Shown here: one piece after another, positions 1-64,000 of the stretch
How the letters are laid out: each line of letters starts with the position of its first letter
Numbering within the stretch: position 1 is the stretch's first letter
DNA from: Bryobacteraceae bacterium
GTDB lineage: Bacteria; Acidobacteriota; Terriglobia; Bryobacterales; Bryobacteraceae
Assembly (NCBI GenBank): GCA_025056455.1
Contig: JANWVY010000002.1
Location: 792,737-856,736 of the forward strand
Direction of reading: 5' to 3'
Length of the DNA: 64,000 bases
The notes under the pieces: generated by a model
Told to the model about the DNA's origin: nothing
What the model saw: only the letters and a program-made list of their open reading frames with translations
The model's database searches: none
Made by a program: the position numbers and the translations under genes

Positions 1-1049
1 GTGTCGCTGAGCAGCAAGATGGCATAGACGCAGACGATCACGAAAAACCGGTCCGGGGAGAAGCTGCCGCGGTAGCGCATGGGGAACCAAATCAAGACCC
101 CGAACGTGAATCCCATAAGGAACAGCAGACGGAAGGCTGGGGAGCGGAACAGGGAACGAAGTTCCTTCTCTACCAACACAGCCAGTGGATCGCGGAGCCA
201 GAGATGCGGCCATTGAAACAACCAGTCGGTCCAGCAAGCAGTGGCTGCGGGCTCGGCGCGGGCTCGCGCGGCGTCTTCGTCAAAGCGGAGTCCTTTTTCA
301 AACATCCAACGGCCGAATGCATAGGAAGCCGCAAGCCAGCCTATCATGGCGATCCAGTTGCTCCAGACTAGGTCGCCTGTTACCAGATGGGCGGTCGCTG
401 TCCAGGGCCAGACTGCGCTCGGGACCGAGCGCCAGAGCTCGAAGAGATGGTCAGAGCGCTCAACTAGCAGAGCAAGTTGCGGGACCGTGGCAAGCAGCGC
501 GAGCAAAAAGACGATCCATTCGCGCGTTTTGTTTTGGGAAAAAAACCGAATCAACGTCTGGCGCACGCCGGCGGCCAAGAACAAGTTGAAGGCTAGAAAG
601 GGCAAAAAGAACCCTGCGAGCCAGGCGTTGAGCACTGGACTCAGAGCCAAGCCCAGGCTCATTCCGCTCAGAAGAATCAGCATCTCAAGGCCGTTGCTGA
701 AGCGCAGCAGCAGCTCGAGCTGAAAGAGTTCGGAGTGGGGAATAGGATAAACAAGGAGCTTTTTAATTTCGAGTGAAGCCCCCGTGCTGACCATGAGGAC
801 GGGCAGCAGCTGCCAGTAGAGCAAAGCGATCATGAGACCGCCGGCAAGAAAACTGTAGGCGCGTTCACGGTCCGTTGTTTCGCTTAGAAAGAGGACGGAT
901 GCGACCGCACCCAGAATCCACAGTCCGTACCAGACGAGGCTGCCAACGGCTGCAAGAAGCAGGCTTCCGCGGCGAGCGCGGGGTAACACGTTGCGCCAGC
1001 TGCGCCACTGCGCCCAGAGAATGGCCCGCGCTTGAAGGTTTAAAGCCAC
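1..1049 (-). CDS. ABC exporter membrane permease (partial, cut by left edge)
   Basis: This is an open frame of 349 codons running off the left edge. It begins with GTG at 1049, and its first 10 bases overlap the end of the ABC ATPase gene, which suggests translational coupling. The translation is rich in long hydrophobic stretches (for example VGSLVWYGLWILGAVASVLF near residue 30 and several more later) separated by short charged loops, as in multi-spanning ABC-2 type exporter permeases. It carries no ATPase motif. Paired with the ATPase just upstream it should form an ABC export complex in the inner membrane; the substrate cannot be told. The family assignment rests on topology and context, not on a recognised motif. 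Confidence 0.75.
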   Translation of the reverse strand, partial: MALNLQARAILWAQWRSWRNVLPRARRGSLLLAAVGSLVWYGLWILGAVASVLFLSETTDRERAYSFLAGGLMIALLYWQLLPVLMVSTGASLEIKKLLVYPIPHSELFQLELLLRFSNGLEMLILLSGMSLGLALSPVLNAWLAGFFLPFLAFNLFLAAGVRQTLIRFFSQNKTREWIVFLLALLATVPQLALLVERSDHLFELWRSVPSAVWPWTATAHLVTGDLVWSNWIAMIGWLAASYAFGRWMFEKGLRFDEDAARARAEPAATACWTDWLFQWPHLWLRDPLAVLVEKELRSLFRSPAFRLLFLMGFTFGVLIWFPMRYRGSFSPDRFFVIVCVYAILLLSD

Positions 1050-1795
1050 TCTAACGCTTCCCGGCGCCGTTCTCCGCCGATGGCTCGTACAAACAGGTCC
1101 TCGAGCGTTTCGCCGCCGAGCCGCAAGTCGGCCATCGAGCTTTCCATAATGAGCTTGCCTTGGTGAATAATAGCGACGCGGTCACAAAGCCTTTCGACGA
1201 CCTCGAGCACATGAGAAGTGAGAAAGACGGTAGCCCCGCGTCGCACTTGTTCAAGGAGCAGGTTTTTCATCATCCGCGCTCCCACGGCGTCGACCCCTTC
1301 AAACGGCTCATCCATCAAAAACAGCTCGGGCCGGTGGATCATCGAAGCGGCCATGGCTAAGCGTTTACGCATTCCCTTAGAGTACTCGCCCACGAGCTGG
1401 CCGGAAGCGCCATCGAGCTCAAAAAGGTGCAACAATTCGACGGCTCGCTCGCGAGCGATCGAACGGGCAAGACCGTACATGCGGCCGACGAATTGGAGAA
1501 ATTCCAAGCCAGTGAGTTGTTCAAACAGCAGCGTTTCGTCTGGCACCAGGCCGATGCGTGCTTTGATCTCGTTTTCGGCCTGGGGCATGGGAAGGCCGAG
1601 AATTTCGATGGCGCCCGAGGTAGGGGGTGCAAGCCCCATGAGCATCTTGATGGTGGTTGTTTTGCCGGCGCCGTTGGGGCCAAGGAATCCGAAAAAGCAG
1701 CCCCGAGGTACGGTGAGATTGAGGCCGTCCACGGCCGCTTTTGCTCCATAAAGCTTGCGCAGCTGGGTGATCCGGATGGCGGGCAGGCTGTCCAT
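1040..1795 (-). CDS. ABC transporter ATP-binding protein
   Basis: This 251-residue protein is a complete ABC ATPase domain of the exporter type. Walker A is GPNGAGKTT at residues 39-47, the signature is SKGMRKRL, Walker B is LFLMDEP, and an H-loop follows in LTSHVLE. It should hydrolyse ATP on the cytoplasmic face to drive the permease encoded immediately downstream. Its ATG shares one base with the stop codon of the preceding esterase gene (TAATG), and its own end overlaps the permease start, so the genes look like one transcript. The GMRKRL signature resembles drug, Na+ or gliding-type exporters (CcmA-like), but the substrate is unknown. Confidence 0.93.
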   Translation of the reverse strand: MDSLPAIRITQLRKLYGAKAAVDGLNLTVPRGCFFGFLGPNGAGKTTTIKMLMGLAPPTSGAIEILGLPMPQAENEIKARIGLVPDETLLFEQLTGLEFLQFVGRMYGLARSIARERAVELLHLFELDGASGQLVGEYSKGMRKRLAMAASMIHRPELFLMDEPFEGVDAVGARMMKNLLLEQVRRGATVFLTSHVLEVVERLCDRVAIIHQGKLIMESSMADLRLGGETLEDLFVRAIGGERRREALEWL

Positions 1796-2946
1796 TAGGC
1801 TCCCAAGTGCTGGGCGAGAAAAGACAGGCCTCGAACGCCATGCCAGACGTGGCCGGCTGGGAAAACTTCGCTCTCAAGGCGGTCGCGAGCACCCATCACC
1901 TCGTAGATGCGCTGAAGCTGGGAAACGCTTTCGCGGAAGGCCTGGAGGGGGAAGATCTCATCTTGGGCGCCAGACTCGGCAAAGAACGGCCGGGGAGCGA
2001 TCAAGCCCGCCACCTCATACATTTCGGCCCACTGGAGAATGCCGGGCACATAGTTATCGATACAGTGGGAAAGCGAGAAAATGCTATCGCGAAACGTGTT
2101 GAGATAGCCGCTTGCGAAGGCAGCTTGAAGACGGGGTTCGAGCGCCGCCGAAAACACAGTGACTGTGCCACCGCCTGAGATGCCGGTGACACCAATCCGG
2201 CGCGAATCAATGTCCGGGCGGGTTTCGAGGTAGTCGAGCGTGCGCATGACGTCCCAGACACGCCAGCCGATCATGGTTTCGCCTAGCAGCAGCGCAGCGC
2301 CAGCAACGGGCTGGCAGGCCGAGCGGCCGAGGCCGCCTTTTTTCGTCCGCGCGTCACGCCGACAGCCGAAAGCCATTTGCTCGATGGCGACGGCGGCCAG
2401 GCCGCGCTCGACGACTTGGATGGCGAAATCGTGCTGATAGCCCGACCGGTCGGTGCGGTCTCGCCCTTGTTCATCGATGCCGACGATGTCGTCCACCCCA
2501 CGCCCGTGACCGGGCAAGCAAATGACGGCTGGATGCGGAGCTTTCCGTTGCTTGGGGGTCAAGACATAGGCTAGAACGGCGAGGCCAGGCCGGCTGGTAA
2601 AAACCACCTTTTCTCTGCGGTAGGAGTTAAACTCGCGGCTTTCGAGAATCTTCGCATCTAACGCGACGCGGGGAACGGGCACGGCCAGGCCGAGGAGTTC
2701 GACGAGTTTGGCACGTAGCTTCTTCTGCCAGGCCTGGGCCTGTTTCAAGTTGTTGGCTTCGAAGCGGAGGCGCCTGGGGGTTTGCTGGTAGCGCAACAGG
2801 GTCCAAGCCACAGGGTCAAAATCGGCCAGCGTGACCTGATTTTCGAAGCCGTCGAGAGCGCCTGAATATTTGGTTGGCGCTTGGGCCATGGCGCTGAGGC
2901 CCAAGGCGCCTAAGCCGATCTGCCTGCGGGTAAGACGGGAGGCCAT
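1795..2946 (-). CDS. Exported alpha/beta hydrolase (acetyl-xylan-esterase/dienelactone-hydrolase-like)
   Basis: The protein has 383 residues and a twin-arginine N-terminus (TRRQIGLGALGLSAMAQA), so it is probably folded in the cytoplasm and exported by Tat. The nucleophile elbow GISGGG places the catalytic serine at residue 257. A candidate oxyanion/lid segment CLPGHGRG lies near residue 144 and a late histidine in PAGHVWHG could complete the triad. This arrangement fits the large esterases annotated as acetyl xylan esterase or dienelactone hydrolase. Carbohydrate deacetylation is plausible but not proven. The gene starts one base after cpaF ends and overlaps the ABC ATPase by one base. Confidence 0.85.
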   Translation of the reverse strand: MASRLTRRQIGLGALGLSAMAQAPTKYSGALDGFENQVTLADFDPVAWTLLRYQQTPRRLRFEANNLKQAQAWQKKLRAKLVELLGLAVPVPRVALDAKILESREFNSYRREKVVFTSRPGLAVLAYVLTPKQRKAPHPAVICLPGHGRGVDDIVGIDEQGRDRTDRSGYQHDFAIQVVERGLAAVAIEQMAFGCRRDARTKKGGLGRSACQPVAGAALLLGETMIGWRVWDVMRTLDYLETRPDIDSRRIGVTGISGGGTVTVFSAALEPRLQAAFASGYLNTFRDSIFSLSHCIDNYVPGILQWAEMYEVAGLIAPRPFFAESGAQDEIFPLQAFRESVSQLQRIYEVMGARDRLESEVFPAGHVWHGVRGLSFLAQHLGA

Positions 2947-2947
2947 C

Positions 2948-4297
2948 TTAGAGATTCACTTCCACCACTTCGTCGAAGAGATTAGCCGGTAGCGAGATGC
3001 CCGCCACCTGGATCCGCTCCATGAGCTTGGGTGTGTAGCCCGTCCAGCGGAAGCGCCCCTGCACCTTTCCCGCATCGCTCACGCCGGTGCGCTCAAAGAT
3101 GAAGATATCGCGCGTTGCCACACGGTCTTCCTCCACGCCCGTCACCTCGGAAATGCTGATGATTTTACGCGAGCCATCTTGCAGGCGGGTGACCTGAAGC
3201 ACGAGTTTAATGGCGCTGGCAAGCTGCTGTACGATGACGCGGTTGGGGATTTCCAGGTCTGCCATCAGGATCATCGCCTCGAGGCGGGAAAAGGCGTCCT
3301 TGGGTGAATTGGCGTGAATCGTCGTCATCGATCCTTCCACGCCCGTATTCATGGCTTGGAGCATGTCGAGGGCTTCTGCGCCGCGGCACTCCCCTACAAT
3401 GATTCGGTCTGGACGCATCCGCAGTGCAGTGCGCAACAACTGGCGCTGATTGATGCCACCGGTTTTGTTGACGTTGGGAGGCCGGGTTTCAAACTTCACC
3501 ACATGGCGTTGCTGGAGTTGCAATTCCGCCGTGTCCTCAATAGTGATGATCCGCTCGTCTTCGGGGATAAAGCGAGACAGAGCATTCAGCGTCGTCGTCT
3601 TTCCGGATCCGGTGCCACCGGAAATTAGAATGGAGGCTTTGGCCTGGACGCACGCTGCCAAAAAACGCAACATCGACGGAGTGATGGTCTTATTGGCGAT
3701 CATTTCATCGGAAGTGATCACGTGCCGGCCAAAGCGGCGGATAGACAGCGCCGGTCCGTCCAAAGCCAGCGGGGGGATGATGGCGTTCACACGGGAGCCG
3801 TCGGCCAGGCGCGCGTCGACGATGGGCTGGGCTTCGTCGATGCGACGGCCTACCTGGGAAACAATTTTTTCAATGATGTGGAGTAAATGCTGGTTGTCGC
3901 GGAACCGCACTGGGCTCAACGAGAGTTTTCCGCCGCGCTCGATGTACACCTTGTTATAGCCGTTGACCAGAATGTCGGAGATGGAGGGCTCTTTGAGCAG
4001 TGGCTCGAGCGGACCCAGGCCCAACACTTCATCGAGCACTTCCTCGACCATTTTGTTGGTTTCGGCCGTGGTCATCGGCAAGCGCTCATCCTCAAGCAAA
4101 CGCTCGACGACCCGGCCAATTTCGGCGCGCACCCGGTCTTTGGGCAGCGAGGAGACCTTGTCCAGGTTCAACACGCCGATTAACTTTTTGTGAATTTCGG
4201 ATTTGAGCTCGAAGTAACGGTCGGCGGTGCGCAGTGCCGACCCGGAAGCAGGCCCGCTGCCGGGTCGAGGCGGCAGAGAGCGAAAGTTGCTAGCCAC
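2948..4297 (-). CDS. cpaF: CpaF/TadA-type secretion ATPase
   Basis: This 449-residue protein belongs to the type II/IV secretion ATPase superfamily, CpaF branch. Walker [10 protein letters not shown] is at residues 227-235, ITIEDTAEL forms the Asp box, and the segment around [12 protein letters not shown] contains the Walker B region, followed by the His box (TTIHANSP). Family members are hexameric motors for Tad/Flp pilus assembly or secretion. The N-terminal 60 residues are Pro/Ser-rich then helical, as usual. No other tad/flp gene (pilin, TadB/C, RcpA) is in this window; the gene instead leads an operon with an esterase and an ABC exporter. The start ATG at 4297 was kept because a TATAAT box lies 33 bases upstream. 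Confidence 0.92.
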
Positions 4298-4330
4298 GGA
4301 ATCTCCTTGGAATAATCAAGTTGCTTTCTC

Positions 4331-4336
4331 ATTATA
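4331..4336 (-). promoter_or_regulatory. -10 box TATAAT upstream of cpaF
   Basis: A perfect TATAAT hexamer on the minus strand lies 33 bases before the cpaF start in the divergent gap between cpaF and the TrmO-like gene. No convincing -35 element is seen 16-18 bases further upstream, so this is a candidate only. Confidence 0.4.
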
Positions 4337-4418
4337 CGGCGCACACTGCAGAGGCGAGTTTTGTCCTCAGTACGCCGCTTTACGGGGTGGTTGTCTGGCC
4401 AGAACAGGAGCCGCTTTG

Positions 4419-5204
4419 ATGGACTGTTCCCCAAAAAACTTGTTGGAGCTTGATTGCTCGCTACGATTCATCGGGGTGGTACGGTCTGAAATTCAGGACC
4501 GCAAATTGATGCCGGCGTTTGGCGTTCCCGCCCGGGTGGAAATCTTTCCCGAATTCGCCGGCGGTTTGCTGCACTTGGACAAGCATTCGCACTTTTGGGT
4601 CCTGGCCTGGCTGACGGTGAAGCCGGAACGAGATTTGCTGCAAGTTACGCCGCGCGGAGCAGCCGAGGGCGATCTCCACGGCGTATTCGCGGTCCGCTCA
4701 CCAGCGCGTCCGAACCCGATTGGACTCACTGCGGCGCGTCTGCTCCGCCGGGAGGGTCTCGCGCTGTACTTTGACCGTCTAGATTTTTTAGATGGCACAC
4801 CTGTAGTCGATTTGAAGCCTTACTTTGTGACGCGAGATCTGATTCGCTGCGCTAACAATGCGGTGATCGGGCGACCACGCGACGAAGCGGCACTGCTTGA
4901 ATCGCTGCGCCACCAAGCAGCTCTCGCTTTACCGGAGAACCATGCCGACGTCGACCTCGCCGTCCAGATCGTGTACCGCTATCGCGTGGTTCACTCGAAT
5001 CTAGGCGAACCGGCGGAATGGAACGTGGTGGCCCCAAGCGACCGGCCCTATTTGATCGATGCGCTCCTGGCCCTGACGCATACCCGGTTCAGCCGGGGCT
5101 TTTCGCTTTGGGCAGAGGCCGCAGTTTGCCTCAACGGAGAGAGATTTGCCCTGCCACATGGTCCAAGAAGTTTTTCTGTTGGAGTCGACGACGGGAGGGC
5201 GTAA
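4419..5204 (+). CDS. TrmO-like tRNA (t6A37) methyltransferase with an extra C-terminal region
   Basis: The start ATG at 4419 was chosen because an AGGAG sits 8-9 bases upstream and the family similarity begins just after it; an in-frame extension to 4227 would invade the cpaF region. The 261-residue protein has the TrmO/TsaA (UPF0066) core, including RSPARPNPIGL at residues 93-103. Known TrmO enzymes use S-adenosylmethionine to N6-methylate t6A at position 37 of tRNA-Thr. The core ends near residue 150. The remaining ~110 residues, with segments such as VQIVYRYRVVHSN and LTHTRFSRGFSLW, match nothing I recognise and may be a lineage-specific extension. The core assignment is firm; the tail function is unknown. 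Confidence 0.85.
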   Translation: MDCSPKNLLELDCSLRFIGVVRSEIQDRKLMPAFGVPARVEIFPEFAGGLLHLDKHSHFWVLAWLTVKPERDLLQVTPRGAAEGDLHGVFAVRSPARPNPIGLTAARLLRREGLALYFDRLDFLDGTPVVDLKPYFVTRDLIRCANNAVIGRPRDEAALLESLRHQAALALPENHADVDLAVQIVYRYRVVHSNLGEPAEWNVVAPSDRPYLIDALLALTHTRFSRGFSLWAEAAVCLNGERFALPHGPRSFSVGVDDGRA

Positions 5205-5260
5205 ACGGCGGTGGCTGGAAGTTGGGCTGGCTACGGGTTCAACCGGGGCTGACTCCGGAA

Positions 5261-5266
5261 TATGCT
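5261..5266 (+). promoter_or_regulatory. Candidate -10 box (TATGCT) before the enolase-superfamily gene
   Basis: TATGCT ends 12 bases before the ATG at 5279. A weak -35-like TTCAAC lies 17 bases upstream of it at 5238-5243. If used, the leader would be only about 5 bases long. Confidence 0.35.
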
Positions 5267-5278
5267 AGGGAGAGCCCC

Positions 5279-6508
5279 ATGAGACGCCGCGATTTCTTTG
5301 CAACTGCCAGCTTTTCCGCCCTTGGTTTGGCCCAACCCAAAGACTATGCGACTTCCACTGCGCCCGGTGCGGCGCCAGACTGGGAAGCCCCGCTGTTTGA
5401 TCTCTTCCGGCACAGCAAGTCTCCGGTGGTTGCTCACCGGCTGGAGCTGCTTAAGGCCGGCAGCCGCTACTTTCTGCGGGCCACATCGAAGGATGGAGTG
5501 ACGGGCGTCGCCTTGGTCAAGCAAATCGATGAATACTTAACGATGCTGACTCGCCTAGCCATGCCGTTTTTCCAAGGCAAGGATGCCCGCGCACTCGAAA
5601 CTTTGATTGACGAATACTACGTGAAGCACTATAAGCTGGCGGGTCAGGCGCTGTGGGCGCCAGCCGCCTACGTCGAACAGGCGCTGCTCGATCTGTACGG
5701 CAAGACAGTTCAAAAATCCGTCGCTGAGCTTCTGGGCGGCGTCCGCAGAACTCAAATTCCCGTTTACCTCTCGGGCTCCGTGCGGGAGACCACGGCTGAG
5801 CAAGAGGTCGAAGTCTATGCGCAAGCGCTGCAACAAAGCGGAGCGAAGGCGGTGAAGTTCAAGATTGCGCAACGCATGGGCCGCAATGCGGATGTTTACC
5901 CGGGACGCACAGAAAGAATGCTTCAACTGGCCCGCAAAACCTTCGGTGACCACATTACCATCTACGTGGACGCCAACGGAGGGTATAACGCTGCAAAAGC
6001 GATTTCCCTGGGGCCGCTCTTTCGGGAATTGAAGATTGCCTTTTTCGAAGAACCCTGCCCGTGGGAGGAGATCTCGGAGACCAAACGCGTGGCAGATTCG
6101 CTGGAGATTCCGATTGCTTTTGGCGAATGCGACTCGAGCTTGTGGAAATTCGACTATATGATTCGCACGCGGGCCCTGGATATTGTTCAGCCGGATTTGA
6201 ACTACAACGGCGGCTTTCTTCGTACAGCGCGAGTTGCGAGGATGGCTGCCAAAGCAGGGATTCCCATCACGCCACATAACACGCAGACCGGCGCGGCGGC
6301 CTGTAATCTCGTGCAATTTGCCTGTGCGACAAGGAACATCGGACCCTACATGGAGCTGCCCTTTCGGGGGAAGTATGCTGAGGAACCCTGGGCCTCGGTA
6401 AGTTTCCGGATCAAGAACGGGGCCATTGGTATGCCGGAAGGTCCGGGGCTTGGAGTGACCGTGGATCCCGCGTATTTGGCCAAAGCGCAGCTCATCGCCG
6501 CTGTCTAG
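5279..6508 (+). CDS. Exported mandelate racemase/muconate lactonizing enzyme family protein
   Basis: The start at 5279 gives a Tat-like N-terminus (MRRRDFFATASFSALGLA) and a 409-residue protein of normal family length. Enolase-superfamily residues are visible in order: the KxK motif K193/K195 as acid-base lysines, metal ligands D231 (YVDANGG), E257 (FFEEP) and E283 (FGECD), then D306 and H333 (TPHNTQ), the usual C-terminal His. It should abstract the alpha-proton of a carboxylate, as in sugar-acid dehydratases, racemases or epimerases. The exact substrate is not deducible. Export of such an enzyme is unusual, but a Tat signal allows transport after folding and metal loading. Confidence 0.88.
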   Translation: MRRRDFFATASFSALGLAQPKDYATSTAPGAAPDWEAPLFDLFRHSKSPVVAHRLELLKAGSRYFLRATSKDGVTGVALVKQIDEYLTMLTRLAMPFFQGKDARALETLIDEYYVKHYKLAGQALWAPAAYVEQALLDLYGKTVQKSVAELLGGVRRTQIPVYLSGSVRETTAEQEVEVYAQALQQSGAKAVKFKIAQRMGRNADVYPGRTERMLQLARKTFGDHITIYVDANGGYNAAKAISLGPLFRELKIAFFEEPCPWEEISETKRVADSLEIPIAFGECDSSLWKFDYMIRTRALDIVQPDLNYNGGFLRTARVARMAAKAGIPITPHNTQTGAAACNLVQFACATRNIGPYMELPFRGKYAEEPWASVSFRIKNGAIGMPEGPGLGVTVDPAYLAKAQLIAAV

Positions 6509-6552
6509 CGGGGAGGGAACTGTTTCGCGCAGGGGGGACGGGGGGAGGGGGA

Positions 6553-6597
6553 GGGAGTGTGGGAGCAGGGAGTGTGGGAGCAGGGAGTGTGGCAGCG
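6553..6597 (+). repeat. 15-bp G-rich tandem repeat, three copies
   Basis: Three head-to-tail copies of a 15-base unit (gggagtgtgggagca, the third with two changes) lie at 6553-6567, 6568-6582 and 6583-6597, inside a ~140-base purine-rich tract (about 6535-6680) between convergent genes. The many G-runs on the plus strand could form G-quadruplexes. No gene is supported here. Confidence 0.8.
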
Positions 6598-6685
6598 GGG
6601 AGTGGGCGAGGGGGACGTGAAGGGCTGAGAAGCGAATGGGGAAAGGCGGGAGGCGTGAGGGGGTGGGAGGCGCGAGGGAAGGAGG

Positions 6686-7852
6686 TTAGGCCGTTGCTTC
6701 GAGGACGGCCTTCAGAAAATCGGCGAAGCAGTCCGGAGGAGCACTGCCTTGGGCCAGTTGAGCATTTCCCCCTCCCCGGCCACCCGCCCCAGCCGCTGCT
6801 GTTTTCAACAGCTCGCCGGCATGCAAACCTGTATCCTTGCTTACGGCTAGTAGGAGAGCGCTCGAGTTTTCACAGCAAGCCAGGAACACGGCGCATGGTT
6901 CTGAAGTAAAGCCCTGAGCGAGAGCGCGAAGAGATTCGTCGATGGCGTCTACGGACTGGATCGAGCGACGCCTTCCGCTGGATCCTGCTTCGGCCGACTG
7001 GTAAAGCTGCTTCCCGCGTGCGGAAGCAAGTTCGAATTCGAGTTTGCGGTAGGCTTTTTCAAGCTCGCGCACACGCGTGTTTAGGCCTACAACCAATGCG
7101 GGCGTCTCATCTAGAGAAGCCGACAAACTTTTTGCCACTTCGCTTAAAGTTTCAAAGTCAGCCCGGGCACGGGCTAAGGCGCGGGCGCCACAGAGGAACT
7201 CAAGCCGCACCATTCCGCGGATCCGGTCCAGGCGCCGCAGCACGAGTGCGCCAATCATCCCCGTCGCCTCGACGTGCGTACCGCCGCAGGCGCTGCGGTC
7301 CAGGTCTTCGATGGTGACGATCCGGATCAGGCCCTGGCGTTCAGTGGCTTTGCGGAGTCCTTGAACCTGGGCGGCATCCTCAAAGCTCACGCTAACTCTG
7401 CGGTTTTCCCAGATCACCTCGTTGGCGCGGCGCTCGAGCTCGCGCATCTGTTGGGGAGAAAACGAAGGCGTCTGAATGTCAATGGTCGAGCTCTCCGCCC
7501 CGAGATGGAAACTCACAGTCGGGATTTGAAAGACCTGTTCCAAGACTGCGGAAAGCAGGTGCTGACCGGTGTGCTGCTGCATGTGGTCAAAGCGGCGCGG
7601 CCAGTCCAGCTGTCCGGTCACAGAACGGGCGGTCAAGGGTTCAGAAAGTAAGTGGGCGATGCGGTCCCCTTCGTCAATAACGCTGGTGACAGCAACGCCG
7701 CCAAGCGTGCCGGTGTCATGAGGCTGCCCGCCCGAAGTGGGATAAAATGCGGTTCGATCGAGATAGATACGGCGGCCCCCGTCGAGCGATTCGACCACCT
7801 GCGCGGTAAACTCACGCAGCCGGGCATCGCGATAATAAAGCCGGTCCGTCAT
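6686..7852 (-). CDS. AlaX-like alanyl-tRNA editing protein with DHHA1 domain
   Basis: This 388-residue protein resembles the editing half of alanyl-tRNA synthetase. The zinc-binding motifs HTGQH (H94 and H98) and CGGTH (C189 and H193) are intact, and a C-terminal DHHA1-type region (glycine-rich, AGGRGGGNAQLAQG) closes the protein. No aminoacylation domain is present, so it is a stand-alone trans-editing factor that would deacylate Ser-tRNA(Ala) and/or Gly-tRNA(Ala) in the cytoplasm. Its length corresponds to the long AlaX-L form. It lies 39 bases downstream of the TIGR03437 gene on the same strand. Confidence 0.9.
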   Translation of the reverse strand: MTDRLYYRDARLREFTAQVVESLDGGRRIYLDRTAFYPTSGGQPHDTGTLGGVAVTSVIDEGDRIAHLLSEPLTARSVTGQLDWPRRFDHMQQHTGQHLLSAVLEQVFQIPTVSFHLGAESSTIDIQTPSFSPQQMRELERRANEVIWENRRVSVSFEDAAQVQGLRKATERQGLIRIVTIEDLDRSACGGTHVEATGMIGALVLRRLDRIRGMVRLEFLCGARALARARADFETLSEVAKSLSASLDETPALVVGLNTRVRELEKAYRKLEFELASARGKQLYQSAEAGSSGRRRSIQSVDAIDESLRALAQGFTSEPCAVFLACCENSSALLLAVSKDTGLHAGELLKTAAAGAGGRGGGNAQLAQGSAPPDCFADFLKAVLEATA

Positions 7853-7891
7853 GTTGGAGAAAGGACTTCCCGCCTTGCTTGCGCGACCGCT

Positions 7892-9613
7892 TCACTGGAG
7901 GGGAAGCAGCACCGAGTTGCTCCGGTAGCCATCGCCTTCAATTAGAAGCTGGATTTCGCCCGCAGGCAAGTCCTCGGGTAGCAAGACGTTGACCTGATAA
8001 AGACCGACCAAATTCGGTGTCAGACCCACATAAAGGGGATCCAAGACCGTGGCTCCAGTAAAGGCGTTTCCGAGAATGACACGCGGTTCGGGATCGATCC
8101 GGCCGAGCGGCTCGCTTGCGGGAGCGCCTTCTCCGGTGGCGACAGCTGGCTCGGTGGGACCAAAGCCGACGCAATAAATTGTGATGACTTGACCTCTGCG
8201 TGCTGGCGTACCTCCGCGAATGGCCAACGAACCGTCAGGGTTGACAATGACGCCGTTATCCCCCACTTGGATGATTCTAGGCGCGCGCCGCGAGATTTGC
8301 AGAGCAATGCCATTGCCGCGCTGACCACCCCGTTCGACGCGCAGGACAGCTTCCCCAAGCGGCGTCTCGTAGGGAATCTGGAAGTTGATCTGGTTGTAGG
8401 AAGTGAAGAAAACGGGAGCGGGGACATCGTTGATGAGGACGCGTGCCCCTCCGAGCTCTCGCACCAGCGGGATGACCGTTCCCTGCTTGGCTTCCTCGTA
8501 GGAAAGCTGCTCGCCAAAGACGGCCGCCACGCTGCCCGGGGCCAGGCCAGTATCGAAGTTGCCGCTGTTGAGCGCGCCGTTAAAAGCAGCCAGTGGTGGA
8601 CCGGGCGCCACGACATCGAGGGTCACTGGGATGCGTAATTCAGAGTTGGCGGCATTGGTGGAAACAATCACCGTCCCGCCATAGGTGCCCGTGTTCATCC
8701 CACTGGGATTGGCGGTCACGCGGATCAAGCCGTCGCTTACGGATGCGGACAACCAGCTTCCACCGGTTGAAGTCGAGGCCGAGGCACTAGAAATTGAAAG
8801 CGTGCCGAAACCGCTGTTCAAAACGCGGACTAGTTGGGTTTGGGGCGTGGCGCTGGGAGCTAATCGAAAAGCCAGCTGTTGCGGGCTAGGGGCCGCAATC
8901 GGCCTCGAGGTCACCAACATCCGGACGTTGACGGTCTTGTTTTCCGCAGGCACGGACGAGTTACCGACGGCGATTGTGCCGCGGTAGTCGCCCTCGGGCA
9001 TCCCCTCCAAATGCCTTCCAGTGATCCGGTAAGGCACCACAAAGCGGAACGAGCCGTTGCCATCAACGGTGAGCGAAAGCCAGGGACCGCCACTCTGAGT
9101 ACTGGTTTGAATGCTCAAGTTGCTGTTCGTGGCAAACCGGTAATGAGCCGCCGAGCCATTGGGGGCTACATACAAAGTGACTTCGTCGGGGACGCCTCCT
9201 CCAATTTGAACGGTGACGGAAATGGTTTGGGGAGCATCGAGAGCGTTAGGATCACTGACAGTGACAAAACCGGTGTAGACGCCGCGGGCCAAGCCGGAAG
9301 TCTGAAGGGCAATGTTGATGGGCAAACAGCGCTCGGCTTGTCCGAGGGAACAGCCGCGAGCGGCTCCTACACTGGGATTAATCCAGCTGGCCGAGCCTGT
9401 GAGTTGAAGATTTAAGCTTCCATCGCCTGCATTAAAGGCCTCGACGGTTTGCACTGGCCCGTTACTGCCCTGGGAAATGGAGATCGGGCCCACGGTGGTG
9501 GACTGCAAGCGCAACTTTGGTGCGCCGAGAAGCGAACTGGGAAGGATGGCGGTAGCCAAAAGGATGATCACATGCCAGTTCGGGCCACCTGTTTGCTGTT
9601 GACATTCCCTCAT
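7892..9613 (-). CDS. Secreted BACON-like repeat protein with C-terminal TIGR03437 domain
   Basis: The protein has 573 residues. A hydrophobic N-terminal segment (HVIILLATAILPSSLLGA, ~14-31) acts as an export signal. Three beta-sandwich repeats follow at about 33-137, 141-235 and 243-335, each with the WL.../GxYxGxVxV pattern of BACON/choice-of-anchor modules. From ~340 onward it matches TIGR03437, including GSVAAVFGEQLS, INFQIPYE, the GFGPTEPA segment and the terminal LIEGDGYRSN. This family is greatly expanded in Solibacter and is thought to be surface-located; its role is unknown. The ATG at 9613 is supported by an AAAGGA 7-10 bases upstream. Confidence 0.88.
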   Translation of the reverse strand: MRECQQQTGGPNWHVIILLATAILPSSLLGAPKLRLQSTTVGPISISQGSNGPVQTVEAFNAGDGSLNLQLTGSASWINPSVGAARGCSLGQAERCLPINIALQTSGLARGVYTGFVTVSDPNALDAPQTISVTVQIGGGVPDEVTLYVAPNGSAAHYRFATNSNLSIQTSTQSGGPWLSLTVDGNGSFRFVVPYRITGRHLEGMPEGDYRGTIAVGNSSVPAENKTVNVRMLVTSRPIAAPSPQQLAFRLAPSATPQTQLVRVLNSGFGTLSISSASASTSTGGSWLSASVSDGLIRVTANPSGMNTGTYGGTVIVSTNAANSELRIPVTLDVVAPGPPLAAFNGALNSGNFDTGLAPGSVAAVFGEQLSYEEAKQGTVIPLVRELGGARVLINDVPAPVFFTSYNQINFQIPYETPLGEAVLRVERGGQRGNGIALQISRRAPRIIQVGDNGVIVNPDGSLAIRGGTPARRGQVITIYCVGFGPTEPAVATGEGAPASEPLGRIDPEPRVILGNAFTGATVLDPLYVGLTPNLVGLYQVNVLLPEDLPAGEIQLLIEGDGYRSNSVLLPLQ

Positions 9614-9972
9614 CGAGATATTCCTTTCGTCCTTTCGCTTGGTGAATGCTCACCGTTGTATTGGAGGGAATCCTCCTGATACACACCCTCAGTTCAACCG
9701 TCGGGGAGCTTTTCGTGCCCACGGATTCGGCAGGATGAATACAACCACCCGGAGCGAGGTCGCGGGCTCACCACGGCTTCCGGTATGGCCTCAATATAGC
9801 ACGACCCTACCGCAGAAGGAACAGAGCCAGACTCGCGAGTGAAAAAGCGAGGCCTGACGGTCGTTTGGCGGAACATCGGCTTTGATCGCTGGTGTCCTCC
9901 GGTTTGTGCTCAGGGCGATCCGCGGCAAGAAGGTTTGCTCTTGCGAGCAAGGTTGCGGCTATACTTCATTCG
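9614..9972. other. 359-base divergent intergenic region
   Basis: This gap separates the divergent TIGR03437 and CorA-like genes. It holds the ribosome binding site for the minus gene (AAAGGA, minus strand of about 9620-9625), a minus-strand TATATT at 9793-9798 that could be its -10 box (giving a ~170-base leader), a short hairpin GGAGG-GAAT-CCTCC near 9663-9676, and a plus-strand TATACT at 9960-9965. No convincing coding frame or known riboswitch was seen. Confidence 0.5.
9960..9965 (+). promoter_or_regulatory. Candidate -10 box (TATACT) for leaderless CorA-like transcript
   Basis: TATACT ends exactly 7 bases before the ATG at 9973, the spacing expected if transcription starts on the A of the start codon. 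There is no Shine-Dalgarno sequence in between. The -35 region is poor. Confidence 0.4.
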
Positions 9973-11625
9973 ATGGCGCCAGGACTGCTCCACCTGCACA
10001 CGTATTTTCTGTTCCCATTTTCGATTGACAAACAAGCAGTGTTGCGGAACCACGCCTTCGTCTGGGCGGGAAAACAGTACTGGATTGATGGACTTGACGA
10101 TTGGATTGCAGTACATGGCAGGGCACCAGCTTCGGATTTCGTCGCGCAAGTTGGAGGCTGGCAGCGATCGGCTTATCAAACTTTTACTCTGGACTCGCCG
10201 GCTTATCAAGACATGGTGTTCTTCCATCCCTTCGTGCGTCGCGTCTTCTTCGACACTTCGGGCACGCGGAGCGATTCGGAAAATCTGCTGCGTTGCTACC
10301 GGATCCCGCTTGAAGGCAAGAAGCTGTTTTATGAATCGGAAGACATCAAAGGTCGCAGCGCCTCCCTTCAGGTCACCGATCTGAGGCTGTTTTTATATGC
10401 CAATGGCATTGGGATCCTTTCCCTTGGCGTGGAAGCCTACAAGATTCCGGCATCACAAGCGCTCTGGATCAACGAGTCCATGCGCAAAGTCTACCCTTCT
10501 TCGAGCCGGCAGATCCGGGAAGGGCGGTTTCCTTCGCGGCTGGCCTTCGTAATCGAGCAGGATGGCGAGCGTAAAACGGTTGTTGAGGAGCGTTTCCGAG
10601 ACTGCACGGGGATGATTGGATTTCTTCCGCCGCTTGCGAAAACCATCACTTCCCTGCTCTACTTCACCGACTACTCGCAGCAAGAATTCGAGCCAGTTCT
10701 CGACGAGCGCATGATCGTCTACACCTATGCCGCGATTGACCCTGACACGGTGCCCGCTAACTACGTTTCTTCTGAGGAATACCGGGTGTTGATTAGTCGG
10801 TTTCTTTATGTCGACCGCGATGGAGCCGACTACCGGTACGACAAGAATTTTCTCTTAGCGCAGATGCACCGGCAGCTTTACCGCCGCTGGGCTCATCAGG
10901 GTACTTACTACGGCGCCACAAGCTACAGCAACATCACCATCTGCCTGGGCAACTTCGATTGTGATGAGCACGAGCTGCGAGAAGGGTTTCTCATTCACCG
11001 GATGTTCGACGGGCGGTATTACTTGATGGCGATTGTGGCGCTGTTTTACCGGGTTACGCTACTGCACTTTGCCGAAGTGAGCGCCGAGGTTTCCAAGCAG
11101 CTTTATCTCGATATCCAAGACAACAAGCTCACCTTGGCTAGCATTAAGCTCGCCAACGACTTGCGGTCAGAGTTCCTCCACTTCGCCAACTACTGGTACT
11201 TCGACGAACTGGCGAATAAGGAGGAGGAAATCGACCACTTTCTACTCCAGTGCCGGGAGTATCGCACCGATGTGATGAAACGCGAAATTGAGGAAGAGGT
11301 GGACAAGCTGAACGCCTCGCTTCACAACTTTTTCCAATTGCGGAACACGGAGGCAGTAAACCGGCTCGCGATGCTCAGCCTGATCTTTGGCGCCGGCGCC
11401 GTGCTGACAGGATTTTTCGGGATGAACTTTGCTCGCGAGTTCGGCCAGCTGTTTTTCGAAGGGACCATGGCTTGGTGGATTCATTATGGAGCTGTAGCTG
11501 CTGTTAGTATATTTTCATTCGGCGCTCTGTTGTTCGGTATCTATATGGTGATTTCCAACTGGGCGGATTACAAGTCAATTCTGAGCCCGCGCAAAACAGA
11601 TACGAACCGCACGCGAGTTTTTTGA
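9973..11625 (+). CDS. CorA-like (2-TM-GxN) membrane protein with atypical large cytoplasmic domain
   Basis: The start at 9973 is favoured over an in-frame GTG at 9892 by the TATACT box 7 bases upstream. The 550-residue protein ends like a CorA-family divalent cation channel: a helical stalk, a first membrane helix (LSLIFGAGAVLTGFF), the diagnostic GMN motif at residues 483-485, and a second helix (GAVAAVSIFSFGALLFGIYM) before a short polar tail. CorA proteins are pentameric Mg2+/Co2+ channels. The N-terminal ~400 residues are much longer than the usual ~250 and I do not recognise them, so transport is probable from the C-terminus while the specificity and the regulatory part are unknown. Confidence 0.75.
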   Translation: MAPGLLHLHTYFLFPFSIDKQAVLRNHAFVWAGKQYWIDGLDDWIAVHGRAPASDFVAQVGGWQRSAYQTFTLDSPAYQDMVFFHPFVRRVFFDTSGTRSDSENLLRCYRIPLEGKKLFYESEDIKGRSASLQVTDLRLFLYANGIGILSLGVEAYKIPASQALWINESMRKVYPSSSRQIREGRFPSRLAFVIEQDGERKTVVEERFRDCTGMIGFLPPLAKTITSLLYFTDYSQQEFEPVLDERMIVYTYAAIDPDTVPANYVSSEEYRVLISRFLYVDRDGADYRYDKNFLLAQMHRQLYRRWAHQGTYYGATSYSNITICLGNFDCDEHELREGFLIHRMFDGRYYLMAIVALFYRVTLLHFAEVSAEVSKQLYLDIQDNKLTLASIKLANDLRSEFLHFANYWYFDELANKEEEIDHFLLQCREYRTDVMKREIEEEVDKLNASLHNFFQLRNTEAVNRLAMLSLIFGAGAVLTGFFGMNFAREFGQLFFEGTMAWWIHYGAVAAVSIFSFGALLFGIYMVISNWADYKSILSPRKTDTNRTRVF

Positions 11626-11638
11626 GCCGTAAGGCCAC

Positions 11639-14251
11639 TCATTCCCCGCTTTGTTGCAGCAACTTCGCCACAAGACCTGTCCATCCGGTCTGGTGGCTTG
11701 CGCCTAGCCCGGCGCCGTTGTCTCCATGGAAGTACTCGTAAAAAAGGATGTAATCGCGGAAATGGGGATCCCGCTGCATTTTCTCGTTGCCGCCAAATAC
11801 TGGCCGGCGTCCGCTGTGGTCCTTCAGGAAAATTCGGGATAATCTCCGCGACAATTCCGCAGCGACTTGACCCAAGTTCATCCAGCGGCCCGAGCGCGTG
11901 GGAAACTCGACTTGGAATTCGTCGCCGAAGTAGTGGTTGTACTTTTGCAGTGACTCGATCATGAGATAGTTCACAGGAAACCAGACCGGACCTCGCCAGT
12001 TGGAGTTGCCGCCAAACAATCCGCTTCTGGACTCCGCAGGTTCGTAGGCGACGCTGTAGGGCTGGCCGGCAATCCACATCACAAAGGGATGTCGCTCGTG
12101 GTAGCGAGAAACGGAACGAAGGCCGTGAGGGGAGAGAAATTCGTCTTCGTCCAACATCACGCGGAGCACGCGCTCGAGCCGCCGCCAGGGAACAATCGAC
12201 AACAACCGCCGTTCGCCGACGCCAGCACGAGTCATGGAAGCCAAATTGCGACACAGGTCTGGACGGTTGCGGATAAACCACTCCATTCGCTTCCGAAAGC
12301 CCGGCAACCGCTCGAGAAGCGAAGGCTCGAGCGTATCCACTGCGAACAAAGGAATGAGACCTACCATGGAGCGGACTTTCGTCGGAATCCGGATGGATTC
12401 ACCGTCATGCCGCGGCAGGATGAGGTTGTCGTAGTAAAACCCGTCCTCCTCATTCCACAGGCTGATATCGGGCGAGTCGTTCATGGCGGCGGCGATGTAG
12501 AGAAAATGCTCGAAAAACTTGCTTGCAATGTCTTCGTAGACGGGTTTGTCGACGGCAAGCTCTAAGGCGATGCGCAGCATATTGAGACAGTACATGGCCA
12601 TCCAGCTGGTGCCATCGGATTGCTCGAGGTTGCCGCCTCCGGGAACGGGTTTTGAGCGGTCGAAAATGCCGATGTTGTCCAGGCCGAGGAAACCGCCTTC
12701 AAAAATGTTGTTCCCACTGGAGTCCTTGCGATTCACCCACCAGGTGAAGTTCATGAGCAACTTGTGAAACACGCTTTCCAGGAAATCCGTATCTTTGCGG
12801 CCCTGAAGCTTGCCGTCAATTTTGTACACGCGATAACAGGCCCAGGCATGCACGGGCGGATTCACGTCGCTGAGCGCCCATTCGTAGGCCGGGATCTGGC
12901 CGTTCGGATGCATGTACCATTCGCGCAGGAAAAGTCCCAACTGGCTCTTGGCGAACTCGGGATCGATGAGGGCGAAGGGAATCATGTGAAACGCCGTGTC
13001 CCAGGCCGCATACCACGGGTATTCCCATTTGTCGGGCATGGAAAGGATGTCTTCGTTGAATAGGTGTTCCCATTCGCGGTTTCGACCCTTGAGGCGTGAT
13101 TTGGGCGGGGGCGGCTGCGCTGGATCACCCTTGAGCCACTCGTTCACTACATAGTGATAAAACTGTTTGCTCCAAAGCATGCCGGCAAAGGCTTGGCGCT
13201 GGACGCTGCGGGCATCGGGGCTGAGCGTTGGAGGCTGAAACGAGTTGTAAAACTCGTCCGCTTCGGCCAGGCGCTGGGCAAAAATTGCATCGTGGTCCAC
13301 GGCTGGGGAGCCCTTTTTCGCCAAACGGAGTTTCAGGACCTGCTCTTGCCCGGCTTGGAGGGTGAGGTGGTACAAAGCCCCGGCCTTGGTTCCTGACAAA
13401 TCTGGAGAAACGGCGCCTTGCTGGCCGTGGATCACGTAGTTGTGGAAGGCGTCTTTGAAGTAGCCCCCGCCAAATCCAAACAAACGGACCGTGTTCGTGT
13501 CATTTTCTGTAAAGAGCAAAGGCGGGGCTCCCCCCGCGTAAAAGAGATAACTGCCGAGTGTCTCCTCCTCGGTCTCGACGACCCCAGGATCGATCTGCCA
13601 TAACGAAGGTCGTTTGCGGTCATGCCGCCACGACCAAACATTGCGAAACCACAACTGAGGCAGGACAACTAAGCGGGCTTGCTCTGGACCGCGGTTGACG
13701 ATGCGAATCCGGATGAGGATGTCTTCGATATCGGCCTTCGCGTATTCGACGAACACGTCCCAGTAGCGATCCTCGTCAAAGACGCCCAGATCCATGAGTT
13801 CAAGTTCTGGCTCGTGAAGCCCGCGGCGGTGGTGCACGAGCTGCTCGTAGGGGAAGCGCGATTGCGGATATTTATAGAGGCACTTCATGTAGGAGTGCGT
13901 GGGCGTTGAATCCAGGTAGTAGTAATATTCTTTGCAATCCTCGCCGTGATTGCCTTCATTGCCGGTGAGGCCGAACAGGCGCTCCTTGAGGATGGGATCC
14001 TTACCATTCCAGAGGGCAAGGGCGAAACACAGCCGCTGGTGGTTATCGGAAATGCCACACAGACCGTCCTCGCCCCAGCGATAGGCGCGCGAACGCGCGT
14101 GATCATGAGGAAAGTATTCCCAGGCGGTCCCATAAGGGCTGTAATCCTCGCGGACAGTGGACCATTGCCGTTCGGACAGATAAGGACCCCAGCGGCGCCA
14201 GTGCTTGATGCGCCGGCCTGCCTCAATGATGCGATCGCGTTCTGCGGACAT
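11639..14251 (-). CDS. GH63-type glucosidase (MGH1-like glycoside hydrolase)
   Basis: I start at the ATG at 14251, preceded by AGAGGTG with a 7-base gap; an in-frame GTG lies three codons earlier. The 870-residue cytoplasmic-looking protein has the N-terminal beta-domain seen in bacterial glucosidases of the mannosyl-oligosaccharide glucosidase class ([16 protein letters not shown], then [20 protein letters not shown]) and a C-terminal (alpha/alpha)6 barrel with [28 protein letters not shown] and [16 protein letters not shown]. Known bacterial relatives hydrolyse alpha-glucosides such as glucosylglycerate-type substrates. The true substrate is not clear. It converges with the CorA-like gene with only 13 bases between. 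Confidence 0.85.
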
Positions 14252-14300
14252 GCTAAACACCTCTAGGGACGTTCTCCTGCCGCCTCAGGTCGCAGAGAAT

Positions 14301-15785
14301 TCACAACCGGCGGCCCGAAATGGCGTAGTCCAGCGCGCCAAAAAAAGTTTGGCGGAAGTCTTCTGGCAGTTGCGTCACTTCGGGCCAGCTTTCGCTGGCG
14401 AAGTTGACATACTCCACAGCGATTTGTCCGAAACCATGTTCTTCGAAAAGGAAAGCGAGAAGTTGCGGCGGAACCGGCCGGAGGTGGGTGGGATCGAGGT
14501 AGAAGTGGGAGGCGAAAATGGCCAGGCATCCCGGATTGGGGGTTTCCATCACGAGCTTGCCCCCCGGAGGCAGGGCTTGGGCGCTTCGCTCGACAAGCTC
14601 CGTGATCTGCGCAAAGCTGAGGTGCTCGACCAGCTGGGCACAGAAGATTCCATCAACCGAGCCGGCGGGCAGTTGAGCGAGGTAGGAGAAGATGTCGCCG
14701 TGGTCAACGCTTAGGCCTTTGGCGCGGCACAGCCGAACCAGCTCTTCGTTCTTTTCCACGCCGCAGGCAGGAATGCCCGCTGCCTGCAGACACTCGAGGA
14801 ATTCCCCGCGCCCACAACCAAGATCGACCACCCTGCGCGCCCCCTCAAACTGGGAGACATAGCGCTGCAACCTCTGGCGCACTTCTTCTTCCGGGCCGCG
14901 GAACCGTTCGGAAAACCGTAGGGCATCGATTTTGGGAGCTGCGTCAGCAGAAGCGTCGAGAGAGGCGTCGGCCGCTGGCGCCGTTGTCGCTCGCACGGGA
15001 GAAGCCTGGGCGAGCATCCGTTGTCTTGCGACCCGCAGTTCGGTGTGGATCAGCTTCTCGTATTCGATACGAATTTTTTCGAGGTCACTCCAGAGCCTTT
15101 GCTGGATATCAAGACGGGCGCGGTCTAGAGCGGCAGTGAAGTCCTTGTGGTAGCCGCTTGCAAGATCACGGAAATTGCTCTCCATTAGAGTCACGCGATG
15201 CTGAAAAGCGCTCTGCAAGTCGGCTACGCTTCGCAGAAACTGCACTTCATTAATACTTAGCTTGCGTTCCCATTCCTTTCGCCACTCAGCCCAGTGGGCT
15301 CGCACGTCTTTGAGTTGCTGGGCTTCGTGTTGCAGATTTTCCTGGGCGGACTGAGTGGTCTTAAGCAGGCGATCCAGGCGTTCGACTTCTGTTCGCAGTT
15401 CGGCATGCCGCTGGTCAACCAGAGCGGCCAGGGCAGAAAGCGAGCGGCGGCTCTCATTCATGGCTTCAAGGAGCGCCTGGACGCAATCCATTACCGCGCG
15501 GTTGAAGTCAATCTGATCGCGAACAAACCACCCGAGCAGGCGGCTGATGCGACGTTTTACAGCCTGAATGGCGTCGTTGACCCAGCCTGGAGGCCTGGGA
15601 TTGACGGATCCAATGGCTGCGACTTTGCCTTCGGCGCGATCGCGGGCGTGCACGACTGGCATCAAATCGGGCAGAACGATGGGAACCGAGCCGGCGGTAT
15701 GAACGGGATAACGCGCGCGCACCCGCTCTTGGACCTCGCGGATCACAGCCTCGAGTTCGACTTGTTCAGGATCCTCACTTGCCAC
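14301..15785 (-). CDS. Coiled-coil SAM-dependent methyltransferase
   Basis: I prefer the GTG at 15785: it has GGAG 8 bases upstream and overlaps queF by only 11 bases, whereas a TTG at 15839 would overlap it by 65. The 494-residue protein has a helical N-terminal half with a long coiled coil (heptads around RTEVERLDRLLKTTQ) and a C-terminal class I methyltransferase: motif I VVDLGCGRGEF, acidic loop GVEKN, and HLSFAQITELV/GGKLVMETPNP. This layout recalls coiled-coil methyltransferases that act on polysaccharide chain ends, such as WbdD-like O-antigen regulators, but no kinase or glycosyltransferase is nearby. The target is unknown. Confidence 0.82.
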   Translation of the reverse strand: MASEDPEQVELEAVIREVQERVRARYPVHTAGSVPIVLPDLMPVVHARDRAEGKVAAIGSVNPRPPGWVNDAIQAVKRRISRLLGWFVRDQIDFNRAVMDCVQALLEAMNESRRSLSALAALVDQRHAELRTEVERLDRLLKTTQSAQENLQHEAQQLKDVRAHWAEWRKEWERKLSINEVQFLRSVADLQSAFQHRVTLMESNFRDLASGYHKDFTAALDRARLDIQQRLWSDLEKIRIEYEKLIHTELRVARQRMLAQASPVRATTAPAADASLDASADAAPKIDALRFSERFRGPEEEVRQRLQRYVSQFEGARRVVDLGCGRGEFLECLQAAGIPACGVEKNEELVRLCRAKGLSVDHGDIFSYLAQLPAGSVDGIFCAQLVEHLSFAQITELVERSAQALPPGGKLVMETPNPGCLAIFASHFYLDPTHLRPVPPQLLAFLFEEHGFGQIAVEYVNFASESWPEVTQLPEDFRQTFFGALDYAISGRRL

Positions 15786-16179
15786 GCTTCGCGCTCCAGC
15801 TAGCCCGAATTCGGGAATAAATTCCGCCGCGCGGGGCAAACTCGCCCTCCACTTCCATCCACCGCGGCTTGCAGGCTTTCACTAGATCATCCAGCACGCG
15901 GTTCACAACATTCTCCTGAAAGATCCCCAAATTCCGGTAGGCGAGCGTGTACATTTTGAGGGACTTCAATTCCAGGCACTGTTTATCAGGAACGTAGCGA
16001 ATCTTCAAGGTTCCGGAATCTGGCAGGCCCGTTTTTGGACAAACGGAAGTGAACTCAGGAATTTCGATTTCGATTTCGTAATTACGCGGATACTGGTTGG
16101 GCCAGGTGTCGACATCGGGCAGGGGGGAGGTGACTCCCGACGCGGCGTGCTCATCGGTGTACGCTTTTTGCTGTTTCAT
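15775..16179 (-). CDS. queF: NADPH-dependent preQ0 reductase QueF
   Basis: The 134-residue protein is of the short, single-domain QueF class. It shows the catalytic cysteine C47 in SVCPKTG, the nearby acid D54, and the QueF substrate motif ELKSLKMYTLAYRN around residues 70-83. It reduces 7-cyano-7-deazaguanine to preQ1 in queuosine biosynthesis. Its ATG overlaps the stop of the TIGR00300 gene by four bases (ATGA), and its end overlaps the methyltransferase gene, so all three are probably co-translated. No other queuosine genes are in the window. Confidence 0.95.
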   Translation of the reverse strand: MKQQKAYTDEHAASGVTSPLPDVDTWPNQYPRNYEIEIEIPEFTSVCPKTGLPDSGTLKIRYVPDKQCLELKSLKMYTLAYRNLGIFQENVVNRVLDDLVKACKPRWMEVEGEFAPRGGIYSRIRASWSAKRGK

Positions 16180-17408
16180 TCCTTCACCAGGGTGCGGGCG
16201 AGCAAGTCGAGAAAGAGCCCCACGTCAGTGACGACTCCAATTGCTTGCCCGGTGCCTCGATCACTCACTTTGGTGGCCACTGCGGGATTGATGTCCACGC
16301 AAATTATTTTGACCCAGCTTGGCGACATGTTACCCACGGCGATGGAGTGCAACATCGAGCCGAGACAAAGCACGACGCCGGCACCGCGTAATTGTTCGGC
16401 GTAAGCGTCTTGTGCGCGGTTCATGTCGGTGATGGTGTCCGGCAGCGGGCCATCGTCGCGCAGGCTGCCAGCGAGGACAAACGGTACGCCGGCTTTCACA
16501 CACTCGTACATAATGCCGCTGGTGAGCTTGCCAGAGCGCACTGCCGGCGCAATGCCCCCAGCATGATAGATGGCGTTGATGGCGCGCATGTGATTGCGGT
16601 GGCCATGTTCTTCTTGACGCCCGTCCGCCAGCCGCACGCCGAGCGAGGTGCCGAGCAGCGCCGCCTCGATGTCATGAACACCGAGAGCGTTGCCAGCGAG
16701 CAACGCTTGGACGTAACCGCCCCGAATGAGTTTCGCCAGATGCGGCGCTCCGCCCGTGTGTACAACCACGGGCCCTGCGACCACGATCACCTTTTGCTGG
16801 GCGGCTCGAGCCTGTTGGATGAGGGCTGCCGTTTGCCGCACCGCGGTTTCCACTTGCCGTTCGGAGGAAATGCCATTTGACATGAAAGCGAAGTGGAGAC
16901 GGTCGCGCTCCTTGGACTCGGGGACAACGCGGATGCCGCGCATGCCGACCAGGACGCGGTCGCCGGCTCGCAGGTCGCGTAACCGCCGGCAGAAGGCGCG
17001 ATTGCCTTCCAACACCACCATGGCGTCCATGCGCTGGTTTTCAACTTCAATCCACTGCGATTGCACTCGAACGAAGGTGCGATGGTTGGTTGTGGAGTAA
17101 AAATCCTCTGGAGCGCAGCAATTTTTCTCCACCACCTTCCACTCAGCGTCGCCTCCGTCCACCGGAGAACACCCCAGCCCAAGCAGCTGGGTCATCATGC
17201 GATCCATTTGCTGCTGGTTCGGAGCCTCGACTCGGAGCCGGAGCCGCGAGGGATCACTGTTGGTACGCCCAATATGAAACTGCTGGACTTCGAAGCGGCC
17301 TTCGTACTCGACGACAGTGTCGAAAATCCGCTCCAGGATATGACTATCGATCAGATGCCCTTCGGCTTCGAGAATTTCGTGGAAGGGCATCGCAGGAGAG
17401 GAACCCAT
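16176..17408 (-). CDS. TIGR00300/LOR-SDH family protein (ornithine-cyclodeaminase-like)
   Basis: The ATG at 17408 is chosen; an upstream in-frame TTG exists at 17417. The 410-residue protein matches the TIGR00300 family: an N-terminal LOR/SDH-type domain (FHEILEAEGHLIDSHILERI; CCAPEDFYSTTNHRT) and a C-terminal nucleotide-binding part (VVAGPVVVHTGGAP, AGNALGVHDIE, LHSIAVGNMSPS). Archaeal and cyanobacterial relatives (the AgrE C-terminal half and its archaeal homologues) have ornithine cyclodeaminase activity with NAD, making proline from ornithine. That activity is a reasonable inference here. It is the first gene of a coupled set with queF and a methyltransferase. Confidence 0.88.
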   Translation of the reverse strand: MGSSPAMPFHEILEAEGHLIDSHILERIFDTVVEYEGRFEVQQFHIGRTNSDPSRLRLRVEAPNQQQMDRMMTQLLGLGCSPVDGGDAEWKVVEKNCCAPEDFYSTTNHRTFVRVQSQWIEVENQRMDAMVVLEGNRAFCRRLRDLRAGDRVLVGMRGIRVVPESKERDRLHFAFMSNGISSERQVETAVRQTAALIQQARAAQQKVIVVAGPVVVHTGGAPHLAKLIRGGYVQALLAGNALGVHDIEAALLGTSLGVRLADGRQEEHGHRNHMRAINAIYHAGGIAPAVRSGKLTSGIMYECVKAGVPFVLAGSLRDDGPLPDTITDMNRAQDAYAEQLRGAGVVLCLGSMLHSIAVGNMSPSWVKIICVDINPAVATKVSDRGTGQAIGVVTDVGLFLDLLARTLVKE

Positions 17409-17422
17409 AGCAGCCAAGTTTT

Positions 17423-17431
17423 AGGATAACA
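17423..17431 (-). promoter_or_regulatory. Extended -10 (TGT-TATCCT) before the TIGR00300-queF operon
   Basis: On the minus strand TG-T-TATCCT matches an extended -10 element. The TATCCT hexamer (17423-17428) ends 14 bases before the ATG at 17408. Confidence 0.4.
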
Positions 17432-17562
17432 GCGGTTTGCTGGGGCGCAGAAGGCGGCGAGCGCTTCTGGTTTCGAGCAACGATGTGGCAGCTCCGCCCG
17501 GACGCCTGCGCCCGGCTACAGGTTTTCTGCATCCGGCAAAAACTTTTAGCATAAAGTGAGGT

Positions 17563-17916
17563 ATGGCTACCAAAAAACTGGACTGGAGTTACCACCGCCC
17601 GGGCTGAAAGACTTGCGCCCGCACGCAGGAGTTTCTTGCGTCTCACGATCTGTCCACCACCACCCAGGTGGATGCCAAGAAAAATGTTTTCAAGCTCAAA
17701 GATGCACTGGCCTTGCTCAAGGACGTCAATGAAGTGTACGCGGCCAAAGGCAAGAAGGTCGTGCACTACAACTTGAAAGAAGACAAACCTTCTGAGTCCG
17801 AACTGGCCGCGGTTCTTCTCGGGCCGACAGGCAACCTGCGCGCTCCCACCTTGCGCAAGGGCAAGACGCTGATTGTGGGCTTTGACGAGGAGATGTACCG
17901 GCAGTTACTGCTCTAA
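17563..17916 (+). CDS. Probable selenoprotein, ArsC/thioredoxin-fold with UxxC motif (in-frame TGA)
   Basis: Reading from ATG 17563 to TAA 17914-17916 gives 117 residues if the TGA at 17605-17607 is decoded as selenocysteine (residue 15). The redox site then reads HRPG-U-KTC, with Cys18 as resolving residue, the position where ArsC/Spx and thioredoxin-fold proteins carry the first Cys of CxxC. The rest is intact and family-like: VVHYNLKEDKPSESEL and the ArsC-type cis-proline segment NLRAPTLRKGKTLIVGF. A SECIS-like hairpin follows the UGA, and selA lies at 23663-24985. It is probably a small cytoplasmic oxidoreductase; its substrate (arsenate, peroxide or a disulfide) is unknown. Conventional gene calling would miss it or start it at 17668. 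A plain nonsense mutation is the alternative, but is less likely given the exact site. Confidence 0.85.
17623..17641 (+). promoter_or_regulatory. Bacterial SECIS-like hairpin downstream of the UGA
   Basis: ACGCA (17623-17627) pairs perfectly with TGCGT (17637-17641) around the loop GGAGTTTCT, which can close by one more G-U pair. The loop begins 20 bases after the UGA and starts with GG. Bacterial SECIS elements usually have the apical loop 16-37 bases from the UGA with a G in its first two positions, so this fits. An alternative hairpin, 17612-17617 with 17624-17629, shares bases with it. Confidence 0.6.
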
Positions 17917-17941
17917 GCGCAAGTTGAGGAAAGCTGGGGGC

Positions 17942-17953
17942 GCGCACGTGCGC
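17942..17953. repeat. 12-bp perfect palindrome between convergent genes
   Basis: GCGCACGTGCGC lies between the selenoprotein gene and the convergent aminotransferase gene. It has no loop and no T-run, so a terminator role is doubtful. Confidence 0.4.
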
Positions 17954-18027
17954 TGGGGATAAAGCCCGGCAAGATTGTGCATTCTGCCAGAGTTCATGGG
18001 CTGCTGGCCGCGCAGCCTGGCTCGCGG

Positions 18028-19344
18028 CTAGCATCGAGCCATTCGGGGGAGTTGGTTGAGAACCTTACGCGCTGCCCCGATGGTTTCTGCGATCTCGTCT
18101 TGGTGGTGGACAACGGACGTGTACACACGCCCGTCCGGAAGCAGATAGACGCCTTCATCGAGCATTCCGCGGAGGAAGTGCTGGAGGAGCTCTTTGTTGT
18201 CGTAGCGAAGGTCTCGGTACTGGCGCAAGGGGCGGTGGGTAGTGAAGTGTAGGGCGAAGGCCGCGCCGAAACCTGTCGTTCTGAGGGCGATGCCGGCCTG
18301 CTCAGCGGCTTGTTCGAGACCCTGGCGTAACAGATTTCCCATGCGGTTAGCATGGTCGAGCGCCGCTCCGTGGCCAGCGGCTAACAGATCGAGAGTGGTT
18401 TTCGCGGCGGCCATGGCGAGGGGATTTCCATTAAAAGTGCCTCCAAAAGCGGCGCCCGACAACATCATTTCCATGACATCCTTCCGTCCAGCGAAGGCGC
18501 TCAAAACGACACCGCCTGCAATGGCCTTGCCGAAGGTGGCCAAATCGGGCGTTACGCCGAAATGTTGCTGCGCCCCGCCGAGGGCAATCCGGAATCCTGT
18601 GATGACCTCATCGAAAATGAGCAGCGAACCGTAGCGCCGGGTCAGTGATCGCAGTTCGGCCAGGAAGCCAGGTTCGGGCTCCAGACATCCGCTGTTGCAG
18701 AGGACGGGCTCTGTGATGACAGCGGCGATTTCTTCTCCCCAGCGCGAGAAAAGGTCTTCGAGGGCCGGCAGATCGTTCCAGGGCGCCACAACCACGTTCT
18801 CCAAGGAGTTGGGAGGCTGGCCCTTAGAATCGAGAGTTGGGCAGGGGGCATGGTCTGGCCCCATGCGCTCAGGGGAAGGCCGGTAGCTGATCAGCTCTTG
18901 ATCGTGCCAGCCGTGATAGTGCCCTTCGAAACGAAGAATACGGTTGCGCCCGGTGAAGGCGCGGGCTAGGCGGAAGACAGCCGCCACGGCCTCACTTCCG
19001 CTGCAGCAAAAGGCGCACAACTCGGCACAGGGAACGAGGGCGTGCAGCCGCTCAGCGACTTCCATTTCAAGCTCGTGCTGAGCGCCATAGTGATGGGGAC
19101 GAGCGGCTTGAAGCCGCAAAGTCTCGACCAGTTCCGGGTGCTTGTGGCCTAGAATAAGCGGTCCCCATCCCAGGGCGTAATCAATGTAGCCATTCCCATC
19201 CACATCCCACAGGCGCGGCCCAGCAGCGTCCTGAAAAAACAGAGGCACTGGTGCTTTGGCTCGGAACGGACTACTGACGCCACCGGTCAGGACTCGTGCG
19301 GCGCGTTGTAGGCGAGCGCGGGAACCAGCATACCGGTCAGGCAT
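18028..19344 (-). CDS. Class III aminotransferase, glutamate-1-semialdehyde aminomutase-like
   Basis: This 438-residue PLP enzyme has the GSA-aminomutase/class III layout: VLTGGVSSPFRA at the N-terminus, CCSGSEAV for phosphate binding, GHYHGWH, the cofactor aspartate D245 in IFDEVITGFR, the PLP lysine K273 in TFGKAIAGG, and FNGNPLAMAAA near the C-terminus. The overall similarity is to GSA-AM-like proteins, but several positions differ from housekeeping HemL (for instance CCSGSEA in place of NSGTEA), so it may be a side-branch aminotransferase and not the tetrapyrrole enzyme. It ends the minus-strand run behind the sialate O-acetylesterase, with 3 bases between them. Confidence 0.85.
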   Translation of the reverse strand: MPDRYAGSRARLQRAARVLTGGVSSPFRAKAPVPLFFQDAAGPRLWDVDGNGYIDYALGWGPLILGHKHPELVETLRLQAARPHHYGAQHELEMEVAERLHALVPCAELCAFCCSGSEAVAAVFRLARAFTGRNRILRFEGHYHGWHDQELISYRPSPERMGPDHAPCPTLDSKGQPPNSLENVVVAPWNDLPALEDLFSRWGEEIAAVITEPVLCNSGCLEPEPGFLAELRSLTRRYGSLLIFDEVITGFRIALGGAQQHFGVTPDLATFGKAIAGGVVLSAFAGRKDVMEMMLSGAAFGGTFNGNPLAMAAAKTTLDLLAAGHGAALDHANRMGNLLRQGLEQAAEQAGIALRTTGFGAAFALHFTTHRPLRQYRDLRYDNKELLQHFLRGMLDEGVYLLPDGRVYTSVVHHQDEIAETIGAARKVLNQLPRMARC

Positions 19345-19347
19345 AAG

Positions 19348-20847
19348 TTATTTGCACAGACTGGTTCGGAAAGGGGTAGCGGGAAGTCCTTCGCGGTTGG
19401 TGAGGGTCGCGACGGGGTCATTTTCCCAGGCGTACTGCACAGCGACCGGATCCGCCACGAGCGGGCTGCTCACAACAACCGTGTCGCCTTCAATGTGCGC
19501 CTCGGCTTTGTAGAAGACGCCATCTTCTCCAGCAATCCGGAAGCCCAGCAAGGGCCCTCCGCCCCGAGTTGTAAGGCCTGAACCCACATGGTCGAACCAA
19601 ACCCGAAGCGCACCCGGGCTTTTTGTCAACTGCCGGAACAGCGGTCCAGAATAAACGATTTTTTCTCCATAGGCGATAGCGCGCGCGGTAAGGGCCAGAC
19701 GGCGGCCTACGGTGAGCTTATCTTTGGGGTGAATGTCGTGGCTTTCTCCAACATCGATGGCTAGCGCCTGACCGGTATTGGCAAGTTCGAGAGTTCTAGT
19801 TTGTGAGTCTCGCAGCAAGGCCCACGAATTCGGGTTTTGAAAAGCTGCCAGCTGTACCCAGAGAAAAGGGAACGGTCCGATGCCCCAGGCCCGGCGCCAG
19901 TCCAGGATCATGTCGCCAAACAAATACCGGTAAAGCTCGTTGTCGACGGGCCCGGCATTGGCTTCGCCCTGATACCAAATCACGCCGCGGATGGCGTAAG
20001 GCGTCAACGGGGCGATCATGCCGTTAAACAGACCCGATGGAGTGTGGGTGTCGCCTGGCGCGCCTCGCGGCGGCCGTGGAGCAGGGGGGACGGGCTTGCC
20101 TTGCGCTTTGGCCTCCGCGGCTCGCTGTTGGAATTCAGCCTGCTGTTTTTCGAAACGCTCCCTGGCTTGCGGATACTGAGCGACGACGCTTTCCCAGCGG
20201 TCGAGGTAGTATTTGAGCAGTGGGTTGGCTTCCAGGGCTGTGCGGGCGGTCCAGGCTTGGGCCGGCGTGCCGCCAACCGTCGCTTGGATCACGCCTAAGC
20301 CCACGCCACGCGTTTGATGGAGCTCGCGCGCAAAGAAGTACGCGACGGCAGAAAAAGCCGGGGCGTTTTCGGGCGTGCAAATCTTCCAGCTTCCCTCTAC
20401 GTCCTGCTGCGGCGCGTCGGCCACCTTCGTTTTGACTTGAAAGAAGCGGATAGCGGGGTGATTGGCTTGCGCGATTTCCTGTGGGGCGTTTTGCGAGGCG
20501 CGAAGCGCCCAGGCCATGTTGCTTTGACCGGAAGCCACCCACACTTCTCCCACCAAAACGTTTCGAACGGTGATGGTGTTGGAGGCAGAGATCGTGAGTT
20601 CATAGGGACCACCGGCGCGAACTGGAGACAGCCACACCTCCCACGCTCCCTCGGCACTGGCCGAGGCTTGCTCGGTCTGGCCAAGAAAGGTCACCTTGAC
20701 GCGCTCGCCTCCCTCTGCCCAGCCCCAAATCCGGATGGGCGCACCTTGCTGGAGCACCATATGATCGGAGATCAGCGCGGGTAAGGTCACGGCGGCGTGC
20801 AGCGCACCGGAAATGAAAAGTGTCAACAGGCGTATTTGTCGTCTCAT
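19348..20847 (-). CDS. Exported sialate O-acetylesterase family protein
   Basis: The 499-residue protein has a Sec-type signal (RQIRLLTLFISGALHA) and the SGNH-like sialate O-acetylesterase signatures: an N-terminal beta-domain starting LPALISDHMVLQQ, the nucleophile block VASGQSNMAW (GQSN at 107-110) and GVIWYQGEANAG. Family members remove acetyl groups from sialic acids or other glycans in the periplasm. A Pro/Arg-rich insert (PPAPRPPRGAPG) lies mid-protein. It starts three bases after the sulfatase stop, and a sialidase-like gene lies at 27892, so sialoglycan or acetylated-glycan scavenging is plausible. Confidence 0.92.
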   Translation of the reverse strand: MRRQIRLLTLFISGALHAAVTLPALISDHMVLQQGAPIRIWGWAEGGERVKVTFLGQTEQASASAEGAWEVWLSPVRAGGPYELTISASNTITVRNVLVGEVWVASGQSNMAWALRASQNAPQEIAQANHPAIRFFQVKTKVADAPQQDVEGSWKICTPENAPAFSAVAYFFARELHQTRGVGLGVIQATVGGTPAQAWTARTALEANPLLKYYLDRWESVVAQYPQARERFEKQQAEFQQRAAEAKAQGKPVPPAPRPPRGAPGDTHTPSGLFNGMIAPLTPYAIRGVIWYQGEANAGPVDNELYRYLFGDMILDWRRAWGIGPFPFLWVQLAAFQNPNSWALLRDSQTRTLELANTGQALAIDVGESHDIHPKDKLTVGRRLALTARAIAYGEKIVYSGPLFRQLTKSPGALRVWFDHVGSGLTTRGGGPLLGFRIAGEDGVFYKAEAHIEGDTVVVSSPLVADPVAVQYAWENDPVATLTNREGLPATPFRTSLCK

Positions 20848-20850
20848 GGA

Positions 20851-22257
20851 TCATCCACGGCCTTTCGCTTTGGTGTCATCGCCCTGGAGCGTTTCGGCTC
20901 GCCGCTGCGCTGGCAGCCAGTCTTCGAGCTCTTTCCAGCTGTCCTTGACACGGTCCATGTGCTGGTCGATGATGGCGTCGAATCGCGCTCGGAGCTTGCG
21001 GTGAGCAGGGCTGTCAACAAGATTGTGCAGCTCATAGGGGTCGTTCTTGAGGTCATAGAGGACCCAGGGTTTATGCTCAAAACGGGCGTATTTATAACGC
21101 CTCGTCCGCAAACCGCGCCAGCAATCCCATTCGTTCAACTCCGTTTTGGTGTAGATCATCAGCATGGCGTAGTCGGGCGTGCGGCGAGATTTTCCGAGAA
21201 TGTAGTCCGCGTAGTTAAAGCCCTCTAAGCCGGGCGGGGGCTCGATGCCGCACAGTCCGAGCAGGGTGGGCACGGCGTCGATATGAGAAAAGGGGGCATC
21301 GAGTTTCCGACCCGGCGCAATCGCCCGCGGCCACCGGAAAATTCCAGGTACTTGTGTTGATTCTTCCCAGGGCTTGCGTTTCAAAAACGTACCTTGCGAG
21401 CCGAGCATGTCCCCGTGGTCCGAAAGAAAATAGACGATCGTGTTGTCGCGCTGTCCAAGCTCGTCGAGCCGTTTTAGCAGGCGCCCGATCTCGCTGTCCA
21501 AAAAGTTGATCGCCGAGTAGTAGCCAGCGATGTCCTTGCGCGTTCCGAGCCGTTTGGCGCCCTCTCTCCAGTTCGGACGCAGCTGAATTTCTTCGGGGCT
21601 GTAATCCTTTTCATGTCCAGGCGGCAAGAGATAGGGATCGTGGGGAGGAGTGTATTGCAAATAGAGGCAAAAGGGCTGCTTTCGAGCGCGGGCTTTCTCG
21701 AGGAATTCGATGCCGAGATCTGTCCACGTGATGGAATCATAGCCGGGGATGGGGATCGGCGTTGGGTCGTCGCGAAAGTATTGAGAGCGAAAGTAGGCGT
21801 GGCTACAAATGTTGGCGGCCCAAAATTCGAATCCCTGCCTGGCGGGGCCTGGAGGGACAAAGCCAGGCAGCCGTGGTCCGCCATGCAGGTGCCACTTGCC
21901 AACGAAACCGGTGTAGTAACCCGCCTTTTGCAGCACTTTTGCGAGCGTCGGCTGGTCCTGCCTGAGGGGCACGTCGTTGACGGGCGTACCGGTTTGGTGC
22001 GGGTAACGGCCAGTGAGGAGGATGCCACGCGCGGGGGTACACACCGGGCAGTTGGCCACGGCGCTGGTGAATAAGACGCCTTCGGAAGCAAGTTTATCTA
22101 GCACCGGCGTGCGCACCTGGCGATTGCCCATGCATCCCAAATCCTGGGCTCGCCACTGGTCGGGCATGAGGAACAGGAGATTCGGAGGTTCCTGCTGGCG
22201 CGCGCCGCGGAGGCCCCCCGCAGCAGCGGCTAAAAAATCCCGCCGGTCAAGTTGCAT
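20851..22257 (-). CDS. Exported sulfatase (arylsulfatase A-like, CTPAR site)
   Basis: The 468-residue protein begins with a Tat signal (LDRRDFLAAAAGG). The formylglycine site is C73 in VCTPARG, followed by ILLTGRYPHQTG. A conserved downstream block is LSDHGDMLGSQG with metal-binding Asp/His. The first metal loop reads MPDQWR, so only one of the usual two adjacent aspartates is present, as in a known subset of the family. C73 must be oxidised to formylglycine; no FGE or anSME gene is in this window. It would desulfate glycans in the periplasm. A short-leader promoter (TACAAT) precedes it. Confidence 0.93.
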   Translation of the reverse strand: MQLDRRDFLAAAAGGLRGARQQEPPNLLFLMPDQWRAQDLGCMGNRQVRTPVLDKLASEGVLFTSAVANCPVCTPARGILLTGRYPHQTGTPVNDVPLRQDQPTLAKVLQKAGYYTGFVGKWHLHGGPRLPGFVPPGPARQGFEFWAANICSHAYFRSQYFRDDPTPIPIPGYDSITWTDLGIEFLEKARARKQPFCLYLQYTPPHDPYLLPPGHEKDYSPEEIQLRPNWREGAKRLGTRKDIAGYYSAINFLDSEIGRLLKRLDELGQRDNTIVYFLSDHGDMLGSQGTFLKRKPWEESTQVPGIFRWPRAIAPGRKLDAPFSHIDAVPTLLGLCGIEPPPGLEGFNYADYILGKSRRTPDYAMLMIYTKTELNEWDCWRGLRTRRYKYARFEHKPWVLYDLKNDPYELHNLVDSPAHRKLRARFDAIIDQHMDRVKDSWKELEDWLPAQRRAETLQGDDTKAKGRG

Positions 22258-22267
22258 CGCTCCCCGT

Positions 22268-22273
22268 ATTGTA
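22268..22273 (-). promoter_or_regulatory. Candidate -10 box (TACAAT) before sulfatase 22257
   Basis: TACAAT on the minus strand ends 10 bases before the start codon at 22257. A TTGACA lies only 6 bases upstream of it, too close to serve as its -35. Confidence 0.4.
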
Positions 22274-22312
22274 CTTGCTTGTCAAGACTTAACAGGGCGA
22301 TTCAAACACTCC

Positions 22313-23611
22313 TCAGACTGGCCGCGGCGCGGCGCGGTCGTCAAACTCGTTTTGTAACTCTGCCAGCTGTCTTTTGAGGCGCTCAAGCTGAGGCCGGTGC
22401 GAAGGGCGGGAGGCGAAATCCTCAAGCTCCCAGGGGTCACGCTGCAAGTCGAATAATTGATAACGGTCGATTTTGGGATACCAGATCAACTTCCAGCGTT
22501 CATCGCGGGTCATGCGCTGACAATCGCGATAAACGGCAAAGAGGGAACGGCGAACGGAGCTGGCTTGGCCGCGCAAGATGGGCGCTAAACTTCGACCTTC
22601 CACTCCCTCCGGCACAGGGAGACCGGCTAAGTCACACAAGGTGGGGAAAACATCCATGACATAGGTGAGCGCGCGGTGGCGACCCGGGCGAATGCCCGGC
22701 CCGGCCAGGAGTAAAGGAGGCTTCACATGCTCATACAAATTTTGTTTGCCCATCAGCCCGTGACAACCGCCTACGGCGAGCCCTTGGTCGCTCGTAAACA
22801 CAACCAGGGTGTTGCTGGCTCTTCCGGTCTCGCGCAGAGCCATCAAAATTCGCCCTACTTCGTGGTCCAGACAGGAGATGGCGGCGTAGTAGTCCGCCAA
22901 GTGTCGACGCATTTCGTCTGGGGTTCGCGGGAAGGAGGCGAGTAACTCATCGCGCACTTTGAGCTCACCGTTGTCAAAAGGATGCTGCGGAAGAAAGTTT
23001 TTGGGCAAGCGGATGCGCGCCGGATCATACATCTCCATGAAGCGCTTGGGCGCGACGCGAGGATCGTGCGGAACGGGGGGAGCCATATAGATCAACAAGC
23101 GCTCGTCCGGTTTGCGTTCCTTGAGGAAGCGAATGACCGCATCGGCGTGCAGGCGGCTTTGCTCGGCGCGGTCTTTGGTCAACTGTTCGGCGAAAATCGT
23201 GGTTTGAAAAGCTTGGCTGGCGGGTAGGAACGTGTTGCTTCGCTTTCCAACGTGAAAGGTGGAGTAACCAGCCTTTTCGAAAACTTTCGCCAGCAAGGGA
23301 TACTGGCCGCTGTGATCTTTCGGTTCTGGCGCCCGGAACACACTGCGGCCGGTCATAAGTTGCGTCCGGCTGGGCAGGCACACGGCGGGCATCATGCTGC
23401 CCTGGCAGTAGTGATTTTCAAAAACGGCGCTCCGCGCGGCGAGACGGTCGAGGTTTGGGGTGCGGATTTGCGGGTTACCTAGAGCTCGAATGGTGTCCCA
23501 GCGCTGGTCATCAGTGTTTATCAGAAGCACATCGGGCTGGCGGGGCGTCTGCGCGGCAAGGTGAGCCCCAGCCGTACAGGCCAGCCAGTGGCGACGGGTT
23601 AGGCTTGGCAT
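22313..23611 (-). CDS. Exported sulfatase (CLPSR site)
   Basis: This 432-residue sulfatase has a Tat-like N-terminus (TRRHWLACTAGAHLA), the paired metal aspartates in NTDDQRWD, the formylglycine site C78 in VCLPSRTQLMTG, and FTSDQGLAVGGCHGLMGK as the second metal block. It lies 55 bases upstream of the next sulfatase gene on the same strand and 51 bases downstream of selA. Spacing and the presence of its own -10-like box suggest an independent start inside a longer transcription unit. The substrate is unknown; glycan sulfate removal is most likely. Confidence 0.92.
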   Translation of the reverse strand: MPSLTRRHWLACTAGAHLAAQTPRQPDVLLINTDDQRWDTIRALGNPQIRTPNLDRLAARSAVFENHYCQGSMMPAVCLPSRTQLMTGRSVFRAPEPKDHSGQYPLLAKVFEKAGYSTFHVGKRSNTFLPASQAFQTTIFAEQLTKDRAEQSRLHADAVIRFLKERKPDERLLIYMAPPVPHDPRVAPKRFMEMYDPARIRLPKNFLPQHPFDNGELKVRDELLASFPRTPDEMRRHLADYYAAISCLDHEVGRILMALRETGRASNTLVVFTSDQGLAVGGCHGLMGKQNLYEHVKPPLLLAGPGIRPGRHRALTYVMDVFPTLCDLAGLPVPEGVEGRSLAPILRGQASSVRRSLFAVYRDCQRMTRDERWKLIWYPKIDRYQLFDLQRDPWELEDFASRPSHRPQLERLKRQLAELQNEFDDRAAPRPV

Positions 23612-23618
23612 CGGTGGA

Positions 23619-23624
23619 AGAATA
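23619..23624 (-). promoter_or_regulatory. Candidate -10 box (TATTCT) before sulfatase 23611
   Basis: TATTCT on the minus strand ends exactly 7 bases before the ATG at 23611, and no Shine-Dalgarno sequence is present, which fits leaderless transcription. Confidence 0.4.
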
Positions 23625-23662
23625 CTTATCAGACGGGGGAGGGCAGCCGCAAGCTGGCGAGC

Positions 23663-24985
23663 TTACTCCATCAATTCACGCAGCCGCTGGCGCAAGGCAG
23701 ACTCGTCTTCTTCCGGCACCGTACGCAGGTCGAGCATCAACAGGCCTCCATCCGTAACAGCGATAACGGGGGGATCGCCGTGGCGCAACTGTCGTTCCCA
23801 TCGGGTCGTCGCAGGCCCGCCAATGGCAATCCGGAAGGTCGGCAAAAACTGCTGGGGCGTGGAACCGCCCCCGATGACGGAGTGAGCTGGCACCAGTTTC
23901 GCGTTCAGCCCGGGCAGCGAGTCAAGGAGTCTCTGGGCGCGCTGGCGAATTTCCTCGGCTGATAGACGGATCATACGCAACGCGGGCACTTCGGGCCAGC
24001 GTTCCCACAAGTAGTGGCGCAGGGTTGTTTCTAGGGCATGAAGAATCAGCTTGTCAACGCGGAAGGCGCGAAACATGGGGTTGCGGCGGAGGCGGTGGAC
24101 CAGCTCGCCGTCGCCGGCAATGATTCCCGCCTGCGGCCCCCCCAGCAGTTTATCGCCACTAAAGCTCACCAGATTGACGCCATCGCTGAGACAATCGACA
24201 GCGCTCGGCTCCTCGATCCCAAAGGGTTTGAGGTCGACAAGACAGCCACTGCCTAAATCCTCGTAGACGGGGATGCCATGCTGTTTTGCAAGCTCAACAA
24301 TCTCTTGGCGGGAAGGCTGGGCCGTAAAGCCTTCGATGCGAAAGTTGCTCGGATGAACCAGTAAGATCAACCGCGTTCGATCGCTGATGGCATTCCGGTA
24401 GTCTTCGATGCGGGTGCGATTCGTAGTGCCGACTTCGCGCAAGGTGACGCCAGCGCGCAACATGATATCTGGGATGCGGAAGCCATCGCCAATTTCAATG
24501 AGCTGACCGCGCGATACGATCACTTCCGCTCCTGCTGCTAGCTCGTTAAGAACTAAGAACACCGCGGCGGCGTTATTATTCACGACAATGGCGGGCCGGC
24601 CGAGCAACATCTCAAAAAGCGGGCCACAGTGTACGTCCCGCTTCCCGCGCTGGCCCGACTCTAAGTCGTATTCCAAATTAGAGTAGCTTCCGAGCGGGGA
24701 CAGCTCGGCCAGCGGCGCGCGGCCCAAGTTGGTGTGGAGTATCACACCGGTGGCGTTGATCACGGAACGCAGGGACGGCCTTCGTAGTTCCTCAACACGT
24801 TTGAAAATGGTGGCGATGATGGCTGCGCGCTCGACCGAGGAGCCTTGTCGAATCCTCTGGCGAGCCTCTGCGACGGCGGCGCGCACCACCGAGCGGAGCA
24901 AGATGCGTGGCGCATCAGGCATCCGCGGCTCAACCTCCCGCAGAAGCTCGTCCACGGAGGGAAGCTGCCGGAGAATCTCCTGCAT
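23663..24985 (-). CDS. selA: L-seryl-tRNA(Sec) selenium transferase SelA
   Basis: The 440-residue protein is full length for bacterial SelA. It has the N-terminal helical domain (LPSVDELLREVE), the RSVINATGVILHTNLGRAPL motif, VNNNAAAVFLVLNELA, REVGTTNRT and the PLP lysine K279 in SFSGDKLLGGPQAG. SelA converts seryl-tRNA(Sec) to selenocysteyl-tRNA(Sec) with selenophosphate, in a decameric ring. Its presence shows that the organism can make selenocysteine, which supports reading TGA as Sec at 17605. The other genes needed (selB, selC, selD) are not in this window. Its ATG directly abuts the PIG-L gene stop. Confidence 0.96.
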   Translation of the reverse strand: MQEILRQLPSVDELLREVEPRMPDAPRILLRSVVRAAVAEARQRIRQGSSVERAAIIATIFKRVEELRRPSLRSVINATGVILHTNLGRAPLAELSPLGSYSNLEYDLESGQRGKRDVHCGPLFEMLLGRPAIVVNNNAAAVFLVLNELAAGAEVIVSRGQLIEIGDGFRIPDIMLRAGVTLREVGTTNRTRIEDYRNAISDRTRLILLVHPSNFRIEGFTAQPSRQEIVELAKQHGIPVYEDLGSGCLVDLKPFGIEEPSAVDCLSDGVNLVSFSGDKLLGGPQAGIIAGDGELVHRLRRNPMFRAFRVDKLILHALETTLRHYLWERWPEVPALRMIRLSAEEIRQRAQRLLDSLPGLNAKLVPAHSVIGGGSTPQQFLPTFRIAIGGPATTRWERQLRHGDPPVIAVTDGGLLMLDLRTVPEEDESALRQRLRELME

Positions 24986-25843
24986 TTACTTTGGGAACAG
25001 CGCGCGGAGTTCGTCAAGCTGGAGCTGCCGCCCGTACTCGCACAGCTCAAAGGTTTCGGCGCGAAGGACTTTTGCGGCAGCTTCTTTGCCGTAGCGAAGT
25101 TCGAGGGCAGCACGCACCTCCGGCGTAATCGGGCGAGTGCGCTGGCGAGAAAGCCACTGTTTCCGCGCCAGCCTGTCTTTGGGCACTTGCTCGAGCAGGC
25201 CATCGACCCACGGCAGCCACTCATAGAACTGCGAGACGTGGGCGTCTAGAGCGTCGATCTTCTGCTCCCACACGTCGTCAATCGCCACGGCCACGTCGGG
25301 GCGAAAGGGAGCTGGCTTCTGGAAATGATCCTGGTAGTAAAGGAAAATGGGGTTTTTGCGCAGGGGCGCAACGTCAGGAGTCACGTTGGGCACGACCACC
25401 ATGTACGCTGCATCTTGAACTAGCACGCCCGTGTAGCGATGGTCGGGATGATAATCGTTAGGCCGCGGACCGAGGACGATGTCTGCATTCCAGCGGCGAA
25501 TGGCGCGGATGATTTGCTTGCGCACCTCGACGTTTGGCGTGAGTTCGCCGTCATGGTTGTCAAGCACCTCATATTCGGCAATGCCCAGCCGGCGCGCCGA
25601 TTCCTGGGTTTCCAAATAACGGCGTTTGGCCAGCATGCCCCCGCCTTCGCTCTGGTGTCCAGCATCGCCATTGGTGACGGAAAGAAACTTCACCTGATGG
25701 CCAGCTTTCGCAAACTTCGCCGCCGTGCCCCCGAACTTGATGTCGCAGTCGTCGGGATGCGCCCCGATGGCGATGATCCGGAGAGTCTGGGCCGGAGAGC
25801 TTAGCGCGACGAGAAGAAGAACTCCAACTATTTTCTTGTCCAT
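24986..25843 (-). CDS. PIG-L family deacetylase
   Basis: I start at the ATG at 25843, which gives a short signal-like N-terminus (MDKKIVGVLLLVALSSPAQ) and overlaps the S9 peptidase end by 16 bases. The 285-residue protein has the zinc motif AHPDD at residues 28-32 and the matching HPDH later (NDYHPDHRYTG). PIG-L/LmbE enzymes remove acetyl groups from N-acetylglucosaminyl and related amides using zinc. The signal-like start suggests a periplasmic enzyme, consistent with the glycan theme. The gene lies between the peptidase and selA without gaps. Confidence 0.92.
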   Translation of the reverse strand: MDKKIVGVLLLVALSSPAQTLRIIAIGAHPDDCDIKFGGTAAKFAKAGHQVKFLSVTNGDAGHQSEGGGMLAKRRYLETQESARRLGIAEYEVLDNHDGELTPNVEVRKQIIRAIRRWNADIVLGPRPNDYHPDHRYTGVLVQDAAYMVVVPNVTPDVAPLRKNPIFLYYQDHFQKPAPFRPDVAVAIDDVWEQKIDALDAHVSQFYEWLPWVDGLLEQVPKDRLARKQWLSRQRTRPITPEVRAALELRYGKEAAAKVLRAETFELCEYGRQLQLDELRALFPK

Positions 25844-27852
25844 TCCGTGATCCAATCGATAAATGAGTTGTACCAGAGCACCGTGTTCTGCGGCTTGAGG
25901 ATCCAATGCCCTTCATCCGGGAACAGAATCAACTTAGAGGGTACTTTTTTCATCTGAAGGCTGGTGAACAGCTGTAAGCCCTGGCCCACGGGAACACGGT
26001 AGTCAAGTTCGCCGTGGATGACCAGCGTCGGGGTGCGAAACTCGTTGACGTAGTAGCTCGGCGACCATCGCTCATAGACATCGGGATTCTCCCAGGGCAT
26101 GCCTTTAAACTCCCAGATGGGGAACCACAGCTCTTCGGTCTCGCCCGCCATGCTGCGCAAATCAAACACGCCAGCATGCGAGACAAGAGCTTTGAAGCGT
26201 TGCGTGTGGCCGAGAATCCAGTTGACCATATAGCCGCCGTAGCTGCCGCCAGCGGCGACTAACCGCTCGGGGTCCGCCCACGGCTGGCTAGCCACGTAGT
26301 CCACCACGGCCATGATGTCGTCATAGACTCGGCCTCCCCAGTCCTGGTTGATTTCATCGGTGAATTTCTGGCCGTAGCCGGTCGAGCCGCGGGGATTGGG
26401 CAAGACGACGACAAAACCTGCGGAAGCGAACACCTGTGGATTCCAGCGATAACTCCAGGTTTCCCCCCAGGCGCCCTGCGGTCCTCCGTGAATGAGAAAC
26501 AGGACGGGATATTTTTTGTTTGGGGAAAAGCCGGGGGGCTTGACCAGGAAGCTGTGCACGCTCACCTCTTCGGCGCCCTTTACCCAGAAGTCTTCAAGGG
26601 GCGTGATGGCGTGTTCGCGAAGGATGTTGTCGTTGAAGCGCGTGAGCGGTTGCGCGGCACCCCCGGTCGAGGCGACTTTAAAAATCTCCACCGGGCGGGA
26701 GCCGCTTTGTTCGGTGTAGATCATGGTTTTTCCATCCGGCGTGAACTGGACGTCTTCGATGTGGCCGCCACCGCTGATGAGGATCCGGGAGGCGCCTCCC
26801 CCGACAGGAATCATCTGCAAGACCGTGCGGCCCCGGTCTTCCGTGGTGAAAAAGATGCGCTTAGAATCCACCGACCAGACAAAACTAGTGACATTCCGGT
26901 CCAGATTTTCGGTCAGCGACGCCGTGCGGGCAGTATCGCGGGCAAGGACCGCAAGACGCCAGCGGTCGGATTCATAACCCGCGCGCAGTTGCATGCGGTA
27001 GGCCAAGAAGCGGCCATCTGGGGAATACGCAGGCGAGTTGTCAGCTCCGCCATTGACGGTGATGCGCCGTGGCTCGCCCGGCCTCTCGCCCAAGGAGACA
27101 ACATACAGCTCAGAGTTCGTGCTGACAGCGGGCTCTGGATCAGGATTCATCACGAAACACACTTCTTTGCCATCGGGAGCAATGGCGTAGTCGTCCGGGC
27201 CGCCCAGAGAAAACGGCGGCACATGACGGCTGCCTGGAGTTAGGTCCTTGACGGCACCGCTATCGAGATCAAGCAGGAGGAGATGGCGCCGCCGCGCCCC
27301 CTCGTACTCCGACCAGTGGCGATAGAGCAAGCTCGTGTAGATCCGGGCCTTGACCTTACTGGCGTTTTCGGCTTCTAGACGCCGCTTGTTACAAGCGTCA
27401 TCGCCGCAATCGGGATACACTTCGCTGGTAAACAAGAGGTATTTTCCATCAGGAGAAAAGAGAACGCCAGAAGCTCCGGTGGAAAGATTGGTTACTTGCT
27501 TCGGGTTCGAGCCATCAGGATCCATCAGCCACACCTGAGAGGAGCCGCTGCGATTGGAAATGAAAGCAATCCGTTTCGAGTCTGGCGACCAGCGCGGACG
27601 CTCGTTGACGGAGCCTTGCTGAGTGATCAATTTCGGCTCGCCGCCGTTTAACGGAATGACGTAGATTTGGCGCGGTCTCGTATTGTTTTCGAGATCGATC
27701 GTCTGCGCCACGAAGGCCACCATCTTGCCGTCGGGTGAAACCTGAGGATCGCTGATCCGCGTGAGGCGGAGCATTGCCTGAACATCAAAAGGCTTCTTTT
27801 GAGCGAAGACGGCAGAAGCGAGCAAAAGAAGATGGAGAGGCCAAAACCGCAT
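25828..27852 (-). CDS. Exported S9 prolyl oligopeptidase family peptidase
   Basis: The 674-residue protein has a Sec signal (WPLHLLLLASAVFA), an N-terminal beta-propeller of PD40-like repeats (ISDPQVSPDGKMVAFV, RWSPDSKRIAFI, LFSPDGKYLLFT and more), then an alpha/beta-hydrolase domain. The nucleophile is S537 in GGSYGGYM; Asp in HGELDYRVP and His in DEGHWI complete the triad. It is a dipeptidyl/acylaminoacyl-peptidase type enzyme that degrades peptides in the periplasm. It is the first gene of the run leading to selA and is divergent from a sialidase-like gene with only 39 bases between them. Confidence 0.94.
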   Translation of the reverse strand: MRFWPLHLLLLASAVFAQKKPFDVQAMLRLTRISDPQVSPDGKMVAFVAQTIDLENNTRPRQIYVIPLNGGEPKLITQQGSVNERPRWSPDSKRIAFISNRSGSSQVWLMDPDGSNPKQVTNLSTGASGVLFSPDGKYLLFTSEVYPDCGDDACNKRRLEAENASKVKARIYTSLLYRHWSEYEGARRRHLLLLDLDSGAVKDLTPGSRHVPPFSLGGPDDYAIAPDGKEVCFVMNPDPEPAVSTNSELYVVSLGERPGEPRRITVNGGADNSPAYSPDGRFLAYRMQLRAGYESDRWRLAVLARDTARTASLTENLDRNVTSFVWSVDSKRIFFTTEDRGRTVLQMIPVGGGASRILISGGGHIEDVQFTPDGKTMIYTEQSGSRPVEIFKVASTGGAAQPLTRFNDNILREHAITPLEDFWVKGAEEVSVHSFLVKPPGFSPNKKYPVLFLIHGGPQGAWGETWSYRWNPQVFASAGFVVVLPNPRGSTGYGQKFTDEINQDWGGRVYDDIMAVVDYVASQPWADPERLVAAGGSYGGYMVNWILGHTQRFKALVSHAGVFDLRSMAGETEELWFPIWEFKGMPWENPDVYERWSPSYYVNEFRTPTLVIHGELDYRVPVGQGLQLFTSLQMKKVPSKLILFPDEGHWILKPQNTVLWYNSFIDWITEWTRK

Positions 27853-27859
27853 GCCCTCG

Positions 27860-27865
27860 ATTGTA
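27860..27865 (-). promoter_or_regulatory. Candidate -10 box (TACAAT) for the S9 peptidase operon
   Basis: TACAAT on the minus strand ends 7 bases before the ATG at 27852, with no ribosome binding site. It lies in a 39-base divergent gap that also holds an opposing -10-like box. Confidence 0.45.
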
Positions 27866-27872
27866 GCGAGCG

Positions 27873-27881
27873 TGATAGACT
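27873..27881 (+). promoter_or_regulatory. Extended -10 (TGA-TAGACT) for the sialidase-like gene
   Basis: TG-A-TAGACT is an extended -10 type element. The hexamer ends 10 bases before the ATG at 27892. Confidence 0.4.
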
Positions 27882-27891
27882 CCCGAATGAA

Positions 27892-28968
27892 ATGATCTTA
27901 ACGCTTGCGTGGGCCTTGCTCGCAGCGGTTGCGCAGACCCAAACTGTGGACCGCCACGTGACCATCTACCGGGAGACAGGACGTTTTGGAGGCTGGCCCG
28001 CCAATCACGGGATCTGGTCCTGGGGCGAGGAGATTGTTGTTGGTTTCTCCGCTGCTTGGTATCAGAAAAAGGATGCGAACCGCCATCAAATGGACTCCAG
28101 CAAGCCGGAGCAGCCACGTTTGGCGCGTAGCAGAGATGGTGGGTTGAGCTGGGTGGTGGAGGCGCCCTCGAGTCTTCTCCCGCCGGAACAAGGCGGAAAG
28201 CCCGCGCAGACCTTGCAATCGGCTTTGCCTTTCGCGGACCCGAACTTTGCCATGACGCTGCGCTTCAAAAATATTCACCAGGGCAGCTCGTATTTGTATT
28301 ACTCCACCGACCGCGGCAAGAACTGGCAGGGGCCGTATGACTTTCCGCTGTTTGGTCAAAGCGGCGTTGCGGCGCGTACGGATTATATTGTGGAGGGGCC
28401 TAGGGAGTGCTCGGTGTTTCTCACTGCGGCGAAGTCGAACGGGCGCGAGGGGCGCGTTTTTCTGGCTCGCACTCGAGACGGCGGGTTGAACTGGCGCTTT
28501 GTCGCCTGGATTGGCCCGGAGCCTGAGGGCTTTTCGATTATGCCCTCGTCCGTGCGCCTCGGACCGCGAAAGCTGCTGACGGCAACCCGCGTGAAGCTGG
28601 ATCAAACACGCAGCTGGATTGAACTGTTCGAGTCCGAAGATGATGGCGCAAGCTGGAAGCCTGCCGGCCGGGTTGCAGATACCGGTTCTTTCAGCGGCAA
28701 CCCGCCGAGCCTAATCCGCCTTCAAGATGGCCGGCTCTGTCTCACCTATGCTCGCCGCGACCCGCCCTTTCCCATCGCCGCGAAACTCTCTGCGGACAAC
28801 GGAAAGACGTGGAGCCAAGAAATGATCCTGCGCGCCGACGCCGCGGCTTGGGATATGGGGTATGTGAGAAGCGTAGAACGGCCAGATGGAAAGATTGTGA
28901 CCGTATATTATTACAACGACCAAGTGGCGCCGGAGCGTTTTATCGCTGCCACGATTTGGAAGCCTTAA
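27892..28968 (+). CDS. Exported sialidase-like (BNR repeat) protein
   Basis: Starting at ATG 27892 the protein has 358 residues and a signal peptide (MILTLAWALLAAVAQT). It is a six-bladed beta-propeller of the sialidase superfamily with Asp-box repeats: SRDGGLSWVV, STDRGKNWQG, TRDGGLNWRF, EDDGASWKP and SADNGKTWSQ. Such proteins are called exo-alpha-sialidase, but many act on other glycans or only bind them, and the catalytic Arg triad and Tyr are hard to place by eye. With the sialate O-acetylesterase at 19348 a role in sialic-acid-like sugar release is possible. Confidence 0.85.
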   Translation: MILTLAWALLAAVAQTQTVDRHVTIYRETGRFGGWPANHGIWSWGEEIVVGFSAAWYQKKDANRHQMDSSKPEQPRLARSRDGGLSWVVEAPSSLLPPEQGGKPAQTLQSALPFADPNFAMTLRFKNIHQGSSYLYYSTDRGKNWQGPYDFPLFGQSGVAARTDYIVEGPRECSVFLTAAKSNGREGRVFLARTRDGGLNWRFVAWIGPEPEGFSIMPSSVRLGPRKLLTATRVKLDQTRSWIELFESEDDGASWKPAGRVADTGSFSGNPPSLIRLQDGRLCLTYARRDPPFPIAAKLSADNGKTWSQEMILRADAAAWDMGYVRSVERPDGKIVTVYYYNDQVAPERFIAATIWKP

Positions 28969-29017
28969 AGGCCACCAGGCGGCTCTGGGGTGGGGAGTTA
29001 GCTCGAAATCCGACCAA

Positions 29018-29035
29018 GCGCCCGGCCGGGGGCGA
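29018..29035. terminator. Weak bidirectional hairpin between convergent genes
   Basis: CGCCC (29019-29023) can pair with GGGCG (29030-29034) around GGCCGG, and flanking TCCG/CGGA extend the symmetry. It sits between convergent gene ends. There is no T-run, so the terminator call is tentative. Confidence 0.25.
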
Positions 29036-29049
29036 CGGATCTCAATCTT

Positions 29050-29880
29050 CTACGCCCGCAACCGTTCAAGCAGTGCCACAGCCGCCGCCATGTCCGCATA
29101 CCGCTGCTCGAGATCTTCCACTTCGCGCTCAATATTGAGCGCGCCCTTATAGCCAATCTCCTTGAGCTTAGCGACAAAGCGCTCTACTCCCACCGAGCCT
29201 TTGCCCAGCGGCTGTTCGACCCCCAGAGCGCCCGGCTTGTCCTTCGGTGGCCAGTCGCCATCCTTGGCATGGACGCTAATGACGTGAGGAGCGAGAAGGT
29301 CCAGGGCCTCGATTGGATCTCCCGTGCCGTAGAGAATCATATTCGCCGGGTCGAAGTTAATGCCGAGGTTTTCGCGGTCGACTTCTTGGAAAAAGCGCAG
29401 CAGCGTGTGCGCAGGTTCCTGACCCGTTTCGAGAGCGAAGGTTTGGCCGTTTTTGCGGGCGTGATCACAAACGCGGCGCACCATGTCCCGGACGGCGAGA
29501 AAATCGGGGTGGGACGGATCCTCGGGAACGAACCCGATGTGGCAGGCGATGCTCTTTACGCCAATCGCAGCGGCAAAGTCGCTCACTTGCAGCGTCCGGG
29601 CTTCACGCTCGGCGCGAGTTGCTTGGGGGATAAAGCCGACGGTGCGCTGAACGGTCGGGATGTCCGCATAGCTTTCCCCGCGATAAGCGCAAAAAACCGT
29701 GAAGAGGGAAAACTCGTGCTCGGCAAGCTCCTTTTTCCAGACCTCCGCTGCGCCGCTGAGATCCATGTCTCCAGGGATTCCCAGCTGCCCGCAGCAAACA
29801 CCCAAGGCTTTGATCACTGGGAGCGAATCGCGCCCAGCCCAAAACATGGCGCCGATTTCCAGGTCCCTCAAAACTGGCAT
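29050..29880 (-). CDS. Sugar phosphate isomerase/epimerase family protein (TIM barrel)
   Basis: The start ATG 29880 is preferred over upstream in-frame starts because those would lie inside the Gfo/Idh gene; it overlaps that gene by 13 bases. The 276-residue protein is a xylose-isomerase-like TIM barrel (AP endonuclease family 2 fold). Metal-ligand segments are ALETGQEPA, INFDPANMILYG, VISVHAKDGDW and LNIEREVE. The neighbouring oxidoreductase is the common partner in catabolism of inositols, 3-keto-glycosides and rare sugars. The substrate is not known. Confidence 0.9.
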   Translation of the reverse strand: MPVLRDLEIGAMFWAGRDSLPVIKALGVCCGQLGIPGDMDLSGAAEVWKKELAEHEFSLFTVFCAYRGESYADIPTVQRTVGFIPQATRAEREARTLQVSDFAAAIGVKSIACHIGFVPEDPSHPDFLAVRDMVRRVCDHARKNGQTFALETGQEPAHTLLRFFQEVDRENLGINFDPANMILYGTGDPIEALDLLAPHVISVHAKDGDWPPKDKPGALGVEQPLGKGSVGVERFVAKLKEIGYKGALNIEREVEDLEQRYADMAAAVALLERLRA

Positions 29881-30875
29881 TTGACTTTTTCTCCATTTCT
29901 GGACCGAGCCTCGTCCAACAATTTGGTTAGCGCAACCGCCAGCGCGGACTCTTGCGGCGGGCAACGCTCGGGCGGTTTGCCCGTTGAGGCGCATTCTAGA
30001 AAGTACTCGATCTCAGCCTGGTAGCCATCTTTTTCCTCTTGGGGCAACGTCTCGACTTCGCCGTCCGCCCGGTAAAGCGTTGGCGGGCGGCCAGCGGAGC
30101 TGTATTCCACGGCGCCACCATCTCCCACCACAGTAAATTCCATCGAAAAAGGGTAAGACTTGGGATGATGCCAGCCACCCGTAATCACCGCCGTGAAGCC
30201 AGCGTAATGAAGCTGTGCCGTGATGAGGTCGACGCCGGCTGGTAAGTTTTCAAAACCTGTTGCCGAAACGGCTTCGGGCAATCCGAAATGTTCGATACAT
30301 TGGTCGACATCGTGGATGAGCAAATCGAACACGCCGCCACCGGAATTGGTTTTATCGACGTGCCATTTGGCCCAACTAGGCCCGGCGCAACGGCGGCGGA
30401 AAAGCGCGCTGCGTAGGTTTCCGAGCCGGGGCAAGGCTTGTGCCAAGGCCCGATAGGCGGGGAAGAAGCGCAACACTTGGGCAGTCATCAGAACTTTTCC
30501 AGCTTTTTGCGCCTCATTCATCATGGCCTCACATTCCTGCTGGTTGCGCGCCATGGGTTTTTCCACAAGCACGTGCTTGCCTGCACGCAACGCGGCTTGT
30601 GCTGCGGGCGCATGCAGGTGGGTGGGAAGGCAGAGATCGACGGCATCAAGGCTCGGGTCCTGGACTAAGCTTTCCCAACTGGTATGCTTGGCGACGTGGG
30701 TGAAATCCATCTTTTCGCCCGGCCCACCGAGGTTGCCGGCAATCTGGCTGAGATCTCCAGAAAGCTTCACGGGATCACTGCTCGCAACAGCAGCGAGCGT
30801 AAGGCCAGGAATATTTTTTATGGCCTTCAGGTGGACCATTCCCATGAAACCCAAACCGGCAACGCCAATTCGCAT
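29868..30875 (-). CDS. Gfo/Idh/MocA family oxidoreductase
   Basis: I start at the ATG at 30875, directly before the Rossmann motif GVAGLGFMGMVHL; in-frame codons upstream to 30917 lack support. The 335-residue protein has the NAD(P)-binding domain, the family motif EKPMA with the usual catalytic lysine, and DLLIHDVDQC in the C-terminal alpha/beta domain. Members oxidise or reduce a sugar hydroxyl, often at C3. It overlaps the isomerase gene by 13 bases, so the two are likely made together. No export signal is visible, so it acts in the cytoplasm. Confidence 0.92.
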   Translation of the reverse strand: MRIGVAGLGFMGMVHLKAIKNIPGLTLAAVASSDPVKLSGDLSQIAGNLGGPGEKMDFTHVAKHTSWESLVQDPSLDAVDLCLPTHLHAPAAQAALRAGKHVLVEKPMARNQQECEAMMNEAQKAGKVLMTAQVLRFFPAYRALAQALPRLGNLRSALFRRRCAGPSWAKWHVDKTNSGGGVFDLLIHDVDQCIEHFGLPEAVSATGFENLPAGVDLITAQLHYAGFTAVITGGWHHPKSYPFSMEFTVVGDGGAVEYSSAGRPPTLYRADGEVETLPQEEKDGYQAEIEYFLECASTGKPPERCPPQESALAVALTKLLDEARSRNGEKVKCQF

Positions 30876-30885
30876 CAGACAAACA

Positions 30886-30894
30886 TGGTAGCAT
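30886..30894 (+). promoter_or_regulatory. Extended -10 (TGG-TAGCAT) before the exported aldolase-like gene
   Basis: TG-G-TAGCAT lies in the divergent gap; the hexamer ends 26 bases before the ATG at 30921, and an AAGGA follows in the leader. Confidence 0.35.
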
Positions 30895-30920
30895 TCGGCC
30901 CATAGAAGGACTCGCAAGAG

Positions 30921-32033
30921 ATGTTTCGCCGGAGCTTTTTCCGATTTTCAGCGGCCGCTGCGTGGGGGCAGGCTTTCAGCGGGGCAGCGCCGCCCGATGA
31001 GCCCGCCCGAAATCAACAAGTCATCGCCGCGGGCGATGGCATTCCGCTCACGCCGCGCGAATATTGTCAGCTGCTTGAAAAGCTCGAGGTTGAGCCGGAC
31101 CGGGACTGTCAGCAGGGCGTGGTAGGCGCGCTGGAAGCCAAGTTTGCGACTCTCTTGGGCAAAGAGCGGGCCGTCTTTCTGCCCACTGGAACTCTGGCCA
31201 ATCACTTGGCCGTACGTCTGCTGGCCGGTTCGCGGAGGCGTATCCTGGTGCAAGCCGACAGCCACTTGTATAACGATTGCGGCGACTGCGCGCAGATGCT
31301 CAGCGGGCTGAACCTAACGCCGTTACCTGAACTAACCGTGCAAGCCGTAGAAGCAGAGATACGGCGGGCTGCTTCCGGGCGTGTGGCCACGCCCGTTGGC
31401 GCGTTGCAAATCGAAACGCCGGTCCGCCGCCGAGCGGGCCAGCTGGTGGATTGGAAGGAAATGCGCGAGATTTGCCGAGAGGCGCGGCGGCGCAACTTGG
31501 GTTTGCATTTGGACGGGGCACGGTTATTTATCGCCTCGGCGTACACGGGGGTTTCCGTGCAGGAGTACGCAGAGTTATTTGACACAGTCTACGTGTCCTT
31601 GTACAAGTGTTTCAACGCGGCCAGCGGCGCCGTGCTGGCGGGCCCCTCTTCGCTGCTGGAGCAGGTCCCTCCCTTGCGCCGAATTTTTGGTGCAACACTG
31701 AACCAAGCTTGGCCGTATGCAGCCGTGGCGCTGCATTTCGTGGAAGGTTTTGAGCAGCGGTTTCGCGCCGCCAAGGAGTGTTCCGAGCGAGTCATCGCCT
31801 TGCTCGAACGAGACGCGAATTTCGAAGTCAAACGGGTTGCCCAGGGTAGCAACCGCTTCTATCTTCGCGTGCGCGGGGTGAATGCTCAAATTTTCCAGCA
31901 CCGCTTGGAGAGCGCCGGCGTCACTGCTCCACCGCCGGGTGAGGAAGAATGGTTTTTGCTTGCCGTCAATGAGACATGGAACCGGCAGACCCCCGAGCAG
32001 ATTGTTGCCGCCTTCCGGCGCGCTTTGGGCTAG
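30921..32033 (+). CDS. Tat-signal threonine-aldolase/beta-eliminating-lyase family PLP enzyme
   Basis: The 370-residue protein begins with a Tat-like stretch (FRRSFFRFSAAAAWG). The rest is a fold-type I PLP enzyme of the low-specificity threonine aldolase family: AVFLPTGTLANHLAVRLL, DSHLYND, the cofactor aspartate in HLDGARLFIA, and the PLP lysine K229 in SLYKCFNAASG. Such enzymes cleave beta-hydroxy amino acids to glycine and an aldehyde. A Tat signal on a PLP aldolase is unexpected; either it is exported with its cofactor or the arginines are fortuitous. It is followed after 23 bases by a small gene on the same strand. Confidence 0.85.
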   Translation: MFRRSFFRFSAAAAWGQAFSGAAPPDEPARNQQVIAAGDGIPLTPREYCQLLEKLEVEPDRDCQQGVVGALEAKFATLLGKERAVFLPTGTLANHLAVRLLAGSRRRILVQADSHLYNDCGDCAQMLSGLNLTPLPELTVQAVEAEIRRAASGRVATPVGALQIETPVRRRAGQLVDWKEMREICREARRRNLGLHLDGARLFIASAYTGVSVQEYAELFDTVYVSLYKCFNAASGAVLAGPSSLLEQVPPLRRIFGATLNQAWPYAAVALHFVEGFEQRFRAAKECSERVIALLERDANFEVKRVAQGSNRFYLRVRGVNAQIFQHRLESAGVTAPPPGEEEWFLLAVNETWNRQTPEQIVAAFRRALG

Positions 32034-32056
32034 GCAGCATAAAATGGAAGGAGGCA

Positions 32057-32434
32057 ATGATCCAGAATCCCCGTAAGTTCACCGCCGGGCCAGACCCCTT
32101 CGGTCGCAAGTGGCAAGTCCTCTTTCGCTGGCAACAAAACGCGATTTCGATCCGCCATGCCGACGCCATCGACAATAAATTCGAGCTCACGGCCGACGAT
32201 GGCACCACCATGGACAAGGTCATCGCCATACGGCATACCGATGCGCTTGCCGTGGCCAAAATGCTCGGCCGGGAGGTCACCGACAGCTGGCTGATGCGGA
32301 TTGCGGCCGAACACATCCTCACCATGATCGAAACGTGGGAAGATGCTGAACCGGTTTTGGTGACCTTATCCCTCGAACAGGTCGAAGAGCACGCACGCAA
32401 GCTTCAGGCGGAATTTTCCGCCGCCCGGTCCTAG
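32057..32434 (+). CDS. Small hypothetical protein
   Basis: The ATG at 32057 is preceded by an excellent GGAAGGAGG, so translation from here is very likely. The 125-residue product is soluble, with no signal or membrane segment. An N-terminal beta-rich part (KWQVLFRWQQNAISIRHADAI) is followed by helices (DSWLMRIAAEHILTMIETWED). I do not recognise the family. The stop abuts the DUF1080 gene start without spacing, so the two are co-translated. Confidence 0.8.
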   Translation: MIQNPRKFTAGPDPFGRKWQVLFRWQQNAISIRHADAIDNKFELTADDGTTMDKVIAIRHTDALAVAKMLGREVTDSWLMRIAAEHILTMIETWEDAEPVLVTLSLEQVEEHARKLQAEFSAARS

Positions 32435-32437
32435 GTG

Positions 32438-33571
32438 ATGAATCGCCGCCACTTCCTTGCCCTCGCCTCTTTGGTGCGCCCGGTAACGCCGGCCGCCGCA
32501 GCCATCGAGGAGGGTTTCTTACCGCTGTTTGACGGGAAGACCTTAGAGGGTTGGAAGGTTTGCGATGGTCCAGAATCGGCTTTTCATGTGGTGGATGGCG
32601 CCATTGCGGTTCACCCCAGCGCGAATTATCCAACCTGGCTCCGTTCTTTGCGCAAGTATGAAAATTTCGATTTTCGGGGAGAGTTTTTTTTGAAAGGGTG
32701 GATGGATTCTGGCATCTACCTGCATGCGCCTGAACACGGTCGAAATACGTGGTGCGGACTGGAAATCAAGCTTTTCCACCAGCAGGAAGCCAAGCCTACG
32801 CCCTACTCTTGCGGGGCCATTTTCCCGATCCTTGCTCCGTCGCAAGTAACGGTTAAAAACAAAGGAGAGTGGAACAGCTTCCGCATCCTTTGTGACTGGC
32901 CGAAGCTCGAGGTGTGGATCAATGAGACGCAAGTGCAAAACCTCGACATGGAAGCTGAACCCGCTTTGAGGTACCGTTTGCGAAACGGCTATTTGGGGTT
33001 TCAGTCGCTGTCGTATCCGATCCGCTTCCGCAATCTGCGAATCAAGGAATTGCCAGGCAAAGAAAAGTGGCAGCCGCTGTATGAAACTCCTTCCGATCTT
33101 GCGAGCTGGCGGGTATCTGAAGGCAAGCCGGTCTTTGAGGCAGTGGGACACATTTTGCGTTTAGAAGGGGTGGGCCATCTAGCGACGCAGGCCAAGTACC
33201 GGGATTTTGCACTGCATGCTTACATCCGCACCAGCCGCGCGCACAATGGCGGAGTCATTTTCCGCAGCAGCGGGGGTGGCACACGTGCAGCGCGCCATTA
33301 CGAAATCCAGCTTCATAATGTGGAGGGCGCACGTTTTCCCACCGGATCGCTTTATCATTACAAGCGCGCCGCCTATCCGCGCATTACGGACGAGAAGTGG
33401 TGGCTTTTTCAGTTGTTTGTGAAAGGTCCGAGCGTGGTTGTGCGCATCAACGGAGAAAACGTGCTGGAGTTTGACCAGTTAGAGGATTTAGACGAGGGTT
33501 TCATCGAGCTGCAAGCACATCAGGCCGGCAGCTGGGCAGAGTTCAAACATCTCTGGGTGAAACCCCTGTAA
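32438..33571 (+). CDS. Exported protein with two DUF1080 (3-keto-disaccharide hydrolase-like) domains
   Basis: The start is ATG 32438 (a GTG one codon earlier at 32435 is also possible). The protein has ~377 residues, a short Tat-like N-terminus (NRRHFLALASL), and two concanavalin-like beta-sandwich DUF1080 domains: the first from LFDGKTLEGWK to ~205 and the second from ~215 (LASWRVSEGKP) to the end, with GVIFRSSGGG and HYEIQLHN. DUF1080 members have been shown to hydrolyse 3-keto-glycosides. With the Gfo/Idh oxidoreductase, isomerase and ThuA genes nearby this suggests a 3-keto-sugar route. Confidence 0.88.
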   Translation: MNRRHFLALASLVRPVTPAAAAIEEGFLPLFDGKTLEGWKVCDGPESAFHVVDGAIAVHPSANYPTWLRSLRKYENFDFRGEFFLKGWMDSGIYLHAPEHGRNTWCGLEIKLFHQQEAKPTPYSCGAIFPILAPSQVTVKNKGEWNSFRILCDWPKLEVWINETQVQNLDMEAEPALRYRLRNGYLGFQSLSYPIRFRNLRIKELPGKEKWQPLYETPSDLASWRVSEGKPVFEAVGHILRLEGVGHLATQAKYRDFALHAYIRTSRAHNGGVIFRSSGGGTRAARHYEIQLHNVEGARFPTGSLYHYKRAAYPRITDEKWWLFQLFVKGPSVVVRINGENVLEFDQLEDLDEGFIELQAHQAGSWAEFKHLWVKPL

Positions 33572-33692
33572 AGCCCCGCCGGAGAGATGACAGCGACGGT
33601 TTGGCCGGAGTGACTTGAGGGGCGAAGAATTCTGCTGAGACGGAAGGGTGTGCTTGCACCCGCAGCGGAGAGGAGAGGCTGCTTTTGGGGAG

Positions 33693-33721
33693 TTGAGAAC
33701 CCGCGCCTTCAGCGATATGAT
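33693..33721 (+). promoter_or_regulatory. Sigma-70-like promoter for the DUF1552 gene
   Basis: TTGAGA (33693-33698) and TATGAT (33716-33721) are separated by exactly 17 bases. Predicted transcription start is near 33728, giving a leader of about 110 bases to the ATG at 33837. This is the best two-part promoter in the window. Confidence 0.6.
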
Positions 33722-33836
33722 AAGGGGCAGATTTGAAAGGGGATGGGGCTAGCTAGGTAAAGGGCGAGGGGCTGACCCGCTACCGCGCCGCCGCTTGACG
33801 AGGACCAGGATTCCGATTTGTGAGGAGAGAGCTTCG

Positions 33837-35177
33837 ATGCTGATCACGGGAAAAAGCCTTCCTCGCCGCTCGTTCCTTCGCGGCATGGGAGCGGCCATTG
33901 GCCTACCTTTCTTGGACGCGATGACTCCGGCCGTGCTGCGCGCCAAGAGCGCAGCGCCTGTGCGGCTTGCCTTCGTGTACGTGCCTAACGGAATCGATAT
34001 GCGGCACTGGAACCCGGACTATGAAGGAAAATTCCGGGAACTGCCTCGAATCTTGAAGCCGCTCGAGCCGTATAAGAACCATGTGCTCATGCTGGGAAAC
34101 CTGACCCACAACAATGGCCGCGCGCTGCTGGATGGCCCGGGCGATCATGGCCGCTGCTGTGGTTCTTATCTCACCGGAGTTCAACCCCGGAAATCAGCCA
34201 CCGACATTAAGTGCGGGATCTCTTGTGATCAAATTGTTGCCAATAAAATCGGCCACCTCACCCGGTTCCCCTCATTGGAAGTGGGAATTGAAGACGCCCG
34301 CCAGGCCGGTGATTGCGATTCGGGCTATTCTTGTGCCTACACCAATAACCTTGCCTGGCGCAGCGAGACGCAGCCCATGCCTCCGATTCTGGATCCCCGC
34401 GCTTTGTTTGAGAGGCTATTTGGGACCGATGAGGCGCTGTCTCCAGAGGAGCGAGCCCGCAGGAATAAATTCCGCCGGAGTATTTTGGACTTTGTTTCCG
34501 CCGACACCAAAAAGTTACAGCGCGAGCTTGGTCCCACGGACCGGCGCAAGCTTGACGAATATCTTTCCTCGATCCGGGCCATTGAGCAACAGATCGAAAA
34601 GGCGGAGCGCGACAATTCGCAAATTAACCCCGGCATGGAAAAGCCCTATGGCATTCCAGCGGACTTTGCCGAGCACTTTAAGCTCATGACGGATATGATC
34701 ACGGTGGCTTTCCAGGCCGACCTGACACGTGTCTTGACGTTCTTGGTCACACGAGAGGGCACTTCACGGGCCTACCGGGAAATCGGCATCGCTGATGGCC
34801 ACCATCCGCTGACGCACCACCGTAATGACCCCGTGATGATGGAAAAGGTGGCACAGATCAACACCTACCACATGCAACAATTCGCTGCTTGGGTAGAAAA
34901 GCTGAAATCCATCGAGGAGGGGGATTCGACCTTACTGGACAACTCCATGATCGTCTACGGCGCGGGCCTGTCCGATGGCAACCGTCACACGCATGAAGAT
35001 CTGCCGACGATTATCGTGGGGAGCGGGGGTGGGTACATCCGCGGTGGACGCCGAATTGTTTACCGCAAAGAAACCCCCATGTCGAACCTGTTTGTGACGC
35101 TGATGGATCGCATGGGTGTGCCGGTGGACTATTTTGGCGATTCAACGGGCCGGCTGGACGGCTTGGATCTCACTTAG
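33837..35177 (+). CDS. Tat-exported DUF1552 family protein
   Basis: ATG 33837 is chosen because AGGAGAG lies about 9 bases upstream and a Tat signal follows (LPRRSFLRGMGAAIGLPFLDAM). The 446-residue protein matches DUF1552: RLAFVYVPNGIDMRHW, DGPGDHGRCCGSYLTGV, SCDQIVANKIG, DPRALFERLFG, and late HRNDPVMMEK and MIVYGAGLSDGNRH. These proteins lie in the alkaline-phosphatase-like/DUF1501 neighbourhood and normally follow a DUF1592/DUF1588 cytochrome-type gene in Planctomycetes and Acidobacteria; that partner is absent here. The biochemical function is unknown. Confidence 0.9.
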   Translation: MLITGKSLPRRSFLRGMGAAIGLPFLDAMTPAVLRAKSAAPVRLAFVYVPNGIDMRHWNPDYEGKFRELPRILKPLEPYKNHVLMLGNLTHNNGRALLDGPGDHGRCCGSYLTGVQPRKSATDIKCGISCDQIVANKIGHLTRFPSLEVGIEDARQAGDCDSGYSCAYTNNLAWRSETQPMPPILDPRALFERLFGTDEALSPEERARRNKFRRSILDFVSADTKKLQRELGPTDRRKLDEYLSSIRAIEQQIEKAERDNSQINPGMEKPYGIPADFAEHFKLMTDMITVAFQADLTRVLTFLVTREGTSRAYREIGIADGHHPLTHHRNDPVMMEKVAQINTYHMQQFAAWVEKLKSIEEGDSTLLDNSMIVYGAGLSDGNRHTHEDLPTIIVGSGGGYIRGGRRIVYRKETPMSNLFVTLMDRMGVPVDYFGDSTGRLDGLDLT

Positions 35178-35255
35178 CGGTTGCTGTTTGGGAAGCCTTT
35201 CCCAAAGCGCCGGGCTGCTTGCTTTCCCGCGCCTCACGGGATAGCATCACAACTG

Positions 35256-36854
35256 ATGTTGTCACGATTTTTCAACCGCCGAGAGCTATTTCAAGCTGGC
35301 GGCTGGCTGGCCATCTTGCCTTCCTTCCAGCGCCGCGCTCAAGCCGACCCCCTTCGGATCGGGGCGGACATCTACCAATCGATTGGCGTTCGCCCGCTGA
35401 TTAACTGCAAAGGAACATTCACCATCATTTCCGGTTCGCAGACTTTGCCGGAAGTGAAAGCCGCTATGGATCAAGCCTCGCGTCACTATGTGCATTTGGA
35501 CGAGCTCATGGAGGCGGTTGGGAAACGTCTAGCCGAGATTACGGGAGCGGAATGGGGGATGGTAAGCTGCGGGTGCGCGGCTGCGCTAGCGCATGCAACA
35601 GCCGCTTGCATTGCAGGCGCCGATCCAGAGAAATTACAACGCTTGCCAGATACACGCGGGTTAAAAAACGAGGTAATCGCGCCGGCTTATTCGCGCAACG
35701 TGTACGACCATGCGGTGCGCAGCGTGGGCGCGCGCTTTGTCACTGTGAATTCCATTGAGGAGTATACCCGTGCTTTCAACGAACGGACGGCGATGGTAAT
35801 GATCTTAGCCGGGCCGGGGGATGAAGGCCCACTCGGCACGCAGGCACTCGCCGCGATTGCCCGCCAGCGGGGTGTCCCGGTATTGGTAGACGCCGCTGCC
35901 GAACGGTTGACCATTCCGAACATTCATCTCCAGCGCGGTGCGGACCTGGTCGCCTACAGTGGAGGCAAGTGTCTGCGTGGGCCACAAAGCGCGGGCTTGC
36001 TGCTCGGCAACAAGAATCTGGTGCGTGCCGCCTGGCTTCATAGCGCGCCGCATCATGCCTTTGGACGGCCCATGAAAGCAGGCAAAGAAGAAATCATGGG
36101 CATGCTGGCGGCCGTCGAGATGTGGGTGAAGCGGGATCATCAGGCGGAGTGGAAAGAGTGGGAAAGCTGGTTGAACCAGATTGCCGCGAGCGTAACGCGG
36201 GTCAGTGGCGTAACCACCAAGGTACTGCAGCCTGAGAGCCTTTCCAATCACGCGCCGCGATTACAGATTCTCTGGAATGGGGAGGAGCTCGGAATCACTG
36301 GCGCGGAGGCCGAAAAGCTGCTCTATGAGGGCAACCCGCGGATTGTTCTCGGCGGCTCGACTGGCAGCCGTCGTGTGGAGCCCCAAAAAAGCTCCCTCAC
36401 GATTATGCCCTATATGATGATGCCCGGCGAGGCGAAAGTGGTTGCGGAACGAATCTATGCAGTGCTGGCGGGAGCGCGAAAGCAACCGCCACGCTCTCCA
36501 CTTCCCGCAGCCGTCAACCTAAACGGGCAATGGGACGTCGAACTCCGTTTTGTTTTGGGAGGAGCACGGCACAAGTTCATCTTCGAACAGAGCGGAAATG
36601 AATTGCTCGGGACGCATTTCGGGGAGCAGCTCTCAGGCGATTTGCGGGGCAGTGTGGAAGGTGACCAGGTGTGGTTCCGGAGCTCGCACCGCTACGAGGG
36701 TACACGGCTTGGCTATGAGTTTACGGGCCGGGCTTCTTCGGATCGAATCACGGGGACGGTAGATCTTGGTGAGTATGGAGAAGCTCAGTTCACGGCCGTG
36801 CGCCACCAATATACTCAGCCCGGCGGAGTGGTGAGACCGGTGAAAAATGTTTAG
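35256..36854 (+). CDS. Tat-exported SelA-like PLP enzyme with C-terminal beta-rich domain
   Basis: From ATG 35256 the protein has 532 residues. A Tat-like signal (NRRELFQAGGWLAILPSF) is followed by a SelA/DgaE-type PLP domain: SIGVRPLINCKGTFTIISGS, SCGCAAALAHATAACIAG, VDAAAERL, and K238 in YSGGKCLRGPQSAG as the likely PLP lysine. This differs from true SelA (23663) in lacking the N-terminal tRNA-binding domain. Relatives act as ammonia-lyases or on small amino compounds. Residues ~425-532 form a separate beta-rich domain (NLNGQWDVELRF, FEQSGNELLGTHFG, ITGTVDLGEYG) resembling a lipocalin-like barrel. It lies 78 bases after the DUF1552 gene. Confidence 0.8.
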   Translation: MLSRFFNRRELFQAGGWLAILPSFQRRAQADPLRIGADIYQSIGVRPLINCKGTFTIISGSQTLPEVKAAMDQASRHYVHLDELMEAVGKRLAEITGAEWGMVSCGCAAALAHATAACIAGADPEKLQRLPDTRGLKNEVIAPAYSRNVYDHAVRSVGARFVTVNSIEEYTRAFNERTAMVMILAGPGDEGPLGTQALAAIARQRGVPVLVDAAAERLTIPNIHLQRGADLVAYSGGKCLRGPQSAGLLLGNKNLVRAAWLHSAPHHAFGRPMKAGKEEIMGMLAAVEMWVKRDHQAEWKEWESWLNQIAASVTRVSGVTTKVLQPESLSNHAPRLQILWNGEELGITGAEAEKLLYEGNPRIVLGGSTGSRRVEPQKSSLTIMPYMMMPGEAKVVAERIYAVLAGARKQPPRSPLPAAVNLNGQWDVELRFVLGGARHKFIFEQSGNELLGTHFGEQLSGDLRGSVEGDQVWFRSSHRYEGTRLGYEFTGRASSDRITGTVDLGEYGEAQFTAVRHQYTQPGGVVRPVKNV

Positions 36855-36860
36855 CGTCAA

Positions 36861-37913
36861 TTAGTTGGCTTTTTTGTCTGGCAGCGGCTGAGGTTGTGGT
36901 CTCTGCTGTTGTTGTTGCTGCTGTTGCGGTTGTTGCTGTTGCTGGCGGGGAAAGCGTGGCTGGCGGGGCACAGGTTTCGCGCTTGCAAGCTCGATGAGCG
37001 CCCGCAGGACATTCTCCTTCTGAGCTGGATCCAGGATCAGGTAACGGTGTTTGCCCTCAGGGGAAGGCGTGAATTTTATGCGCCCTTGGTTATCGACAAC
37101 CATCCAGCCCCGCTCGGATGTTTTGAAGTAATTCTGCGCGGGTCGCACAGCATAGAGCGCAGCCACCATGTTATGGGTCGGCGCATCGTAGGGCATGGGG
37201 CGATACGCGCGATAGGCGTCTGCGACAGGGTGCGCTTGAGACCAGGCGAAATCTTTCTCGATGCTTGAGGCGGGGAACAAGATCTGGGATCCCAGTTCTT
37301 CGCCGGACACGACAATGTCAGTGGGCCAGTCTTGGAATAGTTTTTGGGCCGCTGGAATATCGGCGCGGATGTGAGAATCCGGTTCGCCCGTTTGAAAATT
37401 ACCTCCAGAAACCACCAAATATCGAACCTTGGCTTGGATGAGCTGTTTGATGCCAGGCAGCACAAGCATCTTTGCGAGCGTTGTAGCGGGGCCGTTCAAC
37501 AGGACAATGGCGTTTTGATCGTGCTGCGCCGTGAGCGCGTTGCGAAGTAAGGGCACGGGCTCAGCGGTGTCGTTGAGCTGGTGAATACCATGTTGGTATT
37601 CTGGGCGAGCCAGCGTTTGCGCTAGCATCGCCGTGTCCTCGTCCATGGGCGTGCGTAAGGCCAAGCCGACGGGCAGGGTACGGCTCACCGCTCCAAACGC
37701 CCCGCTGACCGCGCCGGCGTAAAACCGGCCGATGACCTCCGCTAGCGCCGCTGCTTTTAAATTCGGTTTGGAGACGCTCACGGCGACCACACGGGCCTCG
37801 TTTTTCCCATCGAGACCGTAGAGCAGGGCCAGAGCCAAGACGTCATCGGGCCGGCTCATATCCGTGTCCAGGACGATCCCCACGGGCGGCTTAGCCATGG
37901 TTGGGAATTGCAT
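36861..37913 (-). CDS. Nucleoside hydrolase-like protein with Gln-rich tail
   Basis: The start is placed at ATG 37913 (MQFPTMAKPP), just after the ThuA stop; ATG 37898 is possible. The 350-residue protein has the nucleoside hydrolase opening VGIVLDTDMSRPDDVLAL, a variant of DTDxGxDD, then IVLLNGPATTLAKML, YLVVSGGNF and a late DAPTHNMVAALYAV with the His region. It would cleave N-glycosidic bonds of nucleosides. The last ~35 residues are a Gln/Pro tail encoded by CAA/CAG repeats (36890-36950), followed by DKKAN. It overlaps nothing but is only 41 bases from ThuA. Confidence 0.82.
   Translation of the reverse strand: MQFPTMAKPPVGIVLDTDMSRPDDVLALALLYGLDGKNEARVVAVSVSKPNLKAAALAEVIGRFYAGAVSGAFGAVSRTLPVGLALRTPMDEDTAMLAQTLARPEYQHGIHQLNDTAEPVPLLRNALTAQHDQNAIVLLNGPATTLAKMLVLPGIKQLIQAKVRYLVVSGGNFQTGEPDSHIRADIPAAQKLFQDWPTDIVVSGEELGSQILFPASSIEKDFAWSQAHPVADAYRAYRPMPYDAPTHNMVAALYAVRPAQNYFKTSERGWMVVDNQGRIKFTPSPEGKHRYLILDPAQKENVLRALIELASAKPVPRQPRFPRQQQQQPQQQQQQQQRPQPQPLPDKKAN
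36890..36950 (-). repeat. CAA/CAG trinucleotide-like tract encoding a poly-Gln tail
   Basis: The 3' end of the nucleoside hydrolase gene holds runs of five and eight Gln codons, interrupted by Pro and Arg. The mixed CAA/CAG use makes the DNA an imperfect microsatellite. Such tracts can change length by slippage. Confidence 0.75.
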
Positions 37914-37953
37914 ACGTACAGAATGACAGATCTGTGCTTTTGGGTGTGAGTGG

Positions 37954-38793
37954 TTAGTGTGTTTTGCGAAGTAGCCAGCGGACGGCGTTTTGTTGCAGCT
38001 TGACATATTCCGGGTTCCACAGCACGGTGAGAAGGTGGCCGGGCGAAAGGTAACAGACGCGCCCCCGGCCATATTCAAAGGCCCACCCGGCAGGCGCTTT
38101 GACGCCTTGTTTCCCAAAACTCAATCCGTCCTCATTCACCGATTCGAGAAAAATGTACTTGCGATCGCGATCGTAGTCCATGTAGTGCTGCTCATCGGTG
38201 ACCAAGAAATCTTTGACGCCTTGTGTGATGGGATGAGCTGGATTGGTCACTTTGACGCGAAATCTGCGAATGGGCGGGTGGCCGGTGTAAGCCGCTCCCA
38301 GCACATGACGGAAATCGGCGTTCGTTAGACCGATGTGGGTCGCGTTGTGGAAAAAGAGAGCCGAGCCCCCGTCTTCGACAAACCGGCGGACTGCTTTGCC
38401 CTGATCGGGAGTCATCCAGAAGGCGGGTTTGGCCGCGGTCTTGGGCGCTGGCGGATCGAACTCCAGGGCCGGCCGGCCCGTAGCCAGCCAGCCAGCGTTG
38501 GTGCTCTCATCGGGGTAGCCGTCCGGCCAAATCATTCCATCTCGAAAAACGATCAACAGCTGACGTCCCTTTAAAGCCTCTGCTTGGAGCCTTTTGGTCT
38601 CGTCGCAGAAATCGATTGCGAGGCCAAGTTCCTTGTTCAGGGTCCGGGAAAGCGCGGTGCGAATGTAATCGGAGTTGTGGTAGCGGTCCCCAATGAGCGC
38701 AAAGGCCTGGGCAGTCTGCGACCGGAGCTGGGAGCCAAGCGGCAGACCAGCGCTGGTAAAAGCGGCGAGCAGTTGGCGGCGACTCGGTTTCAC
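37954..38793 (-). CDS. Tat-exported ThuA domain protein
   Basis: The start codon is GTG at 38793, supported by a TACAAT box ending 7 bases upstream and a Tat signal (PSRRQLLAAFTSAGLPLG). The 279-residue protein is of the ThuA family (class I glutamine amidotransferase-like fold): DGMIWPDGYPD, VRRFVEDGGSALFFHNATH, ITQGVKDFLVTDEQHYMDY and GRGRVCYLSPGHL. ThuA in rhizobia helps convert 3-keto-trehalose-type intermediates. No classical Cys nucleophile is evident, as usual in this family. It is followed by the nucleoside hydrolase gene 41 bases later. Confidence 0.88.
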   Translation of the reverse strand: MKPSRRQLLAAFTSAGLPLGSQLRSQTAQAFALIGDRYHNSDYIRTALSRTLNKELGLAIDFCDETKRLQAEALKGRQLLIVFRDGMIWPDGYPDESTNAGWLATGRPALEFDPPAPKTAAKPAFWMTPDQGKAVRRFVEDGGSALFFHNATHIGLTNADFRHVLGAAYTGHPPIRRFRVKVTNPAHPITQGVKDFLVTDEQHYMDYDRDRKYIFLESVNEDGLSFGKQGVKAPAGWAFEYGRGRVCYLSPGHLLTVLWNPEYVKLQQNAVRWLLRKTH

Positions 38794-38800
38794 GGTTTGG

Positions 38801-38806
38801 ATTGTA
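38801..38806 (-). promoter_or_regulatory. Candidate -10 box (TACAAT) for leaderless ThuA transcript
   Basis: TACAAT on the minus strand ends exactly 7 bases before the GTG at 38793, with no ribosome binding site between. It therefore supports that start codon. Confidence 0.45.
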
Positions 38807-38930
38807 TCGAAGGTTTGGGCGTGGATCGAAACTCCGGGAGCGTGCCTGACCGGTCTCCTGTAAGGGGGTGGAGGTGTGTCGAAGGCTGAGGTGGGCAGTG
38901 GCGCACCCGCATTTCAGCGCGCGCCGCCGC

Positions 38931-38939
38931 TGTTATACT
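38931..38939 (+). promoter_or_regulatory. Extended -10 (TGT-TATACT) for the sugar dehydrogenase operon
   Basis: TG-T-TATACT is a strong extended -10 element; its hexamer (38934-38939) ends 13 bases before the ATG at 38953, leaving a leader of only about 7 bases. Confidence 0.5.
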
Positions 38940-38952
38940 ATGGCGACAGCGT

Positions 38953-40794
38953 ATGAAGATGGTTTCGAAGCTTTCCCTGTGTTTGTTTCCCGCAGCCGCG
39001 CTGTGGCTGCTGGCGCAAACGGGCGCTCCGCGTTTGCCGCAGTCCAAGGAGGAAGTCGCACGTCCCGGAGGACGGCTTCCTGGAAATCCGAAAATCGCTC
39101 TGGTGAAGATTGCCGACGGTTTCTATGACCCGACGAATGTCGCCAATGCAGGTGACGGCAGCGGCCGTCTTTTTGTGACTGAGCGAGTTGGCCGAGTGCG
39201 GATCGTACACAAAGATGGAACCGTTCAAAAGGAGCCCTTTCTCGATCTCACCAATATCAATCCGCTGGGCAGCGACGTGCAGACGGGCTTTGTCGAGCAG
39301 GGGTTGTATTCGATCGCCTTCCATCCAAAGTTCAAAGAAAATGGATATTTCTACGTACACTATGCGTCGCTGCCATTTAACGGTGACGGGCTGATTGTTC
39401 GCTTTCAAGTGGACAAGAACAATCCCAACGTGATGACCAAAGAGCAAACGCTCAAAACGGCCAAGGTCATCTTGCGGATTGAACAACCCTACTATAACCA
39501 CAACGGTGGGCAAATCGAGTTTGGCCCGGACGGCTACCTGTATATCGGCTCGGGTGATGGGGGCTGGGAGGGTGATCCCTATGAGGCCGGCCAGGACCTC
39601 GGAACGCTGCTTGGCAAGATCCTGCGCATCGACGTCAACACGGAGGACAATGACAAGATCCCCTATAAAATTCCTCCAACGAACCCCTTCGCCCGCGCCA
39701 GGGATGAACGCTTGATGACGCTGTTTGGCGTGAGCGAGGAGGACTTTTCGAAGATCAAGACCCGGTCGCGGCCGGAGATCTGGGCTTATGGCGTGCGCAA
39801 CCCCTATGAGTTTTCCTTCGATTTAAAGACTGGAGATCTGTATATTGCTGACGTCGGCCAGAATCACTGGGAAGAAATTCATTTCCAGCCGGCGTCCAGT
39901 AAAGGGGGCGAGAACTATGGCTGGAATCGTGTGAATGGGACGTGGTGTTTCCCGATGACCGGCCCCAACGACAAGTGTGGCTGGGTTGGCGTCTACCCCG
40001 TTGCGGAATATCCGCACGAAATTCCCTATCCAGGCGCGCAGCCGCTCAAAGAAGGGCATGGCTGTTCGGTAGAAGGGCTCGGGGTGGCGAACTACGGCGG
40101 CATGAAGGGGGTCTATTTGGTGGGAGACTGGTGCAGCGGACGTGTTTTCGGCGTGGGCTGGGACGGAGCCAAGTGGCAGCTTCAGGAGTTGTTGCACACA
40201 AACCTCCAGTTCACGGCCGGCGGCTACGACGAGCAAGGCTATGTTTATGCGGTCAACTGCAACTGTTTTTACACTTCCGACAAGGGTCCCTTGGGCAATC
40301 CTCCGGGAGCGTTGTGGAAAGTGGTGCCGGCAAACGAAGTGCCGCCAGGCGCCGAAACTGCCCGGACCGTCTCCGAAATCAGCCAAGCTCCAGCCACGAC
40401 AACCACCAAAGACGGCTTGATCGCTTTCCAGCATGCTTTAGACAACCGGCCGCTGGCCCTCAATCTGATGCCCAACGAAACGATCACCGAGCAAGTGCGC
40501 GCATTCCATAAGACGGGGCAGAATCCGTATAAAGGCAACCGCGCGGCGGTCGCAGCGGGACGGAAGCTCTATTCCCAATGGTGCGCAAGCTGCCATCTCG
40601 ACAATGGAACTGGTCGCATGGGCTCGAACCTGGTTGACGACCAAGTCACCTATCCCCGCGTGAAGACAGATGTGGGTATGTTTGAGGTGATCTATGGGGG
40701 TGCTTCGGGCGCCATGCAGGCTTTTGGCAACCGCATAAGCCAGGACGACATTTTAAAGGTCATGGCGTATGTGGAGTCCTTGAAGCGGAAGTAG
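38953..40794 (+). CDS. PQQ-dependent sugar dehydrogenase fused to cytochrome c
   Basis: The 613-residue protein has a Sec signal (LSLCLFPAAALWLLA) and a soluble glucose dehydrogenase/Asd-type beta-propeller: DPTNVANAGDGSGRLFVTERVG, LYSIAFHPKFKENG, YNHNGGQIEFGPDGYLYIGSG (split here by motif), WAYGVRNPYEFSFD and ADVGQNHWEEI. After a linker (~470-535) a class I cytochrome c domain carries CASCH with Cys544, Cys547 and His548 for heme attachment, and a late Met as possible ligand. It would oxidise aldoses in the periplasm and pass electrons directly to its own heme. A sulfatase gene follows after five bases. Confidence 0.92.
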   Translation: MKMVSKLSLCLFPAAALWLLAQTGAPRLPQSKEEVARPGGRLPGNPKIALVKIADGFYDPTNVANAGDGSGRLFVTERVGRVRIVHKDGTVQKEPFLDLTNINPLGSDVQTGFVEQGLYSIAFHPKFKENGYFYVHYASLPFNGDGLIVRFQVDKNNPNVMTKEQTLKTAKVILRIEQPYYNHNGGQIEFGPDGYLYIGSGDGGWEGDPYEAGQDLGTLLGKILRIDVNTEDNDKIPYKIPPTNPFARARDERLMTLFGVSEEDFSKIKTRSRPEIWAYGVRNPYEFSFDLKTGDLYIADVGQNHWEEIHFQPASSKGGENYGWNRVNGTWCFPMTGPNDKCGWVGVYPVAEYPHEIPYPGAQPLKEGHGCSVEGLGVANYGGMKGVYLVGDWCSGRVFGVGWDGAKWQLQELLHTNLQFTAGGYDEQGYVYAVNCNCFYTSDKGPLGNPPGALWKVVPANEVPPGAETARTVSEISQAPATTTTKDGLIAFQHALDNRPLALNLMPNETITEQVRAFHKTGQNPYKGNRAAVAAGRKLYSQWCASCHLDNGTGRMGSNLVDDQVTYPRVKTDVGMFEVIYGGASGAMQAFGNRISQDDILKVMAYVESLKRK

Positions 40795-40799
40795 CGATT

Positions 40800-42224
40800 G
40801 TGGAACTACTCTCGCGACGCGAACTCGTGACGGGAGCGGTGACTGCGTTGGTTGCCTCCACCGCGAAGGCGAGGCCACGCAAACCGCGTCCCAACATTCT
40901 CCTGTTGATCGCCGATAATTGGGCCTATCCTCACGCTTCGACCTACGGCGATCCCGTGGTACAGACACCGACCTTCGACCGCATTGCCCGGCAGGGAGTC
41001 GTCTTTCGAAACGCTTTTGCGCCAAACCCATCCTGCAGCCCGTCGCGATCGAGCCTGTTGACCGGACAGGAATCGCACCGGTTGCGCGACGCGGCAAATT
41101 TGTACGGCAATCTCGCGGCTGAGTTCACTGTCTACCCGGACATTCTCGAAGCAAGCGGATATGCCGTCGGTTTCTCTGGGAAAGGATGGGGGCCAGGCTC
41201 TCCGGAACTGAGTGGTCGCAAACGAAACCCAGCAGGGGAAAAGTACGCAAGCTTCGCCGAGTTTCTGCGCTCGCGTAAAACGGGGCAGCCATTCTGCTTC
41301 TGGTTTGGCAGCAATCACCCGCACGTGCCTTGGAACCAAGGGCAGAACCGCCAGGCACGGATGAAGGCTTCCGCCATTCGCGTGCCAAAGCACTTGCCTG
41401 ATGAAGCCGAGGTCCGGCAGGACATCCTCAACTATTATTGCGAGGTGGAAGAATTTGATCAGCAATGCCGCGAGATTTTAGAGCAACTCGAACAGCTGGG
41501 GGAATTAGACCGTACGCTAGTGGTCATGACCAGTGACAATGGCTGGCAAATGCCGCGCGGACTGGCGGGCTGCTATGACCTGGGGGTGCACGTTCCTCTG
41601 GCGATGCGTTGGCCGGGAGAGATTCGCGCGGGCTCCGTGCGGGACGACTTTGTCACCTTGACTGAGCTTGCGCCCACATTTGTCGAGGCGGCCGGGCTAC
41701 CCCGTCCAGCCTCGTTCACAACCAAAAGCCTGTTTTCGCGTCAACGGCTCGATGCCGTATTTCTCGAGCGAGAACGGCACGCCAACGTGCGGCGCGGCGA
41801 TCTTGCCTATCCCATTCGTGGCGTTCGCACCAAGCATTTCCTTTATTTGCGGAATTTGACTCCAGAGCGCTGGCCAGCCGGAGACCCGGAATTTTACTGG
41901 TCGGTTGGACCGTATGGCGACGTGGACGATTCTCTATCGAAACGGCTGCTTTTGAAGCGCAAGCCGCAACCTTACTTTGATCTTTGTTTTGCCAAACGCC
42001 CAGCGGAAGAGCTCTACGACCTCCGTTCGGATCCGGACCAGGTGAACAACGTCGCCACTTCCCCCAAATACGCGGCGGTAAAAGCTGATCTTTCGAAGCG
42101 GCTAGACGAGTGGATGCAGGCGACAGCCGATCCTCGCGTCTCGCCCACGGATTTTTGGGATCGCGTCCCCTATACCGGACCTAAATTTCAGGGCCGGCTT
42201 CCCGATTTGACCCCAAGCCAGTAG
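40800..42224 (+). CDS. Exported sulfatase (CSPSR site)
   Basis: The start is GTG at 40800, five bases after the dehydrogenase stop, giving a Tat-like N-terminus (LSRRELVTGAVTALVAS) and 474 residues. The formylglycine site is C79 in SCSPSRSSLLTGQ; the second metal block is MTSDNGWQMPRGL. In the first metal loop the usual Asp-Asp is Asp39-Asn40 (IADNWAYPHAS), as found in some heparan N-sulfatase-like members. It would desulfate glycans in the periplasm. Co-transcription with a sugar dehydrogenase is unusual and may indicate a shared carbohydrate substrate. Confidence 0.93.
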   Translation: MELLSRRELVTGAVTALVASTAKARPRKPRPNILLLIADNWAYPHASTYGDPVVQTPTFDRIARQGVVFRNAFAPNPSCSPSRSSLLTGQESHRLRDAANLYGNLAAEFTVYPDILEASGYAVGFSGKGWGPGSPELSGRKRNPAGEKYASFAEFLRSRKTGQPFCFWFGSNHPHVPWNQGQNRQARMKASAIRVPKHLPDEAEVRQDILNYYCEVEEFDQQCREILEQLEQLGELDRTLVVMTSDNGWQMPRGLAGCYDLGVHVPLAMRWPGEIRAGSVRDDFVTLTELAPTFVEAAGLPRPASFTTKSLFSRQRLDAVFLERERHANVRRGDLAYPIRGVRTKHFLYLRNLTPERWPAGDPEFYWSVGPYGDVDDSLSKRLLLKRKPQPYFDLCFAKRPAEELYDLRSDPDQVNNVATSPKYAAVKADLSKRLDEWMQATADPRVSPTDFWDRVPYTGPKFQGRLPDLTPSQ

Positions 42225-42297
42225 AAGTGAGGGGCGGGGGAAATCTCCTCACCCTTCCGCTTTGAAAACGCCGCTTGAAGCTGCAGCCTGGAGTTGC

Positions 42298-42323
42298 AGC
42301 CGCGAGCGGCAGCAATCGCGGCT
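42298..42323 (-). terminator. Hairpin after TonB receptor gene
   Basis: AGCCGCGA (42298-42305) pairs perfectly with TCGCGGCT (42316-42323) across a 10-base loop, 8 bases beyond the receptor stop and between convergent genes. A further inverted repeat GCTGCA/TGCAGC lies next to it. No T-run is seen, so the terminator role is tentative. Confidence 0.4.
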
Positions 42324-42331
42324 CAGAGAAT

Positions 42332-45300
42332 TCAGAATGAATAGGTAAGCGCCAACTGCACGACGCGCCGACCACTGGCCGTACTGGTAATGCGTCCAAA
42401 GGTCTGGGAGTTGGGATTATCGTCGCCCGCAAAGAAACTAGGCGTATTGGTAGCGTTTAAAGCCTCCATGCGCAACTCCAGCTGGTGGCGTTCCAAAAAG
42501 CGAATATTTTTGGTCGCGACAAAATCCAGGTTGATGAATCGAGGCCCGTAGAAGAAACGCCGGTTGAGGGTGCCGAGCTGGTTGACACCCGGATTGGCGA
42601 AAATTTGTCCCTGGAAGGGAGGCCGGTTATCGGCGCCAACGCCGCGACCGTCGGGACCGATCGCCGATTCGGCCACTATGAAGGGTCCGTTACCCGTCAT
42701 CCGGAATCGTACGGCGTCTCGAAGTTGCTGGCCTTCGACGAGATTCATCACCGTGTTGAGTCCCGAACGCCGCCCGCTGTTCAACGTTCCCCGACCCGAG
42801 AAAAATCCGAAGGGGGATCCGGAACGGAGGGTGAAGATACCGCCAATCGACCACCCCCCGACGAGATAGTTCGCCACAGGTCCGATTCCGCTGAGGAAGC
42901 GCTGTCCGCGGCCAAAGGGGAGATCGTAGAATCCGTTGGTCTTCCAGGAGTGGCGAAGATCAAAGGGCGTGACGGAGCGTTCGATGGAACTGTTATTGAT
43001 ATCGAGGAAAGGCTCAAAACGAGCTTGGGCATCCCCGGCGGCGTCACTGATATTCTTCGACCAGACGTAGTTGGACTGGAACTGGATTCCATTGGAATAG
43101 CGGCGGCTGAAGTCAATCTGCAAGGAATGGTAGTTGGCGTTGGAATAGTTGGTCATCAAGTTAGTGCCGAGGGCGTTGATGTTTTGGAAGAAGTTCACAT
43201 TGCCGTTGATTCGATTGACCTGGTAGAACTCAGCGAGCGATCCCACCTGACCCGTTTCAATGAACAGGCGGATGTTGGCGTTGGTCAAAAGACCGCCGTT
43301 TGGAAGCGAATCAAAAAAGGGTAACCGCTGGCTGCCAGGAACGTTGGGATTAAAGGCGGGGTTAAAGCCAAGGCCGGCAGCCGCAGAGGCTAACCCATTC
43401 GCCTGAGCCCGGCGGAAGTCCTCCAAAATGTCCTTGATGATAACTTGGTTGTAGTCGAAGGCCCGGAATTGTTTGGTGGCTTTATTTCCGATGTAGGCCA
43501 CCTGGAGGACGCCTTTCCACAGTTCGCGCTGGATGCTGAAGTTCCACTGGGTGACGTAGGGCGTAGCCAGGCCCGGATCAGGCATCGCGATGGCGTTGCC
43601 CGCAGGGTTGAGCAAATAGTTGTCGCGGTAAGTGCGGGGCACGCGATAGGCGGGCGTGGGAAGAGGTGGAAGATTCGGCAGCCGGTCCACCAGATCGACG
43701 CGGGAGGAACTCAACACAAGACCGGCGTTCGTTCCTGCGCTGTTGTCGAGGGAGCGGATAAACTCATCATTGGCGTAATGGAAACTTACGCCGGCGCGTA
43801 TGGACGTTTTCGCCATGGGCTGCCAGGTAATTCCTAAGTTGGGAGCGAAATTGTTCAGGTCTCTCTTGTACCAGGGGCGGCCCACCTTTTTGCCGGCGAA
43901 GTCAAGCGTACCCTCGGAGCTCAGCAAAGTGCGGATGGGGTTGCCGTCGATTAACTGCGGCAACAATACCAGGGCGTCAAGCTCGTCCACGGGGGTGAAG
44001 TAATCCCAGCGCAGTCCCATGGTAAGCGTTAGATTGCGCCGCAGCTTGTAGACGTCGTTGATATAAAAGGCGAGGTTATCGAGACGGAAATTACGCCGCG
44101 TGGCTGCGCCAGGAACAAAGCCAGAGGTGGTGCTAGTGACATTGAAGGTCTGGCTGACGCTGGCCAGAAAACCTGTGAAGAGGGTGGCGTAAGAGTAGGC
44201 GGCGCCGCGGTCCTGAGCCCGGATGCCCGGTATCACCGCGTCAATATTCAGGGGGTTGGCTGCGCTCAGCCCGATGGTGTAGACGGGAATGTTGCCTGCC
44301 TCGTTAAAGGACTGAACATTAATTCGCTGCCCCTGAAAACCGAATTGCAAATTGTGCTTGCCGCGAAAATAGCTGGAATTGTTTTGGTAGTTATAAGTGT
44401 CCGTGTACCGGCCCTGGGCGCGAAACGTGTTGAGCGGATTGCTGACCAGGGGGATGGCGATGATCGCGCTCGGGAACTGCTCCGAGGTGGCAAAGACAGC
44501 GGGTGCAATATTGAAACCTCCGCGCGCCTCGTTGGTGAAATTTGGCGAAGGACTCCAGCGCCAGGTGGCCGACCAAAGGCGTGTGGCGTTGTCGTTTGAG
44601 ACTTTCGGAACAATGGAGAAGTCGTTCGCGAGGTCGGGCCGGTCGACGATATCGCGGTTCCACAAATGCGTGACGCTCAAGTTATGTTTTGTGGAGAGAG
44701 CCCAATCACCCTTGATGGTAAAGTTGTCGCGAGTCCGATTGTTGCGGATCAGAAAGCTGTAGCCGCCCGTATTGAGTGTGTCGCCAATATCGTCGCGGTT
44801 AATGCGCGAGGCGTCTGGCATTTGACTGATAAGTTGTGTAAAGAAAGGATTTAAGGGCGTTGCCGCAACATTTCGGAAATTCGTTGAGAGGATGTTGCCG
44901 GCCGTATCGCGGTATTTAAATATGCCGTTCCGCGCATCGGCGCGAAAGATCGTGCGATTGGCCGTGCTCTGCTGGCGTAGGCGGAAAGCCTCGTAGTTGG
45001 TATAGAAAAACAGTTTGTTGCGCATGATGGGACCGCCGAGCGAGCCCCCCAGCTGATTCAAATTTAGGAAGGGTTGGGGCACGCCGTTCCGGTTGTTGAA
45101 CCACAGGTTGGACGCCAGCGCATTGTTGCGGTTCTGCCATAACGCCTTTCCATGAAACTCGTTCGTCCCACTGCGGGTGGTGAACGCAATTTGCGCGGCG
45201 CCGCCGCCTAGGGCTGGGTTGGCGTTGGAGGTGACGAGCGTGACTTCTTCGACCTGGTCCAAGAGCAGTAAGTTGGGCAGGAAATCATTGGTATTGGTAC

Positions 45301-45880
45301 GGATGAAATTATCCTGGATGTTCACACCGTCAATGGTGATGTTGGAAAACGACGGCCGAAGACCATTGATGGCGGTGTTCGTGCGGCCGTTGCTGCCAAT
45401 ACCCGGCTGAGTCGTTAATAAGGCCAGCGGGCTGCGGTTTGCGGTGGGAAGCTTTGTCAGCTGGGTGTTGGTGACAGTAGAAGCAATCTCCACGTTGGCG
45501 GTCTGCACGCTGGCTGTGTTCGCCACCACCTCCACGGTTTCGGCGACAGCGCTCAGTTCGAGCGTGACGGGAGGCAGTGCCGTTTCGAGGCCACCGTCTA
45601 CTTTCACGCGACGTGACACAAAGACGCGAAATCCGGGCTTTTCGATGCGGACGTCGTAGTAGCCACCCCGAATTCCCGTTAGATTAAAAATGCCGGCACT
45701 CGAAGATCTGGTTTCATAGAGAGCTTCGCCGCCACCAGCAAGGTAAAGCTGGACCACCGCGTCCGGGACCGGGGCGCCAGTTTGATCCATCACAAGTCCA
45801 CTAATTCGCCCGGTACCCTGAGCTCGCAAACTCGGGGAAAGCAGGAGAAAAAGCGCTACGAGCCAGCGGATCTGAAACAC
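42332..45880 (-). CDS. Oar-like TonB-dependent receptor with carboxypeptidase-regulatory-like domain
   Basis: The GTG at 45880 is chosen since a perfect GGAGG lies 7 bases upstream and a signal peptide follows directly (RWLVALFLLLSPSLRAQ). The 1182-residue protein has an N-terminal CarboxypepD_reg-like beta-sandwich (GRISGLVMDQTGAPVPDAVVQL), a TonB plug (LPTANRSPLALLTTQPG; ITIDGVNIQDNF) and a large outer-membrane barrel ending VVQLALTYSF. It should import a large substrate across the outer membrane. No SusD-like partner is adjacent. Such single-component receptors are highly expanded in Acidobacteria; substrate is unknown. Confidence 0.92.
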   Translation of the reverse strand: MFQIRWLVALFLLLSPSLRAQGTGRISGLVMDQTGAPVPDAVVQLYLAGGGEALYETRSSSAGIFNLTGIRGGYYDVRIEKPGFRVFVSRRVKVDGGLETALPPVTLELSAVAETVEVVANTASVQTANVEIASTVTNTQLTKLPTANRSPLALLTTQPGIGSNGRTNTAINGLRPSFSNITIDGVNIQDNFIRTNTNDFLPNLLLLDQVEEVTLVTSNANPALGGGAAQIAFTTRSGTNEFHGKALWQNRNNALASNLWFNNRNGVPQPFLNLNQLGGSLGGPIMRNKLFFYTNYEAFRLRQQSTANRTIFRADARNGIFKYRDTAGNILSTNFRNVAATPLNPFFTQLISQMPDASRINRDDIGDTLNTGGYSFLIRNNRTRDNFTIKGDWALSTKHNLSVTHLWNRDIVDRPDLANDFSIVPKVSNDNATRLWSATWRWSPSPNFTNEARGGFNIAPAVFATSEQFPSAIIAIPLVSNPLNTFRAQGRYTDTYNYQNNSSYFRGKHNLQFGFQGQRINVQSFNEAGNIPVYTIGLSAANPLNIDAVIPGIRAQDRGAAYSYATLFTGFLASVSQTFNVTSTTSGFVPGAATRRNFRLDNLAFYINDVYKLRRNLTLTMGLRWDYFTPVDELDALVLLPQLIDGNPIRTLLSSEGTLDFAGKKVGRPWYKRDLNNFAPNLGITWQPMAKTSIRAGVSFHYANDEFIRSLDNSAGTNAGLVLSSSRVDLVDRLPNLPPLPTPAYRVPRTYRDNYLLNPAGNAIAMPDPGLATPYVTQWNFSIQRELWKGVLQVAYIGNKATKQFRAFDYNQVIIKDILEDFRRAQANGLASAAAGLGFNPAFNPNVPGSQRLPFFDSLPNGGLLTNANIRLFIETGQVGSLAEFYQVNRINGNVNFFQNINALGTNLMTNYSNANYHSLQIDFSRRYSNGIQFQSNYVWSKNISDAAGDAQARFEPFLDINNSSIERSVTPFDLRHSWKTNGFYDLPFGRGQRFLSGIGPVANYLVGGWSIGGIFTLRSGSPFGFFSGRGTLNSGRRSGLNTVMNLVEGQQLRDAVRFRMTGNGPFIVAESAIGPDGRGVGADNRPPFQGQIFANPGVNQLGTLNRRFFYGPRFINLDFVATKNIRFLERHQLELRMEALNATNTPSFFAGDDNPNSQTFGRITSTASGRRVVQLALTYSF

Positions 45881-45887
45881 TGCAAAG

Positions 45888-45892
45888 CCTCC
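45888..45892 (-). promoter_or_regulatory. Ribosome binding site deciding the GTG start of the TonB receptor
   Basis: GGAGG on the minus strand lies 7 bases before GTG 45880. Without it an upstream in-frame codon at 45925 would be taken, which would put hydrophilic residues before the signal peptide. Confidence 0.75.
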
Positions 45893-46000
45893 TGAAGTGA
45901 ATTTGTAATGTTTTGAGATTAACACTTGTTACAGAGGCTGTGGAGGCGGGCTGGGAGGGAAGTCTGGCGCAGCGGACTTGCCCGTTCGATGCGGTAGCAG

Positions 46001-46009
46001 TGATACATT
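46001..46009 (+). promoter_or_regulatory. Extended -10-like (TGA-TACATT) before the double MBL gene
   Basis: TG-A-TACATT ends 7 bases before the ATG at 46017, with no ribosome binding site. Confidence 0.35.
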
Positions 46010-46016
46010 CCAAACT

Positions 46017-47990
46017 ATGTCCCGCCACAGCCGACGACACTTCTTGCAATCGGCGCCACTGAGCGCCGTCACCGCTGCCGCTGGCCCCGCCACTGCGGCT
46101 CGGAAACCAGCCCGTCAAGCACGATTTGCTCCAGCGGGCGCACCGCGCCGTTTATCGGAGAATCTCTGGCTGTTTGCCGACACTTGCAACGTGTACGTCA
46201 TTCGGCAGGGAAGTCGCTGCGTATTGATCGACTTGGGTTCCGGGAAAATCTTCGATCACCTCCGCGACCTAGAGATCTCGCAGGTGGACTGGATTTTGCA
46301 TACGCATCACCATCGCGACCAGTGTCAGGGAGATTTTTTGGCGACGGAGCGAAAGATCCCCATTGCCGTTCCAGCGCATGAAATGCATCTGTTTGCAGAC
46401 GCAGAAAACTTCTGGCGCAACCGGCGGGTGTTCCACCTCTACTATGTACGTAACGACTTCAACACAATCACCGAAAACATCCCCGTTGCTTTTGCGCTTC
46501 AAGATTACTCAACCTTCCGCTGGATGCAAACCGACTTTTTCATTCTTCCCACGCCCGGTCACACGCTAGGTTCGATCACTTTGCTGGCCTCGATTGATGG
46601 TCAGCGTGTTGCCTTCACCGGAGATCTAATCTACGCACCGGGCAAGATCCAAAATTTGTATGACACGCAGATCAATTACGGGGGCGCCGAAGGGATTGAT
46701 CTTGGGATCTACTCTCTGGCGCGGTTACGGGAGCAGAAACCCGCTCTACTTTGTCCCTCCCATGGCGAGCCGATGCCCGACCCCGATAGCAGCATCGCAC
46801 AGACGATTCAGCGCCTCACGGACTACTATCGCTTTCAAACGGGTAATGATCCGAGCGAAGAGAACAAAGCCTACGCCGTGAGTCCGCATCTGATTTGCTC
46901 CTATCAAACGACGTCTAGCTTTTACGCCATTGTGAGCAACAGCGGAAAGGCGATGTTCATTGACTACGGATCCGCTTCGGGCGTCCATTTCAGCAACTTT
47001 GAGCGGGCTACGGCGACGCGAGACCGCATCCGTTTCGTTGAACACAGCATTGAACAACTGAAACGTGATTTTGGAATTCAGTCCATCGACGTGGCCATGC
47101 CAAGCCACATGCACGATGATCACATGAACGGCTTTCCGCATTTGAAGCGCCACTACGGGACGAAGATCTGGTGTTACGAGAACATGGTGGACATCTTTGA
47201 GAACCCGCGCGGCTACAACTTGGGGTGCACGCTCGCTGAGCCTTTCCGGGTCGACCGGGCTTTTCGTCACGGAGAAAGATTTCGCTGGGAGGAGTATGAG
47301 TTTGAGATCACGCACTCGCCGGGCCACACTGAGTACCAGATGGCCTTGTTCGTAACGATTGACGGCAACCGGGTGGCATTTACTGGCGACGCGTTCTTTC
47401 CGAATCCGCGCAATGACGGAACTTTGAGACACAACCTCATCTTCCGCAATCACGTCGAAAATGACAGCCATCTGAAGTCGATTCACAACCTGATTGAACA
47501 CGAGCCGACGCTGATTGCGCCCGGGCATGGCAAGCCCTATCCGGTAGACCGGCAAATGATGCTTGCCACTGAGCAGAAGTTCCGAAAGCAGCAACAATTT
47601 TTCTTTGATCTCTTGCCAGAGGGAGAAACCGACTTTGGACTCGATCCAAGCTGGGTAAAGCTTTATCCTTATCAGCTGCTCATCCGAGCCGGCAGCGCTC
47701 AAACGCTCGAGGTGCGGGTGCAGAACTACCGTCCCGCAGCGATGAAGATGGAAGTCGCGCTGGTCGCGCCACCGGAGTGGAAAATTGAACCTGACGTTCT
47801 CATTTTCGAAGCGCCAGCGAAAAGCCACGCAAGAGCTCAATTCAAAATCCTGGTACCTCGCTCGTGGACTCCACCCTCGCCACGACTCGCCATCGCTGCG
47901 GATGTTCGTGCGGGCGGTCGTTATTTGGGTCAGATTACAGAGGCGGTGGTGGATGTGATGCCTGCCTCCTCCAAGCCGACGAACTTTTAA
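46017..47990 (+). CDS. Tat-exported protein with two metallo-beta-lactamase domains
   Basis: ATG 46017 gives 657 residues with a Tat-like start (SRHSRRHFLQSAPLSAVTA). Two complete MBL-fold domains follow in one chain. The first has the metal motif HTHHHRDQ (H95, H97, D101), PTPGHTLG and FTGDLIY, ending near CPSHGEP. The second has SHMHDDH (H364, H366, D368, H369), THSPGHTEYQ, FTGDAFF and APGHGKP. A C-terminal ~110-residue beta-sandwich (LEVRVQNYRPAAMKMEVAL) completes the protein. Both metal sites appear intact. Hydrolysis of an ester, lactone or thioester in the periplasm is likely, but the substrate is unknown. Confidence 0.88.
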   Translation: MSRHSRRHFLQSAPLSAVTAAAGPATAARKPARQARFAPAGAPRRLSENLWLFADTCNVYVIRQGSRCVLIDLGSGKIFDHLRDLEISQVDWILHTHHHRDQCQGDFLATERKIPIAVPAHEMHLFADAENFWRNRRVFHLYYVRNDFNTITENIPVAFALQDYSTFRWMQTDFFILPTPGHTLGSITLLASIDGQRVAFTGDLIYAPGKIQNLYDTQINYGGAEGIDLGIYSLARLREQKPALLCPSHGEPMPDPDSSIAQTIQRLTDYYRFQTGNDPSEENKAYAVSPHLICSYQTTSSFYAIVSNSGKAMFIDYGSASGVHFSNFERATATRDRIRFVEHSIEQLKRDFGIQSIDVAMPSHMHDDHMNGFPHLKRHYGTKIWCYENMVDIFENPRGYNLGCTLAEPFRVDRAFRHGERFRWEEYEFEITHSPGHTEYQMALFVTIDGNRVAFTGDAFFPNPRNDGTLRHNLIFRNHVENDSHLKSIHNLIEHEPTLIAPGHGKPYPVDRQMMLATEQKFRKQQQFFFDLLPEGETDFGLDPSWVKLYPYQLLIRAGSAQTLEVRVQNYRPAAMKMEVALVAPPEWKIEPDVLIFEAPAKSHARAQFKILVPRSWTPPSPRLAIAADVRAGGRYLGQITEAVVDVMPASSKPTNF

Positions 47991-48011
47991 AGTCGTTGAT
48001 CCCCTCTCGGC

Positions 48012-48031
48012 TTGCCGGGAAAAGGCGGCAA
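48012..48031. terminator. Hairpin between convergent genes
   Basis: TTGCCG (48012-48017) pairs with CGGCAA (48026-48031) around GGAAAAGG, 21 bases after the MBL gene stop and before the end of the convergent flavoenzyme gene. There is no T-run. Confidence 0.3.
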
Positions 48032-48047
48032 ACGACGACCTGGTGAA

Positions 48048-49463
48048 CTAGCGCTTGGTTGCGCGGGCCTCTTTGATGATCGGGCCGTAGACTTCTTTGT
48101 CGTAGGGCGGGCAGCCGGCTGGAAACTGGCCGAGCGGATGATGCTTTTGCCGCATGAGGTAGGTGCAGAAGGTGACGGTGCGGCACACCTGCCTTCCGTC
48201 GAGCTCGCCCTTTTCGAGCGCGTCTTTTGCAAAGTGCGGGTAAGCAAGGGCATTCCGCCCCATGGCGAAAACGGAGATGTTGCCCTCCGTCAGATTCCGG
48301 GCAGCGGCGTGAATCGCGAAAACTTGGAGCCAGCTATAGCCAGTACCCACCATCGGCAGTTGAGGAAAACTCCGCTGCAACTCGCTGGCGATGCGAAAGT
48401 GCCGGTCGACGCCGAGCAAAGGATGCTCCGGCGATTCGTAGTTGCCATCATCGGGCTTTTCAAAAGGCCGGCCGATGTGGGGGTTGAAATACGGCACACC
48501 CATCGAGACATTCAGCAGCTCAATTCCCCATTCCTGAAACCAGGCGATGGCCTGCTTGACTTCGGTGAGATCCGGCTCCAGGGGATTGTTTTCGTCGACG
48601 CCAAAGCCATGCGGGTAAGGCAGTGGATAAGGAATTGGCACGCCCAACCCGGTCGTTAGATCCCGGATGTAGGGAACGCCTTCGTAGACGCCAAGACGCA
48701 TGCATAAGATGAGCTGGTTGCCCAACGCCGCCTTGATCTTTCCCAGAACATTGCGAATGAAGCGGGTGCGGTTTTCAAGCGATCCACCATAACGGCCTGC
48801 GCGCTGTTTGGCTCCGAGAAGCTCGCTGAGCAGGTAGCCATGTGTGGCTTTGATGTCAATGGCACGATAGCCTGCGCGTAGCGCCAGTTTCGCCGCGGCT
48901 ACGTAGTCATCCTCGAGCCGCTCCAATTCGTCATCAGAAATCACGGGGTAGTCCGCGGGGACCTGGAACTTGGCGTCTACCGTAGGATTGTGATAAGCGA
49001 GAACGCGTTTGGGGACGGCATAACGGCCGGAGTGGGTGAGCTGAAGAGGCAACAGGAGATCATCCGCCGTGCCATAGACCTCGCGGTGGCTTTTCTCACA
49101 CACTTCTCGCAACCGGGCCAGTTCAGCAAGCGAGCCCTCGTGAATCCACAGTTGCCGGGTGTTGGCGCGGCCATCTTCGCGTACAGCGGTCGCTTCAAAC
49201 CAAATCAATTTGGCGCCGCCGCGCCCAAACCGCTCATAACGGCGAAATGTGAGCTCGTCAGGTTCGCCGTTGAGCTTGCCATCACAGCCCTCCATCGGAT
49301 GGATGCCGATGGAATTGCCGATCCGGAAACGGCCCACTTGAACCGGCTTGGCAAGCGCGGCTTGAATTTTCTTTGGGTCGGATTCGAAGCGAACGTGGGA
49401 GGCGCCCAGAGTTTCAGTCGCCTGTTGCAGCTCGCTGAGTTCCCGGTAGTTGAAATGTCTCAT
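48048..49463 (-). CDS. NADH:flavin oxidoreductase, old yellow enzyme family
   Basis: ATG 49463 is chosen (an AGGG lies ~8 bases upstream); it overlaps the MFS gene end by 50 bases. The 471-residue protein is an FMN-binding TIM barrel of the OYE family: VGRFRIGNSIGIHPMEG, QLTHSGRYA, the substrate/FMN segment GYRAIDIKATHGYLLSELLG, GGSLENRTRFIRNVL and VGTGYSWLQV. OYEs reduce activated C=C bonds with NAD(P)H. The C-terminus is longer than in plain OYEs and includes a Cys pair (CRTVTFCTYLM) recalling a reduced form of the iron-sulfur region of 2,4-dienoyl-CoA reductase relatives. It is likely co-transcribed with the MFS transporter. Confidence 0.88.
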   Translation of the reverse strand: MRHFNYRELSELQQATETLGASHVRFESDPKKIQAALAKPVQVGRFRIGNSIGIHPMEGCDGKLNGEPDELTFRRYERFGRGGAKLIWFEATAVREDGRANTRQLWIHEGSLAELARLREVCEKSHREVYGTADDLLLPLQLTHSGRYAVPKRVLAYHNPTVDAKFQVPADYPVISDDELERLEDDYVAAAKLALRAGYRAIDIKATHGYLLSELLGAKQRAGRYGGSLENRTRFIRNVLGKIKAALGNQLILCMRLGVYEGVPYIRDLTTGLGVPIPYPLPYPHGFGVDENNPLEPDLTEVKQAIAWFQEWGIELLNVSMGVPYFNPHIGRPFEKPDDGNYESPEHPLLGVDRHFRIASELQRSFPQLPMVGTGYSWLQVFAIHAAARNLTEGNISVFAMGRNALAYPHFAKDALEKGELDGRQVCRTVTFCTYLMRQKHHPLGQFPAGCPPYDKEVYGPIIKEARATKR

Positions 49464-50682
49464 CCTTGGATCCCTGTTTTGGTAGTAGCATGATTGCGAT
49501 CGCCCCCACAAACGCCATGGCGAATACAGCCATCAGCGCCGTGTTGTAATCTCCGAAGGCGATCCGCAATTTGGATACAATCCAAGGGCACCACGTTTGC
49601 CCGATGGTATCGGCTGGCAGAATAATGGCCATGGCCCGCCCTACCGTGTTCACTCCAAATTGTTCCGCCGCCATCAAGGGGATCAACATATAGTCGGCGC
49701 CCATGCCAAAGCCGAAGAGGATGGAAAACATCCACAAGCTCATGTCTTCGCCGGGCTTGACCAGCAGCAAGAGAGGGATGGTGGCGGCCACGAGGATGTA
49801 AGTGGCGGTCATGACCCATTTTTTTGAAAAACGGTCGGCGAGCCATCCCATAAACAGCCGGCCCGCAATCGAGGACACCAAGATGATGGTGTTCGCCATT
49901 TGCCAGGTGGCGTTCAAGGTGGCCTGGTCGGTGAAGCCTTGATCCTTGAAGGCGAGCTTCATGTGCTGGTTGATTGAGCCAATGGCGCCAATCGAACACA
50001 TGCTGCCAATCAGCAGCAACCAGAAAGGAAGACGGTTTACTAGCTCGCGAAAGGGACGTGGTGAAGCCTTCACTTCTTCGGCCGCCACGGGCGCGCCGTC
50101 TGGAAACTGGCCCAAGTCGGCAGGCTTATCCTTAAGGAGGAAGATCGCAAGAGGCCAGGCCAGAAGAACAGCGCATCCCAGGCCAAGCATCGCCGTTTGC
50201 CAGTCGTAGCGTCCAGCAAGATAACGCACAAGCAGGGAGCCCAGGGGTCCTAGCACGCCGATGCCGACATAAGTGATTCCCATGGCCATACCACGCTTGC
50301 GCCGGAACCACTGCGAGATCATGATCTGGTGGGGAATCGGACCCGAAAAGATGTAACCGATCATGTAGACGAACCACAGCAGGTAATAGACAGAAAGGCT
50401 TCCATCCATCCGGCTGAAGCCGAGGAGAGCCAAAAAGGTCATGGCGGTTCCGAACAGCACGATGCGCCTGGGACTGAAGCGGTGCACCAGCAACGGTCCC
50501 ACCCATAGCGTGAAGAGAGCAGCAAGGGGAAATCCCTTGGTCATGTCATCCCGGGCCCAGCCGAAGCTCTTCTCGTAATAGTCATAGAAGAAGGGCATGT
50601 TGTAGTAAGGCAGCCCTGTGGAGAGCCCGAAGGTGACGAAGGCAGTGGCAACGATCACCCATCCGTAGAACCGATTGTGCAT
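49414..50682 (-). CDS. MFS transporter
   Basis: The 422-residue protein shows the 12-helix MFS layout: helices begin with GWVIVATAFVTFGLSTGL, the loop 2-3 motif is LLVHRFSPRRIVLFG, and loop 8-9 has GWLADRFSKKWVMTATYIL. Its general form resembles oxalate/formate-antiporter and monocarboxylate-type families. GGAG lies 9 bases before the ATG, and a minus-strand extended -10 (TGA-TACGCT) lies ~34 bases upstream. Coupling to an OYE enzyme suggests uptake of an unsaturated carboxylate or aromatic-type compound, which is speculative. Confidence 0.9.
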   Translation of the reverse strand: MHNRFYGWVIVATAFVTFGLSTGLPYYNMPFFYDYYEKSFGWARDDMTKGFPLAALFTLWVGPLLVHRFSPRRIVLFGTAMTFLALLGFSRMDGSLSVYYLLWFVYMIGYIFSGPIPHQIMISQWFRRKRGMAMGITYVGIGVLGPLGSLLVRYLAGRYDWQTAMLGLGCAVLLAWPLAIFLLKDKPADLGQFPDGAPVAAEEVKASPRPFRELVNRLPFWLLLIGSMCSIGAIGSINQHMKLAFKDQGFTDQATLNATWQMANTIILVSSIAGRLFMGWLADRFSKKWVMTATYILVAATIPLLLLVKPGEDMSLWMFSILFGFGMGADYMLIPLMAAEQFGVNTVGRAMAIILPADTIGQTWCPWIVSKLRIAFGDYNTALMAVFAMAFVGAIAIMLLPKQGSKDETFQLPGTQRAATGD

Positions 50683-51096
50683 GGCTTACCGCTCCGGTGC
50701 GCGATAGAAACCTTTCAGCGTATCACTCTAACGGGCAGATTTGCGCTGCCTCGCTGGCGGGTGGCCGGAGAGCTCATCCGCGCCCCGGCAACCAGCCCCG
50801 TGGTTGAAACTGGTATTCGGAGCGCTGAACTCTGGCGCCTATCGCCCACCGGGGGCCCGATCAAGCGCCGGGCGGGCAGAGACAGAGCGGAGGTTGCTCA
50901 CCGGGAGGTCGGACCAGTGGCGTTTTTGTAGAGCTTTTGGAGAAGACGTCACTCGAGCAGGCACAAACACTGTTCCTAGTGAGGCCGAGGATCACCCCTG
51001 CTCAGCATGATCCGCCGGAAAAGTGAACCAGGTGTTGAATCTAGCGCCTCCCTTGGCCGGATAAGATCTTCGACTGGCGCGGTAAGCTAGTCTTTG
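50683..51096. other. 414-base divergent intergenic region with no recognised gene
   Basis: This gap lies between the divergent MFS and dusB genes. It holds a minus-strand extended -10 (TACGCT at 50717-50722) for the MFS gene and a plus-strand TAAGCT at 51083-51088 eight bases before dusB. Short open frames here have no ribosome binding site or recognisable product. I looked for tRNA, SRP RNA, tmRNA and RNase P consensus stretches and found none. Its length leaves room for an unrecognised small RNA. Confidence 0.5.
50717..50725 (-). promoter_or_regulatory. Extended -10 (TGA-TACGCT) for the MFS/OYE operon
   Basis: On the minus strand TG-A-TACGCT precedes the MFS start by about 34 bases. The leader then carries a GGAG ribosome binding site. 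Confidence 0.4.
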
Positions 51097-52107
51097 ATGG
51101 TCAAGGTTCCTGCGCAATTCCACATCGGTCCCGTACTCATCGCACCGGCCACCGTTCTCGCACCCATGGCTGGGGTGACAGATACGGTGTTTCGCCGGCT
51201 AATCCGGCAACAGGGCGGTTGTGGCTTGTTGATGACGGAATTCACCAGTTCGCATGGCGTGGTGGCTACGCAGAAAGCACGCAAGCCGACCCGCACGTTC
51301 CGCTACTTAGCCTTCGAACCCGAGGAACATCCCATCACCGCGCAGTTATTCGGGGCGGATCCGAAGGTCATGGCGGAAGCGGCGCGCGTGTGTCAGGACC
51401 TTGGATTCGACGCTGTGGACATCAATTTTGGTTGTCCGGTGAACAAAGTAGTGAAGTGTAACGGGGGTTCAGGTTGCCTGCGAGACCTTCCCCTGGTGCG
51501 CCGGATTTTGACCGAGGTGCGAAAGGCGATCACCATACCGCTCACCATGAAGTTTCGCGCTGGCTGGAACGACAAAGAGCTGGTTTATCTCGAAATGGGA
51601 CGCCTTGCGGAAGAATGTGGCCTACAAGCCATTGCGCTTCATCCCCGTACGCGGGAACAGGGCTATGCGGGGCGGGCTGATTGGAGCCGTATCGCGGCCC
51701 TGAAAGCGGCCACCAAAACCATTCCCGTGATTGGCAATGGCGACATTCTAACGCCAGAGGACGCTTGCCGGATGGTGGCCGAGACGGGATGCGACGCTGT
51801 CATGATTGGGCGCGCGGCTGCTTCCAATCCGTGGATTTTCCGGCAAATTCAGGAGTATGTCACCACGGGTAGCTACTTTCGACCCACCGAGCGCGATCGC
51901 TACGACATGATGCGCAAGTACTATGACATGATGTCGGATCAAGCGGCACCGGACACGGTAGGAAAGATGAAGCAATTCGCCACCTACTTCACTCACGGCG
52001 TACGCAATGGCTCGAAACTGCGAACCATCATCTATCAGTCGCAGACAGTTAGCGAGATTTTGGAAAAGGTCGATGCTTTCTTTCAGGGAGAGCTCGTTGC
52101 CGCATAG
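51097..52107 (+). CDS. dusB: tRNA-dihydrouridine synthase DusB
   Basis: ATG 51097 is preferred to the TTG one codon before. The 336-residue protein has the Dus signatures: LAPMAGVTDTVFRRL at the N-terminus, AQLFGADPKVMAEAA, DINFGCPVNKVVK with the catalytic cysteine, GGSGCLRD, the FMN-phosphate motifs VIGNGDI and GCDAVMIGRAA, and a C-terminal helical tRNA-binding domain with MKQFATYFTHGVRNG. It reduces uridine to dihydrouridine in the tRNA D-loop using FMN and NADPH. A TAAGCT box ends 8 bases before the start; no Shine-Dalgarno is seen. Confidence 0.94.
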   Translation: MVKVPAQFHIGPVLIAPATVLAPMAGVTDTVFRRLIRQQGGCGLLMTEFTSSHGVVATQKARKPTRTFRYLAFEPEEHPITAQLFGADPKVMAEAARVCQDLGFDAVDINFGCPVNKVVKCNGGSGCLRDLPLVRRILTEVRKAITIPLTMKFRAGWNDKELVYLEMGRLAEECGLQAIALHPRTREQGYAGRADWSRIAALKAATKTIPVIGNGDILTPEDACRMVAETGCDAVMIGRAAASNPWIFRQIQEYVTTGSYFRPTERDRYDMMRKYYDMMSDQAAPDTVGKMKQFATYFTHGVRNGSKLRTIIYQSQTVSEILEKVDAFFQGELVAA

Positions 52108-52245
52108 AGCGCAGGTGGTGGGCCAGGGCAAAAAGGAAAGCGAGGAAAAGCCGCTGAGAACCATCGAGCGGAGATTACACGCGGCCGCGCTGATCGAGGG
52201 AAACAACGAAGCGGGAGAAAAGCCGCTCAGAGAAAGGCCCTCGAT

Positions 52246-54453
52246 CTATTGGAGCGGCTCCACGCGCAAGATGTTTTTCTGTGGGATCTCGCGAAAGTGC
52301 ATGGAAAAGCTCGAACCGGAATAATAGGCTTTCCACTGATCGGAAAAGTGCGAGGACAGCAACTGGCCTGACTGGCCGATGGTGATGTTGTGTAAAGAGG
52401 CCTCCCAGTTGCTGAGATCGGCAACAAATCGCATGGAAGGGCCTAGGCGACGGGTGGTTTGCCGGACTGTTGTGGAGGATCCGTCCATGGGCGCTGGACC
52501 GAGATTGAAGTAGCGGCCAACCCAAGGGATACGGCCAACGACAGGATGCGAAAATGTAAGCTGGTTGAAGCGGCCATAATCCCAGGCTTCGATCCGGTCA
52601 CCCTGCATTTTTTTTCCTTCCTCGAGGGCATCGGCTAGGCACCGTAATAACAGCTGGTCGTAGTCGTCAAACCAGTCCGCAGGACGGTTTCGGAGGATCT
52701 GTTCCGTTACGGCGGGGGCAATTTGCAAGTCGTAGTTTGCACCATGGCCGGGGGCCGCCTTCTCGGCGACAGCGCGTCGCAGATGCTGGTAGAGGAGCGT
52801 GACGATCAAGGGTGCGGCGCTACCAGCGCGCATTTGTCCGTCCCAGGATCGGAGAGCCTGTACGGCCGGCGCCCAAGCTGGGTTGCCCCTCCCGCGTTTT
52901 TCGTAAGCTGCGGATACTTGCTGCGCCAGGAAATGGGAAAAGGCGGAATAAACATCCATCTGGATGGAGAGCTGGTCCTGAGCGGTCCAACCACCTCGTG
53001 ACTTGAGGCGCGCCTCGATTTGTCGCGAGCGGTAATAGGAGGCGAAGTTACCGTTCACCGCATAAGGATAGTTTTCGGGAAACGGATTCTGGTTCGCTGT
53101 GATGATGTAGCCGGAAGGCGGATTGAGGGAGCTAGGCAACTCTTCAAAGGGGATAAACCCTTCCCACTCGTAATTGCCTCCGCCTTGGACGGGGAAGTCG
53201 CCTCGATAATTTTTTCGGACTGGCAGCTTGCCCGCAGCTTGATAGCCGATGTTTCCCTCGACGTCGGCGTAGACGAAGTTCTGGGCAGGGCCAACGAAGC
53301 GCTTTAAAGCGGAGCGAAACTGCTCCCAATTTGTGGCGCGGTTCAGTTCTAAGAAGGGAAACTGCCAGCCGCCGGGTTCTGCTGCCGTCCAGCGCAACGC
53401 CAGGGACTCATTGCCCGCCGTCACAAGTATGGGGCCATGACGCGTGACTAAGAAGGAAACTTCTCTGGCCTGAGCCCCCTTGACGCGGATCGTCTCCCGT
53501 TCGAGCCGGGCCTGCTCGGTCTGACCCTGAAAGACGTAGCCGGCGGGCGGCTGGCTGAACTGTTCGCGATAGAGATCTTGGACGTCGAAATGCAAGTTGG
53601 TGACGCCCCAGGCGATGGATTCGTTGTGGCCGATGATGACACAGGGCAACCCGGGCAAAGAAAAGCCAATCACATTGAGGTCTGGTCCTTTGAGGTGAAT
53701 GGAATACCAGGTGGAAGGAAACGACCATTCTAAGTGCGTATCGTTGGCCAGCAGCGGCTTACCGCTGGCTGTGTGGCGGCCGGAAATGGCCCAGGCGTTG
53801 GAGCCGGGCTGGAGTTCTGCGCCGGTGCGGGCGGGAAAGAGCATTTCCACCTTCCTGGCGTCGCCTTGCGCCAGCATGGCGCGCTTTAACACCTCTTCTC
53901 GCCAGCTGCTTGACAGCGTGCGGTACATTTGCAGGCCGATCAGGATAGAATCGGCGATTCTCCAGGGCTGGGGGTCGTAGGCGAGCAGCGTGAACTCCAG
54001 AGGTAACTTGTTGCGATGCGTTTCGATGAAATGATTCACGCCTCGGGCGTAGGCAACAAGGAGATTGCGGTCCGAGCCGTGGAGATTGCGGGCATGCATT
54101 TCCGCCAGCCGCTTCATCCGCAGCCGGCGCGCTTCTTGATCTGGTTCCAACGCTGCCGGACCAATAATCTCGCTCAGCTCTCCGGCGGCCACGCGGCGCA
54201 AAGCATCCATTTGCCACAGGCGATCTTGGGCCGTGACATAGCCTTGTAGAAAAAAGAGGTCTTCGATCGTACGAGCCTCGATGTGGGCTACACCCAGCTC
54301 ATCGCGGATGATCTGAGCGGGTTGACGCAAGGGCAAGGCAAGTGTGCCCGAGGTTTGAGGCAAGGGTCGCCAAGCATACCAATAGCCCAGCGTCGCTAGC
54401 ACCAGCAGCGTCAGTACGACCAAAATGTTGAACAGGCGGACCAAGAGTCGCAT
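52246..54453 (-). CDS. Penicillin acylase family N-terminal nucleophile hydrolase
   Basis: ATG 54453 gives 735 residues, starting with a membrane/signal segment (LLVRLFNILVVLTLLVLATLGYW). The A-chain region has IIRDELGVAHIEA and QGYVTAQDRLWQMD. The autoprocessing site lies at GSNAW with Ser218 as the new N-terminal nucleophile, followed by GKPLLANDTHLEW and WGVTNLHFDVQDLY in the B chain. Enzymes of this type cleave amides such as beta-lactam side chains or acyl-homoserine lactones in the periplasm. Quorum-signal or beta-lactam breakdown are both possible. Confidence 0.92.
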   Translation of the reverse strand: MRLLVRLFNILVVLTLLVLATLGYWYAWRPLPQTSGTLALPLRQPAQIIRDELGVAHIEARTIEDLFFLQGYVTAQDRLWQMDALRRVAAGELSEIIGPAALEPDQEARRLRMKRLAEMHARNLHGSDRNLLVAYARGVNHFIETHRNKLPLEFTLLAYDPQPWRIADSILIGLQMYRTLSSSWREEVLKRAMLAQGDARKVEMLFPARTGAELQPGSNAWAISGRHTASGKPLLANDTHLEWSFPSTWYSIHLKGPDLNVIGFSLPGLPCVIIGHNESIAWGVTNLHFDVQDLYREQFSQPPAGYVFQGQTEQARLERETIRVKGAQAREVSFLVTRHGPILVTAGNESLALRWTAAEPGGWQFPFLELNRATNWEQFRSALKRFVGPAQNFVYADVEGNIGYQAAGKLPVRKNYRGDFPVQGGGNYEWEGFIPFEELPSSLNPPSGYIITANQNPFPENYPYAVNGNFASYYRSRQIEARLKSRGGWTAQDQLSIQMDVYSAFSHFLAQQVSAAYEKRGRGNPAWAPAVQALRSWDGQMRAGSAAPLIVTLLYQHLRRAVAEKAAPGHGANYDLQIAPAVTEQILRNRPADWFDDYDQLLLRCLADALEEGKKMQGDRIEAWDYGRFNQLTFSHPVVGRIPWVGRYFNLGPAPMDGSSTTVRQTTRRLGPSMRFVADLSNWEASLHNITIGQSGQLLSSHFSDQWKAYYSGSSFSMHFREIPQKNILRVEPLQ

Positions 54454-54560
54454 GTCAGAGCAGTAGCTCGATTGTACCTTGATTAACACGCTCAACCGGC
54501 AAAGCGGCCGAAACGAGCATGCCTGGTTTGAATGGCGGCATGAGAGAATAAGTTCTCGCT

Positions 54561-55946
54561 ATGGAAGGCTTTGGTGCCCGGTTTTTGGCCAGTCTTTTGA
54601 TCCTGCTGGCCAACGCCTTCTTTGCTGCCTCGGAGGTGGCGCTCGTCTCGTCCCGCGTGTCGCGGCTCAGAGAGCTTGCGGCAGGAGGAAATGTGGGCGC
54701 GCAGGCCGCCGTCAATCTGCTGGCAAACTCAGAACGATTGTTGAGTGTGGTGCAGGTGGGGGTCACGCTAGCTAGCCTCGCGCTTGGCGTTACCGCGGAG
54801 AAACCACTAGAGTACTGGCTGATCCGGTCGCTGACACCGCTAGGGGTCTACCTCCCGAGCAGCGTGGTCACAGGAGCGAGCATTCTCTTCTCCTACCTGA
54901 TCATGACCTATTTTCACGTGGTGATTGGCGAGGTCGTGCCGAAGAACATCGCCATTGAAAAGTCCGAGAGGCTGGCCGTAGTGGTCTCGCCTGTTTTGCT
55001 GGTGTTTTATCGAATTGTCGAGCCCTTTGTTCTGGTTCTGGAACGGTCGGCCACGGCAGTTTCCAAAGCGCTCGGATTACGAGGACAGAAGGCTGGGGGC
55101 CATTCGGTGGAGGAGCTCAAATTCATTTTGAGCTCGAGTCTGCGCGAGGGAGTGCTGGAGGGATTTTCCGGGACGTCCATCCAGCGTTTGATGGATTTAC
55201 AAGACTACTTGACGCGCGAGATCATGGTGCCCCGCAACCAGATTGTTTCTGTGCCCGTTACGGCGACGCTGGATCAGCTGCTGAGCCTCGCCAATGAACA
55301 CCAGTATTCCAGACTCCCCGTTTATGAAGGCGGACCAGAGCATTTGATTGGATACATTCACACCAAGGATCTGTTGCGAGTCTGGCAAGAACGCCGTTTA
55401 GCGACCGAAAAGCGCCGCTCGGTTCGTCCGTTCGACCTGCGCTGGTTATTGAGAACATTGCCAGTGGTCCCGGAATCCAAGCCAGTGCTCCAGCTGCTCG
55501 ATGAATTCCGGCAAAGCCATGCCCACATGGCGATGGTTGTCGATGAATTCGGAACGACGGTGGGGATTGTTTCTCTTGAAGATGTGATCGAGCAGGTGTT
55601 CGGAGAAATCGAAGACGAACACGATGTGCGGCGGCCAAGTGTCACCCAGGGTAGCTCCGTCCTGGAGGTGGAAGGCACGATCCCAATTCGTGACCTCGAG
55701 CTTCAGTACGGCATTTTGCTTCCCACAGAAGGGGGCTATGAGACACTGGCTGGATTTTTACTCTACAAGCTCGGCTATATTCCCAAACCTGGCGACGCGG
55801 TTGAGCAAGACGGGCGGAGGTATGTAGTGAAAGAAATGGATCGTAATCGCATCGCCCGGGTGTTGGTGGAGCGAACACCTGCGGCTAAAGCGTCAGCGCC
55901 AGCTAGCGGCGATTCGCTTGCCGGCGGCCCTGCGGCAGGAGTTTGA
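54561..55946 (+). CDS. CNNM/CorC (HlyC) family membrane protein with CBS pair
   Basis: The 461-residue protein has the DUF21/CNNM membrane domain (LLILLANAFFAASEVALVS, LLSVVQVGVTLASLALG, VVIGEVVPKNIAIEKSE), a CBS pair (~205-330, starting YLTREIMVPRNQIVSVPV and containing YSRLPVYEGG and HMAMVVDEFGTTVGIVSLEDV), and a C-terminal CorC/HlyC domain (VEGTIPIRDLELQYG...). The family is linked to Mg2+/Co2+ efflux or resistance; the hemolysin name is historic. It ends with an Ala/Gly/Pro-rich tail. It converges with the ThuA gene with 7 bases between. Confidence 0.93.
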   Translation: MEGFGARFLASLLILLANAFFAASEVALVSSRVSRLRELAAGGNVGAQAAVNLLANSERLLSVVQVGVTLASLALGVTAEKPLEYWLIRSLTPLGVYLPSSVVTGASILFSYLIMTYFHVVIGEVVPKNIAIEKSERLAVVVSPVLLVFYRIVEPFVLVLERSATAVSKALGLRGQKAGGHSVEELKFILSSSLREGVLEGFSGTSIQRLMDLQDYLTREIMVPRNQIVSVPVTATLDQLLSLANEHQYSRLPVYEGGPEHLIGYIHTKDLLRVWQERRLATEKRRSVRPFDLRWLLRTLPVVPESKPVLQLLDEFRQSHAHMAMVVDEFGTTVGIVSLEDVIEQVFGEIEDEHDVRRPSVTQGSSVLEVEGTIPIRDLELQYGILLPTEGGYETLAGFLLYKLGYIPKPGDAVEQDGRRYVVKEMDRNRIARVLVERTPAAKASAPASGDSLAGGPAAGV

Positions 55947-55953
55947 AACTCGA

Positions 55954-56817
55954 CTAGATCCCGCTTGATTTGACGATTCCGCGATAGGACACGTTGATGG
56001 GAAGCAGGCCGGGCCATTTCCGAGGCGGCTTGCGGTCCAGGCACCAGTGAATGGCGTTCACCACAAGACGTTGAAAGGGCTCGACAGAGAAATCCTCGGG
56101 GTGGCCCATGGTGGTAAAGAAGACTCGCCCTCCGTATCGATTTCGCCACGTCCAAGCCACGGGGTTATCCTCGGCGGGCTTATTAGGGTTGACGCACTTG
56201 CCCATCAGTAAACGTTCAGCGTCTGCGGGGGGCCATTTGGGCAGCACACGGTAAAGCCAGGAGCGCACATGGAACTCAGCGGCGACGCCGGTCAGGATGG
56301 GATGCCTGGCAGCTTCGGGAATGATCCGTACATCGGTGCTCGCCTGGTGGCCAAAGTGGGTATGGCCGTCTTTGCCCCAGCCCGGCGGTGTTCCAAAAGC
56401 CTCAGCGCCCCAGGCGTTCCAAGCGACTAGGGGGTGCCCGGGCGGGTAGTTAAAGGCATGCGAAGTGGTTCGAAACCCAAACATCGGCTTACCGGCCTTC
56501 ATGTAGCGTTCGATGTGGGCCACCTGCTCTTCAGGTAGTCTTCTCCAGCGAAGAAAAAACACCGCCAGGTCGGCCTTGTTCAGTTCATCTAAGCCTGGAA
56601 TATTGGTTTCGCTATTTTGATCTGGCTCGGATTTGAGGACTGTGCAGCGAAACTGGTACAAGCGGGTGATTTCCCTCGCCAGCAAAGCAAGCGTTTGTTC
56701 ACCGCTGTATTCGTGGTCTCCACAAACAAAGACAATATATGGCTGTTTCCAAGCGAAAGCGGATGGAGCCGACAAAACTCCTACGGCAGACAAAAGCTCC
56801 CGGCGGCGGATCAGCAT
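55954..56817 (-). CDS. Tat-exported ThuA-like protein
   Basis: The 287-residue protein starts with a Tat-like stretch (IRRRELLSAVGVLSAPSAFA). The ThuA/glutamine-amidotransferase fold is indicated by IVFVCGDHEYSGEQTL, LNKADLAVFFLRWRRL, YMKAGKPMFGFRTTSHAF, VRSWLYRVLP and GGRVFFTTMGHPEDFS. It is the second ThuA paralogue in the window (the first is at 37954), with low similarity by eye. Family proteins accompany sugar oxidoreductases. A perfect TATAAT ends 9 bases before the start codon. Confidence 0.88.
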   Translation of the reverse strand: MLIRRRELLSAVGVLSAPSAFAWKQPYIVFVCGDHEYSGEQTLALLAREITRLYQFRCTVLKSEPDQNSETNIPGLDELNKADLAVFFLRWRRLPEEQVAHIERYMKAGKPMFGFRTTSHAFNYPPGHPLVAWNAWGAEAFGTPPGWGKDGHTHFGHQASTDVRIIPEAARHPILTGVAAEFHVRSWLYRVLPKWPPADAERLLMGKCVNPNKPAEDNPVAWTWRNRYGGRVFFTTMGHPEDFSVEPFQRLVVNAIHWCLDRKPPRKWPGLLPINVSYRGIVKSSGI

Positions 56818-56826
56818 GACGCCACC

Positions 56827-56832
56827 ATTATA
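56827..56832 (-). promoter_or_regulatory. -10 box (TATAAT) for the ThuA-like gene
   Basis: TATAAT on the minus strand ends 9 bases before the ATG at 56817, with no ribosome binding site. No good -35 is visible. Confidence 0.5.
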
Positions 56833-56838
56833 GGCCTT

Positions 56839-58953
56839 TCAAGTGGATGGTCTTTGGGGGCCCTGCGTTCGGCGCCGCCAGCAAGACCCTGCTCGAGCCA
56901 CCGCAAGTAAACCTAACAAACTCACCAGGCTGATTCCTGCACCGAAGCGCAGACCTGGAGACCGATAGCGGAACTCCACGCGGTGCTCGCCAGCCGGAAC
57001 CTCGATCTGCTGGAAGGCGTGTCGAACGCGGCGAACGGGTACGTCTACGCCATCCACGGAAGCCCGCCATCCGGGAAGGTTTTGTTCCAAAAGCAGGAAA
57101 GGGCCTCCTTGAGCGGATTGAACTTGAAACAGGCGGCGTTCAGGCTCCCAACCGAGGCATTCCACCTTTCCAGGCTCAAACCGCCAAACCGGCTTCGCAT
57201 TCCGGTATTCGTAGACCTGAAAGAAACTCTCCGAAGGCTCCAGCCGCCGGAAGCGCGGGTCGCGGCCGAGAGCCCCCGCTTCTTGGGAGCCGTTTACCGT
57301 AAAAATGTAACGGACGGCAAAATCGTCATGGAAGCGCGTATTATCGACGGCAACGCGAAATAGGCGGTTGCTGACCCAACCTTCGCCCACGGCTTCGATG
57401 TAATGCCGGGGAAGGAAGGGGTCAAATCCCTGCGGCGAGCGAAGGCCGTAGTGCCGGAGATCAGTGGCTGGCGATGCGTCTGGAAACAAGACACGGTAGT
57501 GGGTATTGCGCATTAACTCGGCGTAAACGAGATTGTCCACTCCGGTCATTTCCCTTCCCCCGGTGCGCCGGTCTTTGGCAAGGTCGAGGTCAACCGAACC
57601 AGGATCGGAATTGAAGCGGCGGCTGGTACCGTAGACCTTCAATTCCACGAATACGGCAACCAGAGCGAGCACGAAGCGCAACCGGGGACGGCTCACGCAC
57701 AACGCCAGTCCCAGCAGGAGCGAGTGAATGAGGGCCTCGGCGAGGGTTGCCCAGCCGGAGGCGAAGTCTCCGCCGTGAAGCCAGATTAGGCCCTGACGGG
57801 CGCTCCAGGCGGCGATTAGGCCAGCCGGCAGCCACCAAGCCACTCGCCAGCGATGGTGCTTCAGAAACTCGTCGAGCCCGATGGCAACAACCAAAGCCGC
57901 CATCACGGACAGGACCGCCATGAAGTTCCATTCGCGGCAGGCCTCACCAAGCAGGGGTAATTTGGGGATGATGCGCACGAGCATCTTGCCGGGATCGGTA
58001 ATGAGCCACAAGGTTGCAACCAAGACAACCGCCGCCGGAAACAATCGGCGCCAGGGTCTGCGCCAGATTAGGGCGGCCAATGCGATCGGTGCTGCGGCTC
58101 CCAAGTAGTTGTACTGCTCGTGCCCCTCACCATAGCGAGCCGTTTTGCCGGATTGATCATAGTAGTTCGGCGTGAAATAACCGGTGTAGAAGAACCAGCC
58201 ACCGGGAAGACCGGCGCCATAGGTCGCCTCGGGCGATTTCAAGGAAGCGACTTCAAGCGTTGGGGCCAGCTGAACCATGCTCAGCAGGCAGGCGGCGAGG
58301 ATTGCAGCCAGCCCGTGAACGAGGCCTTTCAATCCTTGGCGCGCAATCGCGTACCAGATTGCGGCATAAGAAAACGCCACCCAAGTAGCGGGATAGCCCG
58401 CCAGCAGACAAAGCGCCAGTGCAAGGGCAAGACGCCACAAGCAGCGCCAGTCTTTGCGGTCTGCCGCGTCGTCAATCGCTGCGAAACCGAGGGGATACCA
58501 GGCAGCCCCGCACACGACCCCCAAATGTTGAGACTCGGCGATCAAATACCCGGTCAGAGCAAAACTGGAAGCCCCGAGCAACGCAGGAAGCTCGCCTTGC
58601 GTATGCCGCCGGAGCCAGCGCCAGGCAAGGACAAACGCAATCCAGTAGTGCACGATCTCGAGCGCCTCGATGGTGTAGAAGCGCAATCCTGTCCGGTGTT
58701 TGTTGACATAAAAAACCAACCAGTTCAGCGGATAAAACAAGGCGGCTTGAATATTTCCCACATAGCTGAGACCGCAGTAGATGGTCGGATCCCATTCCGG
58801 AAGGCGGCCTTCGCGCAGCCGCTGGAAACCGTAGTTGAGGAGGGGGTAGTGATAGCCGACCATGTCGGCGATGAAGTGAACTCGCTTGAAGGGAGGCAGA
58901 TACTCGTAGAAGAAAAGGTAGACGGCAATGGCGGAAATCAGAACCGTGCGCAT
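56839..58953 (-). CDS. YfhO family membrane protein
   Basis: The 704-residue protein has 11-13 predicted membrane helices and the YfhO/GT-C-like start (AVYLFFYEYLPPFKRVHFIAD, DMVGYHYPLLNYGFQRLREG, PEWDPTIYCGLSYVGNIQAALFYP, read as separate motifs). A C-terminal extracytoplasmic part (EQNLPGWRASVDGVDVPV) and a last helix complete it. YfhO proteins of Gram-positives help glycosylate cell-wall teichoic acids; the role in a Gram-negative is unclear, perhaps transfer of a sugar from a lipid carrier. The motif GWxxxVDG is the family's C-terminal signature. Confidence 0.88.
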   Translation of the reverse strand: MRTVLISAIAVYLFFYEYLPPFKRVHFIADMVGYHYPLLNYGFQRLREGRLPEWDPTIYCGLSYVGNIQAALFYPLNWLVFYVNKHRTGLRFYTIEALEIVHYWIAFVLAWRWLRRHTQGELPALLGASSFALTGYLIAESQHLGVVCGAAWYPLGFAAIDDAADRKDWRCLWRLALALALCLLAGYPATWVAFSYAAIWYAIARQGLKGLVHGLAAILAACLLSMVQLAPTLEVASLKSPEATYGAGLPGGWFFYTGYFTPNYYDQSGKTARYGEGHEQYNYLGAAAPIALAALIWRRPWRRLFPAAVVLVATLWLITDPGKMLVRIIPKLPLLGEACREWNFMAVLSVMAALVVAIGLDEFLKHHRWRVAWWLPAGLIAAWSARQGLIWLHGGDFASGWATLAEALIHSLLLGLALCVSRPRLRFVLALVAVFVELKVYGTSRRFNSDPGSVDLDLAKDRRTGGREMTGVDNLVYAELMRNTHYRVLFPDASPATDLRHYGLRSPQGFDPFLPRHYIEAVGEGWVSNRLFRVAVDNTRFHDDFAVRYIFTVNGSQEAGALGRDPRFRRLEPSESFFQVYEYRNAKPVWRFEPGKVECLGWEPERRLFQVQSAQGGPFLLLEQNLPGWRASVDGVDVPVRRVRHAFQQIEVPAGEHRVEFRYRSPGLRFGAGISLVSLLGLLAVARAGSCWRRRTQGPQRPST

Positions 58954-58993
58954 GAGGAAGCGCTCAACAAGATGACTTAGGCTAGCACGAAGC

Positions 58994-59060
58994 GACCGGC
59001 GGGGCCTGAGGGGGCAACGTTTCGCCGGTCCTCCGGGGGTAGCTTGCCGCCGCTGCCCCC
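58994..59060. repeat. Two strong inverted repeats between YfhO and TonB receptor genes
   Basis: GACCGGCG (58994-59001) pairs perfectly with CGCCGGTC (59023-59030). Next to it GGGGGTAGC (59035-59043) pairs with GCTGCCCCC (59052-59060) with one T-G wobble. They lie in the 154-base gap downstream of the receptor gene; no T-run follows either one. They could be a terminator or mRNA-stabilising element. Confidence 0.6.
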
Positions 59061-59107
59061 GGGGGAAACGGGAGCCCGTGTGGTTTATTCACACAGCAAG
59101 CCAGGCG

Positions 59108-62100
59108 TCAAAACTCGAGCTTCGCGACCAACTGAATTTGGCGGCCAAAACCGGTCAGCGTGCTGGTGATGGTACCCCCCGCAGGAACGCCAATCTGGAA
59201 ATTGGGCAAGCGGAAGTTGGCGTTATTCAAAATGTTGAATCCTTCCACTCGCAACTGTAGGCGGCTTTGCTCGTTCCACAACTCCAGATTTTTGTGCACG
59301 GCAAAGTCAACTTGTGAGAGGCCGGGCCCGCGCAGAATGTTCAAGCCCGAGTTGCCGTAGGTGAACGGGGGCGGAGCCACGAAAGCGCTGGTATCAAAGT
59401 AGCGTTGAATGGTGCGCTCGTTTTTGGGGAGAACACCGCTGGCAATCCGATTGGGCAACTGATAAGCACCACCGTTATTGAGGTTGCTTGCCGCCATGGT
59501 CGGCGTGAAGGGCAGCCCGGTTTGCAGGGTTGTGATGGTGGTCGCCTGCCATCCCCCAATCAACCGGTTCATGCGGTCGCTGACGCCAGAGGCAAAGCGC
59601 TTGCCCTTGCCGAAAGGCAACTCATAGCCGCCGCTCAGCACGAAACGGTGTGTGACATCGAAGGTGGAGGGGGCGCGGGCCGAACGTCGGTCGTTGATAT
59701 TTTGATAGCCGGCGACGCGGTTGCTTTGGGCGCTGGAGGCCGAGATCGAGTCGTCAATCGACTTGCCATACGTATACACAGCCAGTACGTTGACGCCTGT
59801 CTTGAATTGCTGGGTCAGCTTGGCCTGCAAGCCGTGGTAGGTTGAGGCTCCGAAATAGCCCAAGAAATTGACGTTTGCGATGTTGGAGATGGGCTGCAGC
59901 GGGCGCCGCGGCGGAATCGGCCCTGGCCCGGGCTGTGCCTGGTTCATGTTGTAAGCGGAAAACAGATTCAAGCCGCGAGTGCCAATGTAGCCGATGTCGG
60001 CGAGGAGTCCGGAGCGCAACTCATGTTGAATGTTTAGACCCCATTGTTGGGAATAAGTGATCTTGGTGTCGCGATCCACGGCCTGAACTGTGCCCACTTG
60101 ACCGGCGGCAGCTCCAGCTTGTAGCTTCGCAGCGGTGTCAAAAACCGTGAAGCCCGGAATCGGGATGCCATCGGTGAGGTTCCGGCCGACAAAAAGGCTT
60201 CCCGGCTGGAAATTTTGGATGGGCATGAAAGGCACGTTGCGGCCAACAGCGCCTTGGCCAGCATAGTGTACGCTCACGTAGTGCAAGCCATAAGAAGCGC
60301 GCACCACGGTGCTGCCGCGAGAATTCAGGCTGTAGGCGAAGCCGACACGGGGAGCCCAATTGTTGCGGTCAACCTTGCGGCCTGCGTATTTGTCGCCGCC
60401 GAGTGCGGGAATGAGGCTGACTGCGGGATTGATGGGATCAAAGTTGAAGTTGGCGAAACGGCCGCGAACTTCCGTAAGGGGCAAGAAGAGCTCGTAACGC
60501 AACCCGAGGTTGAGGGTCAAGCGCTTGTTCACTTTGAAGTCATCCTGGAAATACCAGGCGTGCTCCCAGGCGCGAATCCCGAAGGTGCCAAAGAGAGTGG
60601 CGCGGGTGATCTGGCTTGGGTAACCGAGCAAGAGAGAAGCAATCGGGCTTCCCCCGGTGCCCAGGGTGTTATTGGTGAACTCGGCGTTGAAGTTAAAGAA
60701 GCCGCGAGCCGGATCCTGCGATTCAAAAAAGTTCAAATGGCGCCGGATGGTTTGAAAGCCAAACTTGAACGAATGTCGGCCCTTGATCCAGGTCATTCCT
60801 TCGATGAGCTGGTAGTTGGTGTTCACCGATACGGAAGGGATGGGGGTGTTGGCGCCGAGGAAGGCAAAGCCGGCTGGACGGATCGCAGGCAGCCCGCCCG
60901 AGAAAGGCGGCACCGCCTCGCTCACTCCGGGGATTCCGAGCTCTTGCGCGGAAGGAATGTTCATGTCCTTGGGCACGGCGAAGAGGTCAAAGCGAGAGAA
61001 GCCGATTTTGAATTCGTTCACCAGGTTGGGGCGGAAGACGTGGGTGTCGCTGACAACGCCGCCCCAAGTGGTGAGGTTAAAGTCCGCAGCGTCAGCTAGC
61101 TGCGCGGTATCTCCACCCGAGTAGCGCCCCATGCGGAAGCCCGGATTCGGGGGAGCGGGCATGGAGCCGGGTAAGTCGGTGAAGTTTTCGCCGCGGCTCA
61201 CCCGCACGAACAGGTTGTTGGAAGAGTTGATCACCTTGTCGCTGCGGATGTTGAAGGCATCGTCTTTTTGAATGCGGTTGGGGGCGTAAAAGAACTGGTT
61301 CACGCCAACGTTGGGATCGGGGTAAAGGTTGGTTAAAAGACGCGCAGGACGCGGAATGCGCGCCGCTGGGATCACGTTGTTCGGGAAGGGATCGCGGAGG
61401 TACTGGAGGTTAGAGGCAGACTGTGGCTGAGCGGGATTAAAGTTTGGGTTGAGCCGGGTGGTAATGGGATCGAAGATCGGCGTGGAGCCGAAGTCGCCGG
61501 CTTTCTGCGCCGCAGTGGGAACGATGGTGGTGACGTTCAGGCCTCGCCCCTGCCGGAGACCCTGATAGTCGCCAAAGATAAACCAGCTGTTTTTCTGGAT
61601 TGGGCCGCCGAAGGTGGCGCCAAATTGGTTTTGGCGGAAGGCCGGAATGCGCCGGGGATTGGTAGCCGTGCGGCGCTGGAAGAAGTCCCGGGCATCGAGT
61701 GCGGAATTACGCAGGTAATTGTAGACGCTGCCATGGAACTCGTTCGTACCGCTACGAATCTGCACATTGACGATGCCTCCCGAGGCGCGGCCGAACTCGG
61801 CAGGAGGGTTCGCCGTATAGACCTTAAACTCGTTGGTGGCTTCGACAGAGGGCTGAAGGATGGTGGTGTTGATCCAACTTTCGTTATTGTCGATGCCGTC
61901 AACCATGAAGTTGTTGTTCTGACCCCGCTGTCCGTTGGCATTAAAGCTGCCGGTGCCGCGCGGCACAAAGGCTCCAGCTCCTTCGATGTTGCCTCCCTGC
62001 TGGCCCGTAGTCACGCCCGCGGTGAGATGAACCAGCTGGACGTAATTGCGGCCATTTAAGGGCAGTTCCTGAACCGCACGTTTCTGCACCACTTCGCCAA

Positions 62101-62488
62101 ATTCCGAGCTATTGGCGCGCACGAGCGGAGCGGCCTCTTCGACTGTAACCGTTTCGGCGACGTCACCTACGGACAAGGTAAAGTCAATCCGCGCCTTCTG
62201 GTCCACTTGCAGGTTGACGCCGGTTCGATCAATGGACTTAAACCCGGTGGCTTTGCAGTTGACCGTGTAATTGCCAAGCGGCATGTTCGGCAGTTCGTAC
62301 TCGCCCTCGGCGTTGGTCCTAACCTCACGCCGGAAACCGGTGTCTTGATTGGTAAACGTCACCGTTGCACCGGGGATCACTGCGCCACTAGCATCCCGGA
62401 CAGTACCCAGAAATGTTCCTGAAGAGGATTGCCCGAAGACAGAATCCGAGAGCGAACCTAAAAACAAAACCACAAGCCGAAGAAGCAT
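59108..62488 (-). CDS. Oar-like TonB-dependent receptor with carboxypeptidase-regulatory-like domain
   Basis: ATG 62488 has a perfect TAAGGAGG five to six bases upstream. The 1126-residue protein has a signal peptide (LLRLVVLFLGSLSDSVFG), a CarboxypepD_reg-like domain (GTFLGTVRDASGAVIPGATV, GEYELPNMPLGNYTV), the plug (AVQELPLNGRNYVQLVHLTAG, NNFMVDGIDNNE) and a long barrel ending TGFGRQIQLVAKLEF. Only moderate likeness to the receptor at 42332 is apparent, so it is not a recent duplicate. It would import a large ligand across the outer membrane with TonB energy. The ligand is unknown and there is no SusD partner. Confidence 0.93.
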   Translation of the reverse strand: MLLRLVVLFLGSLSDSVFGQSSSGTFLGTVRDASGAVIPGATVTFTNQDTGFRREVRTNAEGEYELPNMPLGNYTVNCKATGFKSIDRTGVNLQVDQKARIDFTLSVGDVAETVTVEEAAPLVRANSSEFGEVVQKRAVQELPLNGRNYVQLVHLTAGVTTGQQGGNIEGAGAFVPRGTGSFNANGQRGQNNNFMVDGIDNNESWINTTILQPSVEATNEFKVYTANPPAEFGRASGGIVNVQIRSGTNEFHGSVYNYLRNSALDARDFFQRRTATNPRRIPAFRQNQFGATFGGPIQKNSWFIFGDYQGLRQGRGLNVTTIVPTAAQKAGDFGSTPIFDPITTRLNPNFNPAQPQSASNLQYLRDPFPNNVIPAARIPRPARLLTNLYPDPNVGVNQFFYAPNRIQKDDAFNIRSDKVINSSNNLFVRVSRGENFTDLPGSMPAPPNPGFRMGRYSGGDTAQLADAADFNLTTWGGVVSDTHVFRPNLVNEFKIGFSRFDLFAVPKDMNIPSAQELGIPGVSEAVPPFSGGLPAIRPAGFAFLGANTPIPSVSVNTNYQLIEGMTWIKGRHSFKFGFQTIRRHLNFFESQDPARGFFNFNAEFTNNTLGTGGSPIASLLLGYPSQITRATLFGTFGIRAWEHAWYFQDDFKVNKRLTLNLGLRYELFLPLTEVRGRFANFNFDPINPAVSLIPALGGDKYAGRKVDRNNWAPRVGFAYSLNSRGSTVVRASYGLHYVSVHYAGQGAVGRNVPFMPIQNFQPGSLFVGRNLTDGIPIPGFTVFDTAAKLQAGAAAGQVGTVQAVDRDTKITYSQQWGLNIQHELRSGLLADIGYIGTRGLNLFSAYNMNQAQPGPGPIPPRRPLQPISNIANVNFLGYFGASTYHGLQAKLTQQFKTGVNVLAVYTYGKSIDDSISASSAQSNRVAGYQNINDRRSARAPSTFDVTHRFVLSGGYELPFGKGKRFASGVSDRMNRLIGGWQATTITTLQTGLPFTPTMAASNLNNGGAYQLPNRIASGVLPKNERTIQRYFDTSAFVAPPPFTYGNSGLNILRGPGLSQVDFAVHKNLELWNEQSRLQLRVEGFNILNNANFRLPNFQIGVPAGGTITSTLTGFGRQIQLVAKLEF

Positions 62489-62548
62489 GACCCCTCCTTA
62501 TTGGCGTGATTATACCTGAAACCTCCAAAAAGACAAGGCGACGCGGCT

Positions 62549-62557
62549 TGCTACACT
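62549..62557 (+). promoter_or_regulatory. Extended -10 (TGC-TACACT) for the amidohydrolase genes
   Basis: TG-C-TACACT lies in the divergent gap; the hexamer ends 11 bases before the ATG at 62569, with no ribosome binding site. Confidence 0.4.
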
Positions 62558-62568
62558 TGAGAATTCTG

Positions 62569-63873
62569 ATGCGGCGCTGGGTATTTGAGTGGTTGCTAGT
62601 TTTCGCTGGATCAAACCTGTCTTTGGGTGCGCAACCCACACCCATCGCGTTCGTCGGGGCGCGGGTTATCCCGATTACGGGAAGCGAAATCCCCAACGGG
62701 ATTGTCGTGATCCAGAACGGCAAAATCCTTGCTGTGGGCGGGCCGTCAACACCAGTTCCGGCGCGTGCGCGGCGCATCGACGCGCGCAACAAAGTGATTC
62801 TGCCGGGTCTTGTCGATACGCACAGCCATATCGGGGCGGTGGAAGGGGGAGATTTCAGTGCGGCGCTTCATCCCGACGTCCGGGCGCTGGACTCGATTAA
62901 CGTCCGCGATGCGCGCATTCAAAAAGCGCAAGCCGGGGGGATCACCACCGTGAACATCATGCCGGGCTCTAGCCTGTTGATGAGCGGTCAGACGATCTAT
63001 TTGAAGCTTCGAGACGGCAAGACCATTGAGGATCTCCTCATTCCGGGGCCTGACGGCAAGCCGGCTGGGGGAATGAAGATGGCCAACGGCACCAATCCGC
63101 GAGGCGCTCCCCCGCGTCCTGGCACGCGGGCCAAGGCAGCGGCGCTCATGCGAGAGCAATTTTTAAAGGCGCAGGAGTATCGCGAGAAGCTGCGGGCAGC
63201 GGCAGGCGACGCATCGAAGCTGCCTCCGCGAGATCTGCGCATGGAAGCGCTCGTGGAAATCTTAGATGGCAAACGCGTGGTGCATTTCCATACGCACCGC
63301 CACGACGATATTCTGACGGCGCTCCGGCTGGCCAGAGAATTTCAGTTTCGGGTGGTTTTACAGCACGTCAGCGACGGATGGGCGGTGGCTGAGGAAATTG
63401 CTGCGGCCAAAGCTCCTTGCTCGCTGATTGTGATCGATTCTCCGGGTGGCAAGCTCGAAACCAAGGACAACAACTACGGCACGGCGGCGGTTCTAGACCG
63501 AGCGGGAGTGCTAGTGGGTTTTCATACCGATGACAGCGTGACGGACTCGCGTTTCTTTCTACGCTCAGCGGCTCTGGCCGTGCGGGCCGGTTTATCGCGC
63601 GAGAAGGCGCTCTACGCCATGACCATGGCTGGAGCCATCATGCTTGACCTGGAAAAGCGGATTGGCTCGCTGGAACCGGGCAAGGACGCTGACCTGATTT
63701 TGCTGGATGGCGATCCGCTAAGCATCTACACACATGTGCTCGAGACGTGGGTGGATGGGGTGAAGGTGTTTGACCGCGAGGATCCGAAAGACCGGCTTTA
63801 CGCTACCGGCGGTTACGGCGCGAGTCACGACCAGAGTGAACACGTGCATCTGTGCGGCCAGGAGGTCGAGTAA
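62569..63873 (+). CDS. Exported amidohydrolase family protein
   Basis: ATG 62569 gives 434 residues with a signal peptide (RRWVFEWLLVFAGSNLSLGA). The metal-dependent amidohydrolase barrel shows the N-terminal strand VVIQNGKILAVGG, the metal motif VDTHSHIG, VHFHTHRHDD, LQHVSDGW, the late aspartate in FHTDDSVTDSR and a C-terminal beta-composite part GSLEPGKDADLILLDGDP. These are hallmarks of imidazolonepropionase-like, usually secreted, peptidase or amidase enzymes. Substrate unknown. The next gene, also an amidohydrolase, starts one base after the stop. Confidence 0.92.
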   Translation: MRRWVFEWLLVFAGSNLSLGAQPTPIAFVGARVIPITGSEIPNGIVVIQNGKILAVGGPSTPVPARARRIDARNKVILPGLVDTHSHIGAVEGGDFSAALHPDVRALDSINVRDARIQKAQAGGITTVNIMPGSSLLMSGQTIYLKLRDGKTIEDLLIPGPDGKPAGGMKMANGTNPRGAPPRPGTRAKAAALMREQFLKAQEYREKLRAAAGDASKLPPRDLRMEALVEILDGKRVVHFHTHRHDDILTALRLAREFQFRVVLQHVSDGWAVAEEIAAAKAPCSLIVIDSPGGKLETKDNNYGTAAVLDRAGVLVGFHTDDSVTDSRFFLRSAALAVRAGLSREKALYAMTMAGAIMLDLEKRIGSLEPGKDADLILLDGDPLSIYTHVLETWVDGVKVFDREDPKDRLYATGGYGASHDQSEHVHLCGQEVE

Positions 63874-63874
63874 G

Positions 63875-64000
63875 ATGCGCCGATGGATTGCCGTCTTGCT
63901 GTTCTCCTCTGGCTTACAGGCGCGCATTGCTATACGCGGGGATCTGGTGTACACCATGGCAGGCCCTCCAATTGCAGACGGCGTTGTGCTGGTGCGCGAG
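63875..64000 (+). CDS. Amidohydrolase-like protein, N-terminal fragment (cut by right edge)
   Basis: ATG 63875 begins one base after the previous stop and the frame is open for 42 codons to the window end. A short signal (RRWIAVLLFSSGLQA) is followed by IAIRGDLVYTMAGPPIADG, the typical first strand and turn of an amidohydrolase. GGAGG lies about 12 bases upstream, within the previous gene. This is a tandem pair with the preceding amidohydrolase; such pairs are common for imidazolonepropionase-like enzymes. Confidence 0.8.
   Translation, partial: MRRWIAVLLFSSGLQARIAIRGDLVYTMAGPPIADGVVLVRE

Follow-up and report, generated by a model that had tools for sequence, protein, structure and literature searches.

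The window (the whole stretch of DNA that was analysed, 64,000 nucleotides) contains a plus-strand frame that opens with ATG at 17563, meets a TGA at 17605-17607 after 14 codons and then stays open until TAA at 17914-17916. The preliminary description had noted this TGA as the only break between the ATG and the TAA, and the sequence bears this out. Another TGA (17557-17559) lies in frame as the second codon 5' of the ATG, and ATG 17563 is thus the only ATG ahead of the putatively recoded TGA. The locus comprises the following features:

16176-17417, minus strand: ornithine cyclodeaminase, the upstream neighbour (TIGR00300, 526.5 bits against a cut-off of 410.8)
17563-17916, plus strand: probable selenoprotein gene of the NF041106 family, 117 amino acids with selenocysteine (Sec) as residue 15, stop codon TAA 17914-17916
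17605-17607, plus strand: in-frame TGA read as Sec15 of U-K-T-C (aligned with TGA in 96 and with a Cys codon in 9 of 106 family rows)
17614-17616, plus strand: TGC for Cys18 at +3, the putative resolver (103 of 104 rows have Cys here)
17623-17641, plus strand: hairpin within the coding region resembling a bacterial SECIS element, 8 bp with a GUU loop, supported by synonymous shuffles and covariation
17839-17847, plus strand: R93-A94-P95, presumed cis-proline segment of a thioredoxin fold (invariant in the 21 rows of alignment A1, aligned with 'RRP' of Spx)
18028-19344, minus strand: aminotransferase resembling glutamate-1-semialdehyde aminomutase (HemL-like), the downstream neighbour, below the cut-offs of its models
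23663-24985, minus strand: selA, L-seryl-tRNA(Sec) selenium transferase (TIGR00474, 501.9 bits against 267.9)

Counting the TGA as one residue, the read-through product has 117 residues and includes U15-K-T-C18 and ...GPTGNLRAPTLRKG... Mechanical ORF finding in the same frame returns an 82-residue ORF from GTG 17668 to 17916; the gene supported here is one that would be shortened by standard calling. The purine-rich motif GAGG, which ends one base 5' of ATG 17563, is closer than the usual spacing of a ribosome-binding site. The downstream aminotransferase scores below both models that come nearest to it (379 bits against 527.3 for TIGR00713 hemL and 395.1 against 398 for NF000818), and may therefore use another substrate.

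Family membership and fold

The NCBIfam model NF041106 (ArsC_rel_Se_1, 'ArsC family (seleno)protein') aligns across the TGA with 146.7 bits against a cut-off of 85 (E 3.1e-43), covering residues 6-112 and profile positions 1-107 of 107, and the Pfam ArsC model PF03960, also spanning the TGA, gives 27.7 bits against a gathering score of 24, which places the protein in that superfamily. Because both matches run through the TGA, its two flanks are by this test parts of one protein, as had been supposed from their appearance. At the redox position, where NF041106 membership calls for Sec or Cys with Cys at +3, the product has U15-K-T-C18. No other match at E<=0.001 exists in the genome (4.98 Mb, 29 contigs, 98.94% complete). 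We consider the gene very probably a true selenoprotein gene of the NF041106 family, as judged from sequence comparison.

The structure predicted with the 21-row alignment A1 (mean pLDDT 88.4, pTM 0.79) begins with a strand at residues 5-11, followed by helix 1 at residues 16-27, so that residue 15 stands immediately before the helix. Foldseek found a moderate likeness to solved structures, best to Spx (6gho; E 1.5e-4, TM 0.55, rmsd 6.4) and to the ArsC-related 3gkx, and a profile search of solved structures agreed in ranking Spx first (4.3e-9). U15 is paired with Spx C10 and C18 with Spx C13, and the residues invariant in the 21 rows are Y10, R12, C/U15, G63, G87, G90, R93, A94, P95, G100 and G106. 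The alignment, the model and the structure matches together uphold the U-K-T-C motif, the RAP segment and the Spx/ArsC-like fold of the preliminary description. The protein is most likely an oxidoreductase of the thioredoxin/Spx fold in which Sec15 acts as the nucleophile and Cys18 as the resolving residue.

The superfamily match at 27.7 bits would also suit a true glutaredoxin-dependent arsenate reductase in which Sec replaces the catalytic Cys, and UxxS and UxxC selenoproteins are called 'arsenate reductase' or 'arsenate reductase-like' in the accessible passages of three papers (PMC2398784, PMC9312934, PMC13188914). Against this, the arsC equivalog model TIGR00014 was absent among the profile matches, which were listed to E 10. 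In plasmid ArsC three arginines build the arsenate site, whereas just two arginines, R12 and R93, are invariant in the 21 rows. Nor did the neighbourhood point to such a role: when ORFs of at least 90 residues were clustered over 20 NF041106 loci (7.7-16.4 kb), no widely common neighbour emerged, although the ORF finder was crude enough for a weak link to escape it and the clusters carried no annotation for arsenic genes. Only two clusters reached four loci, both restricted to L088-L091, so that no pathway can be read from the neighbourhood. We judge an arsenate reductase unlikely. As NF041106 occurs in two phyla with no widely common neighbour in the 20 loci, a biochemical assay is needed to establish function.

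The protein could alternatively be a regulator that, like Spx, binds RNA polymerase and is switched by a Sec-Cys pair, a reading favoured by the rank of Spx as closest solved relative in both profile and fold and by the pairing of U15 and C18 with its two cysteines. However, it reaches only 31.7 of the 75.05 bits needed for membership in TIGR01617 (Spx/MgsR) and 22.1 of the 123 bits for Spx PRK01655. The position aligned with Spx Gly52, which we take to be the contact with alpha-CTD, holds Gly in just 5 of 21 rows, and the four Spx residues directly before it have no counterpart. We regard a regulator of this kind as very unlikely and give little credence to its specific form, a selenium-dependent transcriptional redox switch with a Sec-Cys sensor in place of the Spx CxxC.

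Decoding of the TGA

The relatives of the gene bear on the TGA, which had been proposed to stand for the first redox cysteine. We gathered 106 rows, 37 from the window's phylum (the window included) and 69 from Planctomycetota, 11 of which score below the NF041106 cut-off of 85 bits (nine in the window's phylum, two in Planctomycetota). The residue aligned with the TGA is Sec, encoded by TGA, in 96 rows, Cys in nine and Asp in one, an outcome that agrees with decoding as Sec; 95 Sec and nine Cys rows were typed by script, and one Sec row (L134) and the Asp row (L128) by looser inspection. Among the 104 typed rows the motif is U..C in 94, C..C in nine and U..S in one, with Cys at +3 in all except the Sec row L036, where Ser replaces the resolving Cys. 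The Asp protein (L128, G443:C12) is a paralogue whose function may have changed, and its genome also holds a Sec form (L140).

The window's phylum is represented by 396 genomes, 83 of which match NF041106 at E<=0.001 and 28 of which exceed the family cut-off. One TGA is present in all 28 of these and in the next nine, down to E 1.0e-13 (37/37); beyond that, the matches are for the most part ArsC/Spx-like proteins with no stop, and some others bear a TGA. Planctomycetota, the phylum of L010, yielded 66 matching genomes out of 294 at E<=1e-12, 64 of them over the cut-off, and 10 of the 67 matched places were stop-free. On a 97-row tree, built without nine nearly identical rows from a single family group (L043-L046, L048-L052) and with L128 and L134 added by hand, the distribution of Sec and non-Sec forms requires at least six changes, whose direction the tree does not reveal. 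Starred inner branches number 40 of 94, and the window row is absent from every starred set that spans at most half the rows, for which reason we make no claim of transfer between phyla.

Nine weak NF041106 matches in the window's phylum also carry one in-frame TGA. The six that were fetched (L069-L074, from G230, G275, G291, G153, G229 and G042) make up a second group of ArsC/Spx-like UxxC proteins, in which an NLxRRP segment is present; each of their genomes has a selB match at E<=1e-89. When four were scanned, L069 (88.1 bits) and L074 (85.6) passed the Spx/MgsR cut-off of 75.05, and L070 and L072 failed it. These proteins may be Sec-containing relatives of Spx.

Translation might start 3' of the TGA, for example at GTG 17668, where mechanical calling in this frame places its ORF, and would then give an 82-residue protein lacking the redox motif. 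The residues ahead of the TGA are nevertheless conserved, with Arg at -3 in 102 and Tyr at -5 in 96 of 104 rows, which argues against a start codon beyond it; in the model they make up the first strand (residues 5-11), and the Cys forms, which need no recoding, likewise have this N-terminal region. This conservation speaks against a downstream start, which had been named as a refutation of the selenoprotein reading and which we find scarcely credible.

The segment 3' of the TGA can form an 8-bp hairpin 18-36 nucleotides beyond it, the score of which was matched by none of 200 synonymous shuffles. The same helix-length test gave p<=0.05 for 35 of 84 distinct Sec sequences and not for the other 49, compared with 2, 5, 7 and 3 of 84 for four downstream control stretches and none of the nine Cys rows. 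Contiguous stems of at least six pairs in the main registers occur in 61 of 95 Sec rows, a count inflated by near-identical rows of one group, and in none of the nine Cys rows; some of the 34 Sec rows with fewer than six pairs may form their hairpin in a different register. Among the 25 distinct rows in the window's register, pair 20-34 is G-C, T-A or C-G, and at pair 25-29 there are 18 rows with A-T and seven with G-C, the two sides changing together from GAG-TTT (or AAG-TTT) to GGG-TTC (or GGG-TAC) or the reverse. Selection of these rows by register favours pairing, and the informative part is the co-change at pair 25-29.

Folding energy separated the rows less well: the mean z was -1.15 for the 95 Sec rows and -0.22 for the nine Cys rows, and -0.12, -0.47, -0.62 and -0.12 for four control stretches taken from the first 60 of these Sec rows. 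We favoured the helix-length test for its better separation, a choice made after both results were known. For the window the synonymous-shuffle energy was unremarkable (z +0.06), and its 48-nucleotide stretch folds in isolation into a different structure from the 8-bp hairpin (z -0.09). Folding 37 nucleotides from 11 nucleotides past the start of the TGA yields the 8-bp hairpin as the minimum (-9.4 kcal/mol, z -0.91), and we suggest that a ribosome paused on the UGA would mask the 5' part of the alternative 48-nucleotide structure. An Rfam scan of the window found no family at its gathering score, a result of little weight because Rfam, to our knowledge, offers no general model of the bacterial SECIS. 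The hairpin probably helps to decode the UGA as Sec.

Bacterial selenoproteins require selA, selB, selC and selD. Besides selA, which lies within the window as had been reported, about 5.7 kb downstream of the selenoprotein gene, the search of the genome (G000) that had been proposed recovered the other three:

Contig C22, 753416-755254: selB (373.1 bits against a cut-off of 242.25)
Contig C11, 786305-787228: selD (L021; 373.1 bits against 125)
Contig C28, 44046-44136: selC, tRNA-Sec (79.3 bits against 47), called tRNA-SeC with anticodon TCA (UCA) by ARAGORN

A second selC candidate (L003), which scored exactly the tRNA-Sec cut-off of 47 bits, was rejected, ARAGORN calling it tRNA-Ser with anticodon TGA. 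The selD gene itself contains one in-frame TGA, and SelD of this genome may be a selenoprotein too.

Across the window's phylum selB exceeds its cut-off in 254 of 396 genomes. It is found at E<=1e-85 in 35 of the 37 genomes with a TGA form (Fisher p 1.6e-5; the weakest of the 35 at 4.4e-86, presence beyond E 1.7e-98 being taken from the genome table) and in 27 of the 28 with an over-cut-off member (Fisher p 5.6e-5), both p values being uncorrected for shared ancestry, with 14 of the 37 rows in a single family group (f48). The two TGA-form genomes lacking a strong selB match are G350 (820 contigs), with none at E<=1e-45, and G055 (370 contigs), with one at only 2.1e-47.

That the TGA is a mutated or misread Cys codon in an otherwise Cys-form gene is of negligible probability: Cys forms do exist in nine of the 106 rows, but TGA is the rule in 96 rows from many genomes, including independent assemblies of relatives, the remaining frame is intact, the genome has the Sec machinery and a covarying hairpin follows the TGA.

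Proposed chemistry and comparison with known systems

Taken jointly, the observations are very likely best explained by a genuine NF041106 selenoprotein in which UGA specifies Sec and which performs Sec-Cys redox chemistry on an ArsC/Spx fold, as far as sequence evidence allows. The UGA at 17605-17607 would be decoded as selenocysteine by the SelA, SelB, SelC and SelD of the genome, and the product would take up the thioredoxin fold in its ArsC/Spx variant. Judged by analogy with this fold, the selenolate of Sec15, poised before helix 1, would attack an oxidised or disulfide-like substrate, Cys18 would resolve the adduct through an Se-S bond, and thioredoxin, glutaredoxin or another dithiol of the cell would reset the Sec15-Cys18 pair. 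The 96 Sec, nine Cys and one Asp relatives offer a set with which the contribution of Sec in an ArsC/Spx fold can be tested.

Spx, known from structures of Bacillus, Staphylococcus and Streptococcus, is the closest solved protein in both fold and sequence, and its CxxC aligns with the UxxC; the window protein differs from it in falling below the Spx family cut-offs and in not keeping the residue at the alpha-CTD contact. With ArsC arsenate reductases of the glutaredoxin type it has the Pfam ArsC superfamily in common, but it is set apart from them by the lack of a listed TIGR00014 match, by its UxxC motif and by having no apparent arginine triad.

ArsC-like selenoproteins were already counted in a 2006 survey (PMC1794560), which in the accessible passage credits Acidobacteria with four selenoproteins of three families that it leaves unnamed there. 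The 2008 GOS survey (PMC2398784) lists, in its accessible part, 42 sequences of a UxxC 'Arsenate reductase 2' and 77 of a UxxS 'Arsenate reductase (ArsC) 1', and a 2022 review (PMC9312934) likewise has an entry for an arsenate reductase-like UxxC selenoprotein in the portion available. The corresponding passage of a 2026 review (PMC13188914) names an 'Arsenate reductase-like protein' with UxxC and NF041106 and points to its reference 61, identifiable from the order of the reference list as the GOS survey. Both 'Arsenate reductase 2' and the 2026 entry are, as described in these passages, ArsC-fold UxxC selenoproteins like the window protein; the domain label that the GOS survey gives to 'Arsenate reductase 2' is cd03032, and its likeness to the window protein is one of description. 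Our literature search, run mostly outside subscription journals and on partial texts, returned no report of the NF041106 family for Acidobacteria.

The suggestion that this acidobacterial form might be new did not hold, given the curated model, the 2026 listing in its accessible text, and the 28 of 396 and 64 of 294 genomes over the family cut-off. So far as our literature search shows, the present analysis adds the tally over two phyla, the Cys and Asp replacements and the covarying hairpin. The closest known system is NF041106 itself, with which the window protein shares the whole-length match, the U-x-x-C motif and the GPTGNLRAP segment and from which it shows no difference of kind, the other 96 rows of the tree being at most 59% identical to it. 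We conclude that the family is already known, as its NCBIfam model and its listing in the accessible part of PMC13188914 attest, and that the window gene adds a member and a correct annotation rather than a new family.
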